From Thermus antranikianii DSM 12462 (GTDB lineage: Bacteria; Deinococcota; Deinococci; Deinococcales; Thermaceae), in the NCBI RefSeq assembly GCF_000423905.1, contig NZ_AUIW01000006.1:1-64000 (forward strand): a stretch of DNA of 64,000 nt, written 5' to 3'. Below the pieces are notes generated by a model. It had not been told where the DNA came from. It saw only the letters and a list, made by a program, of their open reading frames with translations, and searched no databases. Shown piece by piece: positions 1 through 64,000 of this stretch (the first letter of the stretch is position 1; every line of letters starts with the position of its first letter). Position numbers and translations under genes: made by a program.

Positions 1-306
1 TGGGTACAGGATTCGGGGGCCTTCCTGCGGTTCTACGGGTACCCCAAGGTGCTTTGGCCGTACCTGCGGAGCACCAACCTGATGGAGCGGTTTATCCGGG
101 AGCTACGGCGGGGGACGAAGGTGCGGGACCACAAGTTTCCTAAGGAAGAGGCGGTGTACAAGCTTCTTTACCTGGAGTCGGAGAGGCAGGAAGGGAGGTG
201 GGCAGAACGGAAACTAAAGGGGTTCTCGGAGGTGAAGGAGGTGCTGGAGAAGATGCTTCAGGAGCGGTATGCCCCCCGTACACAGACTCTTACACATAAC
301 TCTTGA
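1..306 (+). pseudogene. IS256-family (Mutator-type) transposase, C-terminal part, cut by window edge
   Basis: The frame is open from base 1 to a TGA at 304-306. It encodes the last ~101 residues of a Mutator-type DDE transposase. The segment LRSTNLMERFIRELRRGTKV carries the family's C-terminal catalytic Glu (NLMER) and the Arg-rich stretch after it. The rest lies to the left, so an intact gene upstream cannot be excluded. The element ends just after the gene, with a terminal sequence of the form AACTCTTGACACGACC, and the interrupted nirS resumes at once. The family call is secure; the exact IS is not identified. Confidence 0.85.
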
Positions 307-314
307 CACGACCA
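299..314. repeat. Terminal sequence of the IS256-type element
   Basis: AACTCTTGACACGACC follows the transposase stop and directly precedes nirS coding sequence, as expected of an insertion sequence end. The same 16 bases recur at 49057-49072 next to the right end of an IS481-type element, which supports its being a mobile-element terminus. The outer boundary is uncertain by a few bases because the other end and the target duplication are outside the window. Confidence 0.6.
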
Positions 315-1167
315 GCCCCTCAAGATGGTCTCCACCATCTCCTACGCTAAGGGGGCCGGGAAACTGGTGATGGAAGCCCGGGTGGCCGCCATCGTGGCGA
401 GCCACTTTAACCCCGAGTGGATCGTAAACCTCAAGGAGTCGGGCCAGACCTGGCTGGTGGACTACTCCAATCTGCACAAGAAAGGCCGGCCCCTGCCCAT
501 CACCATGATCGACACCGATCTCTTCCTGCACGATGGGGGCTGGGCCCTGAAGCGCTACTTCATCGTGGCGGCCAACGCGTTGAACAAGCTGATCGTAATA
601 GATACCAAGACCCGGGAGTTCGCAGCCGAGGTGGAGGCGGGGGTCAGGCCCCACCCGGGCCGGGGTTCCAACTGGGAGCATCCCACTTACGGGCCGGTTT
701 GGGCCACGGGGAACATCGGTAGCCCCGAGGTGACCGTGGTGGGGGTGGATCCCGAAAAGCATCCCCAGTACGCCTGGAAGGTGGTCAAGCGGATCACCCT
801 GCCCTATACCGGCAACCTCTTCATCAAGACCCACCCCAATAGCCCCTGGGTCATCGTGGACTTCCCCATGAGCCCGAGTCCCCAGGCGGCTGCCAGCCTC
901 TGCGCCATAGACAAGCGCAAGCTGGAGGTGGCCAAGTGCTGGGAGGTGCCGGGAGCCCAGGAGCTGAAGGCCCGCATGGTGCATCCCGAGTTCAACAAGG
1001 GTGGGACCGAGATCTGGGTTTCCGCCTGGGGCTCTAAGGACACCCCTACCTTCATCGTGGTCTACGATGCCCTTACCCTCAGGGAAAAGGCCCGCATCAC
1101 CGGGGACTGGGTGCGCACCCCTACGGGGAAGTTCAACGTGTACAACACCGCTTACGACATCTACTAG
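313..1167 (+). pseudogene. nirS: Cytochrome cd1 nitrite reductase, truncated (C-terminal d1-heme half only)
   Basis: About 280 residues match the C-terminal d1-heme beta-propeller of NirS, which reduces nitrite to nitric oxide in the periplasm. The family's usual C-terminus of the type TGKFNVYN is present. Full NirS is about 550-600 residues, so the signal peptide, the cytochrome c domain with its CxxCH and the first propeller blades are missing. The reading frame emerges from the IS256-type end about 10 bases earlier. The internal ATG at 325 has no convincing ribosome binding site. The 5' half may survive left of the window, but the protein cannot be made intact from here. The fragment itself has no further frameshift, so the insertion looks recent. 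Confidence 0.85.
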
Positions 1168-1182
1168 CCTGCTGGGGTGAGG

Positions 1183-1208
1183 GCGGGGAGCGCCCAGGCG
1201 CTCCCCGC
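1183..1208 (+). terminator. Strong hairpin after nirS
   Basis: A 10-bp perfect stem (GCGGGGAGCG / CGCTCCCCGC) with a 6-base loop starts 15 bases after the nirS stop codon. Only two T residues follow, so it is a short-tailed terminator or an mRNA-stabilising hairpin. It separates nirS from the box-controlled nirJ-like gene. Confidence 0.6.
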
Positions 1209-1214
1209 TTGGCC

Positions 1215-1228
1215 TTGATCCCGGTCAT
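1215..1228 (+). promoter_or_regulatory. FNR/DNR-type box upstream of the nirJ-like gene
   Basis: TTGA-TCCCGG-TCAT has the TTGA-N6-TCAA architecture of FNR/DNR sites. Its centre is 41.5 bases upstream of the A of the nirJ-like ATG (1263). A TAGCTT hexamer at 1251-1256 fits a -10 element 22 bases downstream of the box. It is one of five similar sites in this window. DnrT, encoded at 5439-6092, is the likely ligand (inference). Confidence 0.7.
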
Positions 1229-1262
1229 GGTCGGCAGGGAGTCTTCCGGTTAGCTTGCTCCC

Positions 1263-2390
1263 ATGGAGCGTCCCGAGTTCGCCCAGTACCCGTATCTGGT
1301 GGCCTGGGAGGTGACCAACGCCTGCCTCCTTGCCTGCCGCCACTGCCGGGCCTCGGCCATGCCCCACCCCCTGCCTGGGGAGCTTTCCACGGAGGAGGGC
1401 TTGAGGCTTATAGAGGAGGTGGCCACCTACCGCCCTAAACCCCTCCTCCTCCTCACCGGGGGAGACCCCCTTGCCCGCCCTGACCTCCTTTTCCTCATCC
1501 AAAGGGCCAGGGAGCTGGGGCTTAAGGTGGGCCTCACCCCGGCGGCCACACCCCTTCTCACCCGGGAAAAGGTGTTCCAGCTCAAGGAGGCAGGGGTGAC
1601 CCGGCTGGCCCTTTCCCTGGACGGGGCAAGCCCGAAAAGCCACGATGCCTTCCGGGGAGAGGAGGGCACCTTTGACCGGACCCTGGCGGCCCTGGAATGG
1701 GCCAAGGAAGCGGGGCTTCCCACCCAGGTGAACACCACCGTGACCCGGGAAAACTGGCCGGAGATCCAGGCTCTACCCGATCTCCTGGCGGAGAAGGGGG
1801 TGGTCCTTTGGAGCCTTTTCTTCCTGGTGCCCGTGGGACGGGGGGCCTTGTTAAAGCAACTCTCCGCCAGGCAGTTTGAGGAGGTGCTCCACTGGCTTTA
1901 CGAGGTTTCCCTTTCCTACCCCTTCCATGTAAAGACCACCGAAGCCCACCACTTTCGCCGGGTGGTGTTGGAGAGGCGGAGGGAACTGGGTGCGCAGGAC
2001 CGGGCCCTGGCGGCGGGAGAAAGCCTCCACCGGGAGTACTTCCAAGACGGTATGGAGCACTCCCGGCTTGGGGTTACGGACGGCAACGGCTTTGTCTTCG
2101 TGTCCGCCACCGGGGATGTGGCCCCCTCGGGGTTCTTGCCCGTTTACGCCGGCAACATCCGGGAGAAGTCTCTCCTGGAGATTTACCGGTATAGCTCCCT
2201 CTTTCAAGAACTCCGCAATAAGGACCTCCTCAAAGGGAAGTGCGGGGTCTGCGAGTACCGCTTTGTGTGCGGGGGAAGCCGGGCCAGGGCCTGGGCGGAA
2301 ACCGGGGATTACCTGGCCAGCGAGCCCCGGTGCGTCTATGTGCCCCCGGCTTGGTTGGAGAAGGTGGGCAAAGTTTCCAGCGCAGGATGA
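1263..2390 (+). CDS. nirJ: NirJ-like radical SAM protein (heme d1 biosynthesis)
   Basis: 375 residues. The radical SAM cluster motif is CLLACRHC (CX3CX2C) near residues 21-28, followed by a GGDP motif typical of SAM binding (~residue 67). A C-terminal SPASM-type Cys cluster (CGVCEYRFVCGG) lies near residue 330. The NirJ family acts in converting siroheme-derived precursors to heme d1, the cofactor of NirS, and the position after nirS supports this role. Other twitch/SPASM enzymes of heme metabolism (AhbC/AhbD) share the architecture, so the exact step is inferred. The start is the ATG 34 bases after the FNR-type box, with little room for a Shine-Dalgarno sequence. With nirS broken, the product may have no client enzyme unless another copy exists. 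Confidence 0.8.
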   Translation: MERPEFAQYPYLVAWEVTNACLLACRHCRASAMPHPLPGELSTEEGLRLIEEVATYRPKPLLLLTGGDPLARPDLLFLIQRARELGLKVGLTPAATPLLTREKVFQLKEAGVTRLALSLDGASPKSHDAFRGEEGTFDRTLAALEWAKEAGLPTQVNTTVTRENWPEIQALPDLLAEKGVVLWSLFFLVPVGRGALLKQLSARQFEEVLHWLYEVSLSYPFHVKTTEAHHFRRVVLERRRELGAQDRALAAGESLHREYFQDGMEHSRLGVTDGNGFVFVSATGDVAPSGFLPVYAGNIREKSLLEIYRYSSLFQELRNKDLLKGKCGVCEYRFVCGGSRARAWAETGDYLASEPRCVYVPPAWLEKVGKVSSAG

Positions 2391-2432
2391 GGGCTTGGGC
2401 GGGGGTGGGGTGCGGTTAGGCAAGCGGAGGAC

Positions 2433-2576
2433 ATTGGAGGGGGAAAGCTCTTTGGCCCACCAGTCCACCCGGGCCTTCTCCTTGCTGAGCCCTCGAGGCC
2501 AGAGGCAACCCAGCCACACCCGCACCCCGTCCTCTGGGGAAGCCGGCTCGAAAACGCGCTTTACCCTTAAAGCCAT
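2433..2576 (-). pseudogene. DUF488-family N-terminal fragment
   Basis: The minus strand starts at an ATG (2574-2576) that overlaps the end of the upstream thioredoxin-fold gene. It encodes about 48 residues typical of the N-terminus of small DUF488 (YeaO-like) proteins, including RVFEPASPEDGVRVW and LWPRGLSKEKA. The similarity stops after KELSPSN and the frame continues into unrelated sequence antisense to the NirJ-like gene. Family members are ~115-120 residues, so more than half is lost, including the region after the conserved Trp-rich part. The function of the family is not established. Confidence 0.7.
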
Positions 2577-2962
2577 TCCGCCTCCGGGAGGACGCACTCC
2601 GGGCACTGGGCTCCTGTGAAGCGCACCCACTCCAGGACTTCCTCCACACCCTCTACCGGCCCCAGGTGGTAGATCTCCAGGAAGGGATCGGCCACCAGCA
2701 CGCCCTTTTCCGGGATGGCGTGGACCAGGTTGCCGTCCCGGTCCAAGAGGAGGGGCAAGGGGCTTTCGTGGGCTTCTTGGGCGAGGAGGAAGGCCTGGGC
2801 CTCGAGGGCCGCAAGCTCTTCCTGGCGGAGGGCCAGGGCCTGGGCCACCCCGGGGTCCCGCAGGAGAACCAGGATCTTCCCCTTAAGGTCCGGCAGGTAT
2901 ACCCTTTCTCCCCCTGGGGTGTGGAGGGTGTAGGGGGGAAGGAGCTTTCTCAAAGCCACCAT
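2567..2962 (-). CDS. Thioredoxin/peroxiredoxin-fold protein with C-terminal CPEC
   Basis: 131 residues from the ATG at 2962, chosen because TGGAGC lies just upstream. A GTG at 2992 would add ten residues without a better site. The segment from PGGERVYLPDLKGKI onward has the look of a redoxin fold (strand, loop, LLDRDGNL strand), but the usual N-terminal peroxidatic Cys is replaced by RDPG. The only cysteines are in a C-terminal CPEC pair. The gene reads toward the DUF488 scrap and is divergent from nrcD. The specific function is unknown; a redox role near nitrogen-oxide genes is inference. Confidence 0.6.
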   Translation of the reverse strand: MVALRKLLPPYTLHTPGGERVYLPDLKGKILVLLRDPGVAQALALRQEELAALEAQAFLLAQEAHESPLPLLLDRDGNLVHAIPEKGVLVADPFLEIYHLGPVEGVEEVLEWVRFTGAQCPECVLPEAEWL

Positions 2963-3043
2963 GCTCCATTCTCGTCTTACCCGCTTGCGCACGAGTGTGA
3001 GCTTGTTCCCGGCAGCCCTAGCAGGCTGGCCCCCGGGATCCCC

Positions 3044-3057
3044 TTGACCCCGGTCAT
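3044..3057 (+). promoter_or_regulatory. FNR/DNR-type box upstream of nrcD
   Basis: TTGA-CCCCGG-TCAT. The gap to the nrcD ATG is 45 bases, longer than at the other sites, and nrcD has a clear GGAGG. A CAGGCT hexamer lies 22 bases downstream of the box, the same offset as the proposed -10 elements at the other sites. The box stands between the divergent thioredoxin-fold gene and nrcD. Confidence 0.7.
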
Positions 3058-3102
3058 GGACGGGCCAAAGGCCAGGGAGCAGGCTGGGCCTTGGAGGTAG
3101 CT

Positions 3103-3369
3103 ATGCCCCACGTGATCTGCGAGCCCTGCATCGGCGTAAAGGACCGGTCCTGCCAGGAGGTCTGCCCCGTGGAGTGCATCTACGATGCCGGGGAGCAGCT
3201 TTACATCCACCCCGATGAGTGCATTGACTGCGGGGCCTGCGTGCCCGCCTGCCCGGTGAACGCCATCTTCCCCGAGGAGGATGTTCCCGAGCCGTGGAGG
3301 GTCTACATCGAGAAAAACCGCCAGTGGGCCCAGACCCTACCCAACGTGCACGTGTTGGAGGAAAGTTGA
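3103..3369 (+). CDS. nrcD: Ferredoxin subunit of nitrate-specific NADH dehydrogenase
   Basis: 88 residues. It is a seven-iron/eight-iron type ferredoxin: CEPCIGVKDRSCQEVCP at the N-terminus and CIDCGACVPACP in the middle, as in Thermus [3Fe-4S][4Fe-4S] ferredoxins. The ATG at 3103 is preceded by GGAGG at 3093-3097. In Thermus thermophilus the nrcDEFN operon encodes a ferredoxin (NrcD), a membrane protein (NrcE), an SQR-like Fe-S protein (NrcF) and a type II NADH dehydrogenase (NrcN) that feed nitrate respiration. The order here matches, although nrcE and nrcF are ruined. The stop overlaps the nrcE ATG. Confidence 0.8.
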   Translation: MPHVICEPCIGVKDRSCQEVCPVECIYDAGEQLYIHPDECIDCGACVPACPVNAIFPEEDVPEPWRVYIEKNRQWAQTLPNVHVLEES

Positions 3370-3622
3370 TGCCGAGCCTAGGGGTGGAGGTGCGCCAGGA
3401 GGTTCCCTTCCTGCCCAAGGTGGCCTTTGCTCTCATATCCCTGGCTTCCGTGGGGGGGCGGTGTTTACCGGGCTTCGCCTGGGCCTCATCCCGGTCTTCA
3501 TCGCCTATCCCCTGTATCGCCGGTGCTCGCCCGTAAGGGGCGTGTACCTTAGGGTGCGGCCTCTTCACCGCCTGGATAACCGTAAAGCCCCTTGTGCCTT
3601 GGGCTTGGTCCGGGCTAGGTGA
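3369..3622 (+). pseudogene. nrcE: nrcE remnant, frameshifted at a G7 run
   Basis: The ATG overlaps the nrcD stop (translational coupling). The first ~30 codons read into a hydrophobic segment (PKVAFALISLASVGG). The frame then breaks at a run of seven G at 3452-3458. One frame over, the sequence continues as a plausible membrane segment (VFTGLRLGLIPVFIAYPLYR) and a basic stretch to a TGA at 3620-3622. In T. thermophilus NrcE is the membrane anchor of the Nrc complex. Here no full-length product can be made, and its 3' part appears lost where nrcF debris begins. The G7 shift could be a sequencing error or slippage, but the missing 3' part could not. Confidence 0.6.
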
Positions 3623-3639
3623 GGTTAAGAAGACCCTTC

Positions 3640-3909
3640 CCGCAGGTGCAGTATCCCTTGTATCCCCATGTGCTGCCTGCACTTGCGTTGCCCCGTATAC
3701 TGGGCCAATGGCCGATACATTGGCTCTGCTGCCCTTGTCTAGGTTCCCAGTTTCCTCTGGGATTTGCCGAGCGGGTTAAGGGCTGGCTAAGGGATGGGAT
3801 ATAGCGTTGCCGGAACGCCCACAGCTGCACCGAGGCCTGCCCCAGGGGGATTGACGTGAACCGGCTGATCACGGAGGTGAAGCGGCGGATCCTAGAGGAG
3901 GCCATCTGA
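3640..3909 (+). pseudogene. nrcF: nrcF remnant (SdhB-like iron-sulfur protein), multiply broken
   Basis: Pieces of a succinate dehydrogenase B-like Fe-S domain lie in three frames, in family order. CAACTC (Fe-S ligands) starts at 3669. CPVYWANGRYIGSAALV starts at 3689 in another frame. The third piece, from 3805, contains RCRNAHSCTEACPRGIDV and runs to a TGA at 3907-3909 that overlaps the nrcN start. A TAG at 3802-3804 sits where a Trp codon would be expected. The N-terminal [2Fe-2S] domain is absent. This is degraded beyond sequencing error and matches the SQR-like NrcF described in T. thermophilus. Confidence 0.7.
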
Positions 3910-5168
3910 TGGAACCCGAGGTGGTGGTTGTCGGGGGTGGGTTTGCGGGGCTGGCCGCGGCCAGGGTCTTGGCCCGCTTCGGGGTTCCCTACCTCCTCGT
4001 GGACGCCAGAAACCACCACCTGTTCCAGCCCCTCCTCTACCAGGTGGCCACCGGTTTTCTGGAGGCCCCTGCCGTGGCCCATCCCTTGAGGTCCCTGGTG
4101 AAGGGAGGCCGCTTCCTCCTAGCCCGGGTAGAGGCGGTGGACTTGAAGGGGCGCTACCTGCTGCTGGCCGGTGGGGAAAGGCTTCCCTACCGCCGCCTCA
4201 TCGTGGCCACGGGGAGCAGGCCTCACCCTCTGGGGATACCCGGGGCCGCAGCCTATACCTACCCTTTGAAGACCCTCGAGGATGCCCTTAGGATCCGGTA
4301 TGCCCTGCTTTATCGCCTGGAGGAGGCCGCCCGTAGGGGGGCACCCTTCCGGGTCCTGGTGGTGGGAGGCGGGCCCACAGGGGTGGAGCTTGCCGGGGCC
4401 ATGGCGGAGTTTCTCCGCCACGTGCTTCCCCGGGACTACCCGGAGGTGCCCAAAGCCCAGGTGGCCCTTTTGGAGGCCGGAGAGCGGCTTCTACCCTCCT
4501 TTAGTCCAGGCCTTGCCCGCTATGCCCTGGGGGCCCTGGAGCGTCTAGGGGTGGAGGTGCGGTTTGGGGCGAAGGTGGCGGAGGTATTTCCAAGAGGGAT
4601 CTGTTTGCAGGGTGGGGCCCGCCTGGCGGGGGATCTGATCCTGTGGGCGGTGGGGGTTAAGGGGAATGCCCTCGTGGGTCTCCCTGTGGACCCCAGGGGG
4701 CGGGTGCCCACGGATCCCTGCCTGCGGCTTTCCCAACACCCCGAAGTGTACGTGGTGGGGGACCTCAACGGCCTCTCCTGGCCGCAGCTGGCCCCGGTGG
4801 CCCTAGAGCAGGGCCGGCATGCCGCCTTTAACCTGGTGCGGACCATGCGGGGAAAGGAGCCCTTGCCCTTCCGCTATCGGGACCGCGGCCAGCTGGCAGT
4901 GATCGGGCGTAACCGGGCCGTGGCCCAGATAGGGGACTTGGGGTTTTATGGCCTTCCCGCATGGCTCCTTTGGGCCTTGGTGCACCTTGCCGAACTCGTC
5001 GGTTTCCGCAACCGCCTCCTGGTCCTTTTGGATTGGGCCTACACCTATTTCTTTCGGGAGCCAGGGGTACGGGTTCTCCTGGGGGGACCGATGCCCGGCA
5101 CGTTCCTTGGCGAAGGACCCCTCATCCTTCCAGCTCCGCCTCGGCGTGGGCCAGAAGAGCCGTCTTGA
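3909..5168 (+). CDS. nrcN: Type II NADH dehydrogenase (NrcN)
   Basis: 419 residues. The N-terminal FAD-binding fold is marked by VVVVGGGFAGLAAARVLA, a second dinucleotide fold by VLVVGGGPTGVELAGAMAEF (~residue 145), and the third FAD contact by VYVVGDLNG (~residue 280), followed by QLAPVALEQG, the region lining the quinone site in NDH-2 proteins. It oxidises NADH and passes electrons to quinone at the membrane surface. The ATG overlaps the stop of the nrcF debris (TGATG), the old coupled operon arrangement. The proline-rich C-terminal ~20 residues overlap a convergent broken gene. With nrcE and nrcF lost, membrane attachment may depend on its own C-terminal amphipathic region (inference). Confidence 0.85.
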   Translation: MEPEVVVVGGGFAGLAAARVLARFGVPYLLVDARNHHLFQPLLYQVATGFLEAPAVAHPLRSLVKGGRFLLARVEAVDLKGRYLLLAGGERLPYRRLIVATGSRPHPLGIPGAAAYTYPLKTLEDALRIRYALLYRLEEAARRGAPFRVLVVGGGPTGVELAGAMAEFLRHVLPRDYPEVPKAQVALLEAGERLLPSFSPGLARYALGALERLGVEVRFGAKVAEVFPRGICLQGGARLAGDLILWAVGVKGNALVGLPVDPRGRVPTDPCLRLSQHPEVYVVGDLNGLSWPQLAPVALEQGRHAAFNLVRTMRGKEPLPFRYRDRGQLAVIGRNRAVAQIGDLGFYGLPAWLLWALVHLAELVGFRNRLLVLLDWAYTYFFREPGVRVLLGGPMPGTFLGEGPLILPAPPRRGPEEPS

Positions 5169-5300
5169 ATCTCTGGACGATGCCTTCCGTGGGCCGGTTT
5201 TCCTTCAGGGTAGTGAGAAGCTCTGCCAGTAGCTCCCGTACGAGCCCTGGCGCACGAGCTTTTCGTATTGGGCCTGAAAGAAATACCTACCCATCGCCAT
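5122..5300 (-). pseudogene. Small unrecognised gene, frameshifted, behind an FNR-type box
   Basis: From an ATG at 5300 the minus strand reads MAMGRYFFQAQYEKLVRQG, then runs into a premature stop. One frame over, it continues as a helical segment (LVRELLAELLTTLKENRP to FKTALLAHAEAELEG) ending at a TGA at 5122-5124. A single frameshift around 5230-5260 would restore a protein of about 60 residues. The ATG lies 35 bases downstream of the FNR-type box at 5336-5349, the same spacing as at three intact genes, which is the best support for its having been a real regulated gene. The 3' end overlaps nrcN on the other strand. I do not recognise the product. Confidence 0.45.
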
Positions 5301-5335
5301 GGCTTGATGGTGGGGCCGATAGGGGTGTCCTGACC

Positions 5336-5349
5336 ATGACCCAGGTCAT
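5336..5349 (-). promoter_or_regulatory. FNR/DNR-type box, perfect palindrome, facing a broken gene
   Basis: ATGA-CCCAGG-TCAT sits within a perfect inverted repeat CATGACC-CA-GGTCATG (5335-5350). No intact gene is downstream on either strand. On the minus strand the remnant at 5122-5300 begins 35 bases away, the canonical gap. The site appears to have outlived its gene. Confidence 0.65.
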
Positions 5350-5438
5350 GAGGGCCCCGGTGAAGGGAGCCCCCAGCCTTGGAGATGGCTCCAGCTAGCC
5401 CGTAGACTCCGCTCCCTCGCGAAGAAGGATGGCCCGTT

Positions 5439-6092
5439 TCACTTAATCAGCTCCCTTAAAGCCTGAGGATCGGGAACCTCCACCCGCCTTCCCTTAAGCC
5501 GAATGAGGCCCTGGCGGTAGAGCTGGCCCAGGTTGCGGGAAACCGCCTCGGGCACGGTTCCCAAAAGGGCGGCGAGCTCCGGGTTGGTGGGCAGGTGGAA
5601 GCCCTGCCCTTCCTGGGAAAGCTTCTCCAGGAGGAACTCGCAAAGCCTCTCCCGCACCTCGTGGAAGACCAGGCGGTCCAGAAGGTGCAGAAGCTGCCCC
5701 TGGCGGCGGGCCAGGTACCGGATCAAGGCCCGGGCTAAAGGAGGGCGGGCTTCCACCAGCTGGAAGAAGCGTTCCTTGGGAATGGCCAGGACCTGGCTAT
5801 CCTCCAGGGCCTCGGCGCTGGCGGGGTAGGTGGGCCGGTCCAGGAAGAGGGCCACCTCGGCCAGGACCCGTCCTGGACCTTCCAGGTGGAGCACCACCTG
5901 CTTGCGCCCTTCGGGGTCCAGCTTGTACACCTTGATGAGGCCCCTTTCCACCACGAAGAGGGAGCGCACGGGCTCCCCCTCGAGGAAAAGCACCTCCCCC
6001 CGCTTTAGCCGCCTGGTCCTGGCCTCGCCTTCCAAGGCCTTGAGGTCCTCGGGGTTCAGGTCTCGGAAGAGGGGAACCTGCTTAAGATCCAT
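5439..6092 (-). CDS. dnrT: CRP/FNR-family regulator (DnrT-like)
   Basis: 217 residues. The N-terminal cyclic-nucleotide-type beta-roll (~20-110) is followed by a dimerisation helix and a C-terminal winged helix (~150-210). The recognition helix contains EAVSR, which keeps the E-x-x-S-R contacts FNR uses to read TTGA half sites. It lacks an N-terminal Cys cluster, so it is not an oxygen-labile Fe-S sensor like E. coli FNR; in T. thermophilus DnrT works with DnrS in activating denitrification genes. It starts 3 bases after the dnrS stop codon, so the two are one operon. It is the most likely binder of the five TTGA-N6-TCAT boxes in this window (inference). Confidence 0.85.
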   Translation of the reverse strand: MDLKQVPLFRDLNPEDLKALEGEARTRRLKRGEVLFLEGEPVRSLFVVERGLIKVYKLDPEGRKQVVLHLEGPGRVLAEVALFLDRPTYPASAEALEDSQVLAIPKERFFQLVEARPPLARALIRYLARRQGQLLHLLDRLVFHEVRERLCEFLLEKLSQEGQGFHLPTNPELAALLGTVPEAVSRNLGQLYRQGLIRLKGRRVEVPDPQALRELIK

Positions 6093-6095
6093 TCC

Positions 6096-7907
6096 TTACC
6101 CCTTCAAGAAGCTCAGGCGCCTTTGTGCCTCCTCCAGGAAGGGCTCCAGCTTTAGGGCCCTGGCGTAGGCTTCCTTGGCCACCTCGAGGTAACCCAGGGC
6201 CTCAGCCAGCTCCCCCAGGCGCAGGAGGCCGGCAAGGGCCCGGTCCTGCAGGTAGTTTCTTTCCGCCTCCGCCCACTCCCCATAGGGGTCATCCCCGAAG
6301 AGGGGGCCCTTGTAGAGGTCCAGGGCCTGCCTTAGCGTTTTAAAGGCGGAAAGCCCGTCCTCGAGGTCAGCCTTGCGCATGAGCTCCTCAAAGCGTTCAA
6401 AGTCCAGGAAACGATCCTCGGGAAGCTTCAAGCGGTAGTATTCCCCTTCCCGTTCCACAATGCCGGGCAGGGTTTTGCGCAGGTGATAAACCAGGGTGTA
6501 GAGCTCCTGGCGGGCCTTGGCTGGCGGGAGGTCAGGCCAGAGGGTTTCGCAGATATCCTCCACGTAAAGGGCCCGGTCCTTGTTGGCCAGAAGGTACTTG
6601 AAAAGCTGGTAGGCTCCAGCCCGCCCAAAGCTTTTGGGAGTGAGTTCTTTCCCCCGATAGCGCAGGCGGAACTGGCCCAGGGCATAGATCTCCAGCTCCG
6701 GCGAGCCAGGCTTCTCCTGCGGGTGTAGGGGTGGAAAGAGGAAGGGAGTGGCCAGGCGGGAAAACCAGAGGGTAGGGGCCGCAGGACGGGTGGCGGGCTT
6801 GGGGGGACGGGCGTGGAACAGGGTGACCATGGCCACCACCTCCCCCCGGGCCCAAAGGGGCAGACAGGTCCTGGGGCGTCCATGGGCTTCGGGGCAGGGG
6901 GGAAGGCCGTTTTTGTAGCCCACCACTTCCCCTTTCCAGGCGGGGCAGTTTTGCATCTCGCACGGGGGGACCAGACCGGCTTCCCACCTCTCCCCGCTTC
7001 TGGCCACCACCCGGACCCCGGTGGCCTGGCTTAGGCGGCGGATCTCCCTGAGGAAGGCCAAACGGGCCTCGGAAACCTCGCCCCGGTAGAGGTGCTGGTG
7101 AAGGGCCTGTAGGCCTACCTCCCCTAAGCGGGTGAGGAGGGTGTACAGGGTGCTGGCGAAGAGAGGCCCGATGCGGGAGAGGGTTTCCAAGGGCTCCTGG
7201 TGGTCCAGGTTCGGATCCCGGGAGGCCAGGTTCAGGACGCCGATGAGCCCTTGGGGAAGCTCTAGGGGGTAGCAGATGTAGGTTTGGTATCCCAGTTGCT
7301 TTACCTTCTGGCGCAGGTACCTGGGGTCCTCCCCCAGGGCGTGGGTGAAGAGGGGTTCCCGCTTCAGGGCCACGATGCCGGGGTACCCCTCGCCCAGCTG
7401 GAACCAGGGTCGTTCCAGGAAGGCTTCGCGGTGGAGGCCCTCGTAGGCGGTGAGGATCAGGTGGTGGCCCTCGGGGTCGATCAGAAAGAGTTCGGCGGCC
7501 TCCATGCCTAGGGCCAGGCGCAGGGCCTTGAGGAACTCCTCCAGGGCACTGGGGAAGTTCTCCGGGCTTTGCAGGAGGTGCTGGGTAAGGCGGGAGAGCT
7601 CCAAGAGGAGGTCAGAGGGTTCAGCCCGCTCAGGATGGAGTTCCACCAGAAAGCCTCCCTCCTCCCGGTAGCCCAGGCACCGGAGGCGCCTGCCCTTGAG
7701 GAGAAGGGGCGTGCTGGCCCGGTAGGCCCCCCGCCTAAGCTCCCGTTGCACAGGGCACCGGGGGCAAAGGGGGCGGCCAAAGGGATCCTGCCCCTGGACC
7801 AGAAGGGCGCAGGGGAGGCCTCCTCCTTCCAAGCCCAAGGAGGGGTCGGCCTCGAGGACCGTGGCCACTCCCTTGGGGTCTAGCCGTAGCCGGGCCAAGG
7901 GCTTCAT
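6096..7907 (-). CDS. dnrS: DnrS-like nitrate-respiration regulator (GAF plus C-terminal BTAD)
   Basis: 603 residues from the ATG at 7907, which has GGGAGG two bases upstream; a longer frame to 8285 would overlap narC. The order is an N-terminal region with a Cys cluster (LCPRCPVQ, ~residue 58), a GAF-like domain (~120-290), a second Cys-containing segment (CEMQNCPAW, ~345), and a C-terminal OmpR-like winged helix plus bacterial transcriptional activator repeats of the SARP type (~430-600; EDICETLWPDLPPAKARQEL). DnrS is known in T. thermophilus as the partner of DnrT, needed for nar induction under anoxia with nitrate. The Cys pairs are candidate metal or redox ligands (inference). It is divergent from narC, 96 bases away. 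Confidence 0.8.
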   Translation of the reverse strand: MKPLARLRLDPKGVATVLEADPSLGLEGGGLPCALLVQGQDPFGRPLCPRCPVQRELRRGAYRASTPLLLKGRRLRCLGYREEGGFLVELHPERAEPSDLLLELSRLTQHLLQSPENFPSALEEFLKALRLALGMEAAELFLIDPEGHHLILTAYEGLHREAFLERPWFQLGEGYPGIVALKREPLFTHALGEDPRYLRQKVKQLGYQTYICYPLELPQGLIGVLNLASRDPNLDHQEPLETLSRIGPLFASTLYTLLTRLGEVGLQALHQHLYRGEVSEARLAFLREIRRLSQATGVRVVARSGERWEAGLVPPCEMQNCPAWKGEVVGYKNGLPPCPEAHGRPRTCLPLWARGEVVAMVTLFHARPPKPATRPAAPTLWFSRLATPFLFPPLHPQEKPGSPELEIYALGQFRLRYRGKELTPKSFGRAGAYQLFKYLLANKDRALYVEDICETLWPDLPPAKARQELYTLVYHLRKTLPGIVEREGEYYRLKLPEDRFLDFERFEELMRKADLEDGLSAFKTLRQALDLYKGPLFGDDPYGEWAEAERNYLQDRALAGLLRLGELAEALGYLEVAKEAYARALKLEPFLEEAQRRLSFLKG

Positions 7908-8003
7908 CGCCTCCCAGGATAGGGGGCTTCTTCTAGGACTTATGTCCCAGGGAAGGAAAGTGGGTGCCAGGCTTCCTCCCCAAACTGGAAGCCGGAGGTG
8001 AGG
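7908..8003. promoter_or_regulatory. Divergent dnrS / narC promoter region
   Basis: 96 bases between two divergent start codons must hold both promoters. I find no TTGA-N6-TCAA-type box here, unlike at the other nitrogen-oxide genes of the window, so nar activation probably uses a different site (DnrS or a DnrS-DnrT combination). narC has a strong GGAGGTGAGG immediately before its ATG. Confidence 0.6.
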
Positions 8004-8798
8004 ATGAAGGGCACGCGGTTCGTTCCCCTGGCCTTGCTCCTGGCTCTTTCCCCAGCGTTTGCCCAGGGGGGGAAGGCCCTTTACGGCCAGTACTGCGCTT
8101 CCTGCCATGGTGCAGAGGCACAGGGCATCCCCGGGGCCATTCCCCCCTTGGCGGGGAACCCCAAGGTGCAGGACGAGGCCTATGTGGTGAGGGTGGTGCG
8201 GCAGGGGCTTTCTGGCCCCCTGGAGGTGGGTGGGGTGACCTATAGCGGGGTCATGCCCCCCATGCCCCAGGTGTCTGAGGCCCAAGCCCGGGCCATCGCC
8301 CAGTATCTCAAGGGTTTATCGGGTACTCAGGCCGGGGCCAAAGCCCCGGCTCCCCAGGTGCAAGGGGATCCCGCTTTAGGCCGGGCTCTATACCTGGGGC
8401 AAAAGGCCTTGCAAAACGGCGGGGCCCCTTGCCAGGCCTGCCACACGGTGGCGGGGGTAGGCTTCCTGGGCGGAGGATCCTTGGGCAGGGACCTCACGGA
8501 CGCCGCCAAGCGCCTGGGGGGCGAGGCGGGGCTTACGGCGATATTGCAGAATCCCGCTTTTCCCGTAATGCGGGAGGCCTACAAGGGGAGGCCCCTCACC
8601 GAGGCCGAAGCGGCGGCTCTGGCTGCTTTCCTGGTTCAGGTTTCCAACGAGGTGCCAAGGCCCGCTTCCCTGTATCTGGGCCGGTTCTTGGTGGCGGGAT
8701 TGGTCCTTTTGGGACTCTTGTTGCTTTACCAGGCCATCCTCTGGCAGCTAAGGCCCAAGAGCCTGGCAGAGCGCATCCAAAGCCAGCTTAGGAGGTAA
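8004..8798 (+). CDS. narC: Diheme cytochrome c of the nitrate reductase operon
   Basis: 264 residues. A signal peptide ([16 protein letters not shown]) is followed by two c-type heme motifs, CASCH (~residue 32) and CQACH (~residue 142), each in a cytochrome c domain, and one C-terminal membrane helix ([19 protein letters not shown]). A basic tail remains in the cytoplasm. In T. thermophilus NarC is the first gene of the nar operon and passes electrons between the membrane and other acceptors, and is needed for correct NarGHI function. The ATG at 8004 was chosen over the GTG at 7998 because GGAGGTGAG lies directly upstream. It ends 2 bases before narG. Confidence 0.9.
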
Positions 8799-8800
8799 GC

Positions 8801-11800
8801 ATGAAGGATTGGATCAGGGAAATAGAAAGTCCAGCGGAAAGGAAGTGGGAGGAGTTCTACCGCAACCGGTTCCAGCACGACAAGCGGGTGCGCACCACCC
8901 ACGGGGTGAACTGCACGGGTTCTTGCTCCTGGGAGGTCTTCGTCAAGGACGGCGTGGTCACCTGGGAGCTTCAGGCCACGGATTACCCGAGCCTCGAGGC
9001 GGGCCTTCCCCCCTACGAGCCCAGGGGTTGCCAGCGGGGCATCAGCTTCAGCTGGTACCTCTATAGCCCCATCCGGGTGAAGTACCCCTACGCCAGGGGG
9101 GCTCTTTTGGACCTCTGGCGGGAGGCCAAAAAGCAGCATCCCGACCCCGTGGCTGCCTGGGAGGCCATCCAGAGCGATCCTCATAAGCGCAAGCGCTACC
9201 AGAAGGCCCGCGGAAAGGGAGGCTTCAGGCGGGTGAGCTGGGACGAGGTCCTGGAGCTCATCGCCGCCGCCGTGGTTTCCACGGTGAAGCGCTACGGGCC
9301 GGACCGGGTCATCGGCTTTTCCCCCATCCCGGCCATGAGCCAGATCTCCTACGCCGCCGGAAGCCGCTTCCTCTCCCTCTTGGGCGGCGTGCCCATGAGC
9401 TTCTACGACTGGTACTGCGACCTGCCCAACGCCTCCCCCGAGATCTGGGGGGAACAGACGGACGTTCACGAGTCCGCCGACTGGTACAACGCCCGCTTCA
9501 TCGCGGTGATGGGCTCCAACCTCAACATGACCCGCACCCCGGACACCCATTTCATTTCCGAGGTGCGGCATGCGGGGGCCAAGCTCACCGTCTTTAGCCC
9601 CGACTTCTCCCAGGTTTCCAAGTACGCCGACTGGTGGATTCCCATCCATCCCGGCCAGGATGGGGCCTTCTGGATGGCGGTGAACCATGTCCTCCTCAAG
9701 GAGTACTACGCCGAGCGGGAGGTGCCCTACTTCCTGGACTACCTGAAGCGGTACACCGACGCCCCCTTCCTGATCGAGATCCGGGATGGCCGCCCCGGGC
9801 GCTACCTCAGGGCTAACCGCCTCTCGGAGTACGCCGAGGAGGAGAACGGGGACTTCAAGCTCCTCCTCTGGGATGAGGAGAAAGGCCCCAGGATGCCCGG
9901 AGGGACCCTCGGCTTCCGCTGGCAGAAGGAGAAGGGCAAGTGGAACCTGAAGCTGGAAGACCCGAGAACCGGCGAGCCCTTAAACCCCCGGCTTAGCCTC
10001 CTGGGGGCGGAGGACGAGGTCCTTCTTGTGGAGTTTGACGACTTCTCCTCCGACCAAAAGCTCAAGCGGGGCGTGCCCGTCAAGTACGTGGTGACCAAGG
10101 AGGGGGAAAAGGTAGCGGTGGCCACGGTCTTTGACCTCCTCATGGCCCAGTTCGGGGTGGGGCGGGGTCTTCCGGGGGATTACCCCAGGGATTACGGGGA
10201 TGAACTGCCCTATACCCCTGCCTGGCAGGAGAAGTGGACCGGGATCCACCGGGATACCCTCCTTAAGTACGCCCGCTCCTGGGCGGAAAACGGCCTCAAG
10301 ACCAAGGGGAAAAACCTCATCATCATCGGAGCGGGCATCAACCACTGGTACCACAACAACCTCATGTACCGGGCGGGGATCGTGGCTTTGATGCTCACGG
10401 GAAGTGTGGGGGTGAACGGCGGGGGCCTGGCCCACTACGTGGGGCAGGAGAAGCTGGCCAATCAGGCTTCTTGGGGTCCCATTGCCTTCGCCACCGACTG
10501 GGGCTACCCCCCCAGGCAGCAGAACACCCCGAGCTTCCACTACGTTCACTCCGACCAGTGGCGCTACGAGCGGGGCTTTTCCGCGTACGACAAGACGGCA
10601 GCCGGCCTAACGGACCACACCATAGACCACCAGGTCCGGGCGGTGCGCAAGGGGTGGCTTCCCTTCTTCCCCCAGTTCAACAAGAGCCCTCTGGAGGTGG
10701 TCAAGGAGGCGGAAGCCAGGGGAGCCAAGACCGAAGAGGAAATCATCCAGTACGTGGTGGAGGCCCTTAAGCGGGGGGAGCTGAGGTTCGCGGTGGAGGA
10801 CCCCGACGCTCCTGAGAACTGGCCCAGGGTCTGGTTCATCTGGCGGGGGAACGCCATCGGTACCAGCGCCAAGGGGCACGAGTACTTCCTGAAGCACTAC
10901 CTGGGCACCCACACCAACGCCGTGGCCGAGGAAAAGGCCGAGGGGCAGGTACAGGAGGTGGTCTATCGCAAGCCGGCCCCCGAGGGGAAGCTGGATTTGG
11001 TGGTGAATCTCAACTTCCGCATGGATACCAGCGCCCTCTACTCCGACATCGTCCTCCCCGCCGCCACCTGGTACGAGAAGGACGACATCAACACCACCGA
11101 CCTTCACACCTTCATCAACCCCCTGCAGGCGGCCGTGCCCCCCGCTTGGGAATCCAAGCCCGACTGGGATATCTTCAAGGCCATTGCCAAGAAGGTCTCG
11201 GAACTGGCACAGGTGCACCTGCCCAACCCGGTGAAGGACCTGGTCATGATCCCCTTGCAGCACGACACCCCGGACGAGCTGGCCCAGGCTGAGGACCTGG
11301 ACTGGAAGAAAGGGGAAGTAGAGCCCATTCCCGGCAAGACCATGCCCAAGTTCCGGGTGGTGGAGCGGGACTACACCAAGCTTTACGAGAAGATGGTCAC
11401 CCTGGGGCCGGTGGTGGAGAAGGCGGGAGTGGGGATGCACGGCCTTACCATCCCCGTGGAGGACTTCTACAAGGAGCTGGCCGAGCGCCAGCCCCGGCTC
11501 TTCCAGGGGGAGAAGCGGCCGAGCCTCGAGGAGGCCCGCCAGGTGGCCGAGGCCATCCTCCTTCTGGACCCGGTTTCCAACGGGGAACTGGCTTACCGGG
11601 CCTTCTTGGACGAGGAGAAGAAGACCGGGGTCAGGCTCACGGACCTAGCCGAGGGCAACCGCCACGTGCGCATCTCCTTCAAGGACCTGGTGGCCCAGCC
11701 CCGCCGCCAGCTCACCACCCCCACCTGGAGCGCCATCATCAACCAGGGCCGGGCCTACAGCCCCTACACCTTAAACGTGGAGCGCCTCATTCCCTGGCGC

Positions 11801-12391
11801 ACCCTTACGGGGAGGCAGCACTTCTACCTGGACCACCCCAACTACCTGGCTTGGGGTGAACACCTTCCCACCTACAAGCCGCGGCCGGACGTTCTCATGC
11901 TCCAGGAAACGGAAAAGAGCGCCCTCGAGGCCCAGGGCAAGCTCCTCAACTACATCACCCCCCACGGGAAGTGGTCCATCCACTCCACCTACTCGGAGAA
12001 CCACCGCATGATGACCCTTTCCCGGGGAGGCTACCCGGTTTGGCTCAACGACAAGGATGCCGCGGAGCTGGGCATCAAGGACAACGACTGGGTGGAGCTT
12101 TTCAACGATAACGGCGTTTTCGTGCAGAGGGCCATCGTCTCCGCCCGCATCCCCAGGGGAACCGTCTTCGTGTACCACGCCACCGAGCGCACGGTGGGCA
12201 TTCCCAAGAGCCCCTTAAGGGGCAAGCGGGCCGGCATGAACAACTCCATCACCCGCGCCCGCCTCAAGCCCGTTTTGATGTCCGGGGGCTATGCCCAGTT
12301 CACCTACGCCTTCAACTACTGGGGGCCGGTGGGGGTGAACCGGGACACCTGGGTCTTCGTGCGCAAGCTGGAAAGGCCCCCGGAGTGGTGA
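8801..12391 (+). CDS. narG: Respiratory nitrate reductase alpha subunit
   Basis: 1196 residues, the family's usual length. The N-terminal [11 protein letters not shown] (~residue 33) gives the His and Cys ligands of the FS0 [4Fe-4S] cluster. [18 protein letters not shown] (~residue 206) carries the Asp that coordinates the molybdenum of the bis-MGD cofactor. The C-terminal third holds the molybdopterin dinucleotide-binding domain. It reduces nitrate to nitrite with electrons from NarH. The start has an AGGAGGT seven bases upstream. No frameshift was seen across the whole frame, so nitrate reduction should be intact, in contrast to nirS. Confidence 0.95.
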
Positions 12392-12406
12392 GAAAGGAGG
12401 AACGCC

Positions 12407-13942
12407 ATGAAGGTTAGAGCCCACATGTCCATGCTCTTCCACCTGGACAAGTGCATCGGCTGCCACACCTGCTCCATTGCCTGCAAGAACCTCTGGACCG
12501 ACCGCAAGGGTGCGGAGTACATGTGGTGGAACAACGTGGAAACCCGGCCCGGTGCCGGCTACCCCACGGGTTGGGAGGACCAGGAGCGCTTCCAGGGGGG
12601 TTGGAGGTACCAGGACGGCCACCTGGACCTCCGCCTGCACTCCCGCACCCAGGGGCTAGCCCGCCTCTTCTTCAACCCCGCCTTGCCTTCCCTGGACGAC
12701 TACTACGAACCCTACACCTTCCGGTACAACGACCTCTTCACCAGCCCGGAAGGGGAGGATCAGCCCACCGCCATCCCCATCTCCATGATCACGGGGGAGC
12801 CCATGACCCCAGAGGCCGGGCCCAACTGGGACGACGACCTTGGGGGAAGCCCCCTCTACGCCGCCAACGATCCCAACCTGAAGGGGCTGGACCCCGAGGT
12901 GCAGGCCCAGCTTTCCGAGATCGAGGGGGTGGTGTTTCAGTACCTGCCCCGCATCTGCAACCACTGCCTGAACCCGGCTTGCGTGGCCGCCTGCCCTTCC
13001 GGGGCCATCTACAAGCGGGCGGAGGACGGGGTGGTGTTGGTCAACGAGAACAAGTGCAAGGCCTGGAGGATGTGCGTGGCCGCCTGCCCCTACAAGAAGG
13101 TCTACTACAACTGGGCCACGGGGAAGAGCGAGAAGTGCATCCTCTGCTTCCCCCGGCTGGAAACCGGCCAGGCCCCGGCCTGCGCCCACTCTTGCGTGGG
13201 GCGGATCCGCTACATGGGGGTGCTTCTTTACGATGCCGACCGCATCCCCGAGGCGGCCATGGTGCCCGATGACCGGCTGGTGGAGTCCCAGCTTGGGATC
13301 ATCCTGGATCCCTTTGACCCCGAGGTCATCGCCGCCGCCAAGGCTGAGGGGATTGACGAGGGTTGGATTAAGGCCGCTCAGAACTCCCCCATTTACAAGT
13401 TCGTGAAGGTCTGGGGGTTGGCCTTCCCCCTGCACCCCGAGTACCGCACCCTGGCCATGATGTTCTATGTCCCGCCTCTTTCCCCGGTGGTGTCCACCTT
13501 GGAGAAGGCCTTAAGGGCTAGCCAGGAGAATGGGGGGCTGGTGCGCCTGGATATCCCCGAGACCGACTTGGACTTTGAGGTGTACGAGAGCCTGGAAAAG
13601 GCGAGGATGCCGGTGAAGTACCTGGCCAACCTCTTCACAGCCGGCAATGAAAGCCTTATCGTGCCCGCCCTTAAGAAGATGCTGGCGGTGCGCATCCTGA
13701 AAAGGCAGGAAAGCCTGGAAGGCGGCGTGACGGAGAAGGCGCAGAGGGTCTTGCGGGATGCCGGGCTCACCCTCGAGGAGGCCGAGGCCATCTACCGCCT
13801 CACCGCCCTCCCCACCCTGGAGGAGCGCTTCGTGTTGCCCCCTTACCACCGGGAGATGGCGGCGGAGGTGTGGAAGGATCCCTTGGCCCACAAGGGGGAG
13901 ACGGGCTTCGGCTACATCCAGCCGCCCTTGAGGGGGGAGTAG
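12407..13942 (+). CDS. narH: Respiratory nitrate reductase beta subunit
   Basis: 511 residues with the four Fe-S cluster motifs of NarH. CIGCHTCSIAC is at ~17. CNHCLNPACVAACP is at ~185. CKAWRMCVAACP is at ~217, with Trp replacing the second Cys, the signature of the [3Fe-4S] cluster. CILCFPRLETGQAPAC is at ~247. It carries electrons from NarI hemes to NarG. It starts 15 bases after narG behind AAAGGAGG. Confidence 0.95.
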   Translation: MKVRAHMSMLFHLDKCIGCHTCSIACKNLWTDRKGAEYMWWNNVETRPGAGYPTGWEDQERFQGGWRYQDGHLDLRLHSRTQGLARLFFNPALPSLDDYYEPYTFRYNDLFTSPEGEDQPTAIPISMITGEPMTPEAGPNWDDDLGGSPLYAANDPNLKGLDPEVQAQLSEIEGVVFQYLPRICNHCLNPACVAACPSGAIYKRAEDGVVLVNENKCKAWRMCVAACPYKKVYYNWATGKSEKCILCFPRLETGQAPACAHSCVGRIRYMGVLLYDADRIPEAAMVPDDRLVESQLGIILDPFDPEVIAAAKAEGIDEGWIKAAQNSPIYKFVKVWGLAFPLHPEYRTLAMMFYVPPLSPVVSTLEKALRASQENGGLVRLDIPETDLDFEVYESLEKARMPVKYLANLFTAGNESLIVPALKKMLAVRILKRQESLEGGVTEKAQRVLRDAGLTLEEAEAIYRLTALPTLEERFVLPPYHREMAAEVWKDPLAHKGETGFGYIQPPLRGE

Positions 13943-13951
13943 GAGGAAGCC

Positions 13952-14464
13952 ATGGGCAACGCCACCCTTTTGGAAACCCTGGCCCTGGCCCTGGATTACC
14001 CCATGCCGGGGCGCTTGGAGGAACTCTGGCGGCGCTGGATCGCCTGCCCCCGGGGGCCTGCCAAGCAGAAGTTGGAGCGCTTTTTGCGCCAGGTGGAGGA
14101 GCTTTCCCTGGGGGAGTGGGAGGAGCTTTACACCCGTACCCTGGACCTCACCCCCACCACCGCCCCCTATGTGGGCTTTGCCGTCTACGGGGAAAGCTAC
14201 CAGCGGGGAGAGCTCCTGGCCGCTTTGGTGCGGGCCTTCCGGGAGATCAACCTGGACCCGGGAAGCGAGCTTCCCGACCACCTGGCCAACGTCCTCCGCT
14301 ACCTGGCCCGCTCGGAAAACCCCCTTCCCGAGCTCTTGGAGATCCTGCCCAAGGCCCTCCATGAGATGCACAAGACCCTCAAGACCCTGGACGCCAAGAA
14401 CCCTTACCTCCTGGTCCTCGAGGGGGTCCAGGAGGCCTTGCAGGGAGTGTTGGCAGGGAGGTGA
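13952..14464 (+). CDS. narJ: Nitrate reductase assembly chaperone
   Basis: 170 residues, mostly helical, of the TorD/NarJ chaperone family (YTRTLDLTPTTAPYVGFAVYG is the conserved centre, read here as position ~50-70). It binds apo-NarG until the molybdenum cofactor and Fe-S clusters are inserted, and is not part of the final enzyme. It lies between narH (9 bases) and narI (3 bases), the standard order, with AGGAGG upstream. Confidence 0.9.
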   Translation: MGNATLLETLALALDYPMPGRLEELWRRWIACPRGPAKQKLERFLRQVEELSLGEWEELYTRTLDLTPTTAPYVGFAVYGESYQRGELLAALVRAFREINLDPGSELPDHLANVLRYLARSENPLPELLEILPKALHEMHKTLKTLDAKNPYLLVLEGVQEALQGVLAGR

Positions 14465-14467
14465 AGG

Positions 14468-15145
14468 ATGAACTGGAACACCCTTCTCTTTGGCGTCTTC
14501 CCCTACATCGCCCTCACCCTGGCGGTGGCGGTCACCGCCTACCGCATGGCCTACAGGCCCTTTTCCATCTCCGCCCAGTCCAGCCAGCTTCTGGAGCAAA
14601 AGCGCCTTTTCTTCGGCTCCATCGCCATGCACTGGGGGCTGGTCCTGGTCCTTTTGGGCCACCTTCTGGCCCTTTTAATCCCCAAGGGGCTTCTCCTCTG
14701 GAACGCCGTTCCTTTGAGGCTTTACCTCTTGGAGATCACCGGGCTCGGCCTGGGGCTTTGGGCCCTGGTGGGCACCTACGTGCTCCTGGCCCGAAGGGTT
14801 TCCGTGGCCCGGGTGCGGGCGGCTTCCACCTCCATGGACTATGTGGTCCTGGTGGTGATCTTCGTATCCGTCCTTTCCGGCGTCCTCACCGCCCTCTTTT
14901 ACCGCTACGGAAGCTACTGGTTCCCCGCGGTCATGACCCCCTACCTCTGGTCCATCCTTACCCTGCAACCCAGGCCGGAACTCATCGCCGACCTGCCCTT
15001 CTGGATCCAGCTCCACGTCTTTAACTTCTGGGTCTTTCTGGCGGTATTCCCCTTCTCCCGGCTGGTCCACATCATCACGGTGCCCTTGGGCTACGTGGTG
15101 AGGCCTTGGCAGATCGTCATCTGGGTGCGCAAGCTGGCGAGGTGA
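14468..15145 (+). CDS. narI: Nitrate reductase gamma subunit, diheme cytochrome b
   Basis: 225 residues with five membrane helices. His residues in HWGLVLVLLGHLL (second helix) and in HVFNFWVFL / RLVHI (last helix) are the candidate ligands of the two b hemes. It oxidises quinol at the periplasmic side and passes electrons to NarH. GGGAGG precedes the ATG, which follows the narJ stop by 3 bases. Confidence 0.9.
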   Translation: MNWNTLLFGVFPYIALTLAVAVTAYRMAYRPFSISAQSSQLLEQKRLFFGSIAMHWGLVLVLLGHLLALLIPKGLLLWNAVPLRLYLLEITGLGLGLWALVGTYVLLARRVSVARVRAASTSMDYVVLVVIFVSVLSGVLTALFYRYGSYWFPAVMTPYLWSILTLQPRPELIADLPFWIQLHVFNFWVFLAVFPFSRLVHIITVPLGYVVRPWQIVIWVRKLAR

Positions 15146-15148
15146 ACT

Positions 15149-16480
15149 ATGGTCCACGACCCCATTCAGCTGGAGAAAGAGCGTCCTGAACGGCTTCGGG
15201 TCCTTTGGCTTTCCACCCTCGGCTTCACGGTGATGTTTGCGGTGTGGCTGATGTTCGGGGTCTTGGGGGTGCCCATCCGCAAGGAGTTCGGCCTCACGGA
15301 TGTGGAGCTTTCCTGGCTCTCGGCGGTGGCCATCCTGAACGGCTCCCTGTGGCGGCTTTTCACCGGCATCCTCACGGACCGGTACGGGGGGCGGCTGGTC
15401 TTCACCCTCATGCTCTTCTTCACCGCCATTCCCGCCTATCTGGTGTCCCGGGCGGGAAGCTACCAGGAGCTTCTTCTGTACGCTTTCCTGGTGGGCTTTG
15501 CCGGGAACTCCTTCAGCGTGGGCATCGCCTGGAACTCCGCCTGGTTCCCCAAGGAGCAGCAGGGCTTTGCCTTGGGGGTCTTTGGGGCGGGGAACGTGGG
15601 GGCCAGCGTCACCAAGTTCATCGGGCCCGCCCTCATCGCCAGCATCCCGCCGGCAGGGTACCTGGGGGGCTTAATCCCCGGGGGCTGGCGCTTCATTCCC
15701 TTCCTCTATGCGGTGCTCCTGATGCTCATGGGCTTTCTCATGTGGTTCGGTACTCCCAGACAGGATAAGCGTCCGGGGCAGGGGAGGCCTTTTCTTGAGA
15801 TGTTAAGGCCCCTTAGGTACGTAAGGGTTTGGCGCTTCAGCCTCTACTACGTGGTGGTCTTCGGGGCCTACGTGGCCTTGAGCGCCTGGCTTCCTAAGTA
15901 CTACGTGGATGTCTTCGGCTTGCCCCTTCATGAAGCCGCCCTTCTCACCGCCCTTTTCATCTTCCCCGCAAGCCTCTTGAGGCCCCTTGGCGGCTACCTT
16001 TCCGACCGCTTCGGGGCTCGGCGGGTCATGTACTGGACCTTTGGCATCATCCTCCTGGCCTCGGGGGTTCTCATGATGCCCGAGGGGCACATCGTCCTCT
16101 ACACCAAGCAGGGGAGCAGGGAGGTCATGCAGTTCACCATGAACGTTTGGCTCTTTACAGCCTTGGTGTTCCTGATCGGTGTGGGGATGGGTGTGGGTAA
16201 GGCGGCGGTGTACAAGCACATCCCCACCTACTTCCCCAAAGACGTGGGGGCCGTGGGGGGGTTGGTGGGAATGCTGGGGGCCCTGGGAGGCTTCTTCCTG
16301 CCGCCTCTTTTCGCCTACGCCCAAGCCTGGACTGGACTGCCCCAGATGACCTTCTTCGTGCTCTTCATACTTGCCGCCCTCAGCTTCCTCTGGATGCACC
16401 TCACCGTTTTGCAGCTTCTGCAACAAGAGGCCAGGCACCTTAAAGACGAGTTTGAGTTGAAAGGAGACCGCCCATGCTGA
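15149..16480 (+). CDS. narK1: NarK-type nitrate/nitrite transporter 1
   Basis: 443 residues with 12 predicted membrane helices, major facilitator superfamily. The nitrate signature GVFGAGNVGASVTKF (~residue 148) and DRYGG / DRFGARR loops after helices 2 and 8 fit NarK. It imports nitrate or exchanges it for nitrite. GGTGA lies four bases before the ATG, and narI ends 3 bases upstream. Its last codons overlap the start of the second transporter. Type 1 versus type 2 mechanism cannot be settled from sequence alone. Confidence 0.9.
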   Translation: MVHDPIQLEKERPERLRVLWLSTLGFTVMFAVWLMFGVLGVPIRKEFGLTDVELSWLSAVAILNGSLWRLFTGILTDRYGGRLVFTLMLFFTAIPAYLVSRAGSYQELLLYAFLVGFAGNSFSVGIAWNSAWFPKEQQGFALGVFGAGNVGASVTKFIGPALIASIPPAGYLGGLIPGGWRFIPFLYAVLLMLMGFLMWFGTPRQDKRPGQGRPFLEMLRPLRYVRVWRFSLYYVVVFGAYVALSAWLPKYYVDVFGLPLHEAALLTALFIFPASLLRPLGGYLSDRFGARRVMYWTFGIILLASGVLMMPEGHIVLYTKQGSREVMQFTMNVWLFTALVFLIGVGMGVGKAAVYKHIPTYFPKDVGAVGGLVGMLGALGGFFLPPLFAYAQAWTGLPQMTFFVLFILAALSFLWMHLTVLQLLQQEARHLKDEFELKGDRPC

Positions 16481-17805
16481 AGGTAGCGAAGGGTACCTGG
16501 ATCCCCGAGTGGAACCCCGAGGATCCCAAGCGCTGGGATGCCGCTTTGGCCTGGCGCACCCTCTGGATCACCACCTTTAACCTCACCCTGGCCTTCATCA
16601 CCTGGTTCGTGGTAAGCGCCCTGGTGGTCCGGCTTCCCAAGGTGGGGTTTGAGCTTTCCACCCTGCAGCTCTTCTGGCTCACGGCCATGCCGGGGCTGGC
16701 GGGGGGGACCTTGCGCATCGTTTGGACCTTCCTGCCCCCCATCCTGGGTACCCGGCATCTGGTGACCTTCTCCACCCTGCTCTTGCTCATACCCCTTCTG
16801 GGCTGGGGTTTCGCTGTTCAGAACCCCCACACTCCCTACTGGGTTCTTCTCCTCTTGGCCTTCTTGGCGGGGATCGGCGGGGGGAACTTCTCCGGCTTCA
16901 TGCCCTCCACCAGCTACTTCTTCCCCAAGCGCCTCCAGGGGACGGCCCTGGGGTTGCAAGCGGGTATCGGCAACTTCGGCGTTTCCGTGGTCCAGTTCGT
17001 GACCCCCTGGGTCATCGGCTTTGCCCTCTTCGGCTCCCTCCTGGGGGGTCCGCAGACCTTCACCCCCAAGCCCGGGGTTTCCCAGCCCATCTGGTTGCAA
17101 AACGCCACCTTCCTCTGGGTGCCCTTTGTGCTGGTGGGGTCTTTGCTGGCGTGGGTGTACTTAAGAAGCGTTCCGGTGCGGGCCAACCTTCGCGAGCAGT
17201 TTGACATCTTCCGCGACAAGCACACCTGGATCATGACCAGCCTCTACATCATGACCTTCGGCTCCTTCTCCGGGTTTTCCGCCATCTTTCCTCTTCTGAT
17301 CCGGGAGGTATACGGGAAGTTCGATGGGGCGCCCGATCCCTTGAGGTATGCCTTTTTGGGTCCGTTGGTGGGGTCTCTGGCCCGCATCGTTGCCGGGCCG
17401 ATCTCCGATCGCTTTGGCGGGGCCATCGTCACCCAGGTTTCCGCTCTCGGCATCTTCCTTTCCGCTCTCCTGGTCACCCTCTTCACCCGGCCCACTTCCT
17501 TGGAGCAGTTCCCCTTATTTGTCCTGGCCATGCTCCTGGTCTTCTTCTTCAGCGGGGTGGGGAACGCCAGCACCTTCAAGCAAATGCCCATGATCTTCCC
17601 GCCCAGGCAGGCGGGAGGGGTCATCGGCTGGACCGCGGCCATCGCCGCCTATGGCCCCTTCATCTTTTCCACCCTTGCCGGCTACACCCAGAAGGCCACG
17701 GGGGGTTTCACCGCCTTCTTCTATGGCCTCATGGTCTTCTACGCCTTGAACCTCTTCCTGAACTGGTACTACTACGCCCGCAAAGGGGCGGAGAAGCCCT
17801 GTTGA
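16474..17805 (+). CDS. narK2: NarK-type nitrate/nitrite transporter 2
   Basis: 443 residues, 12 membrane helices, diverged from its neighbour. The signature is GLQAGIGNFGVSVVQF (~residue 160), and a second GNAS segment (FSGVGNASTFKQMP) occupies the C-terminal equivalent. In T. thermophilus the two transporters of the nar operon are needed together, one mainly importing nitrate and the other helping nitrite exit. The ATG overlaps the end of narK1 by 7 bases, with AAAGGAG upstream. It is the last gene of the nar operon. Confidence 0.9.
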   Translation: MLKVAKGTWIPEWNPEDPKRWDAALAWRTLWITTFNLTLAFITWFVVSALVVRLPKVGFELSTLQLFWLTAMPGLAGGTLRIVWTFLPPILGTRHLVTFSTLLLLIPLLGWGFAVQNPHTPYWVLLLLAFLAGIGGGNFSGFMPSTSYFFPKRLQGTALGLQAGIGNFGVSVVQFVTPWVIGFALFGSLLGGPQTFTPKPGVSQPIWLQNATFLWVPFVLVGSLLAWVYLRSVPVRANLREQFDIFRDKHTWIMTSLYIMTFGSFSGFSAIFPLLIREVYGKFDGAPDPLRYAFLGPLVGSLARIVAGPISDRFGGAIVTQVSALGIFLSALLVTLFTRPTSLEQFPLFVLAMLLVFFFSGVGNASTFKQMPMIFPPRQAGGVIGWTAAIAAYGPFIFSTLAGYTQKATGGFTAFFYGLMVFYALNLFLNWYYYARKGAEKPC

Positions 17806-17811
17806 GGCCAC

Positions 17812-17836
17812 CCCACCCGGGCTCTGCCAGGGTGGG
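17812..17836 (+). terminator. Hairpin just after narK2
   Basis: Stem CCCACCC / GGGTGGG (7 bp) with an 11-base loop, seven bases after the narK2 stop. No T run follows, so it may be an mRNA 3'-end stabiliser ahead of the stronger hairpin at 17910. Confidence 0.4.
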
Positions 17837-17909
17837 AGCGTCGGTGAGGGCTTTCCATAAGCTGGAAGGTCGGAAGGCGTGCGATAGCGAGGGTGGGATA
17901 GGGAAAGCT

Positions 17910-17934
17910 CCCGGGCAAGGTATCCTTGCCTGGG
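17910..17934 (+). terminator. Terminator candidate between nar and the DUF2249 operon
   Basis: CCCGGGCAAGG-TAT-CCTTGCCTGGG forms an 11-bp stem (one G-T pair) with a three-base loop, followed by TCTT. It lies between the nar operon and the next FNR-type box, so it probably insulates the two transcription units. Confidence 0.6.
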
Positions 17935-17941
17935 TCTTCCC

Positions 17942-17955
17942 TTGACCCAGGTCAT
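17942..17955 (+). promoter_or_regulatory. FNR/DNR-type box upstream of the DUF2249 gene
   Basis: TTGA-CCCAGG-TCAT. The centre is exactly 41.5 bases before the A of the ATG at 17990. AAGCTT, 23 bases after the box, fits the -10 position. It defines the start of a transcription unit separate from nar. Confidence 0.7.
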
Positions 17956-17989
17956 GGCGGATAGGGCGAAGGCGGGGGAAGCTTGGGCC

Positions 17990-18208
17990 ATGGAGCTGGA
18001 TGTGCGCACCCTACCCCCAAGGGAACGGCACCCTAGGATTTTTGCCCTCTTCGATGCCCTGAAGCCCGGGGAAAGCTTCGTCCTGGTTAACGACCACGAC
18101 CCCAAGCCCCTTTACTACCAGCTCATGGCGGAAAGGCCTGGGCAGGTGGACTGGGCGTACCTGGAGGAGGGACCGGAGGTATGGCGGGTGAGGATCGGCA
18201 AGAGGTAG
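17990..18208 (+). CDS. DUF2249 domain protein
   Basis: 72 residues, a single DUF2249 domain (MELDVRTLPPRERHPRIFAL; VLVNDHDPKPLYYQL). The H-D-P-K-P segment is the conserved core of this TusA-like alpha/beta fold, commonly found beside nitrite and nitric oxide metabolism genes. The frame is open further upstream through the box, but the ATG at 17990 matches the family start. It overlaps the next gene. The function is unknown; a role in Fe-S or NO handling is inference from context. Confidence 0.75.
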   Translation: MELDVRTLPPRERHPRIFALFDALKPGESFVLVNDHDPKPLYYQLMAERPGQVDWAYLEEGPEVWRVRIGKR

Positions 18209-19005
18209 TCCGGCCCGAGATGAAGGTGGCCGAGGTTTTGCGGCGCTGGCCAGAGCTCCTCGAGGTCCTGGCGGAGGCAAGCCCTGCTTTCCAAAAGCTC
18301 AAAAACCCCCTTCTGCGCAGGACCATGCCCAACCTGGTCACCGTGGCCCAGGCGGCCAGGATCGGGGGGCTGGAGCCAGAGGAGCTGGTGGCCCGCCTCA
18401 ACCGGGCCCTAGGGGTGGAGGCCCGGCCGGAGGTGCCGGTGGCCAAGGAAGGGGAAAGCCTCCTCGGTACCCCGCCTCCTCCCTGGTTGTCCGCTCCCGT
18501 GGGCTTCCACCTGGATGTGCGGCCCATTCTGGAGCAGGGAGGAGAGCCCTTCCAGGCCATCATGGCGGCGGCCCGGGAGGTGGGACCCGGAACGAAGCTG
18601 GTTTTGGAGGTGCTCTTTGAGCCCATTCCCCTTTACAAGGTCCTGGGAAAGCAAGGCTTTTTAGCCTGGTGCGAGCGGCTTGGGGAGAGGCACTACCGCG
18701 TTCACTTTTACCGCCAGGAGGTCAGGCAAGGGCAAGGGGTGGCCGCGGGTCCTGCTTCCTTAAGCGAGGAGGACTGGCGGGACTACCAGGCGGAGGTGTT
18801 CATTGAGGAGAACCTCGAGCCCCCCCTGCCCATGATGCGGGTCCTGGAGGCCTTGGCCAGGCTAAGGCCTGGGGAGAAGCTCCTGGTCCACCACGTGCGA
18901 AGGCCAGTGCACCTCCTCGCCCGCCTCGAGGAGGAGGGGCACGCCTACCTTCTCAAGGACCTGGGCCCGGGGCAGGTGAAGATCCTGATCCGCAAGGGAG
19001 GCTAG
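18181..19005 (+). CDS. DUF1858 plus two DUF2249-like domains
   Basis: 274 residues. An N-terminal DUF1858-like helical domain (residues ~14-75, MKVAEVLRRWPELLEVL) is followed by two DUF2249-type domains (~105-180, with HLDVRPILEQGGEPF; ~195-272, with MRVLEALARLRPGEKLLVHH). The ATG at 18181 overlaps the previous gene by 28 bases; an alternative ATG at 18220 begins exactly at the DUF1858 domain, and neither has an ideal ribosome site. DUF1858 occurs in hybrid-cluster and other NO-linked proteins. Biochemical role unknown. Confidence 0.7.
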   Translation: MAGEDRQEVVRPEMKVAEVLRRWPELLEVLAEASPAFQKLKNPLLRRTMPNLVTVAQAARIGGLEPEELVARLNRALGVEARPEVPVAKEGESLLGTPPPPWLSAPVGFHLDVRPILEQGGEPFQAIMAAAREVGPGTKLVLEVLFEPIPLYKVLGKQGFLAWCERLGERHYRVHFYRQEVRQGQGVAAGPASLSEEDWRDYQAEVFIEENLEPPLPMMRVLEALARLRPGEKLLVHHVRRPVHLLARLEEEGHAYLLKDLGPGQVKILIRKGG

Positions 19006-19036
19006 GCCCTGAGGGCCGGTTTCCCGGGAGGGACCC

Positions 19037-19474
19037 GTGGGCTTTTGGCACTTCCTCTTCGTGCGGGCGGCCTTGGTTTACCTGATCTACACGGCCTTGC
19101 TGGGCACCCTCTTCTACCTCTTTCCCGGCCTTCAGGGGCCTTTTCGCTCCTCCCATGTGCACGCAGGGCTCGTGGGCTTCTTCCTGCAGATGGTGATGGG
19201 GGTGGCCTACTGGATGATGCCCAGGCCCGGGGGCCTGAGGCAGGATCGCCTCGAGGGGCTCACCTTCGTTCTTCTCAATGCCGGCCTGCTCCTAAGGCTC
19301 GTCCTCGAGCCCCTCTACCTCCTGGGCCAGGAGGGCCTGCGCCCTTGGCTTGGGCTTTCCGGTGGGCTTCAGCTTCTGGCCACCTTGGTCTTCGCCTTCG
19401 CCATGCATAGGCGGGTGGTCACGGGGGATATGCTGAGGAAAATGCGGGAGGAAAGGGAAAGGAGGGGAGGATGA
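19037..19474 (+). CDS. Four-helix membrane protein, heme-copper-oxidase-subunit-I-like
   Basis: 145 residues with four predicted membrane helices. SSHVHAGLVGFFLQMVMGVA (~residues 39-58) has the His spacing seen in short CcoN/NnrS-like heme proteins, and a further His lies near the C-terminus (FAMHRR). The GTG start has GGGAGGG upstream. It overlaps the next gene by 4 bases (ATGA). It likely acts with the larger NnrS-like protein two genes on in nitric oxide metabolism or tolerance; this is inferred from context. Confidence 0.6.
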   Translation: MGFWHFLFVRAALVYLIYTALLGTLFYLFPGLQGPFRSSHVHAGLVGFFLQMVMGVAYWMMPRPGGLRQDRLEGLTFVLLNAGLLLRLVLEPLYLLGQEGLRPWLGLSGGLQLLATLVFAFAMHRRVVTGDMLRKMREERERRGG

Positions 19475-20316
19475 AGCAGGTGTCCTCACGGCCTGAGGAA
19501 GCCCTTGTTCTGGATCTTCCGCCCTTGCCCGAGGAGGTCTTTGCCGACCTTCTCGCCTTTGGCGGGCTTGGGGAGGAGGAGAAGAGGGCCATGCGCCTGG
19601 ATGCGGAAAGGCTCCTTGAGGAAGCGGCTTCCTTTGTGGCTGGGGTTTACGACCACCTAAGCCGCCACCCCGGCACCGCCCGGGCCCTGGGCTGGGAGGG
19701 AAGGGTGCCGGAGGAGGAGCTTTACACAAGGCGGGCCTTTTTCTCCGCCTGGCTGGCCCGCACCATCGGGGTGGACACCTCGGCGGAGTTCGCCCGGGAG
19801 GTGTACCGGGCGGGGCTCTGGCACGGGGGCTTGGGCCCCAAGGGGGCCTTGATCCCCCCTGAGTACGTGGGGCTTTCCTTCGCCCAGGTGGGGCGGTATG
19901 TGGCGGAGAGGGTGCGGGACGTGCGCCCCTGGCTCGTCTACCTTTCCGCCCAGGAGGAGGTGATGCGGAAGGGGTTTGACGCCGCCCTTGCCCTTAGGGA
20001 GGGGAAGGTGGCGGTGCGCTTTCAGGCCTTGGGCCTGGCCCACCCCGCCTTGCCCAGGCCCCTCGCCTTGCGGGCGGGAAGCGTGGAGGAAGCTCTCTTC
20101 AAGGCTTTTGCCGTGAACCCTGCCCTAAGGGACCTCGCCCTCGAGGTCCTGGCCGCCGAGGAGGAGGTGGGGCTTTGGCTGGAGCCCAAGACCCTCTGGC
20201 GGCTCAGGCCCCGCTGGACGGTGCTTCTCAACGGCCGGGATGTGCGCTACCTCGAGGGCCTGGCTACCCCTTTGCGGGAAGGGGACCTCCTCACCCTTCT
20301 GCCCCCGGGCCGCTGA
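19471..20316 (+). CDS. Protoglobin-like domain fused to a MoaD/ThiS-type ubiquitin-like domain
   Basis: 281 residues. Residues ~20-180 look like a protoglobin/globin-coupled-sensor fold: a run of helices with YRAGLWHGGLG and PPEYVGLSF, where the His is the candidate proximal heme ligand. Residues ~190-281 resemble MoaD/ThiS: LLNGRDVRYLEGLATPLREG and a final GDLLTLLPPGR. MoaD proteins end in GG, needed for activation and sulfur transfer; here the chain ends PPGR, so it could not be thiocarboxylated as is. The start overlaps the upstream gene (ATGA). A heme-based NO or O2 sensor with a protein-binding tail is a plausible reading, not demonstrated. Confidence 0.6.
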   Translation: MKQVSSRPEEALVLDLPPLPEEVFADLLAFGGLGEEEKRAMRLDAERLLEEAASFVAGVYDHLSRHPGTARALGWEGRVPEEELYTRRAFFSAWLARTIGVDTSAEFAREVYRAGLWHGGLGPKGALIPPEYVGLSFAQVGRYVAERVRDVRPWLVYLSAQEEVMRKGFDAALALREGKVAVRFQALGLAHPALPRPLALRAGSVEEALFKAFAVNPALRDLALEVLAAEEEVGLWLEPKTLWRLRPRWTVLLNGRDVRYLEGLATPLREGDLLTLLPPGR

Positions 20317-20333
20317 CCGCCCAGGGGGTGGCC

Positions 20334-20347
20334 ATGACCTGGATCAT
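20334..20347 (+). promoter_or_regulatory. FNR/DNR-type box upstream of the NnrS-like gene
   Basis: ATGA-CCTGGA-TCAT within the near-palindrome CATGACC-TG-GATCATG. The gap to the ATG at 20383 is 35 bases. CAGGAT, 22 bases after the box, fits the -10 position used at the other sites. Confidence 0.65.
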
Positions 20348-20382
20348 GGCTAATCCCGGGCAGCAGGCTCAGGATTAAGGCG

Positions 20383-21534
20383 ATGCTGGCCACGGCCTAT
20401 AACCGCGTGATTCCCTTTGCCATCCCCGCCGGATTCCTCTTCCTGGGAGAAGCCTTTTTCCTGGCGGCAAGCCTCCTATTTGCCCTCCATCCCGAGGCCT
20501 TTGCCGTTCCCCGGCACCCTTTGGGCTTGGCCGGGGCCCACCTCTTCCTCCTGGGCTTCGGGGTGGGGGTGCTCCTTGGGGCCATGCACCAGCTTCTGCC
20601 GGTGGTCCTGGAGACTTCCCTTTACCGCCCGGAGTGGGGGTATCCGGTGATGGTCCTTTGGAGCCTGGGGGTAGTCCTCCTGGCCTCGGGCTTCGCCTGG
20701 GTTCCTTCCCTTGTGCCCTGGGGTGGGGGCTTGGTCCTGGTTGCCCTTCTTTTCTTCGCTTACCACGCCTACCTCACCTTCCGCCAGGCTCCCCGCTGGA
20801 ACCGGGTGGCCACCGCCCTGGCCTGGGTGGTCTTCTACCTGGTCCTCACCCCCTTTCTAGGGCTTTTGCAGGCTCTTTCCCAGCGCTATGGTTTTTACGA
20901 CCCGGAAAGGCTCACCTGGCACCTCCTTGCGGGCTTGGGCGGGGTTTTCCTCCTCGCCATCCTGGGCGTGGGCTACAAGCTCCTTTCCATGTTCACCCTC
21001 ACCCACGGGGTGGACGAGCGGGTTTTGGGGCTTCTCCTCTTTGCGGCCAACCTCGGGCTTCTGGGTTTGGCCATGGGGGAGAGGTTGGGCTATCTCCTCC
21101 TTCTTCTTTCCTACGCCCTGGCCCTCTACGACACCTGGCGCATCCTTAAAAACCGCATGAAAAAAGCCCTGGATATCGGGGTGCGGCACTACCTCCTTGG
21201 CCTCTTCTTCCTGGGCCTGGCCCTCTTGGTCCTGCCCTTTAACCCCGTCTGGGCGGCTCTTTGGTTTGCCTTGGGCTTCGTGGGGCTGGTGGTGACGGGG
21301 ATGCTTTACAAGATCCTGCCCTTTCTGGTCTGGACCCACCGGTATGCCCCAAGGGCAGGGAAGGAAAAGGTGCCTCTGTTGAAGGAGATGCTTCCGGAGG
21401 GTGCGGGGTATGGGGCTGGGGCCCTGTTGGCCCTAGGGGCCTTCCTTTTTCCCCTCTTTCCCGGGGCGGGCTGGGTCTACCTCTTGGGGGTTTTCCCCCA
21501 TGTTTATGCCCTTTGGGAGGTGATGCGGCGATGA
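20383..21534 (+). CDS. NnrS / heme-copper-oxidase-I-like polytopic membrane protein
   Basis: 383 residues with 10-12 predicted membrane helices. Key His residues lie in [20 protein letters not shown] (~residues 52-71) and in later segments ([24 protein letters not shown]), as in NnrS and CcoN-like heme proteins. NnrS proteins relieve nitric oxide stress in denitrifiers. The gene has its own FNR-type box and only a weak ribosome site, suggesting a leaderless or nearly leaderless mRNA. Its TGA overlaps the start of the MIP18 gene. Assignment to NnrS rather than a quinol NO reductase relative is tentative. Confidence 0.6.
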
Positions 21535-21833
21535 ACCCTTTGGAGGAACAGGCATGGAACCTCTTGCGGACGGTTTATGACCCAGAGCTGGGCCTGGATG
21601 TGGTCAACCTGGGGCTTGTCTACGAGCTAAAGGTGGAACCCCCCAGGGCCTACGTGCGCATGACCCTCACCACCCCGGGCTGCCCCCTGCACGACAGCAT
21701 GGGGGAGGCGGTGCGCCAGGCCTTGAGCCGCATCCCGGGCGTAGAGGCGGTGGAGGTGGAACTCACCTTTGACCCCCCTTGGACCCCTGCCCGGCTTTCC
21801 GAGGAGGCCAGGAGGCTTCTGGGCTGGATCTAG
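21531..21833 (+). CDS. MIP18/DUF59 family Fe-S assembly protein
   Basis: 100 residues. It is a typical PaaD/SufT-like domain, with [16 protein letters not shown] and the conserved [11 protein letters not shown] containing the single Cys. These proteins help mature Fe-S clusters. The ATG overlaps the stop of the NnrS-like gene, so it belongs to the same box-driven operon and may service its metal centres (inference). Its TAG shares bases with the stop of the convergent HD-GYP gene (CTAG). Confidence 0.8.
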
Positions 21834-24784
21834 GGAAGAGGAGGTTCCTCCCCAGCTACCAGCCGCAGGAAGGCTTCCACCACCTCGGGATCAAACTGCT
21901 TTCCGGCTTGCTCCTGGATGTAGGCTAAGGCCTTCTCCCGGGGCCAGGCCTTCCGGTAGGGGCGGTCGGAGGTAAGGGCGTCGTACACGTCCACCACGGC
22001 GAAGATGCGGGCGGAAAGGGGAATCTCCAGGCCCTTTAGCCCCCTGGGATAGCCGGAGCCATCCCAGCGCTCGTGGTGGCAGTAGGGGATCTCCAGGGCC
22101 TTCTTGAGGAAGGGGATGCCGGAAAGCCACTCGTAGGCGTAGACGGGGTGCTTCTTCATAACGGCCCACTCCTCCTCGGTGAGGGGGCCAGGCTTTAGAA
22201 GGATGCTGTCGGGGATGCCGATTTTGCCCACATCGTGGAGGATGGCCCCACGCCGGATGTGCTCCAGATCTTCCTCCGGTACCCCCAAGGCCCGGGCCAG
22301 GCGCAGGGTGAGCTCCGTGACCCGTTCGGTGTGGCCCGCGGTTTCCTGGTCCCTTAGCTCCACCGCCTTGGCCCAGCCCCATAGGGTGAGGTCGTAGGCG
22401 GCCTCCAGCTCCCGCTGGCTTTTCAAAAGCTCCTGGAAGGTGAGGGCGTTGTCCAGGGCCACGGCTCCCTGGCCGATCAGGGCTTCCAGGAACTCCTCCT
22501 CCTCGGGGGAAAGATCCCAGGGCCTCCGGGTAAAAACAGCCAGGACGCCAAGGAGCCGTCCTTTGGCGAAGAGGGGGTAGGCCTTTTCCGCCACCAACCC
22601 TTCCCTCAGGGTGAACTGGGCGTCGGCCCCAGGGTCTTGGGTCAGGTCGGGGACGAAGACGGTCTCGCCGGAAAGGGCCGCTTGCCCGATATGCCCCTGG
22701 CCCAGGAGAAGGCGGTGCGGAACGCCTTTCATGGGGGTGTAGAACCCCCTAAGGCCCCGTAGCTCCAGGGTTTTTTCCCGGGGGTTATAGAGGAAGAGGG
22801 CCGCGGCATCCAGGGGAAGGCGCATCACCTGGTTGAAGAAGACCTCCAGGGTGGGGTCCAGGTCCAAGGAGGCTGCGATGGCCTGGTCCACGGCCCTCAA
22901 GGCTTCCAGCTGCTCCACCCGCCGGGCCAGCTTGCGCCGTAGGCTGGCCCGACGCACGGCGTTGCCTATGGCCTCGGCCAGGAGAAGGACCCGTTCCACC
23001 TCGGCGGGGGTGGGGGTGCGGGGATGGGGCCAGGCCACGGTGAGGGCTCCCACGGATTCTTTTCCCGCCAGGAGGGGGGCCACCACCCCGCTCCATCCTT
23101 CCGGGACCAAGGGCTGGACCCCGGGGTGTACCCGGGGATCGTGCTTTAGGTCCTGGCTCACCACCACCTCTCCCCGGAAGGCCCGGGCCACCAGGCCCTC
23201 TTCGGCAAGGGTATCCGGGGTGGGGATCTCCTTGAGCCAGCCCCGGCTTGCGGCTTCCTCCAGGCGGCATGTGTCGGCATCGTAGAGGAGGATGCTCCCC
23301 ACCGGGGCTTCCAGGGACTTAAGGGTGGCCTCTAGGGCGGCCTCCATCATCTCCTTTAGGTCCTCGCTTTGCCGGAGGGCCACGCTCACCTGGGCGAAGG
23401 CCTCGAGGGCCAGCTCCCGTTCCTTGGCCTCCGTGATGTCCAGGCCCACCCCCATGATGGCGGGCTTGCCGCCAATTTCCACCCGGGCAGCGGAGTAGTC
23501 CAGCCAGCGCACCTCCCCTTCTTTGGTGAGGATGCGGAAGGTGTAGCGGCTTGGGGGGTTTTCCCCGCGGAGGCGGGCGAGGCCCCGCTCCCGCACCAGG
23601 TTGCGGTCTGCGGGGTGGACGAATTCCCAGATGGGGCGGCTTGCGAGTTCCTCCCGGGTGTAACCGGTGAGGCGAACGGCTTCCTCGTTGGCGAAGGTGA
23701 GGCGCTCCTCCTGCCACATGAGGATGAGAGCGGGGGCGGTTTCCGCCAAGGTGCGGAAGAGGGCCTCGGATTCCCTTAGGGCTCGTTCCCGGGCCTTTTC
23801 TTCGGTGACATCCTGCGTGTATCCGGTGAGGTGTCGGGCTTCTTCGTCGTAGTACAGACTATGCTTGAGCCAGCGCCACTGGCTCGGGTCGTTTGGATCC
23901 AGGAAGAAGCGGAAGGTTACCTCCTGCACGGTGCCCGGCTGGGCAATGGCCCTGTGGAAGGCTTCCGCTAGAAGGTCCAGGTCCTCAGGGTGGACATGCT
24001 TTAAGTAAAGCCCCGGATCTCGCAGAAGCGCTTCCAAGCCATAACCAGAGCGTGCAGCTTGGGGCCCAAGGTAGAGAATAGGGGCGCGAAGGGGGTCCTC
24101 GCCCGGCGTTACGAGGATCTGCCAGGGAACGCCGGGCAGGGTTTCCAAGAGGTCCCTGAAGAGGTGGTACTGGGCTTCCAGGTCCTTTTTGAGCCGGACC
24201 TCCTCGGTTTCGTCCCGGATGTTCAGGACAATGCCCTGGACCGCAGGGTCATTTAGGAGGTTTCTCCCCCAGACCCGTACGTACCGTACCCCACCCTGGT
24301 GGTCCAAGATGCGAAGGCTGTATTCTTGGGTGGTCCCGGGGTGGCGGACGAGGTCTTCCAAGGCTGCCTCGGCGTAGAGGCGGTCCTCGGGGTGGACGAA
24401 GGAGAGGATGGGGATCCGCTCCCGGGTGTACCCAAGGGGGTCATACCCCAGCACATGGGCCACGTTGGGGGAGGCATAGCGCATGTACCCTTCCGCATCA
24501 AGGATGTAGATGAGTTCGCGGCTGTTTTCCACCAGGGCCCTGAAGCGCTTCTCTGAGGCCTCCAGGGCCTTCCGCCTCTGCGTTTCCGTGTACTCCTGGG
24601 CCTTGGCCAGGAGGTAGACCAGGAGGATGGAGAGAACGGCGAAGATGCTTTCCTTGATGGAGTGCTGCCGGGTCAGCGTGGCGAGGTCCTGGGCTGTGAG
24701 GTGCAAGAATCGGTCGCCCACGAGGATCCAGAGGAGGGCGAAGAGGCTAAAGATGAAAACAACCCTGGATGGGCTGATCTTCAT
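21830..24784 (-). CDS. Membrane PAS-GAF HD-GYP cyclic-di-GMP phosphodiesterase
   Basis: 984 residues. Two N-terminal membrane helices (~8-27 and ~45-62) are followed by about three PAS domains (~80-450), two GAF domains (~460-770) and a C-terminal HD-GYP domain. The latter has [13 protein letters not shown], the H-E-x-x-D motif ([12 protein letters not shown]) and [15 protein letters not shown], all metal-binding residues in place. It should hydrolyse cyclic di-GMP in response to ligands at the sensor domains. It starts 9 bases downstream of the split EAL gene on the same strand. Confidence 0.85.
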
Positions 24785-24793
24785 TCCGCCCCA

Positions 24794-25320
24794 TTATAAG
24801 CGGTCAGGCCTACCGAGAAGGTAGCCCTGCCCCAGGGGAAAACCGAGATTCTTTAAGTAAAGGAGAATGGTTTCATCCTCTATCCCCTCGGCAATGGCCT
24901 GGAGCCCCAGGGCCTGGGCCAAGGCTAAGACGGCCCCTACCACCCGGGCGGGGGGGCTTTGGGGGTCGGGCGGGATGCCCAGGCGCTGGGTGAAGGCCTG
25001 GCCCAGCTTGACCCCGTCCACGGGAAGCTCGGCCAAACGCTCCAGGCTGGAGTAGCCTGAGCCGAAGTCGTCCAGGAAGATGCTTATGCCCAGAGCCTTG
25101 AGGGCCTCGAGGGCCCGGGTGGCATCCCTGCCCCGCTCGTCGGGGATCAGGGTGGTTTCCGTGATCTCCAACACCAGGCGGCCAGGCGGACAGGAAGTTT
25201 CCTCCAGGGCTTCCGCCACCCGAAAGGCATAGGTGGGGTCCAGGAGCTCCTGGGGGCTCACGTTCACATGCACCTTTAGGCCGTGCCGGTCCAGCTCCCG
25301 GCAAGCCTGGCGGCCTGGCG
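24794..25320 (-). pseudogene. C-terminal part of an EAL domain, out of frame with its N-terminal part
   Basis: About 175 residues carry the EAL phosphodiesterase core (VNVSPQELLDP, ITETTLIPD, FLDDFGSGYSSL, AIAEGIED), all catalytic motifs downstream of the EAL box. The upstream gene (25276-27369) holds the start of the same domain, and the two frames overlap. Joining RQAA to RQACRELDRHG by one frameshift near 25310-25325 would restore a single GGDEF-EAL protein. No credible start codon or ribosome site exists for this piece alone. Confidence 0.75.
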
Positions 25321-27369
25321 GAGGACCCACTCGCCCAGCTCGGGCATGAGGCGGTGGCGTTCCGCCAGGGGGATGAACACGGAAGGCGGGGCCAGGCGCC
25401 AGCGCACGAGGGCCTCGAGGGCCACCCGCTTCCCCGTGCGCAGGTCCACGATGGGCTGGTAGGCCAGCCAGAGGCCTTCTCCCCGCTCTAGGTCCTGCCT
25501 TAGCGCCTCCAGGAGGTTCATCTCCTGCCGGAGGGCTTCTTGCAACTGGGGTTCAAAGAAGGCGAGCCGGTCCTTACCCTCCCCCTTGGCCCGGTACAGG
25601 GCCAGGTCCGCCCGCTTGAGCAGCTCCCCCGGGGAAAGGCCGGGTTCCCCCAGGGCAATGCCCAGGGAGGTGGAGAGGTGGTAGGTCCGTGCTCCCATGG
25701 CGATGGGGATGCGGGCTACCTCCAGAAGCCTTTCGGCGATGCGCACGGCCTCGGCAGAAGTTTTAAGGCCCGTGAGGAGGACCAGGAACTCGTCCCCTCC
25801 TTGCCGGGCCACCAGGTCCCGGGGTCGGAGGGCGGCCCGCAGGCGGGCGGCCATGACCCGGATCACCTCGTCCCCGGCGGCGTGCCCGTCCAGGTCGTTC
25901 ACCAGCTTGAGCCCGTCCAGGTCCAGGTACATGACCGCCAGATGCGGGCCCTCCTCCTTCAGGGCTTGGGCCAGCTTTTCCAGGAAGAAGAGGCGGTTGG
26001 GCAGGCCCGTTAAGGGATCGTGGTAGGCCAGGTGCTGGATCTGGCCTTCCAGCTCCAGCCTTCTCAGGAGGAGGCCGAGCTGGCTGGCGAAGGCCTGGGC
26101 CAGCTCCAGGTCCAGGGGGGTGAAAGCATCCTCCCGCTCAAAGTTGTCCAGGTACAAAAAGGCCTTGCGCTCCCCTGCCAGGTACACGGGGACGGAGAGG
26201 ATGGCCTTGATCTCCCGGACCCGGCCGGCCTCCTCCATGACCTTCCGCCTCCTTTCGTCCAGGTGGGTGTCAAAGCGTTCCAAGTCCTTCCAGGTGAAGA
26301 CCTGGGCTCCCTTGTGGCCGGTAGGGGAGAGGGGTTCGTCGGGGCGCAGGCACACCTGGCGGAGGGTCTCCAGGTCGTATCCTTGAGCGGCGACGAAGTG
26401 GTAGCAGCCGTCCTCCAGGAGGACGGTGACGCTTCCTGCCTGGGCCGCGGGGACTGTTTCCAAGGCGGCCTCGAGGATCAAGCCAAAGATAGACTCGGAA
26501 AGCCCCTCGGCCATCAGGGTTTCGTAGACCCGGAGGAGGTTTTTGCGGAAGAGGTTCCAACGGGCTTCCCGGGCTTCCGCCTCCTCCTTGGCCGTGAGGT
26601 CCACGCCCAGGGCCAGCACCTCCAGGACCTCCTGCCCGGGGCCCGGTAGCGCCAGAAGGCTCCACTCCACCACCCGCCCTTCATGGGTCCTCAAGGTGTG
26701 GAGGTGGTTTGGAGCCCCGAGGGCCTTGGCCACGGGTAGGAATATTCCTTCCGGGAAGGCCTGCTTGAAGGTGGCGTTGGCGTAGAGAAGGCGTCCTTCC
26801 CGATCCAGGCGGGCCAGGTACAGGGGGGAAGCTTCCAAAAGGCGCTCGAGGCCACGGGCCCTTTCCCAAAGCTCCAGGGCCCGGGCCAGGGCCTCGGCCA
26901 CCAGGCGCAGGAAGGCCTCCTCTTCCGGGGCGAACTCCCTTATCCTCTGGCAGTCGTCCACCCCCAGGAATCCCCAAAGCTTTCCCTCTACCCATATGGG
27001 CACCACCAGGAGGCTTTGGATCTCCTGGGCCTCGAGGAGGGGCCGCTCCTCCTCGGGGAAGGAGGCCACGGGCCCCGCCACCGCCCGGTCCTCCAGGAAG
27101 CGGTCCAGCCAGCGCCCGTAGCCTTTTTCCCGCATGGGGAGGTTTTGCAGCTCAGGGTTCTGGATCTGAGGGGTGGCATCGGACCCCGCCCACTCCGAAA
27201 GCTGGCTGGCGTACCAGATGCCCTGGCGCTCCTCGAGGCGGAAGAGGTAGGCCCGGTGGGCCCTAAGGGCCCGCCCCACCTGCTCCAGGGCCTGGGGAAG
27301 CCCCTTAACCCCCTGGCGCAGCAGGGGAAGAAGGGCTTGGGATGGACCTAGGCCCCAGCTTTTGTCCAT
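25276..27369 (-). CDS. GAF/PAS diguanylate cyclase, EAL domain cut off by a frameshift
   Basis: 697 residues. GAF (~20-165), PAS-like (~170-265), GAF (~275-420) and GGDEF (~430-600; ARQGGDEFLVLL, intact active site) are followed by the first ~70 residues of an EAL domain, including the EALVRW motif. The frame then shifts and ends. As read, the product could make but not degrade cyclic di-GMP. The start is the ATG at 27369. It lies in a same-strand trio with a GGDEF protein upstream and an HD-GYP protein downstream. Confidence 0.8.
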   Translation of the reverse strand: MDKSWGLGPSQALLPLLRQGVKGLPQALEQVGRALRAHRAYLFRLEERQGIWYASQLSEWAGSDATPQIQNPELQNLPMREKGYGRWLDRFLEDRAVAGPVASFPEEERPLLEAQEIQSLLVVPIWVEGKLWGFLGVDDCQRIREFAPEEEAFLRLVAEALARALELWERARGLERLLEASPLYLARLDREGRLLYANATFKQAFPEGIFLPVAKALGAPNHLHTLRTHEGRVVEWSLLALPGPGQEVLEVLALGVDLTAKEEAEAREARWNLFRKNLLRVYETLMAEGLSESIFGLILEAALETVPAAQAGSVTVLLEDGCYHFVAAQGYDLETLRQVCLRPDEPLSPTGHKGAQVFTWKDLERFDTHLDERRRKVMEEAGRVREIKAILSVPVYLAGERKAFLYLDNFEREDAFTPLDLELAQAFASQLGLLLRRLELEGQIQHLAYHDPLTGLPNRLFFLEKLAQALKEEGPHLAVMYLDLDGLKLVNDLDGHAAGDEVIRVMAARLRAALRPRDLVARQGGDEFLVLLTGLKTSAEAVRIAERLLEVARIPIAMGARTYHLSTSLGIALGEPGLSPGELLKRADLALYRAKGEGKDRLAFFEPQLQEALRQEMNLLEALRQDLERGEGLWLAYQPIVDLRTGKRVALEALVRWRLAPPSVFIPLAERHRLMPELGEWVLRQAARLAGSWTGTA

Positions 27370-27408
27370 GGCTAGGCCTGGTCCAGTATACAGCTTCTTG
27401 GTGGGGGT

Positions 27409-29649
27409 TCAAGCCACCATGACCTGGCCCCGGGCCTTGGCCTCGTACATGCGGGTATCGGCGGCGGAGAGGAGCTCGTCCGGGGTGCTGCCGTCCTCCG
27501 GGTAGCTGGCCACCCCGATGTTCACCCCTAAGCAGAGGCCGTTAAAGCAAAGGTCCTGGATGGCCTTGGCGTAGCGGAGGGCAACCGCTACCGCTCCCTT
27601 CTTGGAGGTGTGGGGGAAGATGGCGGCGAACTCGTCCCCACCCCAGCGGAAGAGGCGGTCGCCGTTGCGCCTTTCCCGTTCCAGGGTCTCGGCCACCTTC
27701 ATGAGGGCCAAATCCCCCACGGCGTGCCCGAGCCGGTCGTTCACCGCTTTGAAGCCCTTGAGGTCTAGGATCATCAAGGAAAGGGGATAGCCGTAGCGCT
27801 CGGCCCGCTTGAGCTCCTCTTCCAAAAAGCGGTCAAAGGCCCGGCGGTTCCCGAGGCCGGTGAGGTAATCGGTCAGGGCGGATTCCTCCAGGAGCTTCCG
27901 GCTACGGCTTTCGTGGAGCAGGCTGGCCAGGGGGGCGGCGAAGAAGCGGGCGGCCTCCAGGGAATCCTCACCAAAAGCCCGAGGGTCATGTAGGTTGTCC
28001 AGGTTGAGATAGGCCAGCACCTCCCCTTTGTAGGGGATGGGGAGGCAGAGGTTGGCCTTGATCTCCGGCGCTTTGCCCGCGGCGTCGATGATCTCGGGCG
28101 GGGCGGTCTGGTGGCTGATCTCGGCGATGGGCCGCTCTTCCAAGCTCATGATGCGGGGCTCCCCCTGGCAGGCCCGTTCCGCTCCCAGGCCGTACCAGAG
28201 AAGCTGGTCCTCCTGGCTGAAAGTGACGGTTTGCAACCCCTCGAGGTCATAGCCCAAGGCTGCCTTGTAATGGTAGGCTCCTTCCTCCCACACCAGAAGG
28301 CTTCCCGCTTCCGAACCCGGCACCTGGCGGACGGCTTCTTCCAGGATGCGTCCGTAGAGTTCTTCGGGAGGTTTCTCCAAAAGCTCCAGGAAAAGCCGGT
28401 TTACGCTTTCGTGCCGGTCCTTCTCCGTAAGCCGTTCCATCCCCAGGCCCAGGGTGCGGCAGGCCAGGAGGAGGAGCTCCACCTCCGCCTTGCGCCAAAG
28501 TCGCTCCTCCTTCTTTCCCAAAACCAGCACCCTCCGGCTCCGTGGGGCCTTGGAGGAGGGGATGGGCAAGGCAGCCAGGGTGCGCCAGTCCAGGGCCTTA
28601 AGCGGGGGTATGGCCTGGGGTTCCTCCGCATAGCGGGCGGTGAAGAGGGGGCTTTCCCGATGGTAGACCTCCCAGGCCAGGCCCTGGCCATAGGGGAGGC
28701 CTTCTCTTAGCACCTGGAGCAGGGCGGGGTCGTCCACACCCTGATGGGCCAGGGCCTCCATATGGGCTCCCCGGGCTTCCCAAAGGACGCCGATTTCCAG
28801 GTCCAGGGCCTCGAGGAGTAGGGCCAGGGCTTTCTCCGCCGCTTCCTTCAGGGTGGTGGCGCTTTGCAAGCGTAAGGAAAGCTCGCTTATTAGCCTTCGT
28901 TCCTCCAGGTCGGCGAGCCGGTCCAGCTGGAGGCTTACCGCCTGGGCGAAGCGCTTAAGCCCTTCCACTTCCTCAGGGGCGAAGGGTTGAGGCCGTTCCA
29001 GATTGAGCACGGCCACCACTTCACCGCGCTCCCAAAGGGGCAAGGCTAGCTCAGCAAGGGTTTGGAGGCCAGGTGCAGGGATGTAGGAGGGTTCCTTTCG
29101 CACGTCGGGCACGTGGATGGGCCGGGCTTCCTGTAGGGCGCGGCCCAGGACTCCCGTGGCCGGTACCTCTTCCAGGGCTAAGGGGGGAACGCTGGCAAGG
29201 AGGTGGAAGCCTAGGCTGGTGGGTATCCAAACCCCCACATGCCCCCCGGCTCCCAAAGCAGCCAGGCGCTTGGGAAGGCTTTCCAGAAGGGCTTGGCGGC
29301 TTTCCGCCTGGGGCAGGGCTTCGAGGGCCTCGGCCAGAAACCGCTGGTTCTTGGCCAGGGCCTTGGCCTGGCGGTGAGCCTTTCGCAGGCTTTCGCCGAC
29401 GCCGTGGGCCAGCCAGGCGGAGAGGAGGAGGAGGGCCAGGGCCACGAGGTCAAACCCGGGGAAGAGGAAAAGAAGGAGCGTGGAAACCCCGGCGGCCAGG
29501 AGCCCCCACCCCAAGCCGTGCATGCTGGCGGTGGAGGCGGTGAAGATCATGAGCCACGGCAAAATGTAAGGACCGGTGTAGCCCAAAATCCCCGCCAGGA
29601 GTCCCAAGAAGATGGAGCCCAAGGCGATTGCGGGGTAGGGCAGAGCCAT
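27409..29649 (-). CDS. Membrane GAF-GGDEF diguanylate cyclase
   Basis: 746 residues. Three to four N-terminal membrane helices (~1-85) precede GAF-type sensor domains (~100-250, ~255-400 and ~420-565) and a C-terminal GGDEF domain (~575-745) with FRWGGDEFAAIFP and LGHAVGD. No EAL or HD domain is attached, so it should be a dedicated cyclase. It is first of three same-strand cyclic-di-GMP genes. The start is the ATG at 29649, whose ribosome site is weak. Confidence 0.85.
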   Translation of the reverse strand: MALPYPAIALGSIFLGLLAGILGYTGPYILPWLMIFTASTASMHGLGWGLLAAGVSTLLLFLFPGFDLVALALLLLSAWLAHGVGESLRKAHRQAKALAKNQRFLAEALEALPQAESRQALLESLPKRLAALGAGGHVGVWIPTSLGFHLLASVPPLALEEVPATGVLGRALQEARPIHVPDVRKEPSYIPAPGLQTLAELALPLWERGEVVAVLNLERPQPFAPEEVEGLKRFAQAVSLQLDRLADLEERRLISELSLRLQSATTLKEAAEKALALLLEALDLEIGVLWEARGAHMEALAHQGVDDPALLQVLREGLPYGQGLAWEVYHRESPLFTARYAEEPQAIPPLKALDWRTLAALPIPSSKAPRSRRVLVLGKKEERLWRKAEVELLLLACRTLGLGMERLTEKDRHESVNRLFLELLEKPPEELYGRILEEAVRQVPGSEAGSLLVWEEGAYHYKAALGYDLEGLQTVTFSQEDQLLWYGLGAERACQGEPRIMSLEERPIAEISHQTAPPEIIDAAGKAPEIKANLCLPIPYKGEVLAYLNLDNLHDPRAFGEDSLEAARFFAAPLASLLHESRSRKLLEESALTDYLTGLGNRRAFDRFLEEELKRAERYGYPLSLMILDLKGFKAVNDRLGHAVGDLALMKVAETLERERRNGDRLFRWGGDEFAAIFPHTSKKGAVAVALRYAKAIQDLCFNGLCLGVNIGVASYPEDGSTPDELLSAADTRMYEAKARGQVMVA

Positions 29650-29684
29650 ATTTGTCTATCCTAAGCAGGAAGCCCTGAGTTTGC

Positions 29685-31040
29685 CTAGGGGGTGGGGGCC
29701 AGGGCCAGGTAGCCCAGGGCTCTTTGGGCCGCTTTACGGCCAGAGCGCACCACCTCGGGGAGGCCCACCCCCTCCAGGTAGTTCCCCGCCAAAAAAAGGC
29801 CCGGGGCCTTGAGAAGGCTCATTTCCAGCCTTTCCATGCGCTCCAGATGCCCCACCCGGTAGGCGGGCATGCCCTCGGGGAAGCGGAAGACCCAGGTGCG
29901 CTCCGCCCGCACCTCCTGGCCCAGAAAACGGCGGAGGTCCTCCAGGGCCACCCGGGCAAGCTCCGCCTCGGAAAGCCGAGCCACCTCCCCGGAAAAGTAG
30001 GCCCGCACCAGGCTGAACCCTTCCGGGGCCCTCCCGGGCCATTTCTGGTGCGTCCAGGTAAACCCCCTGGCCCTGTAGCCCTCCCCCTTGGCGATGAGGA
30101 GGCCATGCCCCGCTACGGGAAGCGCTTCTTTAAAGGCCAGGCTCACCGTGGCCGCCGGGGTGTGGGGAATCCCCTTGAGAAGGGCCGTGGCCTCGGGGAG
30201 GAAGGGCCTTAGCAGGTGGGCCGCCACGGGGGCGGGGGTGGCCAGGACCACTGCCTCCACCTCCAGGGGTCCCCTGGGGGTGTGGAGGCGGTACCGGCCC
30301 CCTAGGGGCTCGAGGGCCAGGACGGGTGTGCCCAGGAGGGTTTTCCCCGCCACCTCCTCGGCAAGCTTCCGCGTTAGGGTGGAAAGCCCCTCCTGGAAGG
30401 AGAAGAACAGGCTTCCCCCTTCCCGGCTTCCCCGAGCCCTTCTCGCCCGCATGGCCCCCAGGATGAGGCTTCGGTGCTTCCGCTCCAGGTCCAAAAGCTG
30501 GGGGAAGGCCGCTCGCATGGAAAGCTCCTCGGGCTCCCCTCCATAGATGCCTCCCGCCAGGGGTGCCACCAGGGCGGCGAAGACCTCGGGGCCAAACCTC
30601 CGTTCCACGAACTCCTTAAGGCTTTCGTCCTCCTTGGCCCCCCGGGGGAGGAAGAGGTCGTATAGGGCCCTGAGCTTCCCGGAAAGGGAGAGGAGGGAGG
30701 TGCGGTAAAGGCCCTTGAGGTCCCCGGGCACGATTTGCAAAAGCCCCTCGGGGAGGGGATGGGCCTTACCCTTGCGCAGGATCCACGCTGCGGGTTTGGC
30801 GGGGAGGGTCCCTATGGGCGTGAGGCCGAAGCGCTCCCCTAACTCCAGGACCTCCTTCTTGTACCGCACGCTGGCGTCTGGGCCCCCTTCCACCAGGAAG
30901 CCCTCCCCCTTGTGGGTGCGCACCTTGCCCCCCAGGCGGGGGCTTGCCTCCAGGAGGAGGAAGTCCACCCCTGCCTCCTTCAGGGCCAAGGCGGCGGAAA
31001 GCCCCGCCCATCCTCCTCCCACCACGGCTACCTGAGCCAC
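29685..31040 (-). CDS. hemY: Protoporphyrinogen/coproporphyrinogen oxidase (HemY type)
   Basis: 451 residues of FAD-dependent amine-oxidase fold: VAVVGGGWAGLSAALALKEA at the N-terminus, then RLGGKVRTHKGEGFLVEGGP, and a C-terminal FLAGNYLEGVGLPEVVRSG FAD contact. It oxidises the porphyrinogen precursor of heme. Whether the true substrate is proto- or coproporphyrinogen cannot be told from sequence. It overlaps hemH by 13 bases and is the last gene of hemE-hemH-hemY, which supplies heme for the cytochromes encoded nearby. Confidence 0.85.
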   Translation of the reverse strand: MAQVAVVGGGWAGLSAALALKEAGVDFLLLEASPRLGGKVRTHKGEGFLVEGGPDASVRYKKEVLELGERFGLTPIGTLPAKPAAWILRKGKAHPLPEGLLQIVPGDLKGLYRTSLLSLSGKLRALYDLFLPRGAKEDESLKEFVERRFGPEVFAALVAPLAGGIYGGEPEELSMRAAFPQLLDLERKHRSLILGAMRARRARGSREGGSLFFSFQEGLSTLTRKLAEEVAGKTLLGTPVLALEPLGGRYRLHTPRGPLEVEAVVLATPAPVAAHLLRPFLPEATALLKGIPHTPAATVSLAFKEALPVAGHGLLIAKGEGYRARGFTWTHQKWPGRAPEGFSLVRAYFSGEVARLSEAELARVALEDLRRFLGQEVRAERTWVFRFPEGMPAYRVGHLERMERLEMSLLKAPGLFLAGNYLEGVGLPEVVRSGRKAAQRALGYLALAPTP

Positions 31041-31981
31041 GCTGCCTCCACCAGCTCCTTAAGCACCTGGATGTAGTCCAGATCGGCGTTGAGGCTCCGG
31101 GCCCGGATGAGCCTTAGTCCCACCTCCTGGGCGGTGGCCTGGGCCTCGAGGTCCAGGTCGTAGTAGACCTCCAGGTGGTCGGCGGGGAAGCCCACCGCCT
31201 GGACCACCACCTCCTCAAAGCCCTCCTCCCTTAGGGCCTTAAGGTGTTCGTTGATGTCGGGGCCAAGCCAGGGCTCGGGGGTGCGCCCTGCGGACTGGTA
31301 GGCCACGCTAAAGCGAGGCAGGGCAAGCCTCTTGGCGATGAGCTCCGCCGTCCTCTCCACCTGGCGGGGGTAGGGATCGCCCCGCTCCACCGCCGAGAGG
31401 GGGATGGAGTGGGCGGTGAAGACGTAGGCGGCCTTCCTCGGCTCCCTAAGCCGCCATATGGCCTCCTCAAGCCTCCTGGCGTAGGCGGCGATCAGGCCGG
31501 GATGGGCTTCGTAGCTTTCCACCCAGACCATCTCGATGGGCTCGGGGAGGGACTTTAGGGCGGCTTCCACCTTCTCCTGGTACTCCGCCACGCTCCTTAG
31601 GGAGTAATGGGGAGCGGCCACGATGGCCACCGCCCGCCTCACCCCGTCCTCGTGCATGGCGGCGACGGCCTCCCCGATGGAGGGGTGCCAGTGCTTGGTG
31701 CCCACGTAGACCCGGGCCGGTCCCTGGGGGATGCGGGGGCCGAAGGGGCCCAGGAGGCGCTTGGGGTAGGCGGGGGCCTCGAGGTTCAAAAGCGCCTGGA
31801 GCCTGATGGCCTGGGCCAGGGTGATCTCGTTCAAGGGGCTTTTGCCAATGGCGGCGTAGCGCTCTTCCAGCTCCCTCACCAGCTCCTCGGAAGGACGCCT
31901 TCCCCGGCGGATGTCCGTGTAGTAGGGTTCGATCTCTTCCGGGGTGTAGGGGGTGCCGTAGGCCATGAGGAGTACGTTCAT
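31028..31981 (-). CDS. hemH: Ferrochelatase
   Basis: 317 residues. It has the family's conserved elements, including LMAYGTPYTPEEIEPYYTD at the N-terminus, VAAPHYSLRS around the catalytic His, and FTAHSIPLSAVERGDPYP. It inserts ferrous iron into the porphyrin. It overlaps hemE by 4 bases at its start and hemY at its end, so the three are co-translated. Confidence 0.9.
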   Translation of the reverse strand: MNVLLMAYGTPYTPEEIEPYYTDIRRGRRPSEELVRELEERYAAIGKSPLNEITLAQAIRLQALLNLEAPAYPKRLLGPFGPRIPQGPARVYVGTKHWHPSIGEAVAAMHEDGVRRAVAIVAAPHYSLRSVAEYQEKVEAALKSLPEPIEMVWVESYEAHPGLIAAYARRLEEAIWRLREPRKAAYVFTAHSIPLSAVERGDPYPRQVERTAELIAKRLALPRFSVAYQSAGRTPEPWLGPDINEHLKALREEGFEEVVVQAVGFPADHLEVYYDLDLEAQATAQEVGLRLIRARSLNADLDYIQVLKELVEAAWLR

Positions 31982-33009
31982 GCTGCTTCCTCCTTTTCCT
32001 TGAGGAGTTCTACCACATAGCGCACGTGCTCCACCGGGGTGCCGGGCAGGATCCCGTGGCCCAGGTTGAAGATGTGCCCGGGCCGGCCAGCGTTTTCCGC
32101 AAGGATCCTTTCCACCTCCCGCCGGATCACCTCCTTGGGGGCGAAGAGGACCACGGGGTCCAGGTTGCCCTGGATGGGGGTTTGCCCCAGTGCCTCCCGG
32201 GCCCAGGCAAGGGGGGTGTGGTGGTCCAGGCCGATCACGTCCCCCCCGGCCTCCTGCATCTCCTTAAGAAGGCCCATGGTCCCCACCCCGAAGTGGATCA
32301 CGGGCACCCCAAGGGGCCTTAGCTCCTGGAAGAGCCTGGCCATGTGGGGCTTCACGTACCGCCGGTAGTCCGCAGGGGATAGGGCCCCCACCCAGGAGTC
32401 GAAGACCTGGAGGAGATCGGCCCCCGCCTCCACCTGGGCCTTCAGGTAGCGGGCCATGGCCTGGGTAAGCTTGGTGAGAAGCCGGTGCCAGAGGGCTTCC
32501 TCCCGGTACATGAAGGCCTTGACCTCCTTGAACTGGCGGCTCGGCCCGCCCTCGATGAGGTAGCTGGCCAGGGTGAATGGAGCCCCGGCAAAGCCGATGA
32601 GGGGCACCTTAAGCTCCCTTTTCAGGAGGCGGATGGTTTCCAGCACGAAGGGCACGGCCTCTTCTGGCTCCAGGGGCCTTAGGGCCTCCACCCCCTTGGG
32701 ATCCCGGATGGGCCGGTGGATGACGGGGCCTTTGCCCTCCACCAGGTCCAGCTCCACCCCCATCCCGTAGAGGGGGGTGGTGATGTCCGCAAAGAGGATG
32801 GCGGCATCCACCCCAAGCTGCCTCACCGGAAGAAGGGTCACCTCGGCGCAGACCTCGGGGTTCTGCACGATCTCCGGTAGGGTGTAGCGCTGTCGGATCT
32901 CCTGGTACTCCTTCTGGTAGCGCCCCGCCTGGCGCATGAACCAGACGGGGGGCCTCGAGGTGGGCCTGCCCCGGGCCGCCTGGAGGATGAGGTCGTTCAC
33001 GCCCTCCAT
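31978..33009 (-). CDS. hemE: Uroporphyrinogen decarboxylase
   Basis: 343 residues from the ATG at 33009. WFMRQAGRYQKEYQEIR is the family signature near the N-terminus. LFADITTPLYGMGVEL and GFAGAPFTLASYLIEGGPSR complete the active site. It decarboxylates uroporphyrinogen III to coproporphyrinogen III. An in-frame ATG at 33024 would add five residues and has GGAAG upstream; either start overlaps or abuts the start of the divergent parvulin gene. Confidence 0.9.
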   Translation of the reverse strand: MEGVNDLILQAARGRPTSRPPVWFMRQAGRYQKEYQEIRQRYTLPEIVQNPEVCAEVTLLPVRQLGVDAAILFADITTPLYGMGVELDLVEGKGPVIHRPIRDPKGVEALRPLEPEEAVPFVLETIRLLKRELKVPLIGFAGAPFTLASYLIEGGPSRQFKEVKAFMYREEALWHRLLTKLTQAMARYLKAQVEAGADLLQVFDSWVGALSPADYRRYVKPHMARLFQELRPLGVPVIHFGVGTMGLLKEMQEAGGDVIGLDHHTPLAWAREALGQTPIQGNLDPVVLFAPKEVIRREVERILAENAGRPGHIFNLGHGILPGTPVEHVRYVVELLKEKEEAA

Positions 33010-33022
33010 GCTAGCATGGGGC

Positions 33023-33946
33023 ATGCGCTTCCTTTTTTTCCTCCTAACCTTAAGCCTAGGCCTAGCCCCCTTTGCCCGGGCCCAGGAAGACCCCGTGGTG
33101 GCCCAGGTGGGGCCCGAACACATCACCAAAAGCCAGTTTGAGCTCCGCTTTGGCCTCTTCGTCAAAAGCGCACTCCGGCAGCTTGGCCTCCCCGACACGG
33201 AGGAAACCCGCGCCCTCCTGGCCCAGTACCGGGCCCCTTACCTGCAGGCCCTGGCGGAGGAGCGGGCGCTTCTCTTGCTGGCCAGGCGCCAGGGTTTTTG
33301 GCCCATGCCCGACAGCGTGGAGGCCCGGGTGGCGGAGCTCGTGAAGGCCTTCCCCGAGGAGGAGGCCCTGCGGAAGGCCCTGGAGGGGGCAGGGGTGCCC
33401 GACCTGGCCACCTACCGCACCCTCCTGGCCGAGGCCATGGCCCTCGAGGCCCTGGAAGCCCATTACCGCACGGAGCTTAAGGTTTCCCCGGCGGCCCTGA
33501 AGGCCCTCTGGCTCCTTTCCCCGGAGTACCGCCACCCCGCCCTCTACTGCGCCCGGCACATCCTGGTGCCCACCCTCGAGGCGGCCAAGAAGGTCCTGGC
33601 CCGCCTGGCCAAGGGGGAGGCCTTCGCCCAGGTGGCCAAGGAGGTTTCCCAGGACCCGGGCTCCAAGGAAGCCGGGGGGGATCTTGGCTGCGAGCCGGAA
33701 GGCACCTACATCCCCGCCTTTGAAAAGGCCCTGCTATCCCTGAAGCCCGGGGAGGTTTCCCCTCCCGTGGGGACGGAGTTTGGCTTCCACGTGATCCTCC
33801 TGGAAAGGCTGGTACCCCCGGGCCGCTACCCCTTGGAGGAGGTGGCGGAGGAGCTGGCCCAGGGGGTGAAGGACAAGGCCTGGGAAAGGCTGGTCCGGTT
33901 CCTGATCCGCCCCTATCCCATCACCCTTTTCCCCGAGCGCCTATAG
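33023..33946 (+). CDS. Secreted parvulin-type peptidyl-prolyl isomerase
   Basis: 307 residues. The signal peptide FLFFLLTLSLGLAPFARAQ is followed by a SurA/PrsA-like N-terminal helical region (~20-175) and a parvulin domain (~185-280; ARHILVPTLEAAKKVLARL, KEAGGDLGCEPEG, FGFHVILLERL). It helps fold exported proteins. The ATG at 33023 gives the tidiest signal peptide; an ATG at 33008 would add MLAWG. Both lie inside or against the start of hemE on the other strand, so the promoter must sit within hemE coding DNA. It ends in a 6-base overlap with the nitrilase gene. Confidence 0.8.
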   Translation: MRFLFFLLTLSLGLAPFARAQEDPVVAQVGPEHITKSQFELRFGLFVKSALRQLGLPDTEETRALLAQYRAPYLQALAEERALLLLARRQGFWPMPDSVEARVAELVKAFPEEEALRKALEGAGVPDLATYRTLLAEAMALEALEAHYRTELKVSPAALKALWLLSPEYRHPALYCARHILVPTLEAAKKVLARLAKGEAFAQVAKEVSQDPGSKEAGGDLGCEPEGTYIPAFEKALLSLKPGEVSPPVGTEFGFHVILLERLVPPGRYPLEEVAEELAQGVKDKAWERLVRFLIRPYPITLFPERL

Positions 33947-34789
33947 GGTTAGGAGGAGGGCCGCATCCCCCCTTGGGGCAGGGGCCAAGGCCAGGGCCTC
34001 CCCGGGGGCGTAGATGCCGCTTTGCCCCTCAAAGGTGAGGCCCAGAATCTCGCCGTTCAGCATGGGGTTCAGGAGGAGCCGGAGGTGTTCCCGGCCCACG
34101 AGCCTCTCCTGGGCGGAAGCCCTCCAGACCTCTCCTTCCCTTCGGGATCCATCCCAGGGCCAGGGGCGGTTCCAAGGGGCGGGGTTGGCGGAGGGTTGCA
34201 GGAGAACCTCTGCCCCCAGGGCGTCCAGCCGGGCCAGGTACCGCTCAAAAAAGCCGTCCAGGCAGATGAGGATGCCCACCCTGCCCGCCTGGGTTTCCAC
34301 CAGGTGGGGGCCGAAAGTGCCCCGCCTGAGCCAGCGCTCAAGGGGCGTGGGTTCCATCTTGGGCACCTGGGCCAACAGGCGGCCTTCGGGGTTGAAGAAA
34401 AGGGCGAGGTTCTGGAAAAGGAGCGTGCGGGCAAACCGCCCCCGGGCCAGCTCCTCCTCGTAGGGCGGGGAGAGCAGGGTGCCCGCCAAAAGATAGGTGC
34501 CGAAGGCTTGGGCGGCTTCCGCCATCACCTCCCGGAAAACCCCGTAGGCCCGCCGGGCCCGCCTCCAGGGGAGAAGGGGGTTTTTCAGGAGGTCCCTGGG
34601 ATGAAAATCCCCTTCCAGGTGGAGGAGGAGGGGAAGCCCAAAGAGCTCCGGGAAGGCAACCAGGCGGGGAGAGGAAGTGCCCTCGAGGCTTTCCAGCAAG
34701 GAGAAGACCCGCTCCCGGAAGGCCTCCTCCGTGCGGTAGAAGTCCGGCTTGACCTCCGCTTGGATGGCCAAGAGGGTGCGGAAGCGCAC
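33941..34789 (-). CDS. Nitrilase-superfamily carbon-nitrogen hydrolase
   Basis: 282 residues. The E-K-C catalytic triad can be traced: Glu in LVAFPELFGLP (~residue 48), Lys in AQVPKMEPTP (~140) and Cys in VGILICLDGFF (~175). The superfamily hydrolyses amides or nitriles; the substrate here is unknown. The GTG start sits close behind AAGGG. It is the last gene of a minus-strand run and converges on the parvulin gene. Confidence 0.7.
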   Translation of the reverse strand: MRFRTLLAIQAEVKPDFYRTEEAFRERVFSLLESLEGTSSPRLVAFPELFGLPLLLHLEGDFHPRDLLKNPLLPWRRARRAYGVFREVMAEAAQAFGTYLLAGTLLSPPYEEELARGRFARTLLFQNLALFFNPEGRLLAQVPKMEPTPLERWLRRGTFGPHLVETQAGRVGILICLDGFFERYLARLDALGAEVLLQPSANPAPWNRPWPWDGSRREGEVWRASAQERLVGREHLRLLLNPMLNGEILGLTFEGQSGIYAPGEALALAPAPRGDAALLLTL

Positions 34790-34800
34790 CCCTTCAGTCT

Positions 34801-35560
34801 AATGCCCCTGGGCCAGGCTCTGGGCCACGATGAAGGCCCCCATGGCCACCAGGAAAAGGGCAAACCCCCGCCTCAGGCCCCCCTGGGGTAGCCGCACCGC
34901 CAGCCGGCCGCCCAGGAAGCTTCCCAGGGTTCCCACTCCCACGAAGAGGAGGGCCACCCCGTAGTTGACGGCCAGGCCCAGCTCGGGCAAAAGGTGCAGG
35001 TACTTGTAGAAGCCGGCGAAGGACTTGAGGGCGATGATGAAGAGGCTGGTTCCGATGGCCAGGTGCATGGGAAGCCCTCCCAAAAGGACCAGGGCGGGCA
35101 CGATGAGAAAGCCCCCGCCCACCCCCACGAAGCCGGTGAGGGCTCCCACCGAAAGCCCCTCCAGGAGGATCTTCCAGGGCTTGCGGCTTCCTTCCCCCTC
35201 GGCCCTTAGGGGGCTTGGCCGGGCCATGAGGTAGGCGGCAAGAAGCATCACCAGGGCGAAGGTGAGAAGCTGCACCTCCCCGGAAACGAAGCGGGAAAGC
35301 CAGGCCCCCAGGTAGGTGCCCGCCATGCCCGGAAGGCCGAAGAAGAACACGTTGCGCCAGTCCACCAGGCCCCTTAGAGCGTAGGGCAGGGCTCCCAGAA
35401 GGGCGATCCCCCCCACGATGAGAAGGCTTTCGGCGATGGCCTGCTTGGGGGGCTCCCCCAGGAGGTAGACCAGCACGGGCACGGTGAGAATAGACCCCCC
35501 TGAGCCCAGTAGCCCCAGGGAAAGCCCGATGAGAAGAGCGCCAAGAAGGGCTAGGCTCAT
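34801..35560 (-). CDS. TauE/SafE-family sulfite (or sulfur-oxyanion) exporter
   Basis: 253 residues with eight predicted membrane helices in two repeats. The paired motifs GLSLGLLGSGGSILTVPVLV and TGFVGVGGGFLIVPALVLLG mark the family. It likely exports sulfite or thiosulfate made by the neighbouring persulfide enzymes. The start overlaps the stop of the double-rhodanese gene, so both are in one operon. Confidence 0.85.
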
Positions 35561-36216
35561 CGCTCGATCGGCAAGCTCGCGCCCATCCAGGCGTAGGTGC
35601 CCCCCTCGAGGTTGTACACCCGTTCCCCGGGGAAGCCCTGGCCCACCAGGAAGTCCGCCGCCACCCCCGAGCGGTTGCCGGAGTTGCAGACCAGGAGGAT
35701 GGGCCGGTCCTTGGGCAGGTCCTTAAGCCTTTGCGGCAGGGAGGAGAGGGGGATGTTCACCGCCCCGGGCACGTGCCCGTCCGCGTACTCCCAGGGCTCC
35801 CGCACGTCCACCACCAAGGCTTCCTGCAAAAGCTTTTCCGCCTCGTGGGGGCCCACCTCCTGGTACGGGGTGGCGGTGTAGCCCACCTCCACCGGGCTGG
35901 TGTCCACGGGGAGCCCTGCCCTGTACCAGTGGACGATGCCCCCCTCGAGGTTGTAGACGTTCCCGTAGCCCTGGGCGGTGAGCCAGGCGGCCGCCTGCCA
36001 GGAGCGGTTTCCCGTGCGGCAGTAGAGGACCACGGGCCGGTCCTTGGGGATTTCCCCGTAGCGGGCCATGAACTCAGAGAGGGGCACTAGGCCTGCCCCA
36101 GGAATCCGGGCCTGGGCGTACTCCTCCACCTCCCGCACATCGATGAACGCCACGCCCTGGTCGTGGAGCTTCTTGGCTTCCTCTGGGCTCAGGTCCTTGA
36201 CCTCGGCTTCGTACAT
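35557..36216 (-). CDS. Tandem rhodanese (sulfurtransferase)
   Basis: 219 residues in two rhodanese domains, with active-site loops VLYCRTGNRSW (~85) and LLVCNSGNRSG (~185), both with the catalytic Cys. Both domains can therefore carry persulfide sulfur. The ATG at 36216 is preceded by AAGGTGG; a GTG at 36225 is a weaker option. It follows the MBL-rhodanese gene after a strong hairpin and overlaps the TauE gene. Confidence 0.85.
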   Translation of the reverse strand: MYEAEVKDLSPEEAKKLHDQGVAFIDVREVEEYAQARIPGAGLVPLSEFMARYGEIPKDRPVVLYCRTGNRSWQAAAWLTAQGYGNVYNLEGGIVHWYRAGLPVDTSPVEVGYTATPYQEVGPHEAEKLLQEALVVDVREPWEYADGHVPGAVNIPLSSLPQRLKDLPKDRPILLVCNSGNRSGVAADFLVGQGFPGERVYNLEGGTYAWMGASLPIER

Positions 36217-36237
36217 GTTTACCACCTTGGGGTGTTT

Positions 36238-36266
36238 GGGGAACTGGGGCAGAACCCCAGTTCCCC
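36238..36266 (-). terminator. 12-bp perfect hairpin between two sulfur genes
   Basis: GGGGAACTGGGG and CCCCAGTTCCCC pair perfectly around a 5-base loop. It lies 11 bases after the MBL-rhodanese stop and 21 bases before the rhodanese start. No T run follows on the minus strand, so partial termination, attenuation or differential mRNA stability are all possible. Confidence 0.6.
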
Positions 36267-36276
36267 GGCGCTACGC

Positions 36277-37713
36277 TCAGGCGCTTACCAGCTCCTCGCC
36301 CTTTTCCACCGGGAAGCCTGCTTCCTGCCAGGCCCTAATCCCCCCGGTGAGGTTCAGGGCGTTCCTGAAGCCGTGGGACAAGAGGGCGCTGATGGCGGTG
36401 CTGGAGCGGTCCCCGCCCACGCAGTGCACGATGAGGGGCTTGTCCTTGGGGAGCTTGTCCAGGTGGGCGAGGACGCGGCCGGCATGGATGTTCAAGGCCC
36501 CGGGGATGTGCCCGGCCAGGTACTCGTCCCGGCCCCGCACGTCCAGGATCACTGCCTCGCCCCGCTCCCAGAGGGCCTTGGCCTCTCGGGCCGTAATCTG
36601 GGGTACGGTTTCCAGCTCCCCATCCGCATACCCCTGGAGGCCAGGGATATACCCCACCACCTCATCCAGGCCAATACGGATCAGGGCCCGGGTCAGGGCT
36701 TCCACCTCGGAGGGATGGGCCAGGAGGATCAGGGGCCGGTCGTAGGGAAGAAGCCAGCCTGCCCAGGTGGAGAAGTTCTTTCCGGCAGGGATATTGATGG
36801 CCCCCCGGATGTGCCCCCCGGCGAAGGCGAACTTGTCCCGGGTGTCCACCAGGATGGCCCCCTTCCGTAGGTACCGGTCAAACTGGGCCTTGGTGAGGCG
36901 GCCAGGGTGGGGGATGCCTCCCAGGATGGGCATGCCGTCCCGGTTGAGCCGCTTCATCTCCTTGAAGTAGGTGGGGGCTTCCGGCTGACCGGCGAGAAGC
37001 GCTTTTACGAAGCCCTCCTCATCGTTCCTCTCCAGGTATTCCGCCCACCAGGCGTGCCGCTTCTCGTAGCCCACGGTGGTGGCGGGAAGGGCCCCCAGGG
37101 CCTTGCCGCAGGCGGAACCTGCCCCGTGGCCTGGCCAGACCTGCACGTGGTCGGGAAGGGTGAGGAACTTCTCCTTGAGGCTTCGGAACATGCGCCGGGC
37201 CCCGGGCAGGGCGGTGCCCTTGATGCCGGCGGCTTCCTCCAGAAGGTCCGGCCGGCCGATGTCCCCCACGAAGACGAAGTCGCCCGTGAGGAAGAGGAGG
37301 GGTTCGTCCGTCACCGCCCCATCCGCCACCAAGAAGGAAAGGTGCTCCGGGGTATGGCCCGGGGTGTGCACGGCCTTCACCCGGATATTTCCCACCCTGA
37401 ACTCATCCCCATCCCTGAGGAGGACATGGGAGAAGCCCTCCAGTCCTTTGTACTTCCAGTTCTCGTCCCCTTCGTCCGAGAGGTAGAGGGTGGCCCCGGT
37501 GGCCTTGGCCAGCTCCCGGGCTCCCGAGAGGTAGTCGGCGTGGATATGGGTTTCGGCGATGGCGGTGATGCGCAGGCCCAGGCTTTCCGCCAGCTCCAGA
37601 TAGGTGTCCACGTCCCGCTTGGGATCCACCACCAAGGCCTCCCCGGTGGCGGCGCACCCCAGGAGGTAGCTCATCTGGGCCAAGCCTTCCTCGTAAATCT
37701 GCCTGAAAACCAT
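36277..37713 (-). CDS. Metallo-beta-lactamase-fold persulfide dioxygenase-like protein with two rhodanese domains
   Basis: 478 residues. The MBL domain (~1-240) has THIHADYLSGA, HTPGHTPEH, TGDFVFVGD and PGHGAGSACGK, the ETHE1-type iron-binding set. The first rhodanese domain (~270-360) lacks a Cys in its loop (LLAHPSEV), while the second (~370-475) has VHCVGGDRS. ETHE1-type enzymes oxidise glutathione or other persulfides to sulfite, which the rhodanese can pass on. It is divergent from the PDO gene, and the shared region holds two CsoR/CstR-like palindromes. Confidence 0.85.
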   Translation of the reverse strand: MVFRQIYEEGLAQMSYLLGCAATGEALVVDPKRDVDTYLELAESLGLRITAIAETHIHADYLSGARELAKATGATLYLSDEGDENWKYKGLEGFSHVLLRDGDEFRVGNIRVKAVHTPGHTPEHLSFLVADGAVTDEPLLFLTGDFVFVGDIGRPDLLEEAAGIKGTALPGARRMFRSLKEKFLTLPDHVQVWPGHGAGSACGKALGALPATTVGYEKRHAWWAEYLERNDEEGFVKALLAGQPEAPTYFKEMKRLNRDGMPILGGIPHPGRLTKAQFDRYLRKGAILVDTRDKFAFAGGHIRGAINIPAGKNFSTWAGWLLPYDRPLILLAHPSEVEALTRALIRIGLDEVVGYIPGLQGYADGELETVPQITAREAKALWERGEAVILDVRGRDEYLAGHIPGALNIHAGRVLAHLDKLPKDKPLIVHCVGGDRSSTAISALLSHGFRNALNLTGGIRAWQEAGFPVEKGEELVSA

Positions 37714-37757
37714 GGCTTTACCTCCGGTGTGGGACTATTGTCCCCATGTCGCCAATA

Positions 37758-37772
37758 TACCCTATGGGGGTA
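37758..37772. promoter_or_regulatory. CsoR/CstR-like operator 1
   Basis: TACCC-TATGG-GGGTA is flanked by AT-rich bases and sits 45 bases upstream of the MBL-rhodanese gene. It resembles the GC-centred inverted repeats bound by CsoR-family repressors, including the persulfide sensor CstR. The assignment rests on shape and context only. Confidence 0.55.
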
Positions 37773-37847
37773 CATGGTGTCAATAGAGACAGCGTGCGCG
37801 GAGGTCTATTCTTTACGGGAAACATCTGCTATATTCAACAAAGGATG

Positions 37848-37863
37848 TACCCCTACGGGGGTA
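37848..37863. promoter_or_regulatory. CsoR/CstR-like operator 2
   Basis: TACCCCTACGGGGGTA lies 14 bases upstream of the PDO start codon, close to the other palindrome at 37758 in sequence and 90 bases away centre to centre. Each would control one arm of the divergent sulfur cluster. No CsoR/CstR gene is visible in this window. Confidence 0.55.
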
Positions 37864-37877
37864 TCCAGGAGGAGACG

Positions 37878-38567
37878 ATGGCGCTACTGGGACCTAAGGA
37901 GCAGGAGATCGTGCGCGAGCGGCTTGCCAACCTGACGCGGGATGTGGAGCTGGTGCTTTTCACCGACACCTCCACCCTGATCGTCCCGGGTAAGGAACCC
38001 TGCTTATACTGCAAGGAAACCAAGCAGCTTCTGGAGGAGCTGGCCGCCCTTTCGGATAGGCTTCACCTGGTGGTTTACGACCTGGCCACCCCCGAGGGCA
38101 GGGAGAAGGCTAAGGAGTACAGGGTGGAGGATCCCCCCACCCTGATCCTGCGGGAGAAGGGCTCCGAGGCCATCAACCTGCGCTACCGGGGTATCCCGGC
38201 GGGGTACGAGTTCGCGAGCCTCCTCGAGGACATCGAGATGCTGGGCCGCGACGGCCACGGCCTGCCGGAGAACGTGGTCCAGGAGCTTAACAACCTCCCC
38301 GAGGAAGTGGTGCTCCAGGTCTTCGTCACCCCCACCTGCCCCTACTGCCCTCAGGCGGTGCGCACCGCCCACCGCATGGCCTACGCCTCCCCCAAGGTGT
38401 GGGGCGAGATGATCGAGGCCAACGAGTTCCCCGAGCTTTCCAGCCGCTACCACATCCACGGGGTGCCCGACACCATCGTGAACCACGGCAAGGAGAGGAT
38501 CCTCGGGGCCCAGCCCCTTTCCCAGTTCCTCCAGGCCATCCGCAAGGCGGTGGGGGTGAGCGCCTAG
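37878..38567 (+). CDS. pdo: Protein disulfide oxidoreductase, two glutaredoxin-like folds
   Basis: 229 residues. It is the thermophile-type PDO with two thioredoxin-fold units and active sites CLYC (residues 42-45) and CPYC (154-157), and cis-Pro loops DPPTLIL and GVPDTIV. It forms, breaks and isomerises disulfides in the cytoplasm of thermophiles. AGGAGGAG precedes the ATG. The gene leads a plus-strand operon (PDO, lipoprotein rhodanese, Lgt/TlpA-like) under the second palindromic operator, so a role in persulfide or thiol stress is likely. Confidence 0.85.
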   Translation: MALLGPKEQEIVRERLANLTRDVELVLFTDTSTLIVPGKEPCLYCKETKQLLEELAALSDRLHLVVYDLATPEGREKAKEYRVEDPPTLILREKGSEAINLRYRGIPAGYEFASLLEDIEMLGRDGHGLPENVVQELNNLPEEVVLQVFVTPTCPYCPQAVRTAHRMAYASPKVWGEMIEANEFPELSSRYHIHGVPDTIVNHGKERILGAQPLSQFLQAIRKAVGVSA

Positions 38568-38568
38568 C

Positions 38569-38943
38569 ATGACCCGGCGGGCGCTACTTGGGCTTTTTGC
38601 CCTCCTGGCCCTGGTGGCTTGCGGGCCCAGGGGAAGCTACCAGAACATCGGCCCCCAGGAGCTCTACCAGGCGGTGGATCAGGGAGCGGTGGTGGTGGAC
38701 GTGCGTACCCCCCAGGAGTTTGCCGAGGGGCACGTCCCCGGGGCCATCAACCTCCCGGTGGAAGCCATTCCCCAGTGGGCGGATACCCTTCCTAAGGACA
38801 AGCCGGTCTACCTCTATTGCCGTAGCGGGAACCGCAGCCGCCAGGCGGCGGAGTACCTGAAGCGGAAGGGGTATACCAACCTCTACAACCTCGAGGGCGG
38901 GATCCTGGCCATCCAAAGAGAGGGCTTCCCCTTGGTTCGCTGA
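38569..38943 (+). CDS. Rhodanese lipoprotein
   Basis: 124 residues. The lipoprotein signal FALLALVACG has the lipobox Cys at ~18. A single rhodanese domain follows, with LYCRSGNRSRQA as the active-site loop. It should sit on the outer face of the membrane and shuttle sulfane sulfur. It starts 1 base after PDO and overlaps the next gene by 1 base. Confidence 0.85.
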   Translation: MTRRALLGLFALLALVACGPRGSYQNIGPQELYQAVDQGAVVVDVRTPQEFAEGHVPGAINLPVEAIPQWADTLPKDKPVYLYCRSGNRSRQAAEYLKRKGYTNLYNLEGGILAIQREGFPLVR

Positions 38944-39734
38944 TGGATGCGGTGCAGGTAGGGCCCTTCGCCATTCCCTGGGCCAGGTTCCAGGTGTTCC
39001 TGGCCCTTCTGGCCATGGTGGCGGTGGCTGAGGTCCTGGCCCGAAGGGTGGACCGGAGGCTTGCCCCGTGGACCTACAACGCCATCCTTGCGGGGTTTCT
39101 TGGGGCCCGAATCGGCTTCGTTTTGGAAAACGCATCCGTTTACGCCCGGGATCCCCTTTCCATCCTCTACGTGTGGCAAGGGGGGTTTGACCCCCTTTGG
39201 GGTATCCTGGCTGCGGGGGGGTACACGCTGATGGCATTGCCCAAGAACCTCTGGCGGTATGCCCTGTTCGCCGCTTTGGCGGCGGGCTTGGTCTTTGGGG
39301 TCTTCCTGGTGCAGAGGCGGGGAGGGGAGGAGGTGCGCCTGCCCTCCCTCACCCTCACCACCCTGGGGGGCACCCCGGTGAACCTGCAGGACTTCCGGGG
39401 GAAGCCTTTGGTCCTGAACCTCTGGGCCACCTGGTGTCCTCCTTGCAGGCGGGAACTACCCATGATGGTGCGCCTGAGCCAGGAAAACCCGGATGTACGC
39501 TTTGCCTTCGCCAGCCAAGGGGAGGGGCCGGTGGTGGTGCGGAACTTTCTGGAGGAAGAGAGGCTCGCTCCCGAGTGGGTTCTCCTGGATCCGGAGACCC
39601 AGCTTTCCCAGGTCCTGAAGACCCAGGGCCTCCCCACCACCTTTTTCTTTGACCGGGAGGGGCGCTTGGTGGCCCGGCACCTGGGGGAGCTTTCCGAGGC
39701 CCTTCTTCTTGGGTACCTGAGGGTTTTGCGTTAG
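38943..39734 (+). CDS. Lgt-like membrane domain fused to a TlpA-type thioredoxin domain
   Basis: 263 residues. The first ~115 have three or four membrane helices that read like a truncated prolipoprotein diacylglyceryl transferase (GFLGARIGFVLENASVY, LYVWQGGF, WGILAAGG), without the catalytic His-Gly region. From ~130 a TlpA/ResA-like domain carries WATWCPPCR (C-x-x-C) and a cis-Pro in GLPTTFFF. The thioredoxin part should lie outside the membrane and reduce cytochrome or rhodanese thiols. Co-transcription with a lipoprotein suggests partnership. Lgt catalysis itself is unlikely. Confidence 0.7.
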   Translation: MDAVQVGPFAIPWARFQVFLALLAMVAVAEVLARRVDRRLAPWTYNAILAGFLGARIGFVLENASVYARDPLSILYVWQGGFDPLWGILAAGGYTLMALPKNLWRYALFAALAAGLVFGVFLVQRRGGEEVRLPSLTLTTLGGTPVNLQDFRGKPLVLNLWATWCPPCRRELPMMVRLSQENPDVRFAFASQGEGPVVVRNFLEEERLAPEWVLLDPETQLSQVLKTQGLPTTFFFDREGRLVARHLGELSEALLLGYLRVLR

Positions 39735-41116
39735 CTTCCCGCGGAAAGCAGGGTTTCCTTCTCCCCCACCACCGTCTTCAGGTGCACCGGCCGGCCCCAC
39801 AGGCGGTAGAGGTTCTCCAGCACCGCCTGGGTCTTTTTCAGGTCCAGCTCCACGCCCTCGTAGGCGTGTTCCAGAAGAAGCTCTCCCCGGTTCCCGTAGT
39901 TGGCGTCCACCAGCTCCACGATGGGGTAGCCCCCGTTGGTGAGGCGGAAGAGGAGGGCCTTCTTGGCCTCAGCGAAGCGGGGAAGGTCCTCAGGGTTGAG
40001 GAGCCTCTGCCTGAGGGCGAACTCGGGGGTCAGGAAACTATCCAGGAAGCTCAGGTCCGTGTGGATGGTGCGCACCTGGAAAAGCTGCTTGAGCCCCAGG
40101 CCGGTGGGCCTCTCGTAGGTGAGCCGCTCCCCTAGGGGCAGGGCCTCGTACTCGGGGCCGAACCGCCCTTTGTCCCAACGTTCCTCCACCTCCTTTAGGA
40201 GCAGGTAGCCCAGGCGGTAGGGATTGAAGCCGTGTGGGGCGAGAAGCCCGGCCTGGAGCTCGGCGAACTCCAGGGCTTCCTCCGGGGAGAGGAGGGGGAG
40301 GAGGAGGCGGGTGTGCCAGTAGGTGGCCCAGCCCTCGTTGAGGATCTTGGTGGCCGCCTGGGGGACATAGTACAGGCTTTCCTCCCGGATGATCTCCAGG
40401 ATGCCCTTCTGCCAAGGGGCCAAGGGGGCGTGCCGGGCCAGAAAGCCCAGGATGTCCCGGGTGGGCCTGGGGGGGAGGGGGATGGGGCTTGCCCCCTCCT
40501 CGGCTTCCTTGGGAGGCGCTGGAGGAGGGTTCACGTAGGGATCCAGGTAGGGGCGCACCTGGAGGCGGTCAGGGGGTCTTTCTCTTTCTTCCTCCCTGTC
40601 CTCTCCTTCCCGCCTTTGGATGTAGGGAGCGTGGGGATCGATGAGGTTTTCCAGGGAAAGGGCCAGGTCCAAAAACTCCTCCACGCTTCTCGCCCCATGC
40701 CGCTCCATGGCCTTTTCCACGAAGGCCGCATGATGGGCCATCTCCGCTTCCATGTCCTTGGGGATGGGTTTAAAGGCCAGGTTGTTGTGAAAGAAGTCGG
40801 CGTGGGCGTAGACGTGGGCCATGACCAGCTTCTGGGCGAGAAGGGTGTTGCCCTTAAGGAGGTAGGCGTGCACGGGGTAGGTGTTGGCCACCAGCTCGTA
40901 GATGCGCCCGAGGCCGTAGCGGTAGGTTTCCCGGTAGCGCAGGTACTCGCTGCCGAAGCGCCAGTGGGGGTAGCGTCGGGGAAAGCCCCCGTAGGCGGCC
41001 AGCATGGCCATCTCCTCTGGACCTACCTCCTCAAAGAGCACCGGGGGAAAGGAAAGCCCTTCCGCCAAGGCTCTTTCCCGTAGGATCTCGGCCCAGCGGC
41101 GAAGCTCCTTGCGCAT
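39731..41116 (-). CDS. SpoVR-family protein
   Basis: 461 residues matching the SpoVR family along its length (HVYAHADFFHNNLAF, EGWATYWHTRLL, FNPYRLGYLLLKEVEERWD). In spore formers SpoVR affects cortex synthesis, but the family is widespread in non-sporulating bacteria as part of a yeaG-yeaH-ycgB stress module. Here it completes that trio with a DUF444 gene 3 bases upstream and PrkA. The biochemical role is unknown. Confidence 0.85.
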   Translation of the reverse strand: MRKELRRWAEILRERALAEGLSFPPVLFEEVGPEEMAMLAAYGGFPRRYPHWRFGSEYLRYRETYRYGLGRIYELVANTYPVHAYLLKGNTLLAQKLVMAHVYAHADFFHNNLAFKPIPKDMEAEMAHHAAFVEKAMERHGARSVEEFLDLALSLENLIDPHAPYIQRREGEDREEERERPPDRLQVRPYLDPYVNPPPAPPKEAEEGASPIPLPPRPTRDILGFLARHAPLAPWQKGILEIIREESLYYVPQAATKILNEGWATYWHTRLLLPLLSPEEALEFAELQAGLLAPHGFNPYRLGYLLLKEVEERWDKGRFGPEYEALPLGERLTYERPTGLGLKQLFQVRTIHTDLSFLDSFLTPEFALRQRLLNPEDLPRFAEAKKALLFRLTNGGYPIVELVDANYGNRGELLLEHAYEGVELDLKKTQAVLENLYRLWGRPVHLKTVVGEKETLLSAGS

Positions 41117-41119
41117 CCT

Positions 41120-42159
41120 TTAGCCTCCCAAAAGCCGCCTCAAGGCCAAGGGCAGGTCCTCCTTGCCCCGCACTTCGGTGGCGGCTAGCCCCTCTTCCTG
41201 GCCCAAAGCTTCCTTCAGGTCCTCCAGGAACCGCCCCTGGCCGTAGGGTCCCTGCACCTGGGCATACCCGTAGAGGGCCAGGGTGGGGAGGAGGCGCCTT
41301 AGGGCCTCGAGGGCCACGGGGGTGTCTCCCTGCCAGTTCTCCCCGTCGGAGAAGTGGTAGAGGTAGCGGTTGTAAAAGGCCTCCGGGTAACGCTTCAGGA
41401 TCTCCTCCGCCAGGAGGAGGGCGCTGGAAAGCCGGGTACCTCCGCCTTCCCGGGCCCGGAAGAACTCCTCCTCCGTTACCTCCCAGGCCTCGGCGTCGTG
41501 CAGGAGGTAGCGCCTTTCCAAGCGGGGGAAGTGGCGCTTGATCCAGAGGGTGATCCAGAAGGATAGGGTCTTCACCAGCCTAAGCTCCTCCTCCCGCATG
41601 CTCCCCGAAACGTCCAGGGCGAAGAGGACCACCGCCTGGGCGTGGGGCCTGGGCTTGCTCCTCGGGGCCTTGTAGCGGAGGTCTTCCCGATCGGGGACCA
41701 AAAGGGGCTCCTCCGGGCGGTACTCTCCGGTGATGAGGGCCCGCTTAAGGCTTTCCTTAAGGGTGCGGCGCACGTGGCGCAGGCCCCTCGGTCCCTTGCG
41801 GGCGATGGTGGTGTAGCGGGAGGCCTCCTCCGTGACCTCCCCTTCCCCCTTGGGCCTGAGCCGGGGAAGCTTTAGGGCCTCGCCCACCAGGTCCAGAAAC
41901 TCCTCCAGCTCCAGCTCGGCTACGGGCACATGGCCCGCAGGGCCCAGGCTTTCCGTCCCCGGGCCCCCAAGGCCCAGGTCTTCCCCCAGGGGCTCCTTGT
42001 ATACGATCTTGGGAAGCTCCAGCTGGGGCAGGGGTATGGAGACCAGGCGGCCTTCCACCTGGCCGAAAAGCTCCTCCCGGGTTAAAAACTCCCGGGCCCG
42101 TTTCTTCACCTCCCCGCGAACGATCTCCTTAAAGCGCAGAAGATCGCGCTCAATGGGCC

Positions 42160-42163
<4 letters not shown>
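41120..42163 (-). CDS. yeaH: DUF444 (YeaH/YhbH) protein with VWA-like domain
   Basis: 347 residues. A basic N-terminus is followed by a C-terminal von Willebrand A-like domain with the metal site motif [14 protein letters not shown] (~residues 190-203). It is the standard partner of PrkA/YeaG kinase. The start overlaps the prkA stop by 4 bases. Confidence 0.85.
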
Positions 42164-45360
<3,197 letters not shown>

Positions 45361-45411
45361 GGACGCCCTCCTTCATACCGGCTAGGGACGGGTTTTGATA
45401 GCTTTGCCTTT

Positions 45412-45417
45412 ATTGTA
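45412..45417 (-). promoter_or_regulatory. -10 candidate of prkA
   Basis: TACAAT preceded by TGC (extended -10 style) on the minus strand, 51 bases upstream of the prkA ATG. No good -35 match was seen, so either an alternative sigma factor or the extended element would have to do. The remaining 45361-45482 bases show no gene. Confidence 0.4.
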
Positions 45418-45482
45418 GCAGGTTCTGGGCGGAGAATGTGGCCCTGGTTCTAGCCGGGAAGGGGGTTTTGCGCTAAGCTTTC

Positions 45483-46034
45483 CTAGCTTCTTGTGGAGAT
45501 CTCGTAGAACCCCCGGGCGTTGTGGAGGAAGTGGGCCAGGATGCTGGGGAGAAGGCTTCCGGTGAGAAGGTAGGTGAGCCCAAAAAGGAGCCCGGCAAGC
45601 CCGGTGTAAACCGGGTAGGCAAGGGCCCGCCTGGGGGCGGGGTGAAGGAGGGCGAAGACCAGGGCCTGGAGGAAGAGCCCAGGGGGTCCAAGCCAGGCCA
45701 AGAGGAGGCTTTGCAAAAGGCCTCGGAAGAAGACCTCCTCCGCCACCCCCGAGAGGAGGGCGAGGAGGAGGAGGATGGCGGGTCCTACCCTGGCCCGGCG
45801 CAGGGCTTCTCCCAAAGCCCGGTGGAGGTTTTCCGCTTCCCGGAAGGAAGCGGGGAAAAGATGTCTAAAGGCTTCCTCCAAAGCGGCCAAGGCCAGGAAG
45901 AGGCCCAGGGCATAGAAAAGCTCCTTGGGGTCCGCCTGGCCGAAGGGAAGGTCCAAGAGAAGCATACCCGAAGCCCCAAGGAGGAGTAGCCCTCCCTGGA
46001 GGACCAGGAGGAAGCCGAGGGGTGGAGGGACCAA
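45483..46034 (-). CDS. CPBP-family intramembrane metalloprotease
   Basis: 183 residues with six or so membrane helices. The CPBP motifs are present: AEEVFFRG (EExxxR, ~residue 120), FALLHP (~145) and HFLHN (~173). The family includes Rce1-like proteases and immunity proteins. The best start is a TTG at 46034 with AAGG upstream; it follows the Lrp-like gene by 12 bases. Substrate unknown. Confidence 0.7.
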   Translation of the reverse strand: MVPPPLGFLLVLQGGLLLLGASGMLLLDLPFGQADPKELFYALGLFLALAALEEAFRHLFPASFREAENLHRALGEALRRARVGPAILLLLALLSGVAEEVFFRGLLQSLLLAWLGPPGLFLQALVFALLHPAPRRALAYPVYTGLAGLLFGLTYLLTGSLLPSILAHFLHNARGFYEISTRS

Positions 46035-46046
46035 GGCCTTAAGGCT

Positions 46047-46325
46047 CTATTCCCCGCCCAGGGCGAAGCCCTGGTCCAGGAGCCTCTTGGGGTAAGCGCG
46101 GAAGGCCAGGAGGGTTTCCGTGCGCTCCACCCCTTCCAGGGATAGGATCCCCTGGGTGACGGCGTCGTCCAGCTCCTCGAGGTCCTTAAGGCGCAAAAGG
46201 GCTACCAGGTCAAAGGGGCCCGTAACCGAGTAGACCTCGGCCACCTGGGGGAGTTCGGCGATGGCCTCGCCCAGGGTGGCGATCCGGTCCCCGCGGGCAC
46301 GGATGAGTACGAAGGCGGTGATCAC
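46047..46325 (-). CDS. Stand-alone Lrp/AsnC ligand-binding (RAM) domain protein
   Basis: 92 residues, covering only the ACT-like effector domain of Lrp/AsnC regulators (AFVLIRARGDRIATLGEAIA; VTGPFDLVALLRL), without a helix-turn-helix. Such stand-alone modules occur in Thermus and archaea and may bind amino acids or modulate full-length Lrp proteins. It starts with GTG behind AAAGGG, 4 bases after the phosphoesterase gene. Confidence 0.8.
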   Translation of the reverse strand: MITAFVLIRARGDRIATLGEAIAELPQVAEVYSVTGPFDLVALLRLKDLEELDDAVTQGILSLEGVERTETLLAFRAYPKRLLDQGFALGGE

Positions 46326-46329
46326 CCCT

Positions 46330-47016
46330 TTATCCTACCTCCAGGATCAGCTTGGGCCGGAAGGCCAGAGCGTCGGCGGCCACCAGGTGGAGGGGAATGC
46401 CCCGGTACTCCTGGGGAAGCTTTTCCGGGTCCGCCCCGTGCAGGTGGCCGTAGACGATGGCCTGGGGCTTGGCCTCTGCGGCCAGCTCCAAAAGGGAGGT
46501 GGTCTCCCCCTTGGGGCCGAAGGGGGGGAAGTGGAAGGCCACCACCAGGTGGCGGTGGGGTTTGCGCTTCAGGTCCTGTAGGGAGAGCTTAAGCCGCTCC
46601 ACCTCCCGGGCGAAGATCCGTTCGTCCTCCGGGGTGGCGGGCGGGTACTGCCAGCCCCGGGTTCCCGCCACCGCCACCCCGTCCAGAACCAAGGCATCGT
46701 TTTGCAGGGCGTACATGCCTTCGGGTAAGACAGCTCTCAGGCGGCTTATGGAGGGCCACCAGTAGTCGTGGTTCCCCTTTAGGAGCACTTTTTTGCCAGG
46801 CAAGGCGGCCAGGTCCAGAAGGTCCGGCAGGGCCTCCCCCAGGCGCATGGCCCAGGAGATGTCCCCAGGGACGATCACCAGGTCCCCCTCCGCCACCACC
46901 TCCCGCCAGCCTCGGAAGAAGGCCTCCGGATGGCCCTGCCAGTTGGGGCCGAAGATGGTCATGGGTTTGGGGTGCAGGCGGGAGAGGTGGGGGTCGGCGA
47001 TGGCGAAGACCCGCAT
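46330..47016 (-). CDS. Calcineurin-like metallophosphoesterase
   Basis: 228 residues with the full metal site: IADPHL (D-x-H), VPGDISW (GD), LKGNHDYWW (GNHD), AFHFPP and YGHLHG (GHxH). It probably hydrolyses a phosphoester of unknown identity. First gene of a three-gene minus-strand set, divergent from recX. Confidence 0.85.
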   Translation of the reverse strand: MRVFAIADPHLSRLHPKPMTIFGPNWQGHPEAFFRGWREVVAEGDLVIVPGDISWAMRLGEALPDLLDLAALPGKKVLLKGNHDYWWPSISRLRAVLPEGMYALQNDALVLDGVAVAGTRGWQYPPATPEDERIFAREVERLKLSLQDLKRKPHRHLVVAFHFPPFGPKGETTSLLELAAEAKPQAIVYGHLHGADPEKLPQEYRGIPLHLVAADALAFRPKLILEVG

Positions 47017-47033
47017 GGGCTTTAGCGTACCCT

Positions 47034-47474
47034 ATGGGTATGGAAAAGGCCGAGGCCCTGGCCTATGCCTTAAGGCTCCTTTCCCAAAGGGCCATGAGCC
47101 GGGCCCGCCTGCGGGAGAAGCTTCTCGGCCGCTTTTCCGAAGGGGAGGTGGAGGAAGCTCTGGCCCGCCTCGAGGAGCTGGGCTATTTGGACGACCGGGC
47201 CTTTGCGGAAACCTTTGTGGCCACCAGGCGGAAGTACGGTCCCCGTAAGCTCCGCTTCCTCCTGAAAGCCCAAGGGGTGCCGGAGGAGGTGGTGGAGGAA
47301 GTCCTTGCCGCCTATGGGGAGGAGGAAAGCCTGGAGGCGGCGCTTAAAGTCCTCCGCCGCTACCCCCGCCGCCTGGACAAGGCCAAGGCGGTGCGGTTCC
47401 TCCAGGGCCGGGGTTTTCCCCTTTCCGTGGCGTTAGAGGCCTACCGGCTTGTCAAGGAGGAGGAAAGCGGGTAA
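47034..47474 (+). CDS. recX: RecX-family regulator
   Basis: 146 residues made of RecX helical repeats (AYALRLLSQRAMSRARLREKL; RLEELGYLDDRAFAETFV). It modulates RecA filaments. Two ATGs, 47034 and 47040, are possible. A TACCCT -10-like hexamer ends just before the first ATG, which leaves no room for a leader at 47034 and hints at the second start or a more distant promoter. Confidence 0.85.
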   Translation: MGMEKAEALAYALRLLSQRAMSRARLREKLLGRFSEGEVEEALARLEELGYLDDRAFAETFVATRRKYGPRKLRFLLKAQGVPEEVVEEVLAAYGEEESLEAALKVLRRYPRRLDKAKAVRFLQGRGFPLSVALEAYRLVKEEESG

Positions 47475-47483
47475 AAAGAGCCC

Positions 47484-47921
47484 ATGCCCGAGGTGCGCGC
47501 GGAACGCTTGATCAAGGCGCCAGCGGAAAAGGTGTATGCCCTGGCCAAGGACCTGGAGGGCTTAAAGCCCTACCTTAAGGAGGTGGAAAGCCTCAAGGTG
47601 CTCTCCCAGGAGGGCAACCGCACCCGAAGCGAATGGGTGGCGGTGGCCATGGGCAAGAAGGTGCGCTGGTTGGAGGAGGAGGAGTGGGACGACCAGAACC
47701 TAAGGAACCGTTTCTACTCTCCGGAAGGGGATTTTGACCGCTACGAGGGCACTTGGGTTTTCCTGCCGGAGGGGGAGGGGACCCGGGTGGTCCTGAGCCT
47801 TACCTATGAGCTCACCATCCCCATCTTCGGGGGGCTTTTGCAGAAGCTCGTGCAAAAGCTCATGCAGGAGAATATAGAGAGCCTTCTCAAGGGCCTTGAG
47901 GAGCGGGTTCTGGCTTCCTAG
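47484..47921 (+). CDS. SRPBCC/START-like (coenzyme Q-binding/polyketide cyclase type) protein
   Basis: 145 residues with the SRPBCC fold: an N-terminal strand (VRAERLIKAPAEKVYALAKD), a central antiparallel sheet and a long C-terminal helix (LLQKLVQKLMQENIESLLKG). It probably binds a hydrophobic ligand. It starts 9 bases after recX. The IS481-type element begins at its stop codon, so its 3' neighbourhood was reshaped. Confidence 0.75.
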   Translation: MPEVRAERLIKAPAEKVYALAKDLEGLKPYLKEVESLKVLSQEGNRTRSEWVAVAMGKKVRWLEEEEWDDQNLRNRFYSPEGDFDRYEGTWVFLPEGEGTRVVLSLTYELTIPIFGGLLQKLVQKLMQENIESLLKGLEERVLAS

Positions 47922-49056
47922 TGAACCCGGACAAACACATGTGAGACTCTGGGCTGGGATAAAAAGAGGGGGACCGACTCCGGAAGGAGGCCCCCCGAGT
48001 GCAGCTTACCACGGTTGGCAAAGCGATCTGGCGAGGAGCGAGGAAGGCCCAGGAGCTGGAGATGGCGGGGGCCGGCGACCCCCTGGTCCAGGAACGGCTG
48101 CGCAAGCTCAAGCAGGTGGAGGCGTTCAGGAAGCACGGGGTGAGCTGGCCCGAGATCCAGGCCCTGGTGGGGATCAGCCGGGCCACCTATCACCGCTGGC
48201 GGAGCAGGCTCAAGGACGAAGGACTTAAAGGCCTTCTTCCGAAACCCAAACGCCCCAAACGCCTACGGCGGAAGGTGCACTGGACCTCCGAACTCCTCAT
48301 CGCCACCGAGGACTTGCGGAGACAAAACCCCACCTGGGGCCGCTGGCCCATCTGGTGGAGCTTGAGGAAGGGAGGTTTTGAGGTCAGCGAGCGCACCGTG
48401 GGCCGCATCCTCGCCCATCTGGAAGCCAGGGGGCGGGTGGAAAGGGTGGCCGCCTTCCTGGCCCGGGCGAGGCGGGGCAAGGGGAGGCCAAGACCCCAGA
48501 GGCCCTACGCCCAGAGGAAGCCCCGGGGATACGAGGCCAGGGCGCCCGGGGACCTGGTGCAGTTGGACACCCTCACCGTGACCCTAGGGCCCGGGGAGGT
48601 GGTCAAGCACTTCTCGGCCCTGGACCTGGTCACGCGCTTCTCCCTGGCCCAGGTGCACACCAGGGCCACGGCCAACCTGGCGGCGGGATTCCTCTCCGCC
48701 CTCGTGACCAAGGCCCCCTTCCCCATCCGGGCCGTCCAGGTGGACGGGGGGAGCGAGTTCATGGCCGAGTTTGAGGAAGCCTGCCGGAGCCTGGGAATCC
48801 GGCTCTTTGTGCTGCCCCCACGGAGCCCGAAGCTCAACGGGCACGTGGAGCGGATGCAGCGCACCTTCCGCGACGAGTTTTATACCCTGCCCTTGCCAAG
48901 GGGGCTTGTGCGCCTGCAGGCCGAGCTGGACGCTTATCTGGCGTACTACAACCACCGCAGGCCCCACATGGCCCTGGGGGGGCTGGCGCCCCTGGAGTTC
49001 TTGGCTAAAATGCAAGCGGAGTCGGTCCCCCAGTCTCAGATGTATTGACCGATTAC
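47922..49056 (+). mobile_element. IS481-type insertion sequence, copy 1 (apparently intact)
   Basis: About 1135 bases with one intact transposase gene. The left end has ACACATGTGAGACTC and the right end, reverse complemented, AATACATCTGAGACT; both then reach GGGGGACCGACTCC, an imperfect inverted repeat. The limits were set by comparing with copy 2 (54179-56322) in the same orientation. A 16-base IS256-type end directly abuts the right side. Confidence 0.7.
47999..49048 (+). CDS. IS481-family transposase
   Basis: 349 residues. An N-terminal helix-turn-helix (WPEIQALVGISRATYHRWR, ~residue 42) is followed by a DDE integrase-type core: Asp in LVQLDTLTV (~185), Asp in AVQVDGGSEF (~250), Glu in NGHVERMQRTFRDE (~282). 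The GTG start follows GGAGG. No frameshift is visible, so the element may be active. Copy 2 shows what decay looks like: a lost start codon, a frameshift and a nested insertion. Confidence 0.85.
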   Translation: MQLTTVGKAIWRGARKAQELEMAGAGDPLVQERLRKLKQVEAFRKHGVSWPEIQALVGISRATYHRWRSRLKDEGLKGLLPKPKRPKRLRRKVHWTSELLIATEDLRRQNPTWGRWPIWWSLRKGGFEVSERTVGRILAHLEARGRVERVAAFLARARRGKGRPRPQRPYAQRKPRGYEARAPGDLVQLDTLTVTLGPGEVVKHFSALDLVTRFSLAQVHTRATANLAAGFLSALVTKAPFPIRAVQVDGGSEFMAEFEEACRSLGIRLFVLPPRSPKLNGHVERMQRTFRDEFYTLPLPRGLVRLQAELDAYLAYYNHRRPHMALGGLAPLEFLAKMQAESVPQSQMY

Positions 49057-49072
49057 AAACTCTTGACACGAC
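49057..49072. repeat. 16-bp copy of the IS256-type end, fused to the IS481 right end
   Basis: AACTCTTGACACGACC, identical to 299-314 at the end of the IS256-type element. Here it lacks the transposase. It marks a second place where such an element once lay, at the left border of the foreign cassette. Confidence 0.6.
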
Positions 49073-49116
49073 CTCAGACCAGGATATTTAATGATAGAAA
49101 GGAGCGTGAAAAAACC

Positions 49117-49866
49117 ATGAGCGCACCGACCAGGGATATTGGAATTGTTGTTAGTAAGGTTGGCGAGCTGGCGGTGACGGGGCTCCCATGCTTCATGTAC
49201 CATGACCCCTATCACGAGCGCTTTGTCAACTATATCCGCTTACTGGTGGCCCAGAACCTGCCTGTTCTGGTCCGTCTGCATCCGGGGTGGAACTACCCTA
49301 TGGAGGAGGACATCCTCCGGAAGGAAGTCGACCGCACTGGGCACGCGGTGCTGGTGGTGGGCTATGACGACGCCGCCGAGGAATTCATCCTTCTCGACCC
49401 GTGGGATCAAAGCCACTGGGGGGGAAGCAGGGGCGGAGAGTGGCGTATCGGCTACCGTGAACTTGGCCTCCTTGCCGTGGACTGCACTAGAGACGCTGTG
49501 ATTACCGGTGTCTTGCCGAATGTGGAAATCCAGTTCGACGGCGTGGATGCACTCCAATGCAACGTCACGTATTCTTGTCCCGAGCCTCTCTTCCGGACCT
49601 TTATTGCAGAGGAGGCATTCCTGACGCTGACCGTGCCAAAAGGCTTGCAGCTGGACACGGACGGGGACCAGATAAGCCTTGGCCAGCTGCAGCCGGGGGA
49701 AACACGCTCCGTGGTTATTCCCGTGATCTTGGAAGACCCTGTAAACGGCGAGATTACGGCAGAGATTGATCTTGTCATCCGCTCCCTCTGGTTGCGAGAC
49801 TGGAAGGAGACCATCCGGGTCGTCTCCCGTCATCGTATCACTGCTATTGAGCGGGCCATGGTCTAG
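49117..49866 (+). CDS. C39/BtrH-like peptidase-domain protein, probably N-terminally truncated
   Basis: 249 residues from an ATG with AAAGGAG 12 bases upstream. Residues ~20-125 read like the second half of a papain-like C39 fold: a helix ending in VLVRLHPGWN, then the catalytic-His strand GHAVLVVGYDD and the Asp/Asn strand ILLDPWDQSHWGG. The nucleophile helix of the first half is missing. The rest (~130-249) is a beta-rich module. The missing half is found, in a related form, at the end of the gene at 51295-52887. Codon use is less GC-biased than in neighbouring genes. It could be a non-peptidase ligand-binding version of the fold. Confidence 0.55.
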   Translation: MSAPTRDIGIVVSKVGELAVTGLPCFMYHDPYHERFVNYIRLLVAQNLPVLVRLHPGWNYPMEEDILRKEVDRTGHAVLVVGYDDAAEEFILLDPWDQSHWGGSRGGEWRIGYRELGLLAVDCTRDAVITGVLPNVEIQFDGVDALQCNVTYSCPEPLFRTFIAEEAFLTLTVPKGLQLDTDGDQISLGQLQPGETRSVVIPVILEDPVNGEITAEIDLVIRSLWLRDWKETIRVVSRHRITAIERAMV

Positions 49867-49919
49867 CCAGGTAGCGCATAGCCTTACCGTATCCCCTATT
49901 CCGTCATCTCACGGAGGCC

Positions 49920-49964
49920 ATGCTTCCTCAAACACTAGCCTCTGCGGGGGCGTTTTATGCATAA
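49920..49964 (+). other. Possible 14-residue leader peptide before the MFS gene
   Basis: ATG at 49920 follows ACGGAGGCC, a better ribosome site than the MFS gene has. It reads MLPQTLASAGAFYA and its stop overlaps the MFS start (ATGCATAA). Such coupling is known for leader peptides controlling drug-efflux genes of the Mef type. No conservation test was possible. Confidence 0.35.
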
Positions 49965-51219
49965 AGCCATCGCCACCTTGAAGGCCTTGAAGGCTAGGTT
50001 AGGGCTAGTACTTCTCACCCGAGAACTCCCATTCTCGTACTTTTTCATCAGCAGGACCCTGTCCCGCATTGGCGAGAATGTATTCTCCATCGCCGTCCCG
50101 TGGCTGGTGTTTCAGCTGACGGGCAGCACCCTACAACTCGGACTGGCCTTTGCCCTCCAGGTTGTCCCTTCACTGCTGCTAGCTCCCTTTGCTGGCGTTT
50201 ACGTGGACGCCGCTTCCAGAAAAAGAGCGATGCTCGTTTCGGAGGGTTGCCGGGCACTGCTCGGTCTGGCTGTGACTGGGCTGTCCCTCCTGGGTAGCCT
50301 CCAGGTGTGGCACCTGTATCTCGCGGTGGTGGCCCATGCGGTCACCGCCAGTTTTCTTACCGTGGCAGCCGGGGCTGCTATTCCGGCCCTCGTGGACCAG
50401 GTTGACTTAACGCGCGCCAACGCGCTCATCAGGTTGAGCCGCAACCTGTGCGACATCTTGGGCAAGGTCATGGCCGGCCTACTCTTGGCCTGGCTGGGCC
50501 CGGCGTACACGTTCCTGGCGAATGCCGCCTTGACTTTCGCGTCCGCGGCTCTGTTGTTGCCGCTCCGGGGCATAGACGGGGGATCCCCAGTGGTGCGGGG
50601 CTGGCGGCCAAGGGTACTACAGGACTTTGTGAGTGGAGTGGGTATCCTGCGCCGCCACAGCGCGGCTGTGCTTGCCATGGCGGATCTGGTGGTGATCAAC
50701 GTCGGTATTCCGGTCCTGGCAATAGCCCTTCCCGTCATTTCTGAAGAGGTCCTGCGCCAGGGTGCCGCTGGCTATGGGCTCCTCACCGGAGCGATGGCGC
50801 TCGGGGCCATCGTTGCCACCCTGATAGCCGCTCTGCTGGTCGGACGCATGGACGAGGGCCGATTGTCTGGGCTTGCCACGGTCCTGTTCGGCCTCCTGGT
50901 TGTTTCCCTGGGCTTCGTGAGGGCACTGGAGTGGGGGCTGCTGGCGATGACGCTTATCGGTCTGACGGCCGAATTGGTTTCGGTCTACACCTCCAGCATT
51001 CTGCAGCGGACCCTTCCTTCGGATGTCCTGGGCCGGGCCTTTGCTGCCCAGTTTACGGCCCTACGGATCGTCCCCGCGGTCGTGTTCCTGAGTGCCGGTT
51101 CTGTTCTCCAAACGTTCGGCGTGCAAACGTTCTTGATCGTGGGGGGTTCTATAACTGTTCTCATCGCGGCGCTCTTGCTCCAGCTCAGGGTGCGGGGTGC
51201 GCGAGAGAAAAACCGATGA
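49957..51219 (+). CDS. MFS exporter of the MefA/EntS-like (MFS_3) type
   Basis: 420 residues with 12 predicted membrane helices. The N-terminal FISRTLSRIGENVFSIAVPW and the loop GVYVDAASRKRAMLVSE after helix 2 fit the MFS_3 group, which exports macrolides or siderophores. It lies between two C39-like genes and is translated from an ATG overlapping a 14-codon ORF. The product may export whatever the neighbours process or bind (inference). Base composition and codon choice differ from the Thermus neighbours. Confidence 0.75.
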   Translation: MHKAIATLKALKARLGLVLLTRELPFSYFFISRTLSRIGENVFSIAVPWLVFQLTGSTLQLGLAFALQVVPSLLLAPFAGVYVDAASRKRAMLVSEGCRALLGLAVTGLSLLGSLQVWHLYLAVVAHAVTASFLTVAAGAAIPALVDQVDLTRANALIRLSRNLCDILGKVMAGLLLAWLGPAYTFLANAALTFASAALLLPLRGIDGGSPVVRGWRPRVLQDFVSGVGILRRHSAAVLAMADLVVINVGIPVLAIALPVISEEVLRQGAAGYGLLTGAMALGAIVATLIAALLVGRMDEGRLSGLATVLFGLLVVSLGFVRALEWGLLAMTLIGLTAELVSVYTSSILQRTLPSDVLGRAFAAQFTALRIVPAVVFLSAGSVLQTFGVQTFLIVGGSITVLIAALLLQLRVRGAREKNR

Positions 51220-51294
51220 GGTGGGGTTCCAATAGGGCCATCCGGGTTGGGGAGAGACTGCGAGGAGAAGCTACAAAGAGGAGGTGATACAAAG

Positions 51295-52887
51295 ATGAAG
51301 CTGCGGTGGATCCAGTACATCCAAGGAGTCCCACGGTATCCTGTTCTGGCTGGCGACAAAGTCATGATCGTGGCATATAACCGGACGGTACACCAGTACG
51401 AGGTGATGGCCTGCCGCTCCCACGACGGGGAGCTCAGGTGGAAGTTAGCTCTCCCTGCCGGCGGCTACGGACGTCCAGCAACGGACGGATCGAGGCTTTA
51501 CATGCTCTGGGGCCAGTCCGGGTTGGCTGCCCTAAACGTCGAGAACGGAGACCTGCAGTGGGCATGGAAAACACCGTGGCGGATCAGGAGCGGCCCGGTT
51601 CTTTTTAAAGACATGGTCTACCTATGTGCTGGAGACTCTATCATCGCCGTCAACAAAGAAGATGGGCGGGAAACACGAAGGTTCCAGGTGGGGCGAACAT
51701 TTCTGTTCGGCAACCCCTGCGTCTCCCTTATTGACTCCCATCCTTTGTTGTTTGTCTTGGGTGCGGAACCGTCAAACAATTACCTGTACTGCGTCTCCCT
51801 AGACGACACGGGAGCACCCGTCAGTCTTGAGTGGAAACGGCCAATTGGTAAGACCGGAGTTGTGTCGTCGGAAACGGCCGGACCTGCCGTGGGCGCCGAC
51901 CGTATCGTGATCGGATCGCTCGACGGCACAGTTACCTGCTTCGCATGCGCCACGGGGCAGGTATTGTGGACAGATCACGTGGGGGAGGTCACGATTCGCA
52001 GCGCTGCCTTTACGGATGGGGAACGTGTCTACGTCACCACACTCGGGGGCTCCATTCTCGCTTACAGCCTGCACACGGGGGCCCGGTTGTGGGAGCGGCA
52101 ATTGTACGCGGAGGGGATCTGGGCCCCTCCAGCCCTGGCGGCTGGACTTCTGATCGTCCTGGGTGGTGGTGTCCTCGAGGCCATCGACCCGTCCAACGGG
52201 TCGTCCGTGGCACAAGTTGCGGTGGGTCATGGCCCCTACTCCGCCCCCGTTCCCTCCGGAACTCATGTATTCGTGGGCGGTGGGGATCCCCCGTTCACGG
52301 GCTATCTCTTCGCGGTGGACCTGGCGGTGGCCGATCCCACCAGCATGGCGGACCAAAACCTCGCCGATCTTGAAATCCAAGCTAACGATTGGGAAATTCA
52401 GATTTCCTTCCGGGTTCCACCTTTGGTTACAGACCTCTGGCTCGATGGACGGCCCCTGGGGGCGGATGCGGTGATTCGTCCTGTTCGTCGGGCAGATCGG
52501 GCTTACTTTCGCATTGCGCTCGCCCCCGGCAAGCGCATCGGAAAGTACGCCCTCCCTGTGGCACTGTGGCGCCAGGATAAGCTCATCTGGAACACGATTC
52601 TCGTCGATCTCGGAATGAACCGTGTGCCTACATTGGGGTTACCTCAGCAAGCGCGGGTCTCACATCTCATCTTTGAGCCCCAGGCCGAGCCAACTGCCAG
52701 CGGTGCTGCCGCGTTGTCGATGCTGCTTGGGCATTTTGGGCTGAAGGTGTCCCAGCAGCACGTCAAGGAGATGGCGGACTATCTGGTGGAAACGTGGCAG
52801 GTGGACCCACACCACAAGTGGTCTGGCGTGGCAATGCGAATTTCCCACGCAGGCGCCCGCGATGTGCGAGCTAAGAAGCCGTCGTAA
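51295..52887 (+). CDS. PQQ-type beta-propeller protein with a truncated C39-like domain
   Basis: 530 residues. Residues ~1-345 are PQQ/quinoprotein-like propeller repeats (e.g. SLDGTVTCFACATGQVLWTD, LYMLWGQSGLAALNVENGDL). A beta-rich linker (~360-450) is followed by the first part of a C39-like domain (EPTASGAAALSMLLGHFG, ~465), where Ser replaces the usual Cys nucleophile. The frame ends after RISHAGARDV in a junk tail, at the border with an IS630 remnant, so the protein is cut short. No signal peptide, so probably cytoplasmic. A near-perfect AGGAGGTGAT precedes the ATG. Confidence 0.6.
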   Translation: MKLRWIQYIQGVPRYPVLAGDKVMIVAYNRTVHQYEVMACRSHDGELRWKLALPAGGYGRPATDGSRLYMLWGQSGLAALNVENGDLQWAWKTPWRIRSGPVLFKDMVYLCAGDSIIAVNKEDGRETRRFQVGRTFLFGNPCVSLIDSHPLLFVLGAEPSNNYLYCVSLDDTGAPVSLEWKRPIGKTGVVSSETAGPAVGADRIVIGSLDGTVTCFACATGQVLWTDHVGEVTIRSAAFTDGERVYVTTLGGSILAYSLHTGARLWERQLYAEGIWAPPALAAGLLIVLGGGVLEAIDPSNGSSVAQVAVGHGPYSAPVPSGTHVFVGGGDPPFTGYLFAVDLAVADPTSMADQNLADLEIQANDWEIQISFRVPPLVTDLWLDGRPLGADAVIRPVRRADRAYFRIALAPGKRIGKYALPVALWRQDKLIWNTILVDLGMNRVPTLGLPQQARVSHLIFEPQAEPTASGAAALSMLLGHFGLKVSQQHVKEMADYLVETWQVDPHHKWSGVAMRISHAGARDVRAKKPS

Positions 52888-52889
52888 AG

Positions 52890-53400
52890 GTCAACGGGAA
52901 AACTCGCCTCGATTTTACATGGCCCCTAGGATCCGCTTTTACCTCCCCCGCCCTCAGCCAGGCCCTTAGCCCCTGCAGTAAGCCCATCACCCGGGTGTCC
53001 ACCAGAAGGCTCAGGCCCAGGGCGTGCAGGTAGATAGGGAGGCGGTAGATGGGGTAGAGAGAGACTTCCTTCCCCAGCGCCTCCGCCACCCAGCGTTGCA
53101 GCTTGAGCCCCGTCCACAAGCCGCCTTCAGGCGGGAGGCCTTGGCGGTAGATGAGGGCCTGCAGAACCCTCTCCCGTTCTTCTGGGGTCAGCTTTGGCGG
53201 TTGTCGTGCCTCCTATCCGGGAGGGCCTCGAGGCCCTCCCGGTTGTAGCGGGCCACGGTGGCGCAAACCCAGCGGGAGGTATGGAGGGCGATGGCGGCCA
53301 CCTCCTGGGCGGTGAGGCCCTGCTTGGCGTGGTACGCCGCCAGAGCCTTCTTGATCCGTTGCTGGAGCTGGGGGAGGGTCAGGTGATCAACGACGGTCAT
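52890..53400 (-). pseudogene. IS630-type transposase, N-terminal part, frameshifted
   Basis: The minus strand starts at an ATG at 53400 and encodes a helix-turn-helix region (KQGLTAQEVAAIALHTSRWV, REGLEALPDRRHDN). It shifts frame near 53210 and continues as PPKLTPEERERVLQALIY and EVSLYPIYRLPIYLHALG. The DDE core is missing. Its truncated end touches the broken PQQ/C39 gene. Confidence 0.7.
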
Positions 53401-53403
53401 GGG

Positions 53404-54162
53404 GGTAAAAAGGGTATCACCTACCACGCCACCCAGGCCTGGGCCCAGGATCTCTTTCCCGAGCCCCCGCCTTCCCACCAGTCCCTGGTCTGGTTTGCCC
53501 ACCGCTACCTGGACGAGGCCATGCTGGAGGCCCTACTGCAAAAGCTCCGGGCGAGACCTGAGGAAAGGCTTTCCCGGGAGGATGAGGCGGGCCCTTTCGC
53601 CTAAGGGACACCACGGGGCTTCCCTACCGAAGCAAGGACCGCCTCCCCCGGTGGCGCAGGGGACAGGAGGCGCGGCGGGTGCGAGGGCATGGGAGGCTCT
53701 GGGCCCTTGCCCGATGGTGGAGGGGGCTAAGGCTTCTGGTTCTGGAGGGGGTTTGGGTGGGGCCAGGGTATGCCTCGGACCCCCGGCTTGGGCCGAGGGT
53801 TGCGGCGGTTTGGTCGGGAGGGTGGGGTGCTTTTGGGGGACGCGGGATTTGACGGGGAGGAGGTTTGGCGGGTGGTGAAGGGGCTTGGGGTGCGGCCCCT
53901 GATCCGGTTGCGGGAGAAGGGGGAGGTCCGGGATGCAGTGCGGCGTTGGGCGGCTTTCCACTGGGAGGATGCGCTGTATCGGTTTCGTGGAGTGGTGGAG
54001 GGGGTGTTTGGGGGGATGAAGAGCCGGTGGGCCGGGGGCTACTTGATGGAGCGCAAGCCCTCTTCGGCGATGAAGCGGATCTTCCTGGAGGCCATCGCCT
54101 ATGACCTCCGGATCCTCCTTACCCTCACCCCTGTTCCCAAGGGGTTCAAGCCAATTTACTAG
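53404..54162 (+). pseudogene. IS5/IS4-type DDE transposase remnant, several frameshifts
   Basis: Three frames carry consecutive pieces: GITYHATQAWAQDLFPEP and HRYLDEAMLEALLQKLRARP; then TTGLPYRSKDRLPRW and ARRVRGHGRLWALARWWRG; then LLGDAGFDGEEVWRVVKG and RFRGVVEGVFGGMKSRW, ending at 54162. The order matches DDE transposases of the IS5 group. It is non-functional. Confidence 0.7.
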
Positions 54163-54618
54163 GCAAGCCCAGGGGGCCTGAGCCCGGACAGAAACATGTG
54201 AGACTCAACATGTGAGACTCTAGAGACCCGGGATGGGATAAAAAGGAGGGGGACCGACTCCGAAAGGAGGTCCCCCAAGCGCAGCTTGCCACAGTTAGCA
54301 AAGAGGTCATAAGAGGGGCCAAGCTCGCCTTCCAGCTCGCCGAGGCTCAAGCCGGCGACCCCAAAGTCAAGGAACGCCTGCGCAAGCTCAAGCAGGTGGA
54401 GACCCTACGCCGCCACGGGGTGGACTGGGAAGAGGTCCAGGACCTGGTGGGCCTCAGCCGGGCCACCTACCACCGTTGGAAGAGGAGGCTCAAGGAAGAG
54501 GGGCTCAAGGGTTTGGTCCCCAGGTCCAGGCGCCCCAAACGCTTGCGGCGGAAGCGACACTGGACTCCTGAGCTTCTCCTGAAGGTGGAGGCTTTGAGGA
54601 AGGAGGGCTTTGGGGTGA

Positions 54619-55645
54619 CTCAAAACTTGCACTTATCCATCCCTCTCAACCCTATGCAACCGGGGCACTTGAAAAGGGCTGCGGGTTTCCCGTCTGATGA
54701 CGGGTGCCATGCCCACAGCCCAGTACCTACTCTCGGCCATCCTAGCCCTTCTGCCAAGCCCCCACCTCCAGGAGTCCCTCGAAGCCCTCCTCCTCCTGCT
54801 CTTGCAGGGCCACGGCAAAGCCAGACCCCAGCACAGCCAGACCAAGTCCCCCGCAAGGTGTTTCCCTCACGGGAAAGCAGCCGCCCTCTCCCGCTTCTTC
54901 AACCGGTATGCCTGGCCCACCCGCACCCTCATCCGCCTCGCCCGAAGGGAGGCGGAAAGGGCCCTGGACCGCGCCAGGCCCAGACGGGGTTCCAAGCCCA
55001 GGCTCCTGGTGGTCCTGGACCTGGTCACCCTGGAGAAGCGGGGCCTCCTCAGGGCCCTGCCTCTCTCCTTCTTCCACGGCAAGTGGGGCCTCCACCTGGG
55101 GGTGGTCTACCTGGTCCACGGCGAGCTCCGCATCCCCTGGAGCTACCGCGTATGGCGGGGCAAGGGGGAAAAGAGCCTCTCCCTCCTGGCCCTCAGGCTC
55201 TTAGCCTCCCTGCCCCCTTGGATGCGGAAGGCCTTCCGGGTGCGGGTGGTGGCCGATACCGCATTCGGCACCATCCGGTTTTTGCGGGGGGTCAGGGAGC
55301 TGGGATTGGAGGCGGTGGTAGGGATGCGGCGGTTTAGCATCGAGCACTTCTTCAAGGCCATGAAAAGCGAGTTCTCCCTGGGTCAGTTTGGGCAGCGGAC
55401 AGCTTTGGGGGTGCACCGTTTTCTGGTGCTTTCCCCCCTGGCCTACCTGCTGGCCCACTGGGTAAAGCTGGCCTCTGAGGAGAAAGGGTGTACCTGGTGG
55501 GAGGCGGCGAGACGGCTCTTTCCTGAGCCGGTGGCCCTGATCCTTTCGCGCGAGCTCTCGCTCCTGGGGCTCTGGCCTCCACCTCCAGGGAAAGGGGTAG
55601 AAGATGCGTGTTTATGCGGGATATGCGGGAGGTGCAAGTTTTGAG
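54619..55645 (+). mobile_element. Nested insertion sequence with 14-bp inverted repeats and 4-bp target duplication
   Basis: Perfect terminal repeats CTCAAAACTTGCAC (54619-54632) and GTGCAAGTTTTGAG (55632-55645). The direct repeat GTGA flanks both sides (54615-54618 and 55646-55649). Removing 1027 bp plus one GTGA rejoins the IS481 transposase frame at ...EGFGV-SERTVG, as in copy 1. This fixes the ends to the base. Confidence 0.9.
54697..55644 (+). CDS. IS4-superfamily transposase of the nested element, probably internally deleted
   Basis: 315 residues. DDE residues are suggested by LLVVLDLVTLEKRG (D), VVADTAFGT (D) and FSIEHFFKAMKSEF (E). Between the second Asp and Glu only ~30 residues remain, where IS4/IS701-like enzymes have over 100 in a beta-rich insertion, so ~80-100 residues appear to be deleted at GMRR/FSIEHFF. 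It is therefore likely inactive although the frame is open. The C-terminus runs into the terminal repeat. Confidence 0.65.
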   Translation: MTGAMPTAQYLLSAILALLPSPHLQESLEALLLLLLQGHGKARPQHSQTKSPARCFPHGKAAALSRFFNRYAWPTRTLIRLARREAERALDRARPRRGSKPRLLVVLDLVTLEKRGLLRALPLSFFHGKWGLHLGVVYLVHGELRIPWSYRVWRGKGEKSLSLLALRLLASLPPWMRKAFRVRVVADTAFGTIRFLRGVRELGLEAVVGMRRFSIEHFFKAMKSEFSLGQFGQRTALGVHRFLVLSPLAYLLAHWVKLASEEKGCTWWEAARRLFPEPVALILSRELSLLGLWPPPPGKGVEDACLCGICGRCKF

Positions 55646-56418
55646 GTGAGCGAGCGCACGGTGGGGCGCATCCTGGCCTACCTGGAGAGGCTAGGGAGGG
55701 TGGCGAGCGTGGCTGCCTTTTCGGCGCGGGCCCGGCGGGGGAAGGCAAGGAGGAAACCCCGGCGTCCCTACGCCCAAAGGAAGCCCAAGGGCTACGAGGC
55801 CCAAGCGCCGGGCGACCTCATCCAGGTGGACACCTTCACCGTCACCCTAGGACCCGGGGAGATGATCCGGCACTTCTCGGCCGTGGACCTTGCCACCCGC
55901 TTTGCGCTGGCGGAGGTGCACACCCGGGCTACGGCCGACCTTGCGGCCGGCTTCCTGGCCTACCTGATTGCGCAAGCGCCCTTTCCCATCCGGCCATCCA
56001 GGTGGACGGGGGGGCTGAGTTCATGGCCGGGTTTGAAAAGGCCTGCGAGGGGTTGGGCATCCGGCTCTTCGTGCTGCCTCCCAGGAGCCCCAAGCTCAAC
56101 GGTCACGTGGAGCGCATACAACGGACCTTCAGGGACGAGTTCTACACCCGGTCGTTGCCGTCTGGGATTCCTGAGCTCCAGAGGGAGCTTAACGCTTACC
56201 TGGACTACTACAATCGGCGGAGGCCGCACCGGGCTCTAGGGGGTTTGGCCCCTTTGGAATACCTGGCTAAGATGCGGAGGGAGTCGGTCCCCCAGGAGTC
56301 TCAGATGTGTTGGCCGACTACACCTAGTTGCACATGGGGCCCTTTTGCTCTACCATGGGCCTGAAGCCGCCCATGTTCTTCCAAAGCAGGGTGGCCCAAG
56401 AGCTTTCAGGAGGTCAAA

Positions 56419-56691
56419 GTGGAAACGTTGCGCGTGTCTTCCAAGTCCCGCCCTAACTCCGTGGCCGGTGCCATCGCAGCGCTCTTGCGCACCAAGGGGG
56501 AGGTGGAGGTGCAGGCCATCGGGCCTCAGGCGGTGAACCAGGCGGTGAAGGCCATCGCCATCGCTCGGGGGTACATCGCCCCCGACAACCTGGACCTGGT
56601 GGTCAAGCCAGCCTTCGTGAAGCTGGAGTTGGAGAACGAGGAACGGACCGCCCTTAAGTTCAGCATCAAGGCCCATCCCCTGGAGTCTTGA
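56419..56691 (+). CDS. spoVS: SpoVS-family protein
   Basis: 90 residues. ETLRVSSKSRPNSVAGAIAA and AIGPQAVNQAVKAIAIARGY identify the SpoVS (Alba-like) family, which in Bacillus influences sporulation but is also present in Thermus, a non-spore-former. The GTG start has AGGAGG 7 bases upstream. Its TGA overlaps the TTG start of rsmB. About 95 bases separate it from the IS481 remnant. Confidence 0.9.
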   Translation: METLRVSSKSRPNSVAGAIAALLRTKGEVEVQAIGPQAVNQAVKAIAIARGYIAPDNLDLVVKPAFVKLELENEERTALKFSIKAHPLES

Positions 56692-57887
56692 GGTCCGGAA
56701 CCCCCAGGGCCCTGGCCGTTCGCATCCTCCTCGAGGTGGAGCGGGGCGGCAGGGCCCAATTGCTTCTGGACCGAGCTCTGGACCGTCTGTCCTGGCCCGA
56801 GCGGGATAAAGCCTATGCCACCCACCTGGTGTATGGGGCCCTGCGCCGCTTGAGGTATTTGGACTTTCTCTTGGAGCCCCACCTCAGAAAGCCGGATAGG
56901 CTTCCTCCCCAGGTGCGCTGGATCCTGCGCCTGGGGACCTGGGAGTGGCTTTTGGGCAAAGCGGACCATGCCCGGGTGAGCCCCTGGGTGGAGGAGGCCA
57001 AGAGGGTTTTTCCCCCCCTGGCCGGCTTGGTCAACGCCGTGCTCCGTCGTTTGAGCCTGCGGGAGGCCCCGGAGTGCGTGCGCCTCAGCCTGCCCGACTG
57101 GCTTTGCCAAGCCTGGCAAGGATTCTTCGGCCAGGTGGCCTTCGCCGAGGGTTTCAACGAACCCGCTCCCCTCTTCGTCACCGCTTACCGCTCCGTGGAG
57201 GGGTTGAAGCCGGGACCCATCCCCGATAGCTACCTCTGGGAGGAGGGAAAAACCGACTTTTCCGCTTTAGGCCTCCAGCCCCAAAACCCCGCTTCCCTCT
57301 TTGCCGCCCAGCTTCTAAACCCTGCCCCCGGGGAAAAGGTGCTGGACCTGTGCGGGGGTGCAGGGCTTAAGGCCTTTTACTTGGCCGCCAAGGGGGCGGA
57401 GGTGGTGTCTTACGACCTGAACCCCAGGCGCCAGGAGGCGGGGAAGAGGACGGCGAGGAAGCTGGGCCTAAGGGTGGCCTACCGCACCCAGGACCTGATG
57501 GAACCCCTTCCCGAGAAGGCCAAAAGAGTTCTTCTGGACGCTCCTTGCACCGGAACCGGCACTTTCCGAAGCCATCCCGAGCTGCGCTACCGCCTGGCTC
57601 CAGAAGACCCGAAGCGCATGGCGGAGTTGCAGCTTAAGCTCCTGGAGACCGCCGCCCGGGCCACGGAGGAAGGGGGAGTGCTGGTCTATAGCGTCTGCAC
57701 CCTGACGGAGGAGGAAGGAGAGGGGGTGGCCCGGGCCTTTCTTGCCCGGCACCCGGAGTTTGAGCCGGAGCCCATAGCCTGCCCCTTTCCCGTGCTTCGA
57801 TCGGGCCTGGGTGTCTATGTGGCCCCGGAGGGAGGCCTGGATGGGTTTTATTACCTGCGCCTGCGGAAGGTAAACTCTAGAACATGA
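56688..57887 (+). CDS. rsmB: 16S rRNA (cytosine-C5) methyltransferase, RsmB-like
   Basis: 399 residues. An N-terminal NusB-like RNA-binding domain (~5-130) and a SAM methyltransferase domain (~215-395) with [14 protein letters not shown] (SAM site), [17 protein letters not shown] (first Cys) and [12 protein letters not shown] (catalytic Cys). It methylates C967-type cytosines of 16S rRNA. The TTG start overlaps the spoVS stop, and the TGA overlaps the proC ATG. Confidence 0.85.
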
Positions 57888-58669
57888 AGCTGGCGTTTGT
57901 GGGCCTGGGCAAGATGGGGAAAAGCATCCTGAAGGGAGCCTTGGACCGGGGTTTCCTCAGGCCCGAGGAGGTGGGAGTGGTGGGCCGCACCCCGGAGCGC
58001 ACCCGGGAGCTGGCCGAGGCCTTTGGCCTTCGTCCTTTGGCGCTTAAGGAACTCGCCCAGGCGGAGCGGGTGCTTTTGGCCGTCCAGCCCCGGGATTTTC
58101 CCCATCTGGCCCCGGAGATCGCCCACCCTGGGGTGGGATACATCTCCATCATGGCCGGGGTATCCACGGCGGTGCTTTCCCGCAGGCTGGACACCCGGCG
58201 GGTGGTGCGGGCCATGCCCAACCTGGCGGCGGTGATCGGTGAGAGTTCCACCGCCCTTACCGCCTTAAGGGAGGCCCGGGAGGCAGGGGACCTGGACTTT
58301 GCCCGGTCCCTTTTTGCCACCGTGGGGGATGTGTACGAGATCCCCGAGCACCTCTTCGATCCTTTTACCGCCATGTCCGCCTCTGCCCCCGCCTATTTGG
58401 CGGTGGTGGCGGAGGCTTTGGCCGACGCTGGAGTGAAGATGGGTATGCCCCGGGCCCTGGCCCTGCGCCTGGCGGCGGAGGCCTTGGCGGCCACAGGGGA
58501 GCTCTTGAAAAGCCGCCATCCCGCCCAGCTCAAAGATGAGGTGGCGAGCCCCGGGGGGACCACCATTTACGGCCTCCATGCCCTCGAGGCCCGCTCCTTG
58601 AGAGCTGCCTTCTACGAGGCGGTGGAGGCCGCCACCCGGCGCGGGCACGAGCTGGGAGAGGCGGAGTAA
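57884..58669 (+). CDS. proC: Pyrroline-5-carboxylate reductase
   Basis: 261 residues. The N-terminal NADPH site [16 protein letters not shown] is followed by [18 protein letters not shown] and the C-terminal signature [18 protein letters not shown]. It makes proline from pyrroline-5-carboxylate. The start overlaps the rsmB stop (ATGA). Confidence 0.9.
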
Positions 58670-58673
58670 GGGT

Positions 58674-59246
58674 ATGGGAAGCGCTAAGGGCGGGGGGCTT
58701 TGGCGGTTCCTCTGGGCGGTGCCGGTTTTCCTTTCCCTGGCCCTGGGCCAGGTCTTTCCTCAGGGAGGGGGACGGTACCTGTACTCCGATGGCACCCAGC
58801 AGGAGCTCCTCCCCACCCAGGAGGGGTATCGCCTCCGCTACTGGAAGGAGGGGCGCGTGTTCCGGGAGGACCGGCTCAAAGGGGGAACCGAGGGGCTTTT
58901 TCTCCTGGGGGTGGGTCTGCCTGAAGGGTACTTTCCCTTTTCGCCCCCCCTTATGCTCTACCCCTCGAGGCTGGACCTGGGGCTTTCCTGGGGGGGAAGC
59001 GCCCGGTTTCGCGGGCAACGGGTGGCCCTTTTCGCCCGGGTGGAGGGAATCGAAGGGGTAAGGGTGAAGGCCGGGGCCTTCAACGCCTACCGGGTGCGGG
59101 TGGCCTACACCACGGAGAAAGGGGGTACGGACCTCAAGGAGATCTTCCTGGTTCCGGGCCTCGGGGTGGTGGCCTACCGCACCGGGGAGGCCTGGGTGGA
59201 GCTTTTAAGGTTCCCAGAGGCCCTTATGCCCAGGCAGGGGCCCTAA
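58674..59246 (+). CDS. Secreted protein of unknown function
   Basis: 190 residues. The signal peptide FLWAVPVFLSLALGQVFP is followed by a beta-rich domain (GGRYLYSDGTQQELLPTQEG; VKAGAFNAYRVRVAYTTEKG; LVPGLGVVAYRTGEAWVELL). The repeated pattern of strands recalls small periplasmic DUF3108-like proteins, but I do not recognise it securely. It follows proC by 4 bases behind AAGGGT and converges on the GT2 gene. Confidence 0.6.
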   Translation: MGSAKGGGLWRFLWAVPVFLSLALGQVFPQGGGRYLYSDGTQQELLPTQEGYRLRYWKEGRVFREDRLKGGTEGLFLLGVGLPEGYFPFSPPLMLYPSRLDLGLSWGGSARFRGQRVALFARVEGIEGVRVKAGAFNAYRVRVAYTTEKGGTDLKEIFLVPGLGVVAYRTGEAWVELLRFPEALMPRQGP

Positions 59247-59872
59247 GCCTTGGCCTTGAGGTAGTAGCGCAGGATTTCCCGGTACATGCGCAGGCGGTGG
59301 AGAAATCCCGGTAGAAGTCCCCGCTTTTCCTCCTTCATCACCTGGCTCACCCCAGGAAGGGGCAGGTAGAGGACCCGCCAGCCCGCTTTTTTAGCGTGCC
59401 GGGTGAGGAGGAGCTCCAGGTCGTAGCGGGCGTTCTCGAGGCCCGGCACCCCTCGCAAATCCTCCGTCTTCAGGGCCCGCTGTCCGGAGAGAAAGGGGGT
59501 AAGGCGCATGGCGAGATCCGTGGAAAGCCTTCCCCCTTGGAAGACGCCCACCGTCATCTCCGCCCTCCCCTCTGCCACGGGGGCCAGCAGGGACTCCAAA
59601 TGGTGCGGGGCAAGACCCAGAAGATCCGCGTCCAGGAGGAGGACCAAGGGGGTGTTTACCCGTTTGAGCCCTTCGGCGATGGCCCCGCCCTTACCCCGGT
59701 TGTGGGGCAGGCGCACCACCTGGGCTCCAGCCCTGGCGGCCTCCTGGGCGGTGCGGTCCTTTGAGCCGTCGTCGGCCACCACCACGGGGAAACCTGCCTC
59801 TTTGGCCACCTGCACCACCCCTGCGATGGTGGCCTCCTCGTTGTAGGCAGGGATGAGGACCGTGGCCTCCAT
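59243..59872 (-). CDS. Family 2 glycosyltransferase
   Basis: 209 residues. VLIPAYNEEATI, VVVADDGSKDRT and LLLDADLLGL are the GT-A motifs of dolichyl-phosphate-mannose-synthase-like GT2 enzymes. It lacks membrane helices, and uses a nucleotide sugar to an unknown acceptor, perhaps a lipid or cell-wall glycan. It overlaps the next minus-strand gene boundary directly (starts at 59872, rseP ends at 59873). Confidence 0.8.
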   Translation of the reverse strand: MEATVLIPAYNEEATIAGVVQVAKEAGFPVVVADDGSKDRTAQEAARAGAQVVRLPHNRGKGGAIAEGLKRVNTPLVLLLDADLLGLAPHHLESLLAPVAEGRAEMTVGVFQGGRLSTDLAMRLTPFLSGQRALKTEDLRGVPGLENARYDLELLLTRHAKKAGWRVLYLPLPGVSQVMKEEKRGLLPGFLHRLRMYREILRYYLKAKA

Positions 59873-60883
59873 CTAGCCCCCGAGAAGCCTCCTTAGGTCC
59901 TGGAAGGTGACCAGGATGACCAGGAGGATGAGGAAGACGAAGCCCAGGTAGTGGACCATGGCCTCCTGCTCGGGGCGAATGCGGAGGAAACGGGAGAGGA
60001 AGAGGAGGAGAATACGCCCGCCATCCAGGGCAGGGATGGGCAAAAGGTTGAAAAGGGCCAGGGAGAGGTTGATGGCCACGGTAAGCTCCAGGAGACGGAA
60101 AGGCCCCTCTTGGGCTGCCCGGCCCGTTTCCGCCACGATGCCCAAGGGGCCCACCACCCCGCTATCCGGGTTTCCGGCCAGCACCCCTAAAAGCCCTCCC
60201 ACCAGGGCCTTCGCCATCTGGGGGCCGAAGGCCAAGGAGCGGCTCACCGCCAGGCTAAGGCCCTCGAGGAAACCTACCTTGCGGAAGGCTACCTCGGGCT
60301 GGTACACCACCCCAAGCCGCTCCATGCCTTCCTGCCAGGTGAGGGAGAGGGTGAGCTCCTGTCCTTGGCGGCGCACGGTGAGGGTGTGGTTGCCTGGAGT
60401 CTTCACCCGTTCAATCCCCTGGGCTTGGGCGAGGGGTGTCCCGTCCACGGCCACCAGGATGTCGCCGGCCCGTAGCCCCGCTCTTTCCGCCACGCTCCCC
60501 GGCAGGACCTCCAGGATCACCGCCCTTCCCGTGGCCTCCGGCACCCCTTGGGCGCTGAAGAGGTAGGCGAGGAGTCCCCAGGCCAGGAGGACGTTCATGA
60601 CGACCCCGGCCACCAGGACCAAAAGCTTTCCCAGGAAGGGAAGGGCATCGTATCCCCGGCCCCGCTCCTCGGGGAGGAGGCCTTCGATGTCCGCGTACCC
60701 CCCCAGGGGAATGGCAGAAAGCCGCCACTCCGTTCCCCAGGCCTGCCGCCTTAGAAGGATCGGGCCGAAGCCCAGGCTGAAGGCCTTGACCCGCACCCCT
60801 TGGGCCCGTGCCGCCAGGTAGTGTCCCAGCTCGTGCACGAAGATGCTCACGCCGATGATGATCAAAAACCAGAACAGGCTCAT
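59873..60883 (-). CDS. rseP: RseP-like site-2 (M50) membrane metalloprotease with PDZ domain
   Basis: 336 residues from the ATG at 60883, with AGGTGGGC just upstream. HELGHYLAA (HExxH) is in the first helix and [14 protein letters not shown] (~residue 285) gives the second zinc ligand. A PDZ domain (~110-195, [20 protein letters not shown]) lies between. It cleaves membrane proteins in signalling or quality control. ATG overlaps the dxr stop (ATGA). Confidence 0.9.
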
Positions 60884-61983
60884 GCCCACCTCTTGGCCTC
60901 TTCCCGGGCCCAGGCATCCACGGCGAAGAGGTTCTCCCATGTTAGGGGAAGGGAAGGGGTGTTTTCCAGGACCCGGGCCAGGATCTTTGGGATCTCGGTA
61001 AATGGAATCTTTCCGGAAAGAAAGGCCTCCACCGCCACCTCGTCGGCGGCGGAAACCGCTACCTGGGCCACCCCGCCCCGCCTTCCCGCCTCGTAGGCCA
61101 CCGCCAGGGCGGGGAAGCGGTTGAGGTCCGGCTCGAAGAACTCCAGCACCCCAGGGAAGGGGAGGTTCTGCAAAGGGGTTTCCGCCCTTTCGGGGTAGGT
61201 GAGGGCGTACTGGATGGGAAGGCGCATGTCCGTGGGGCCAAGTTGGGCCTTGAGGCTACCGTCCACGAAGCGGACCAGGCCGTGGACATAGGCCTGGGGG
61301 TGAACCAGGACCTTGATCTTCTCCAGGGGAAAGCGAAAAAGCTCCTTGGCCTCGAGGACCTCGAGGCCCTTGTTGAAGAGGGTGGCCGAGTCTATCGTCA
61401 CCTTAGGGCCCATGCGCCAGCGGGGATGGTTTAAGGCCATGGCTGGGGTGACCTGGGAGAGGTCCTCGGGCTCCCGCAGGAAGGGTCCTCCGCTTGCCGT
61501 GAGGATGAGCTCGGCCACATCTTCCCGCCTCTCCCCTAAAAGGGCCTGGAAAAGCGCCGAGTGCTCGGAGTCCACGGGGAGGATCTCGGCCCCCTGGGCT
61601 TCCACCTCCTGCCAGAGGAGGGGCCCCGCCGCCACCATGGCCTCCTTGTTGGCCAGGGCCAGGCGCTTTCCTGTTCTGGCCGCGGCCCAGGTAGGGGCAA
61701 GCCCTGCGAGGCCCGGAATGGCGGCCACGGCCACCTCCGCCTCCAGGGACGCTACCTCTTCCGGAGTGCCAAGCCTTAGCCCGGGGAAGCGAGCCTTTAG
61801 CTCCCTGTGGAGGCTTTCGTGGGCGGCCACCAGAAGGGGCCTCCACTCCTGGATCTGGCGGGAGAGCTCCTCCAGGTTTTGCCCGGCGGCAAGCCCCACC
61901 ACCTGGTAGCCCCGCCAGCGGCACACCTCGAGGGCCTGCCGCCCTATGGAACCCGTGGAGCCCAGGATCACCACCCGTTTCAT
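60880..61983 (-). CDS. dxr: 1-deoxy-D-xylulose 5-phosphate reductoisomerase
   Basis: 367 residues. [18 protein letters not shown] is the NADPH fold, [11 protein letters not shown] and [10 protein letters not shown] the family motifs, and [10 protein letters not shown] the active-site loop. It makes MEP in isoprenoid synthesis. It overlaps cdsA by 4 bases. Confidence 0.95.
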
Positions 61984-62810
61984 GTGAAGAGCACCACCAA
62001 AAAGTAGGTGAGGGGAAAGGTGAAGAGAAGGCTATCGATCCTATCCAGAAGGCCTCCGTGCCCGGGAAGGAAGTGCCCCGAGTCCTTCACCCCACAGTAC
62101 CGCTTCAACATGGACTCTACCAGGTCCCCAAGCTGGGCGGCCAGGGAAAGGAGGAGGCTGAAAAGCCAAAGTTCCAATAGGCCGAAGGGGAAGACCTCCC
62201 GCACCAGCCCGGTGTAGAGGGCCAGGGCCAGGAAGCTTACCGCAATCCCCCCCAGAGAGCCTTCCACCGTCTTACCGGGGGAGATTTCCGGGGCCAGCTT
62301 TTGCCGGCCCAGGGTCCGGCCCACGAAGTAGGCACCGATGTCGGTGGCGAAGCTGGCCACCAGGGGCAGGGAAAGGGTCCAAAGGCCCAGGGTGCTGTCC
62401 GGGATCTCCCGCAGGAGGAGAACATACCCTAGACTCCAGGGCAGGTACAAAAAGGCCATGAGGGTGAAGGCGAAACGGGTAAGGTCGGCTCCCTTGAGCA
62501 GCTCATGGCTGAAGCTGCCCAGCAGGAAAAGCCCCAGGGCCACCTCCCGCCAGGGCACCTGGGGGAAGTGCCAGTAGAGCTGGGGCAAGGAGAAGAGGAA
62601 GAGGAGTACCCCTCCGCCCACCAGGAAGGGCAGGTTCAAGCGGATGCCCCTCTTGGCCAGCATGTCCCTAAGCTCTAAGCTCCCCAGCCACAGGACGAAA
62701 ACCAGGGTGGGCAGGATTAGGGCGACTCCCCCCCAGAGCACCCATAGGAGCAAAAGAACCCCTACCAGGGCGGAGAGGACCCGGGTGGGCAGGTCGTCCC
62801 TGCCCTCCAT
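61980..62810 (-). CDS. cdsA: Phosphatidate cytidylyltransferase
   Basis: 276 residues with about eight membrane helices. The C-terminal signature [20 protein letters not shown], with LDRIDS after it, is diagnostic for CdsA. It forms CDP-diacylglycerol for phospholipid synthesis. The ATG at 62810 is preferred to the GTG at 62813, because AGGAGGG would otherwise touch the start. Confidence 0.95.
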
Positions 62811-62826
62811 CACCCCTCCTTCCCCG

Positions 62827-62849
62827 TGGGCCCCTGGGTAAGGGGCCCA
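62827..62849 (-). terminator. Hairpin between frr and cdsA
   Basis: TGGGCCCC / GGGGCCCA form an 8-bp perfect stem with a 7-base loop, in the 93-base gap between frr and cdsA. No T run follows, so it could be a weak terminator or attenuator. Confidence 0.45.
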
Positions 62850-62903
62850 TGAGATTTGGGCAAACCGTCCACAGCAGACAAAAGGTGGGTCCTAAGGGGC
62901 TTC

Positions 62904-63461
62904 CTAGCCTAGGATTTCCTGCTCCTTCTTCTCCAAGAGTTCGTCAGCCTTGGCGATGAACTCGTCGGTAATCTTCTGGATTTCGGCCTCCGCCCGCTTG
63001 GTATCGTCCTCCGAGAGGTGAAGTTCCTTGGAGAGTTTCTTGAGTTTTTCCAAGGCCTCGCGCCGGACGTTGCGGATGGCAATCCGGCCTTCCTCGGCAT
63101 AGTGGCGGGCGGTTTTCACCAGCTCCTTGCGCCGTTCCTCGGTGAGGGGGGGTATGTTGATGTACAGGGCGTCCCCCTTGTTGGTGGGGTTTAGGCCCAG
63201 GTCCGAGTCGCGGATGGCCTTTTCTATGGCCTTTAGGGCGTTTTGGTCCCAGGACTGCACCACCAGGGTCTTGGCGTCGGGGGCGGTTACGGTGGCGATC
63301 TGGTTCAGGGGCACATGGGTGCCGTAGTACTCCACCTTGAGGTGGAGGAGAAGGGCGGGGTTGGCCCGCCCGGTACGAAGGCCCGCCAGGTTGTGCTCCA
63401 GGGCCTCGAGGCTCTTTTGCATATGCGCCCTTGTTTCCGCGTAAAGCTCCTTCAGGCTCAT
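62904..63461 (-). CDS. frr: Ribosome recycling factor
   Basis: 185 residues, full length, with the conserved ending motifs ETRAHMQKSLEALEHNLAGL, GRANPALL and VRREALEKLKKL. It releases ribosomes from mRNA after termination together with EF-G. GGAGG lies upstream of the ATG, and pyrH ends 10 bases before, the standard pyrH-frr pair. Confidence 0.95.
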   Translation of the reverse strand: MSLKELYAETRAHMQKSLEALEHNLAGLRTGRANPALLLHLKVEYYGTHVPLNQIATVTAPDAKTLVVQSWDQNALKAIEKAIRDSDLGLNPTNKGDALYINIPPLTEERRKELVKTARHYAEEGRIAIRNVRREALEKLKKLSKELHLSEDDTKRAEAEIQKITDEFIAKADELLEKKEQEILG

Positions 63462-63471
63462 GGCACCTCCT

Positions 63472-64000
<529 letters not shown>

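Follow-up and report, generated by a model that had tools for sequence, protein, structure and literature searches.

Between the divergent genes for a CstB-like enzyme and a protein disulfide oxidoreductase (PDO) of Thermus antranikianii DSM 12462 lie two palindromes, and the question raised by this locus is whether they are operators and, if so, which protein reads them. The window analyzed here is 64 kb in length (positions 1–64,000 of NZ_AUIW01000006.1, assembly GCF_000423905.1). The divergent gap measures 164 bp, from the ATG at 37713 (minus strand) to the ATG at 37878, and both palindromes lie within it exactly as an earlier note on this DNA had described. That note read them as CsoR/CstR-type operators at persulfide genes, a reading that sequence evidence supports: the sites and their conservation, the promoter geometry, the cysteines of a candidate regulator and the presence of a separate copper-sensor operator. 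Both palindromes are probably operators for a CstR-like thiol switch, a repressor of the CsoR family that is most likely the protein designated P0001 acting in trans and would shut off cstB and PDO.

Genes Flanking the Palindromes

Domain matches bear out the flanking genes listed in the earlier note, the "PDO" of that list being a protein disulfide oxidoreductase (Table 1). The assignment of PDO is based on a TIGR02187 score of 250.4 bits (cut-off 185) and a match to PDB 1a8l (E 3e-44). The cstB-like protein aligns over its length with 3r2u (residues 1–460, E 3e-107), which is taken here to be the CstB-type enzyme of Staphylococcus aureus. The characteristic content of a cst operon, namely CstB (persulfide dioxygenase-rhodanese), a rhodanese and TauE, is thus complete, and the gene order around the sites is kept across Thermus. 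Twenty-seven Thermus genomes were searched, all of which have the start of a cstB-like gene and its upstream DNA; this number includes one genome with a truncated cstB-like gene (G009) and one in which the contig is cut (G020). In G009 (L165, around 1501–1644), only the first 48 codons of cstB survive, yet the tandem rhodanese and PDO genes still have both operators ahead of them, and TauE is also kept.

Table 1. Features of the cstB–PDO region of T. antranikianii, with positions in the 64-kb window.
Feature	Position	Strand	Description
TauE/SafE sulfite-exporter-like	34799..35560	-	PF01925, E 1.2e-49
Tandem rhodanese	35557..36225	-	2x PF00581; after cstB in nearly all Thermus loci
cstB-like	36277..37713	-	ETHE1-type persulfide dioxygenase domain and two rhodanese domains; PF00753 + 2x PF00581
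Inverted repeat	37731..37744	.	GGGACTATTGTCCC; predicted cstB leader; second conserved element
cstB promoter -10	37754..37759	-	TATATT; 2-bp overlap with operator 1; TATnnT in 27/27
Operator 1 (site 1, predicted)	37758..37772	.	TACCCTATGGGGGTA; toward cstB, TACCCCCATAGGGTA; occupies cstB promoter spacer
cstB promoter -35	37778..37783	-	TTGACA; TTGAC invariant in 27/27
PDO promoter extended -10	37827..37835	+	TGCTATATT; promoter assignment inferred
Operator 2 (site 2, predicted)	37848..37863	.	TACCCCTACGGGGGTA; 3' of PDO -10, 5' of PDO ribosome-binding site
Protein disulfide oxidoreductase (PDO)	37878..38567	+	TIGR02187 equivalog; CLYC and CPYC motifs
Rhodanese lipoprotein	38569..38943	+	PF00581; after PDO in Thermus loci
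Prolipoprotein diacylglyceryl transferase-like membrane part fused to TlpA/ResA-like thioredoxin domain	38943..39734	+	PF01790 + PF08534

The palindromes are non-coding: PDO homologues align from 37878, while the ORF caller stretches the frame to 37746. The PDO frame remains open up to that position and spans both palindromes, and an over-long automatic PDO call could mask the operators.

A Candidate Repressor Encoded in trans

The earlier note placed the repressor gene outside the window, and the gene for the likely repressor indeed lies elsewhere in the genome. The genome encodes two proteins of the CsoR family (PF02583), P0001 and P0002, of which P0001 (84.6 bits, cut-off 22.8) is an orthologue of T. 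thermophilus TTHA1953 and lies on a different contig from the cst/PDO sites, so that the linkage of regulator and cst operon is not found in Thermus. The genome search proposed in the note, for a family member without the copper ligand set, recovered P0001; a copper sensor standing alone, the outcome counted there against the proposal, did not occur. An orthologue of P0001 is found in 26 of the 27 genomes and is absent solely from one assembly that is 65% complete. Residues C39, C68 and F64 are kept in all 26 orthologues, the Phe occupying the copper-His position, and the KRLxRIEGQVRGLQKM segment that holds conserved residues of P0001 is almost invariant among them. The copper-His position is His in CsoR and InrS and Ala in 7mq1/7mq3, presumably the CstR of Streptococcus pneumoniae. 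P0001 therefore has the features of a CstR-type sensor, two conserved cysteines without the copper-ligand His; among PDB entries it matches CsoR and InrS best, with 7mq1/7mq3 lower in rank. The claim made here on sequence features is accordingly one of function, that P0001 works like CstR, and not one of membership in the CstR subfamily. The cysteines of TTHA1953 carry the same numbers, C39 and C68, in the published account (PMC10318464).

Regulator-Linked Loci in Meiothermus and Calidithermus

In four loci of Meiothermus and Calidithermus (L038, L048, L050, L051), a CsoR-family gene whose product has two cysteines, and Tyr at the copper-His position, lies within the cst cluster. Operator-like palindromes stand ahead of this gene (TACCCCTGAGGGATA) and ahead of cstB, where TACCCCCTAGGGGTA and TATACCCCCCGGGGATATA flank a TTGACA. 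In a further locus (L049), a two-Cys CsoR-family gene follows PDO and is divergent from cstB. The cst-linked regulator, the similarity of the operators and the PDO neighbor in L049 together tie both the operator type and PDO to a regulator of this kind. Three of the clusters (L048, L050, L051), from two Meiothermus species and Calidithermus chliarophilus, are near-identical, regulator included, and look to have moved horizontally; that of L048 adjoins a heavy-metal ATPase-like gene.

These loci bear on the strongest competing explanation, a repressor from outside the CsoR family such as an ArsR-type persulfide sensor resembling SqrR or BigR, which we consider unlikely. Regulators of that type control analogous proteobacterial genes (BigR, PMC5823870), and the cstB leader holds another conserved inverted repeat, GGGAC-N4-GTCCC, which leaves room for an additional factor. 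Nevertheless, the palindromes are of the CsoR-family type, as judged from the ATACC-N6-GGTAT sites described for ScCsoR (PMC7533328), and it is a two-Cys CsoR-family gene that accompanies similar operators in Meiothermus and Calidithermus. The leader repeat itself, GGGACTATTGTCCC, is conserved across the Thermus genomes within the predicted leader of cstB, and is a candidate for a second regulator site or a leader hairpin. Exact GGGACN4GTCCC is rarer in the genome than its control (five copies versus 27 for the reversed pattern), and further copies occur in the gap separating a litR-like from a crtB-like gene (L223) and next to a respiratory cytochrome/molybdopterin operon (L226). A similar sequence, GTACAAATGTCC, is present in soxW promoters.

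The Copper Sensor and Its Own Operator

The second family member, P0002, is TtCsoR (PDB 3aai, E 1e-50), and its gene adjoins copZ. Binding of the two palindromes by this copper sensor, which would couple the cst genes to copper, has in its favor that operators of the CsoR family are generally TACCC..GGGTA-like and that P0002 is one of just two family members in the genome. It is nonetheless very unlikely to be the regulator of the cst sites, because its own copZ promoter bears a different operator, CCCCACCCCAGGTGGGGTGGG, resembling the published TtCsoR site (PMC10318464); a copper operator of the CCCCACCCCACCTGGGGTGGGG-like form is present at copZ, and the cst sites do not fit it. In that study, the TTHA1953 motif was not recognized by TtCsoR (PMC10318464). 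P0002 also lacks the EGQVRGLQKM-type segment that is common to P0001, the cst-linked regulators and, nearly, the CsoR of Geobacillus.

Promoter Geometry

Site 1 is embedded in the cstB promoter, in which the -35 TTGAC sits 5 or 6 bases from the palindrome and the opposite end of the palindrome overlaps TATnnT. The spacer between the -35 and -10 elements is 18 bp here and, from the lengths of the composite matches described below, 17 or 18 bp throughout the 27 genomes. In the PDO promoter, the TATA of the -10 is invariant in the Thermus alignment and the upstream TGn nearly so. With their TACC...GGTA ends, C/G tracts and positions at promoters, the cst sites have the properties of CsoR/CstR operators. 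A palindrome inside a promoter spacer is also what a MerR-family activator acting on site 1 would use, since MerR operators likewise lie between -35 and -10. MerR promoters typically have a stretched spacer of 19–20 bp, which none of the 27 promoters has, and site 2 follows the -10, a position from which MerR proteins normally do not act; an activator of this family is very unlikely.

Conservation of the Sites

TACCC-N4..7-GGGTA has two matches in the whole window, exactly these two sites, and the number expected per 164 bp is 0.0005 under a Markov model of window composition or 0.008 with local intergenic composition. Genome-wide, the bare palindrome pattern is not enriched (18 sites versus 17 for the reversed control), so that the motif by itself proves nothing and the case must be carried by positional conservation. 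Most of the remaining genome matches fall within likely genes, three (L008, L009, L014) being not clearly coding.

All 27 Thermus genomes have an intact site 1, in which 11 of the 15 columns are invariant; the outer columns are fixed and the center following TACCC varies (CCATA, CCATG, CGGTA, CCCAT, CACAT). Site 2 is degenerate in two of the loci (L162 and L164) and intact in the other 25 of 27. Mean identity in the Thermus alignment is 0.91 for site 1, 0.92 for site 2 and 0.66 for the stretch between them. The composite pattern TTGAC-N5/6-TACCCC-N4-GGGTAT occurs once in each of the 27 genomes, always at the cstB promoter, and its reversed control is zero. Chance palindromes in GC-rich DNA, for which the lack of genome-wide enrichment would speak, can hardly account for sites kept in 27 of 27 genomes with varying centers, a single composite match per genome and reversed controls of zero.

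Relationship to the TTHA1953 Regulon

In T. thermophilus HB8, TTHA1953 represses the sox genes, the TTHA1326 cytochrome gene and others, and drops its DNA upon cysteine oxidation, according to the report that described it (Barrows & Van Dyke 2023, PMC10318464). There, NaHS failed to release the protein from DNA, and a one-base change in spacing lowered its affinity 10- to 15-fold (PMC10318464). The parts of the report considered here do not name the cst/PDO divergon among the TTHA1953 targets, and the authors describe the verified sites as free of C/G runs longer than three (PMC10318464). The TTHA1953 motif is a 20-bp double motif, whereas the cst sites are 15–16 bp long with C4/G4-5 tracts. 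The REPSA motif TACNNTACNNNNGTANNGTA is matched at only 8 of 12 positions by site 1 and, in the best register scored, at 7 of 12 by site 2; matches of at least 9 of 12 (3 mismatches) occur genome-wide at chance level, 141 versus 154 in the reversed control. On one reading, the 20-bp motif comprises two TAC-N9-GTA units staggered by 5 bp, and site 1 would be a single unit. The spacing of site 1 is exactly TAC-N9-GTA, and that of site 2 is N10, one base longer. The weak motif matches, the C/G tracts, the N10 spacing of site 2 and the NaHS result speak against P0001 as the reader of these sites.

The orthology of P0001 to TTHA1953 is matched by related palindromes at orthologues of verified targets. 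The sox/cytochrome divergon of T. antranikianii carries TACCCCGGAGGGTA; as read toward soxW, TACCCTCCGGGGTA is present at this divergon in 17 of 24 genomes, and the ribosome-binding GGAGG forms part of the palindrome. Ahead of soxW, 22 of 24 genomes keep a TAC-N9-GTA element. TACCCATCGGGGGTA precedes a TTHA1326-like cytochrome gene adjoining sulfite oxidase-like and mutS/mutL-like genes, an order that HB8 presumably matches around its TTHA1326 cytochrome. Fewer than half of the orthologues of this sulfite-oxidase cytochrome gene have such a site.

A published negative result was considered as a candidate for the cst promoter of HB8. In one Thermus genome (G016), rpsB lies 15 kb from cstB, and rpsB is taken to be about TTHA0861 in HB8; the TTHA0653/4 promoter is therefore probably not the cst promoter. 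That promoter, with its tract of four C residues, was unbound by TTHA1953 in the published study (PMC10318464).

A Proposed Model for Persulfide-Responsive Control

The model infers binding of both sites by P0001, with persulfide as the signal and a role for PDO in the response. Reduced P0001 would occupy site 1 between the cstB -35 and -10 elements, and site 2 where the PDO transcript begins, holding both promoters off. A rise in persulfide or polysulfide would then link Cys39 to Cys68' across neighboring subunits, as a disulfide or perhaps a tri- or tetrasulfide, and release the DNA; persulfide sensing by P0001 is argued from its cysteines, the gene content of the locus and the relatives of the protein. 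Upon derepression, CstB and the rhodaneses may oxidize and shuttle sulfane sulfur, TauE may export sulfite, and PDO may restore thiols together with the periplasmic rhodanese and TlpA proteins.

A broader proposal, offered tentatively and with somewhat less than even confidence, is that one unlinked thiol-switch repressor joins cytoplasmic persulfide clearance (CstB, rhodaneses, TauE), the PDO arm and Sox lithotrophy in the periplasm. Its operators would come in two geometries, both based on one TAC-N9/10-GTA unit, the published motif being only half of the repressor's code, and PDO might reset the oxidized repressor.

Comparison With Known Persulfide Regulons

CsoR-family control of persulfide dioxygenases has been described in several bacteria, including that of cstB by CstR in S. 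aureus (PMC5480029), of ScPDO, tauE and a rhodanese gene by ScCsoR in Streptomyces coelicolor (PMC7533328), and of pdo by YrkD in Bacillus licheniformis (PMC9918477). The earlier note knew of no PDO placed in a CstR regulon; read as persulfide dioxygenase, this is mistaken, as CstR, ScCsoR and YrkD control such enzymes and the CstB-like neighbor is of the same type. Read as protein disulfide oxidoreductase, the statement met no precedent in a literature search of incomplete coverage that combined this protein with persulfide and rhodanese. The note's overall interpretation is supported for the operators and the trans-encoded regulator and fails for the novelty of PDO if that name means the dioxygenase. 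A search for Thermus together with CstB or persulfide dioxygenase listed no literature judged relevant.

In the cst operon of S. aureus, the same trio of CstB, rhodanese and TauE answers to a persulfide sensor of the CsoR family with two cysteines (PMC5480029). The Thermus locus differs in its unlinked regulator and in a divergent arm of PDO, rhodanese lipoprotein and TlpA genes with its own predicted operator, and sqr is absent from the neighboring genes that were examined. The ScCsoR circuit shares a PDO-rhodanese fusion (there a dioxygenase), TauE and a rhodanese; its dioxygenase promoter bears a pair of ATACC-N6-GGTAT operators, and ScCsoR has two sensing cysteines, at positions 37 and 66 (PMC7533328). 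In contrast to Thermus, the ScCsoR gene lies in its cluster, and protein disulfide oxidoreductase does not appear in the passages considered (PMC7533328). The B. licheniformis cluster resembles the Thermus locus in having a CstR-like repressor of dioxygenase, rhodanese, TauE and the thioredoxin-like YdfQ, and differs in having a second layer of control, NreBC, and the regulator as its first gene (PMC9918477). The Thermus case probably belongs to an established type of regulon, here with an orphan regulator and a PDO branch, and what seems new is the PDO arm with its own conserved predicted operator, the regulator encoded in trans and a probable joining of detoxification to Sox control.

If the model is correct, the TTHA1953 regulon widens from sulfur energy metabolism to sulfane-sulfur detoxification, and the locus would be the first example found in which a CstR-like switch governs a protein disulfide oxidoreductase. 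Thermus would also offer a heat-stable, genetically tractable system for identifying the signal of TTHA1953, a question left open by its discoverers. The locus further illustrates that a selection-based motif can overlook candidate operators that are evident from comparative genomics. Elsewhere in the window, a PrkA-like kinase gene (42160–45360) appears to have an intein-like insertion.
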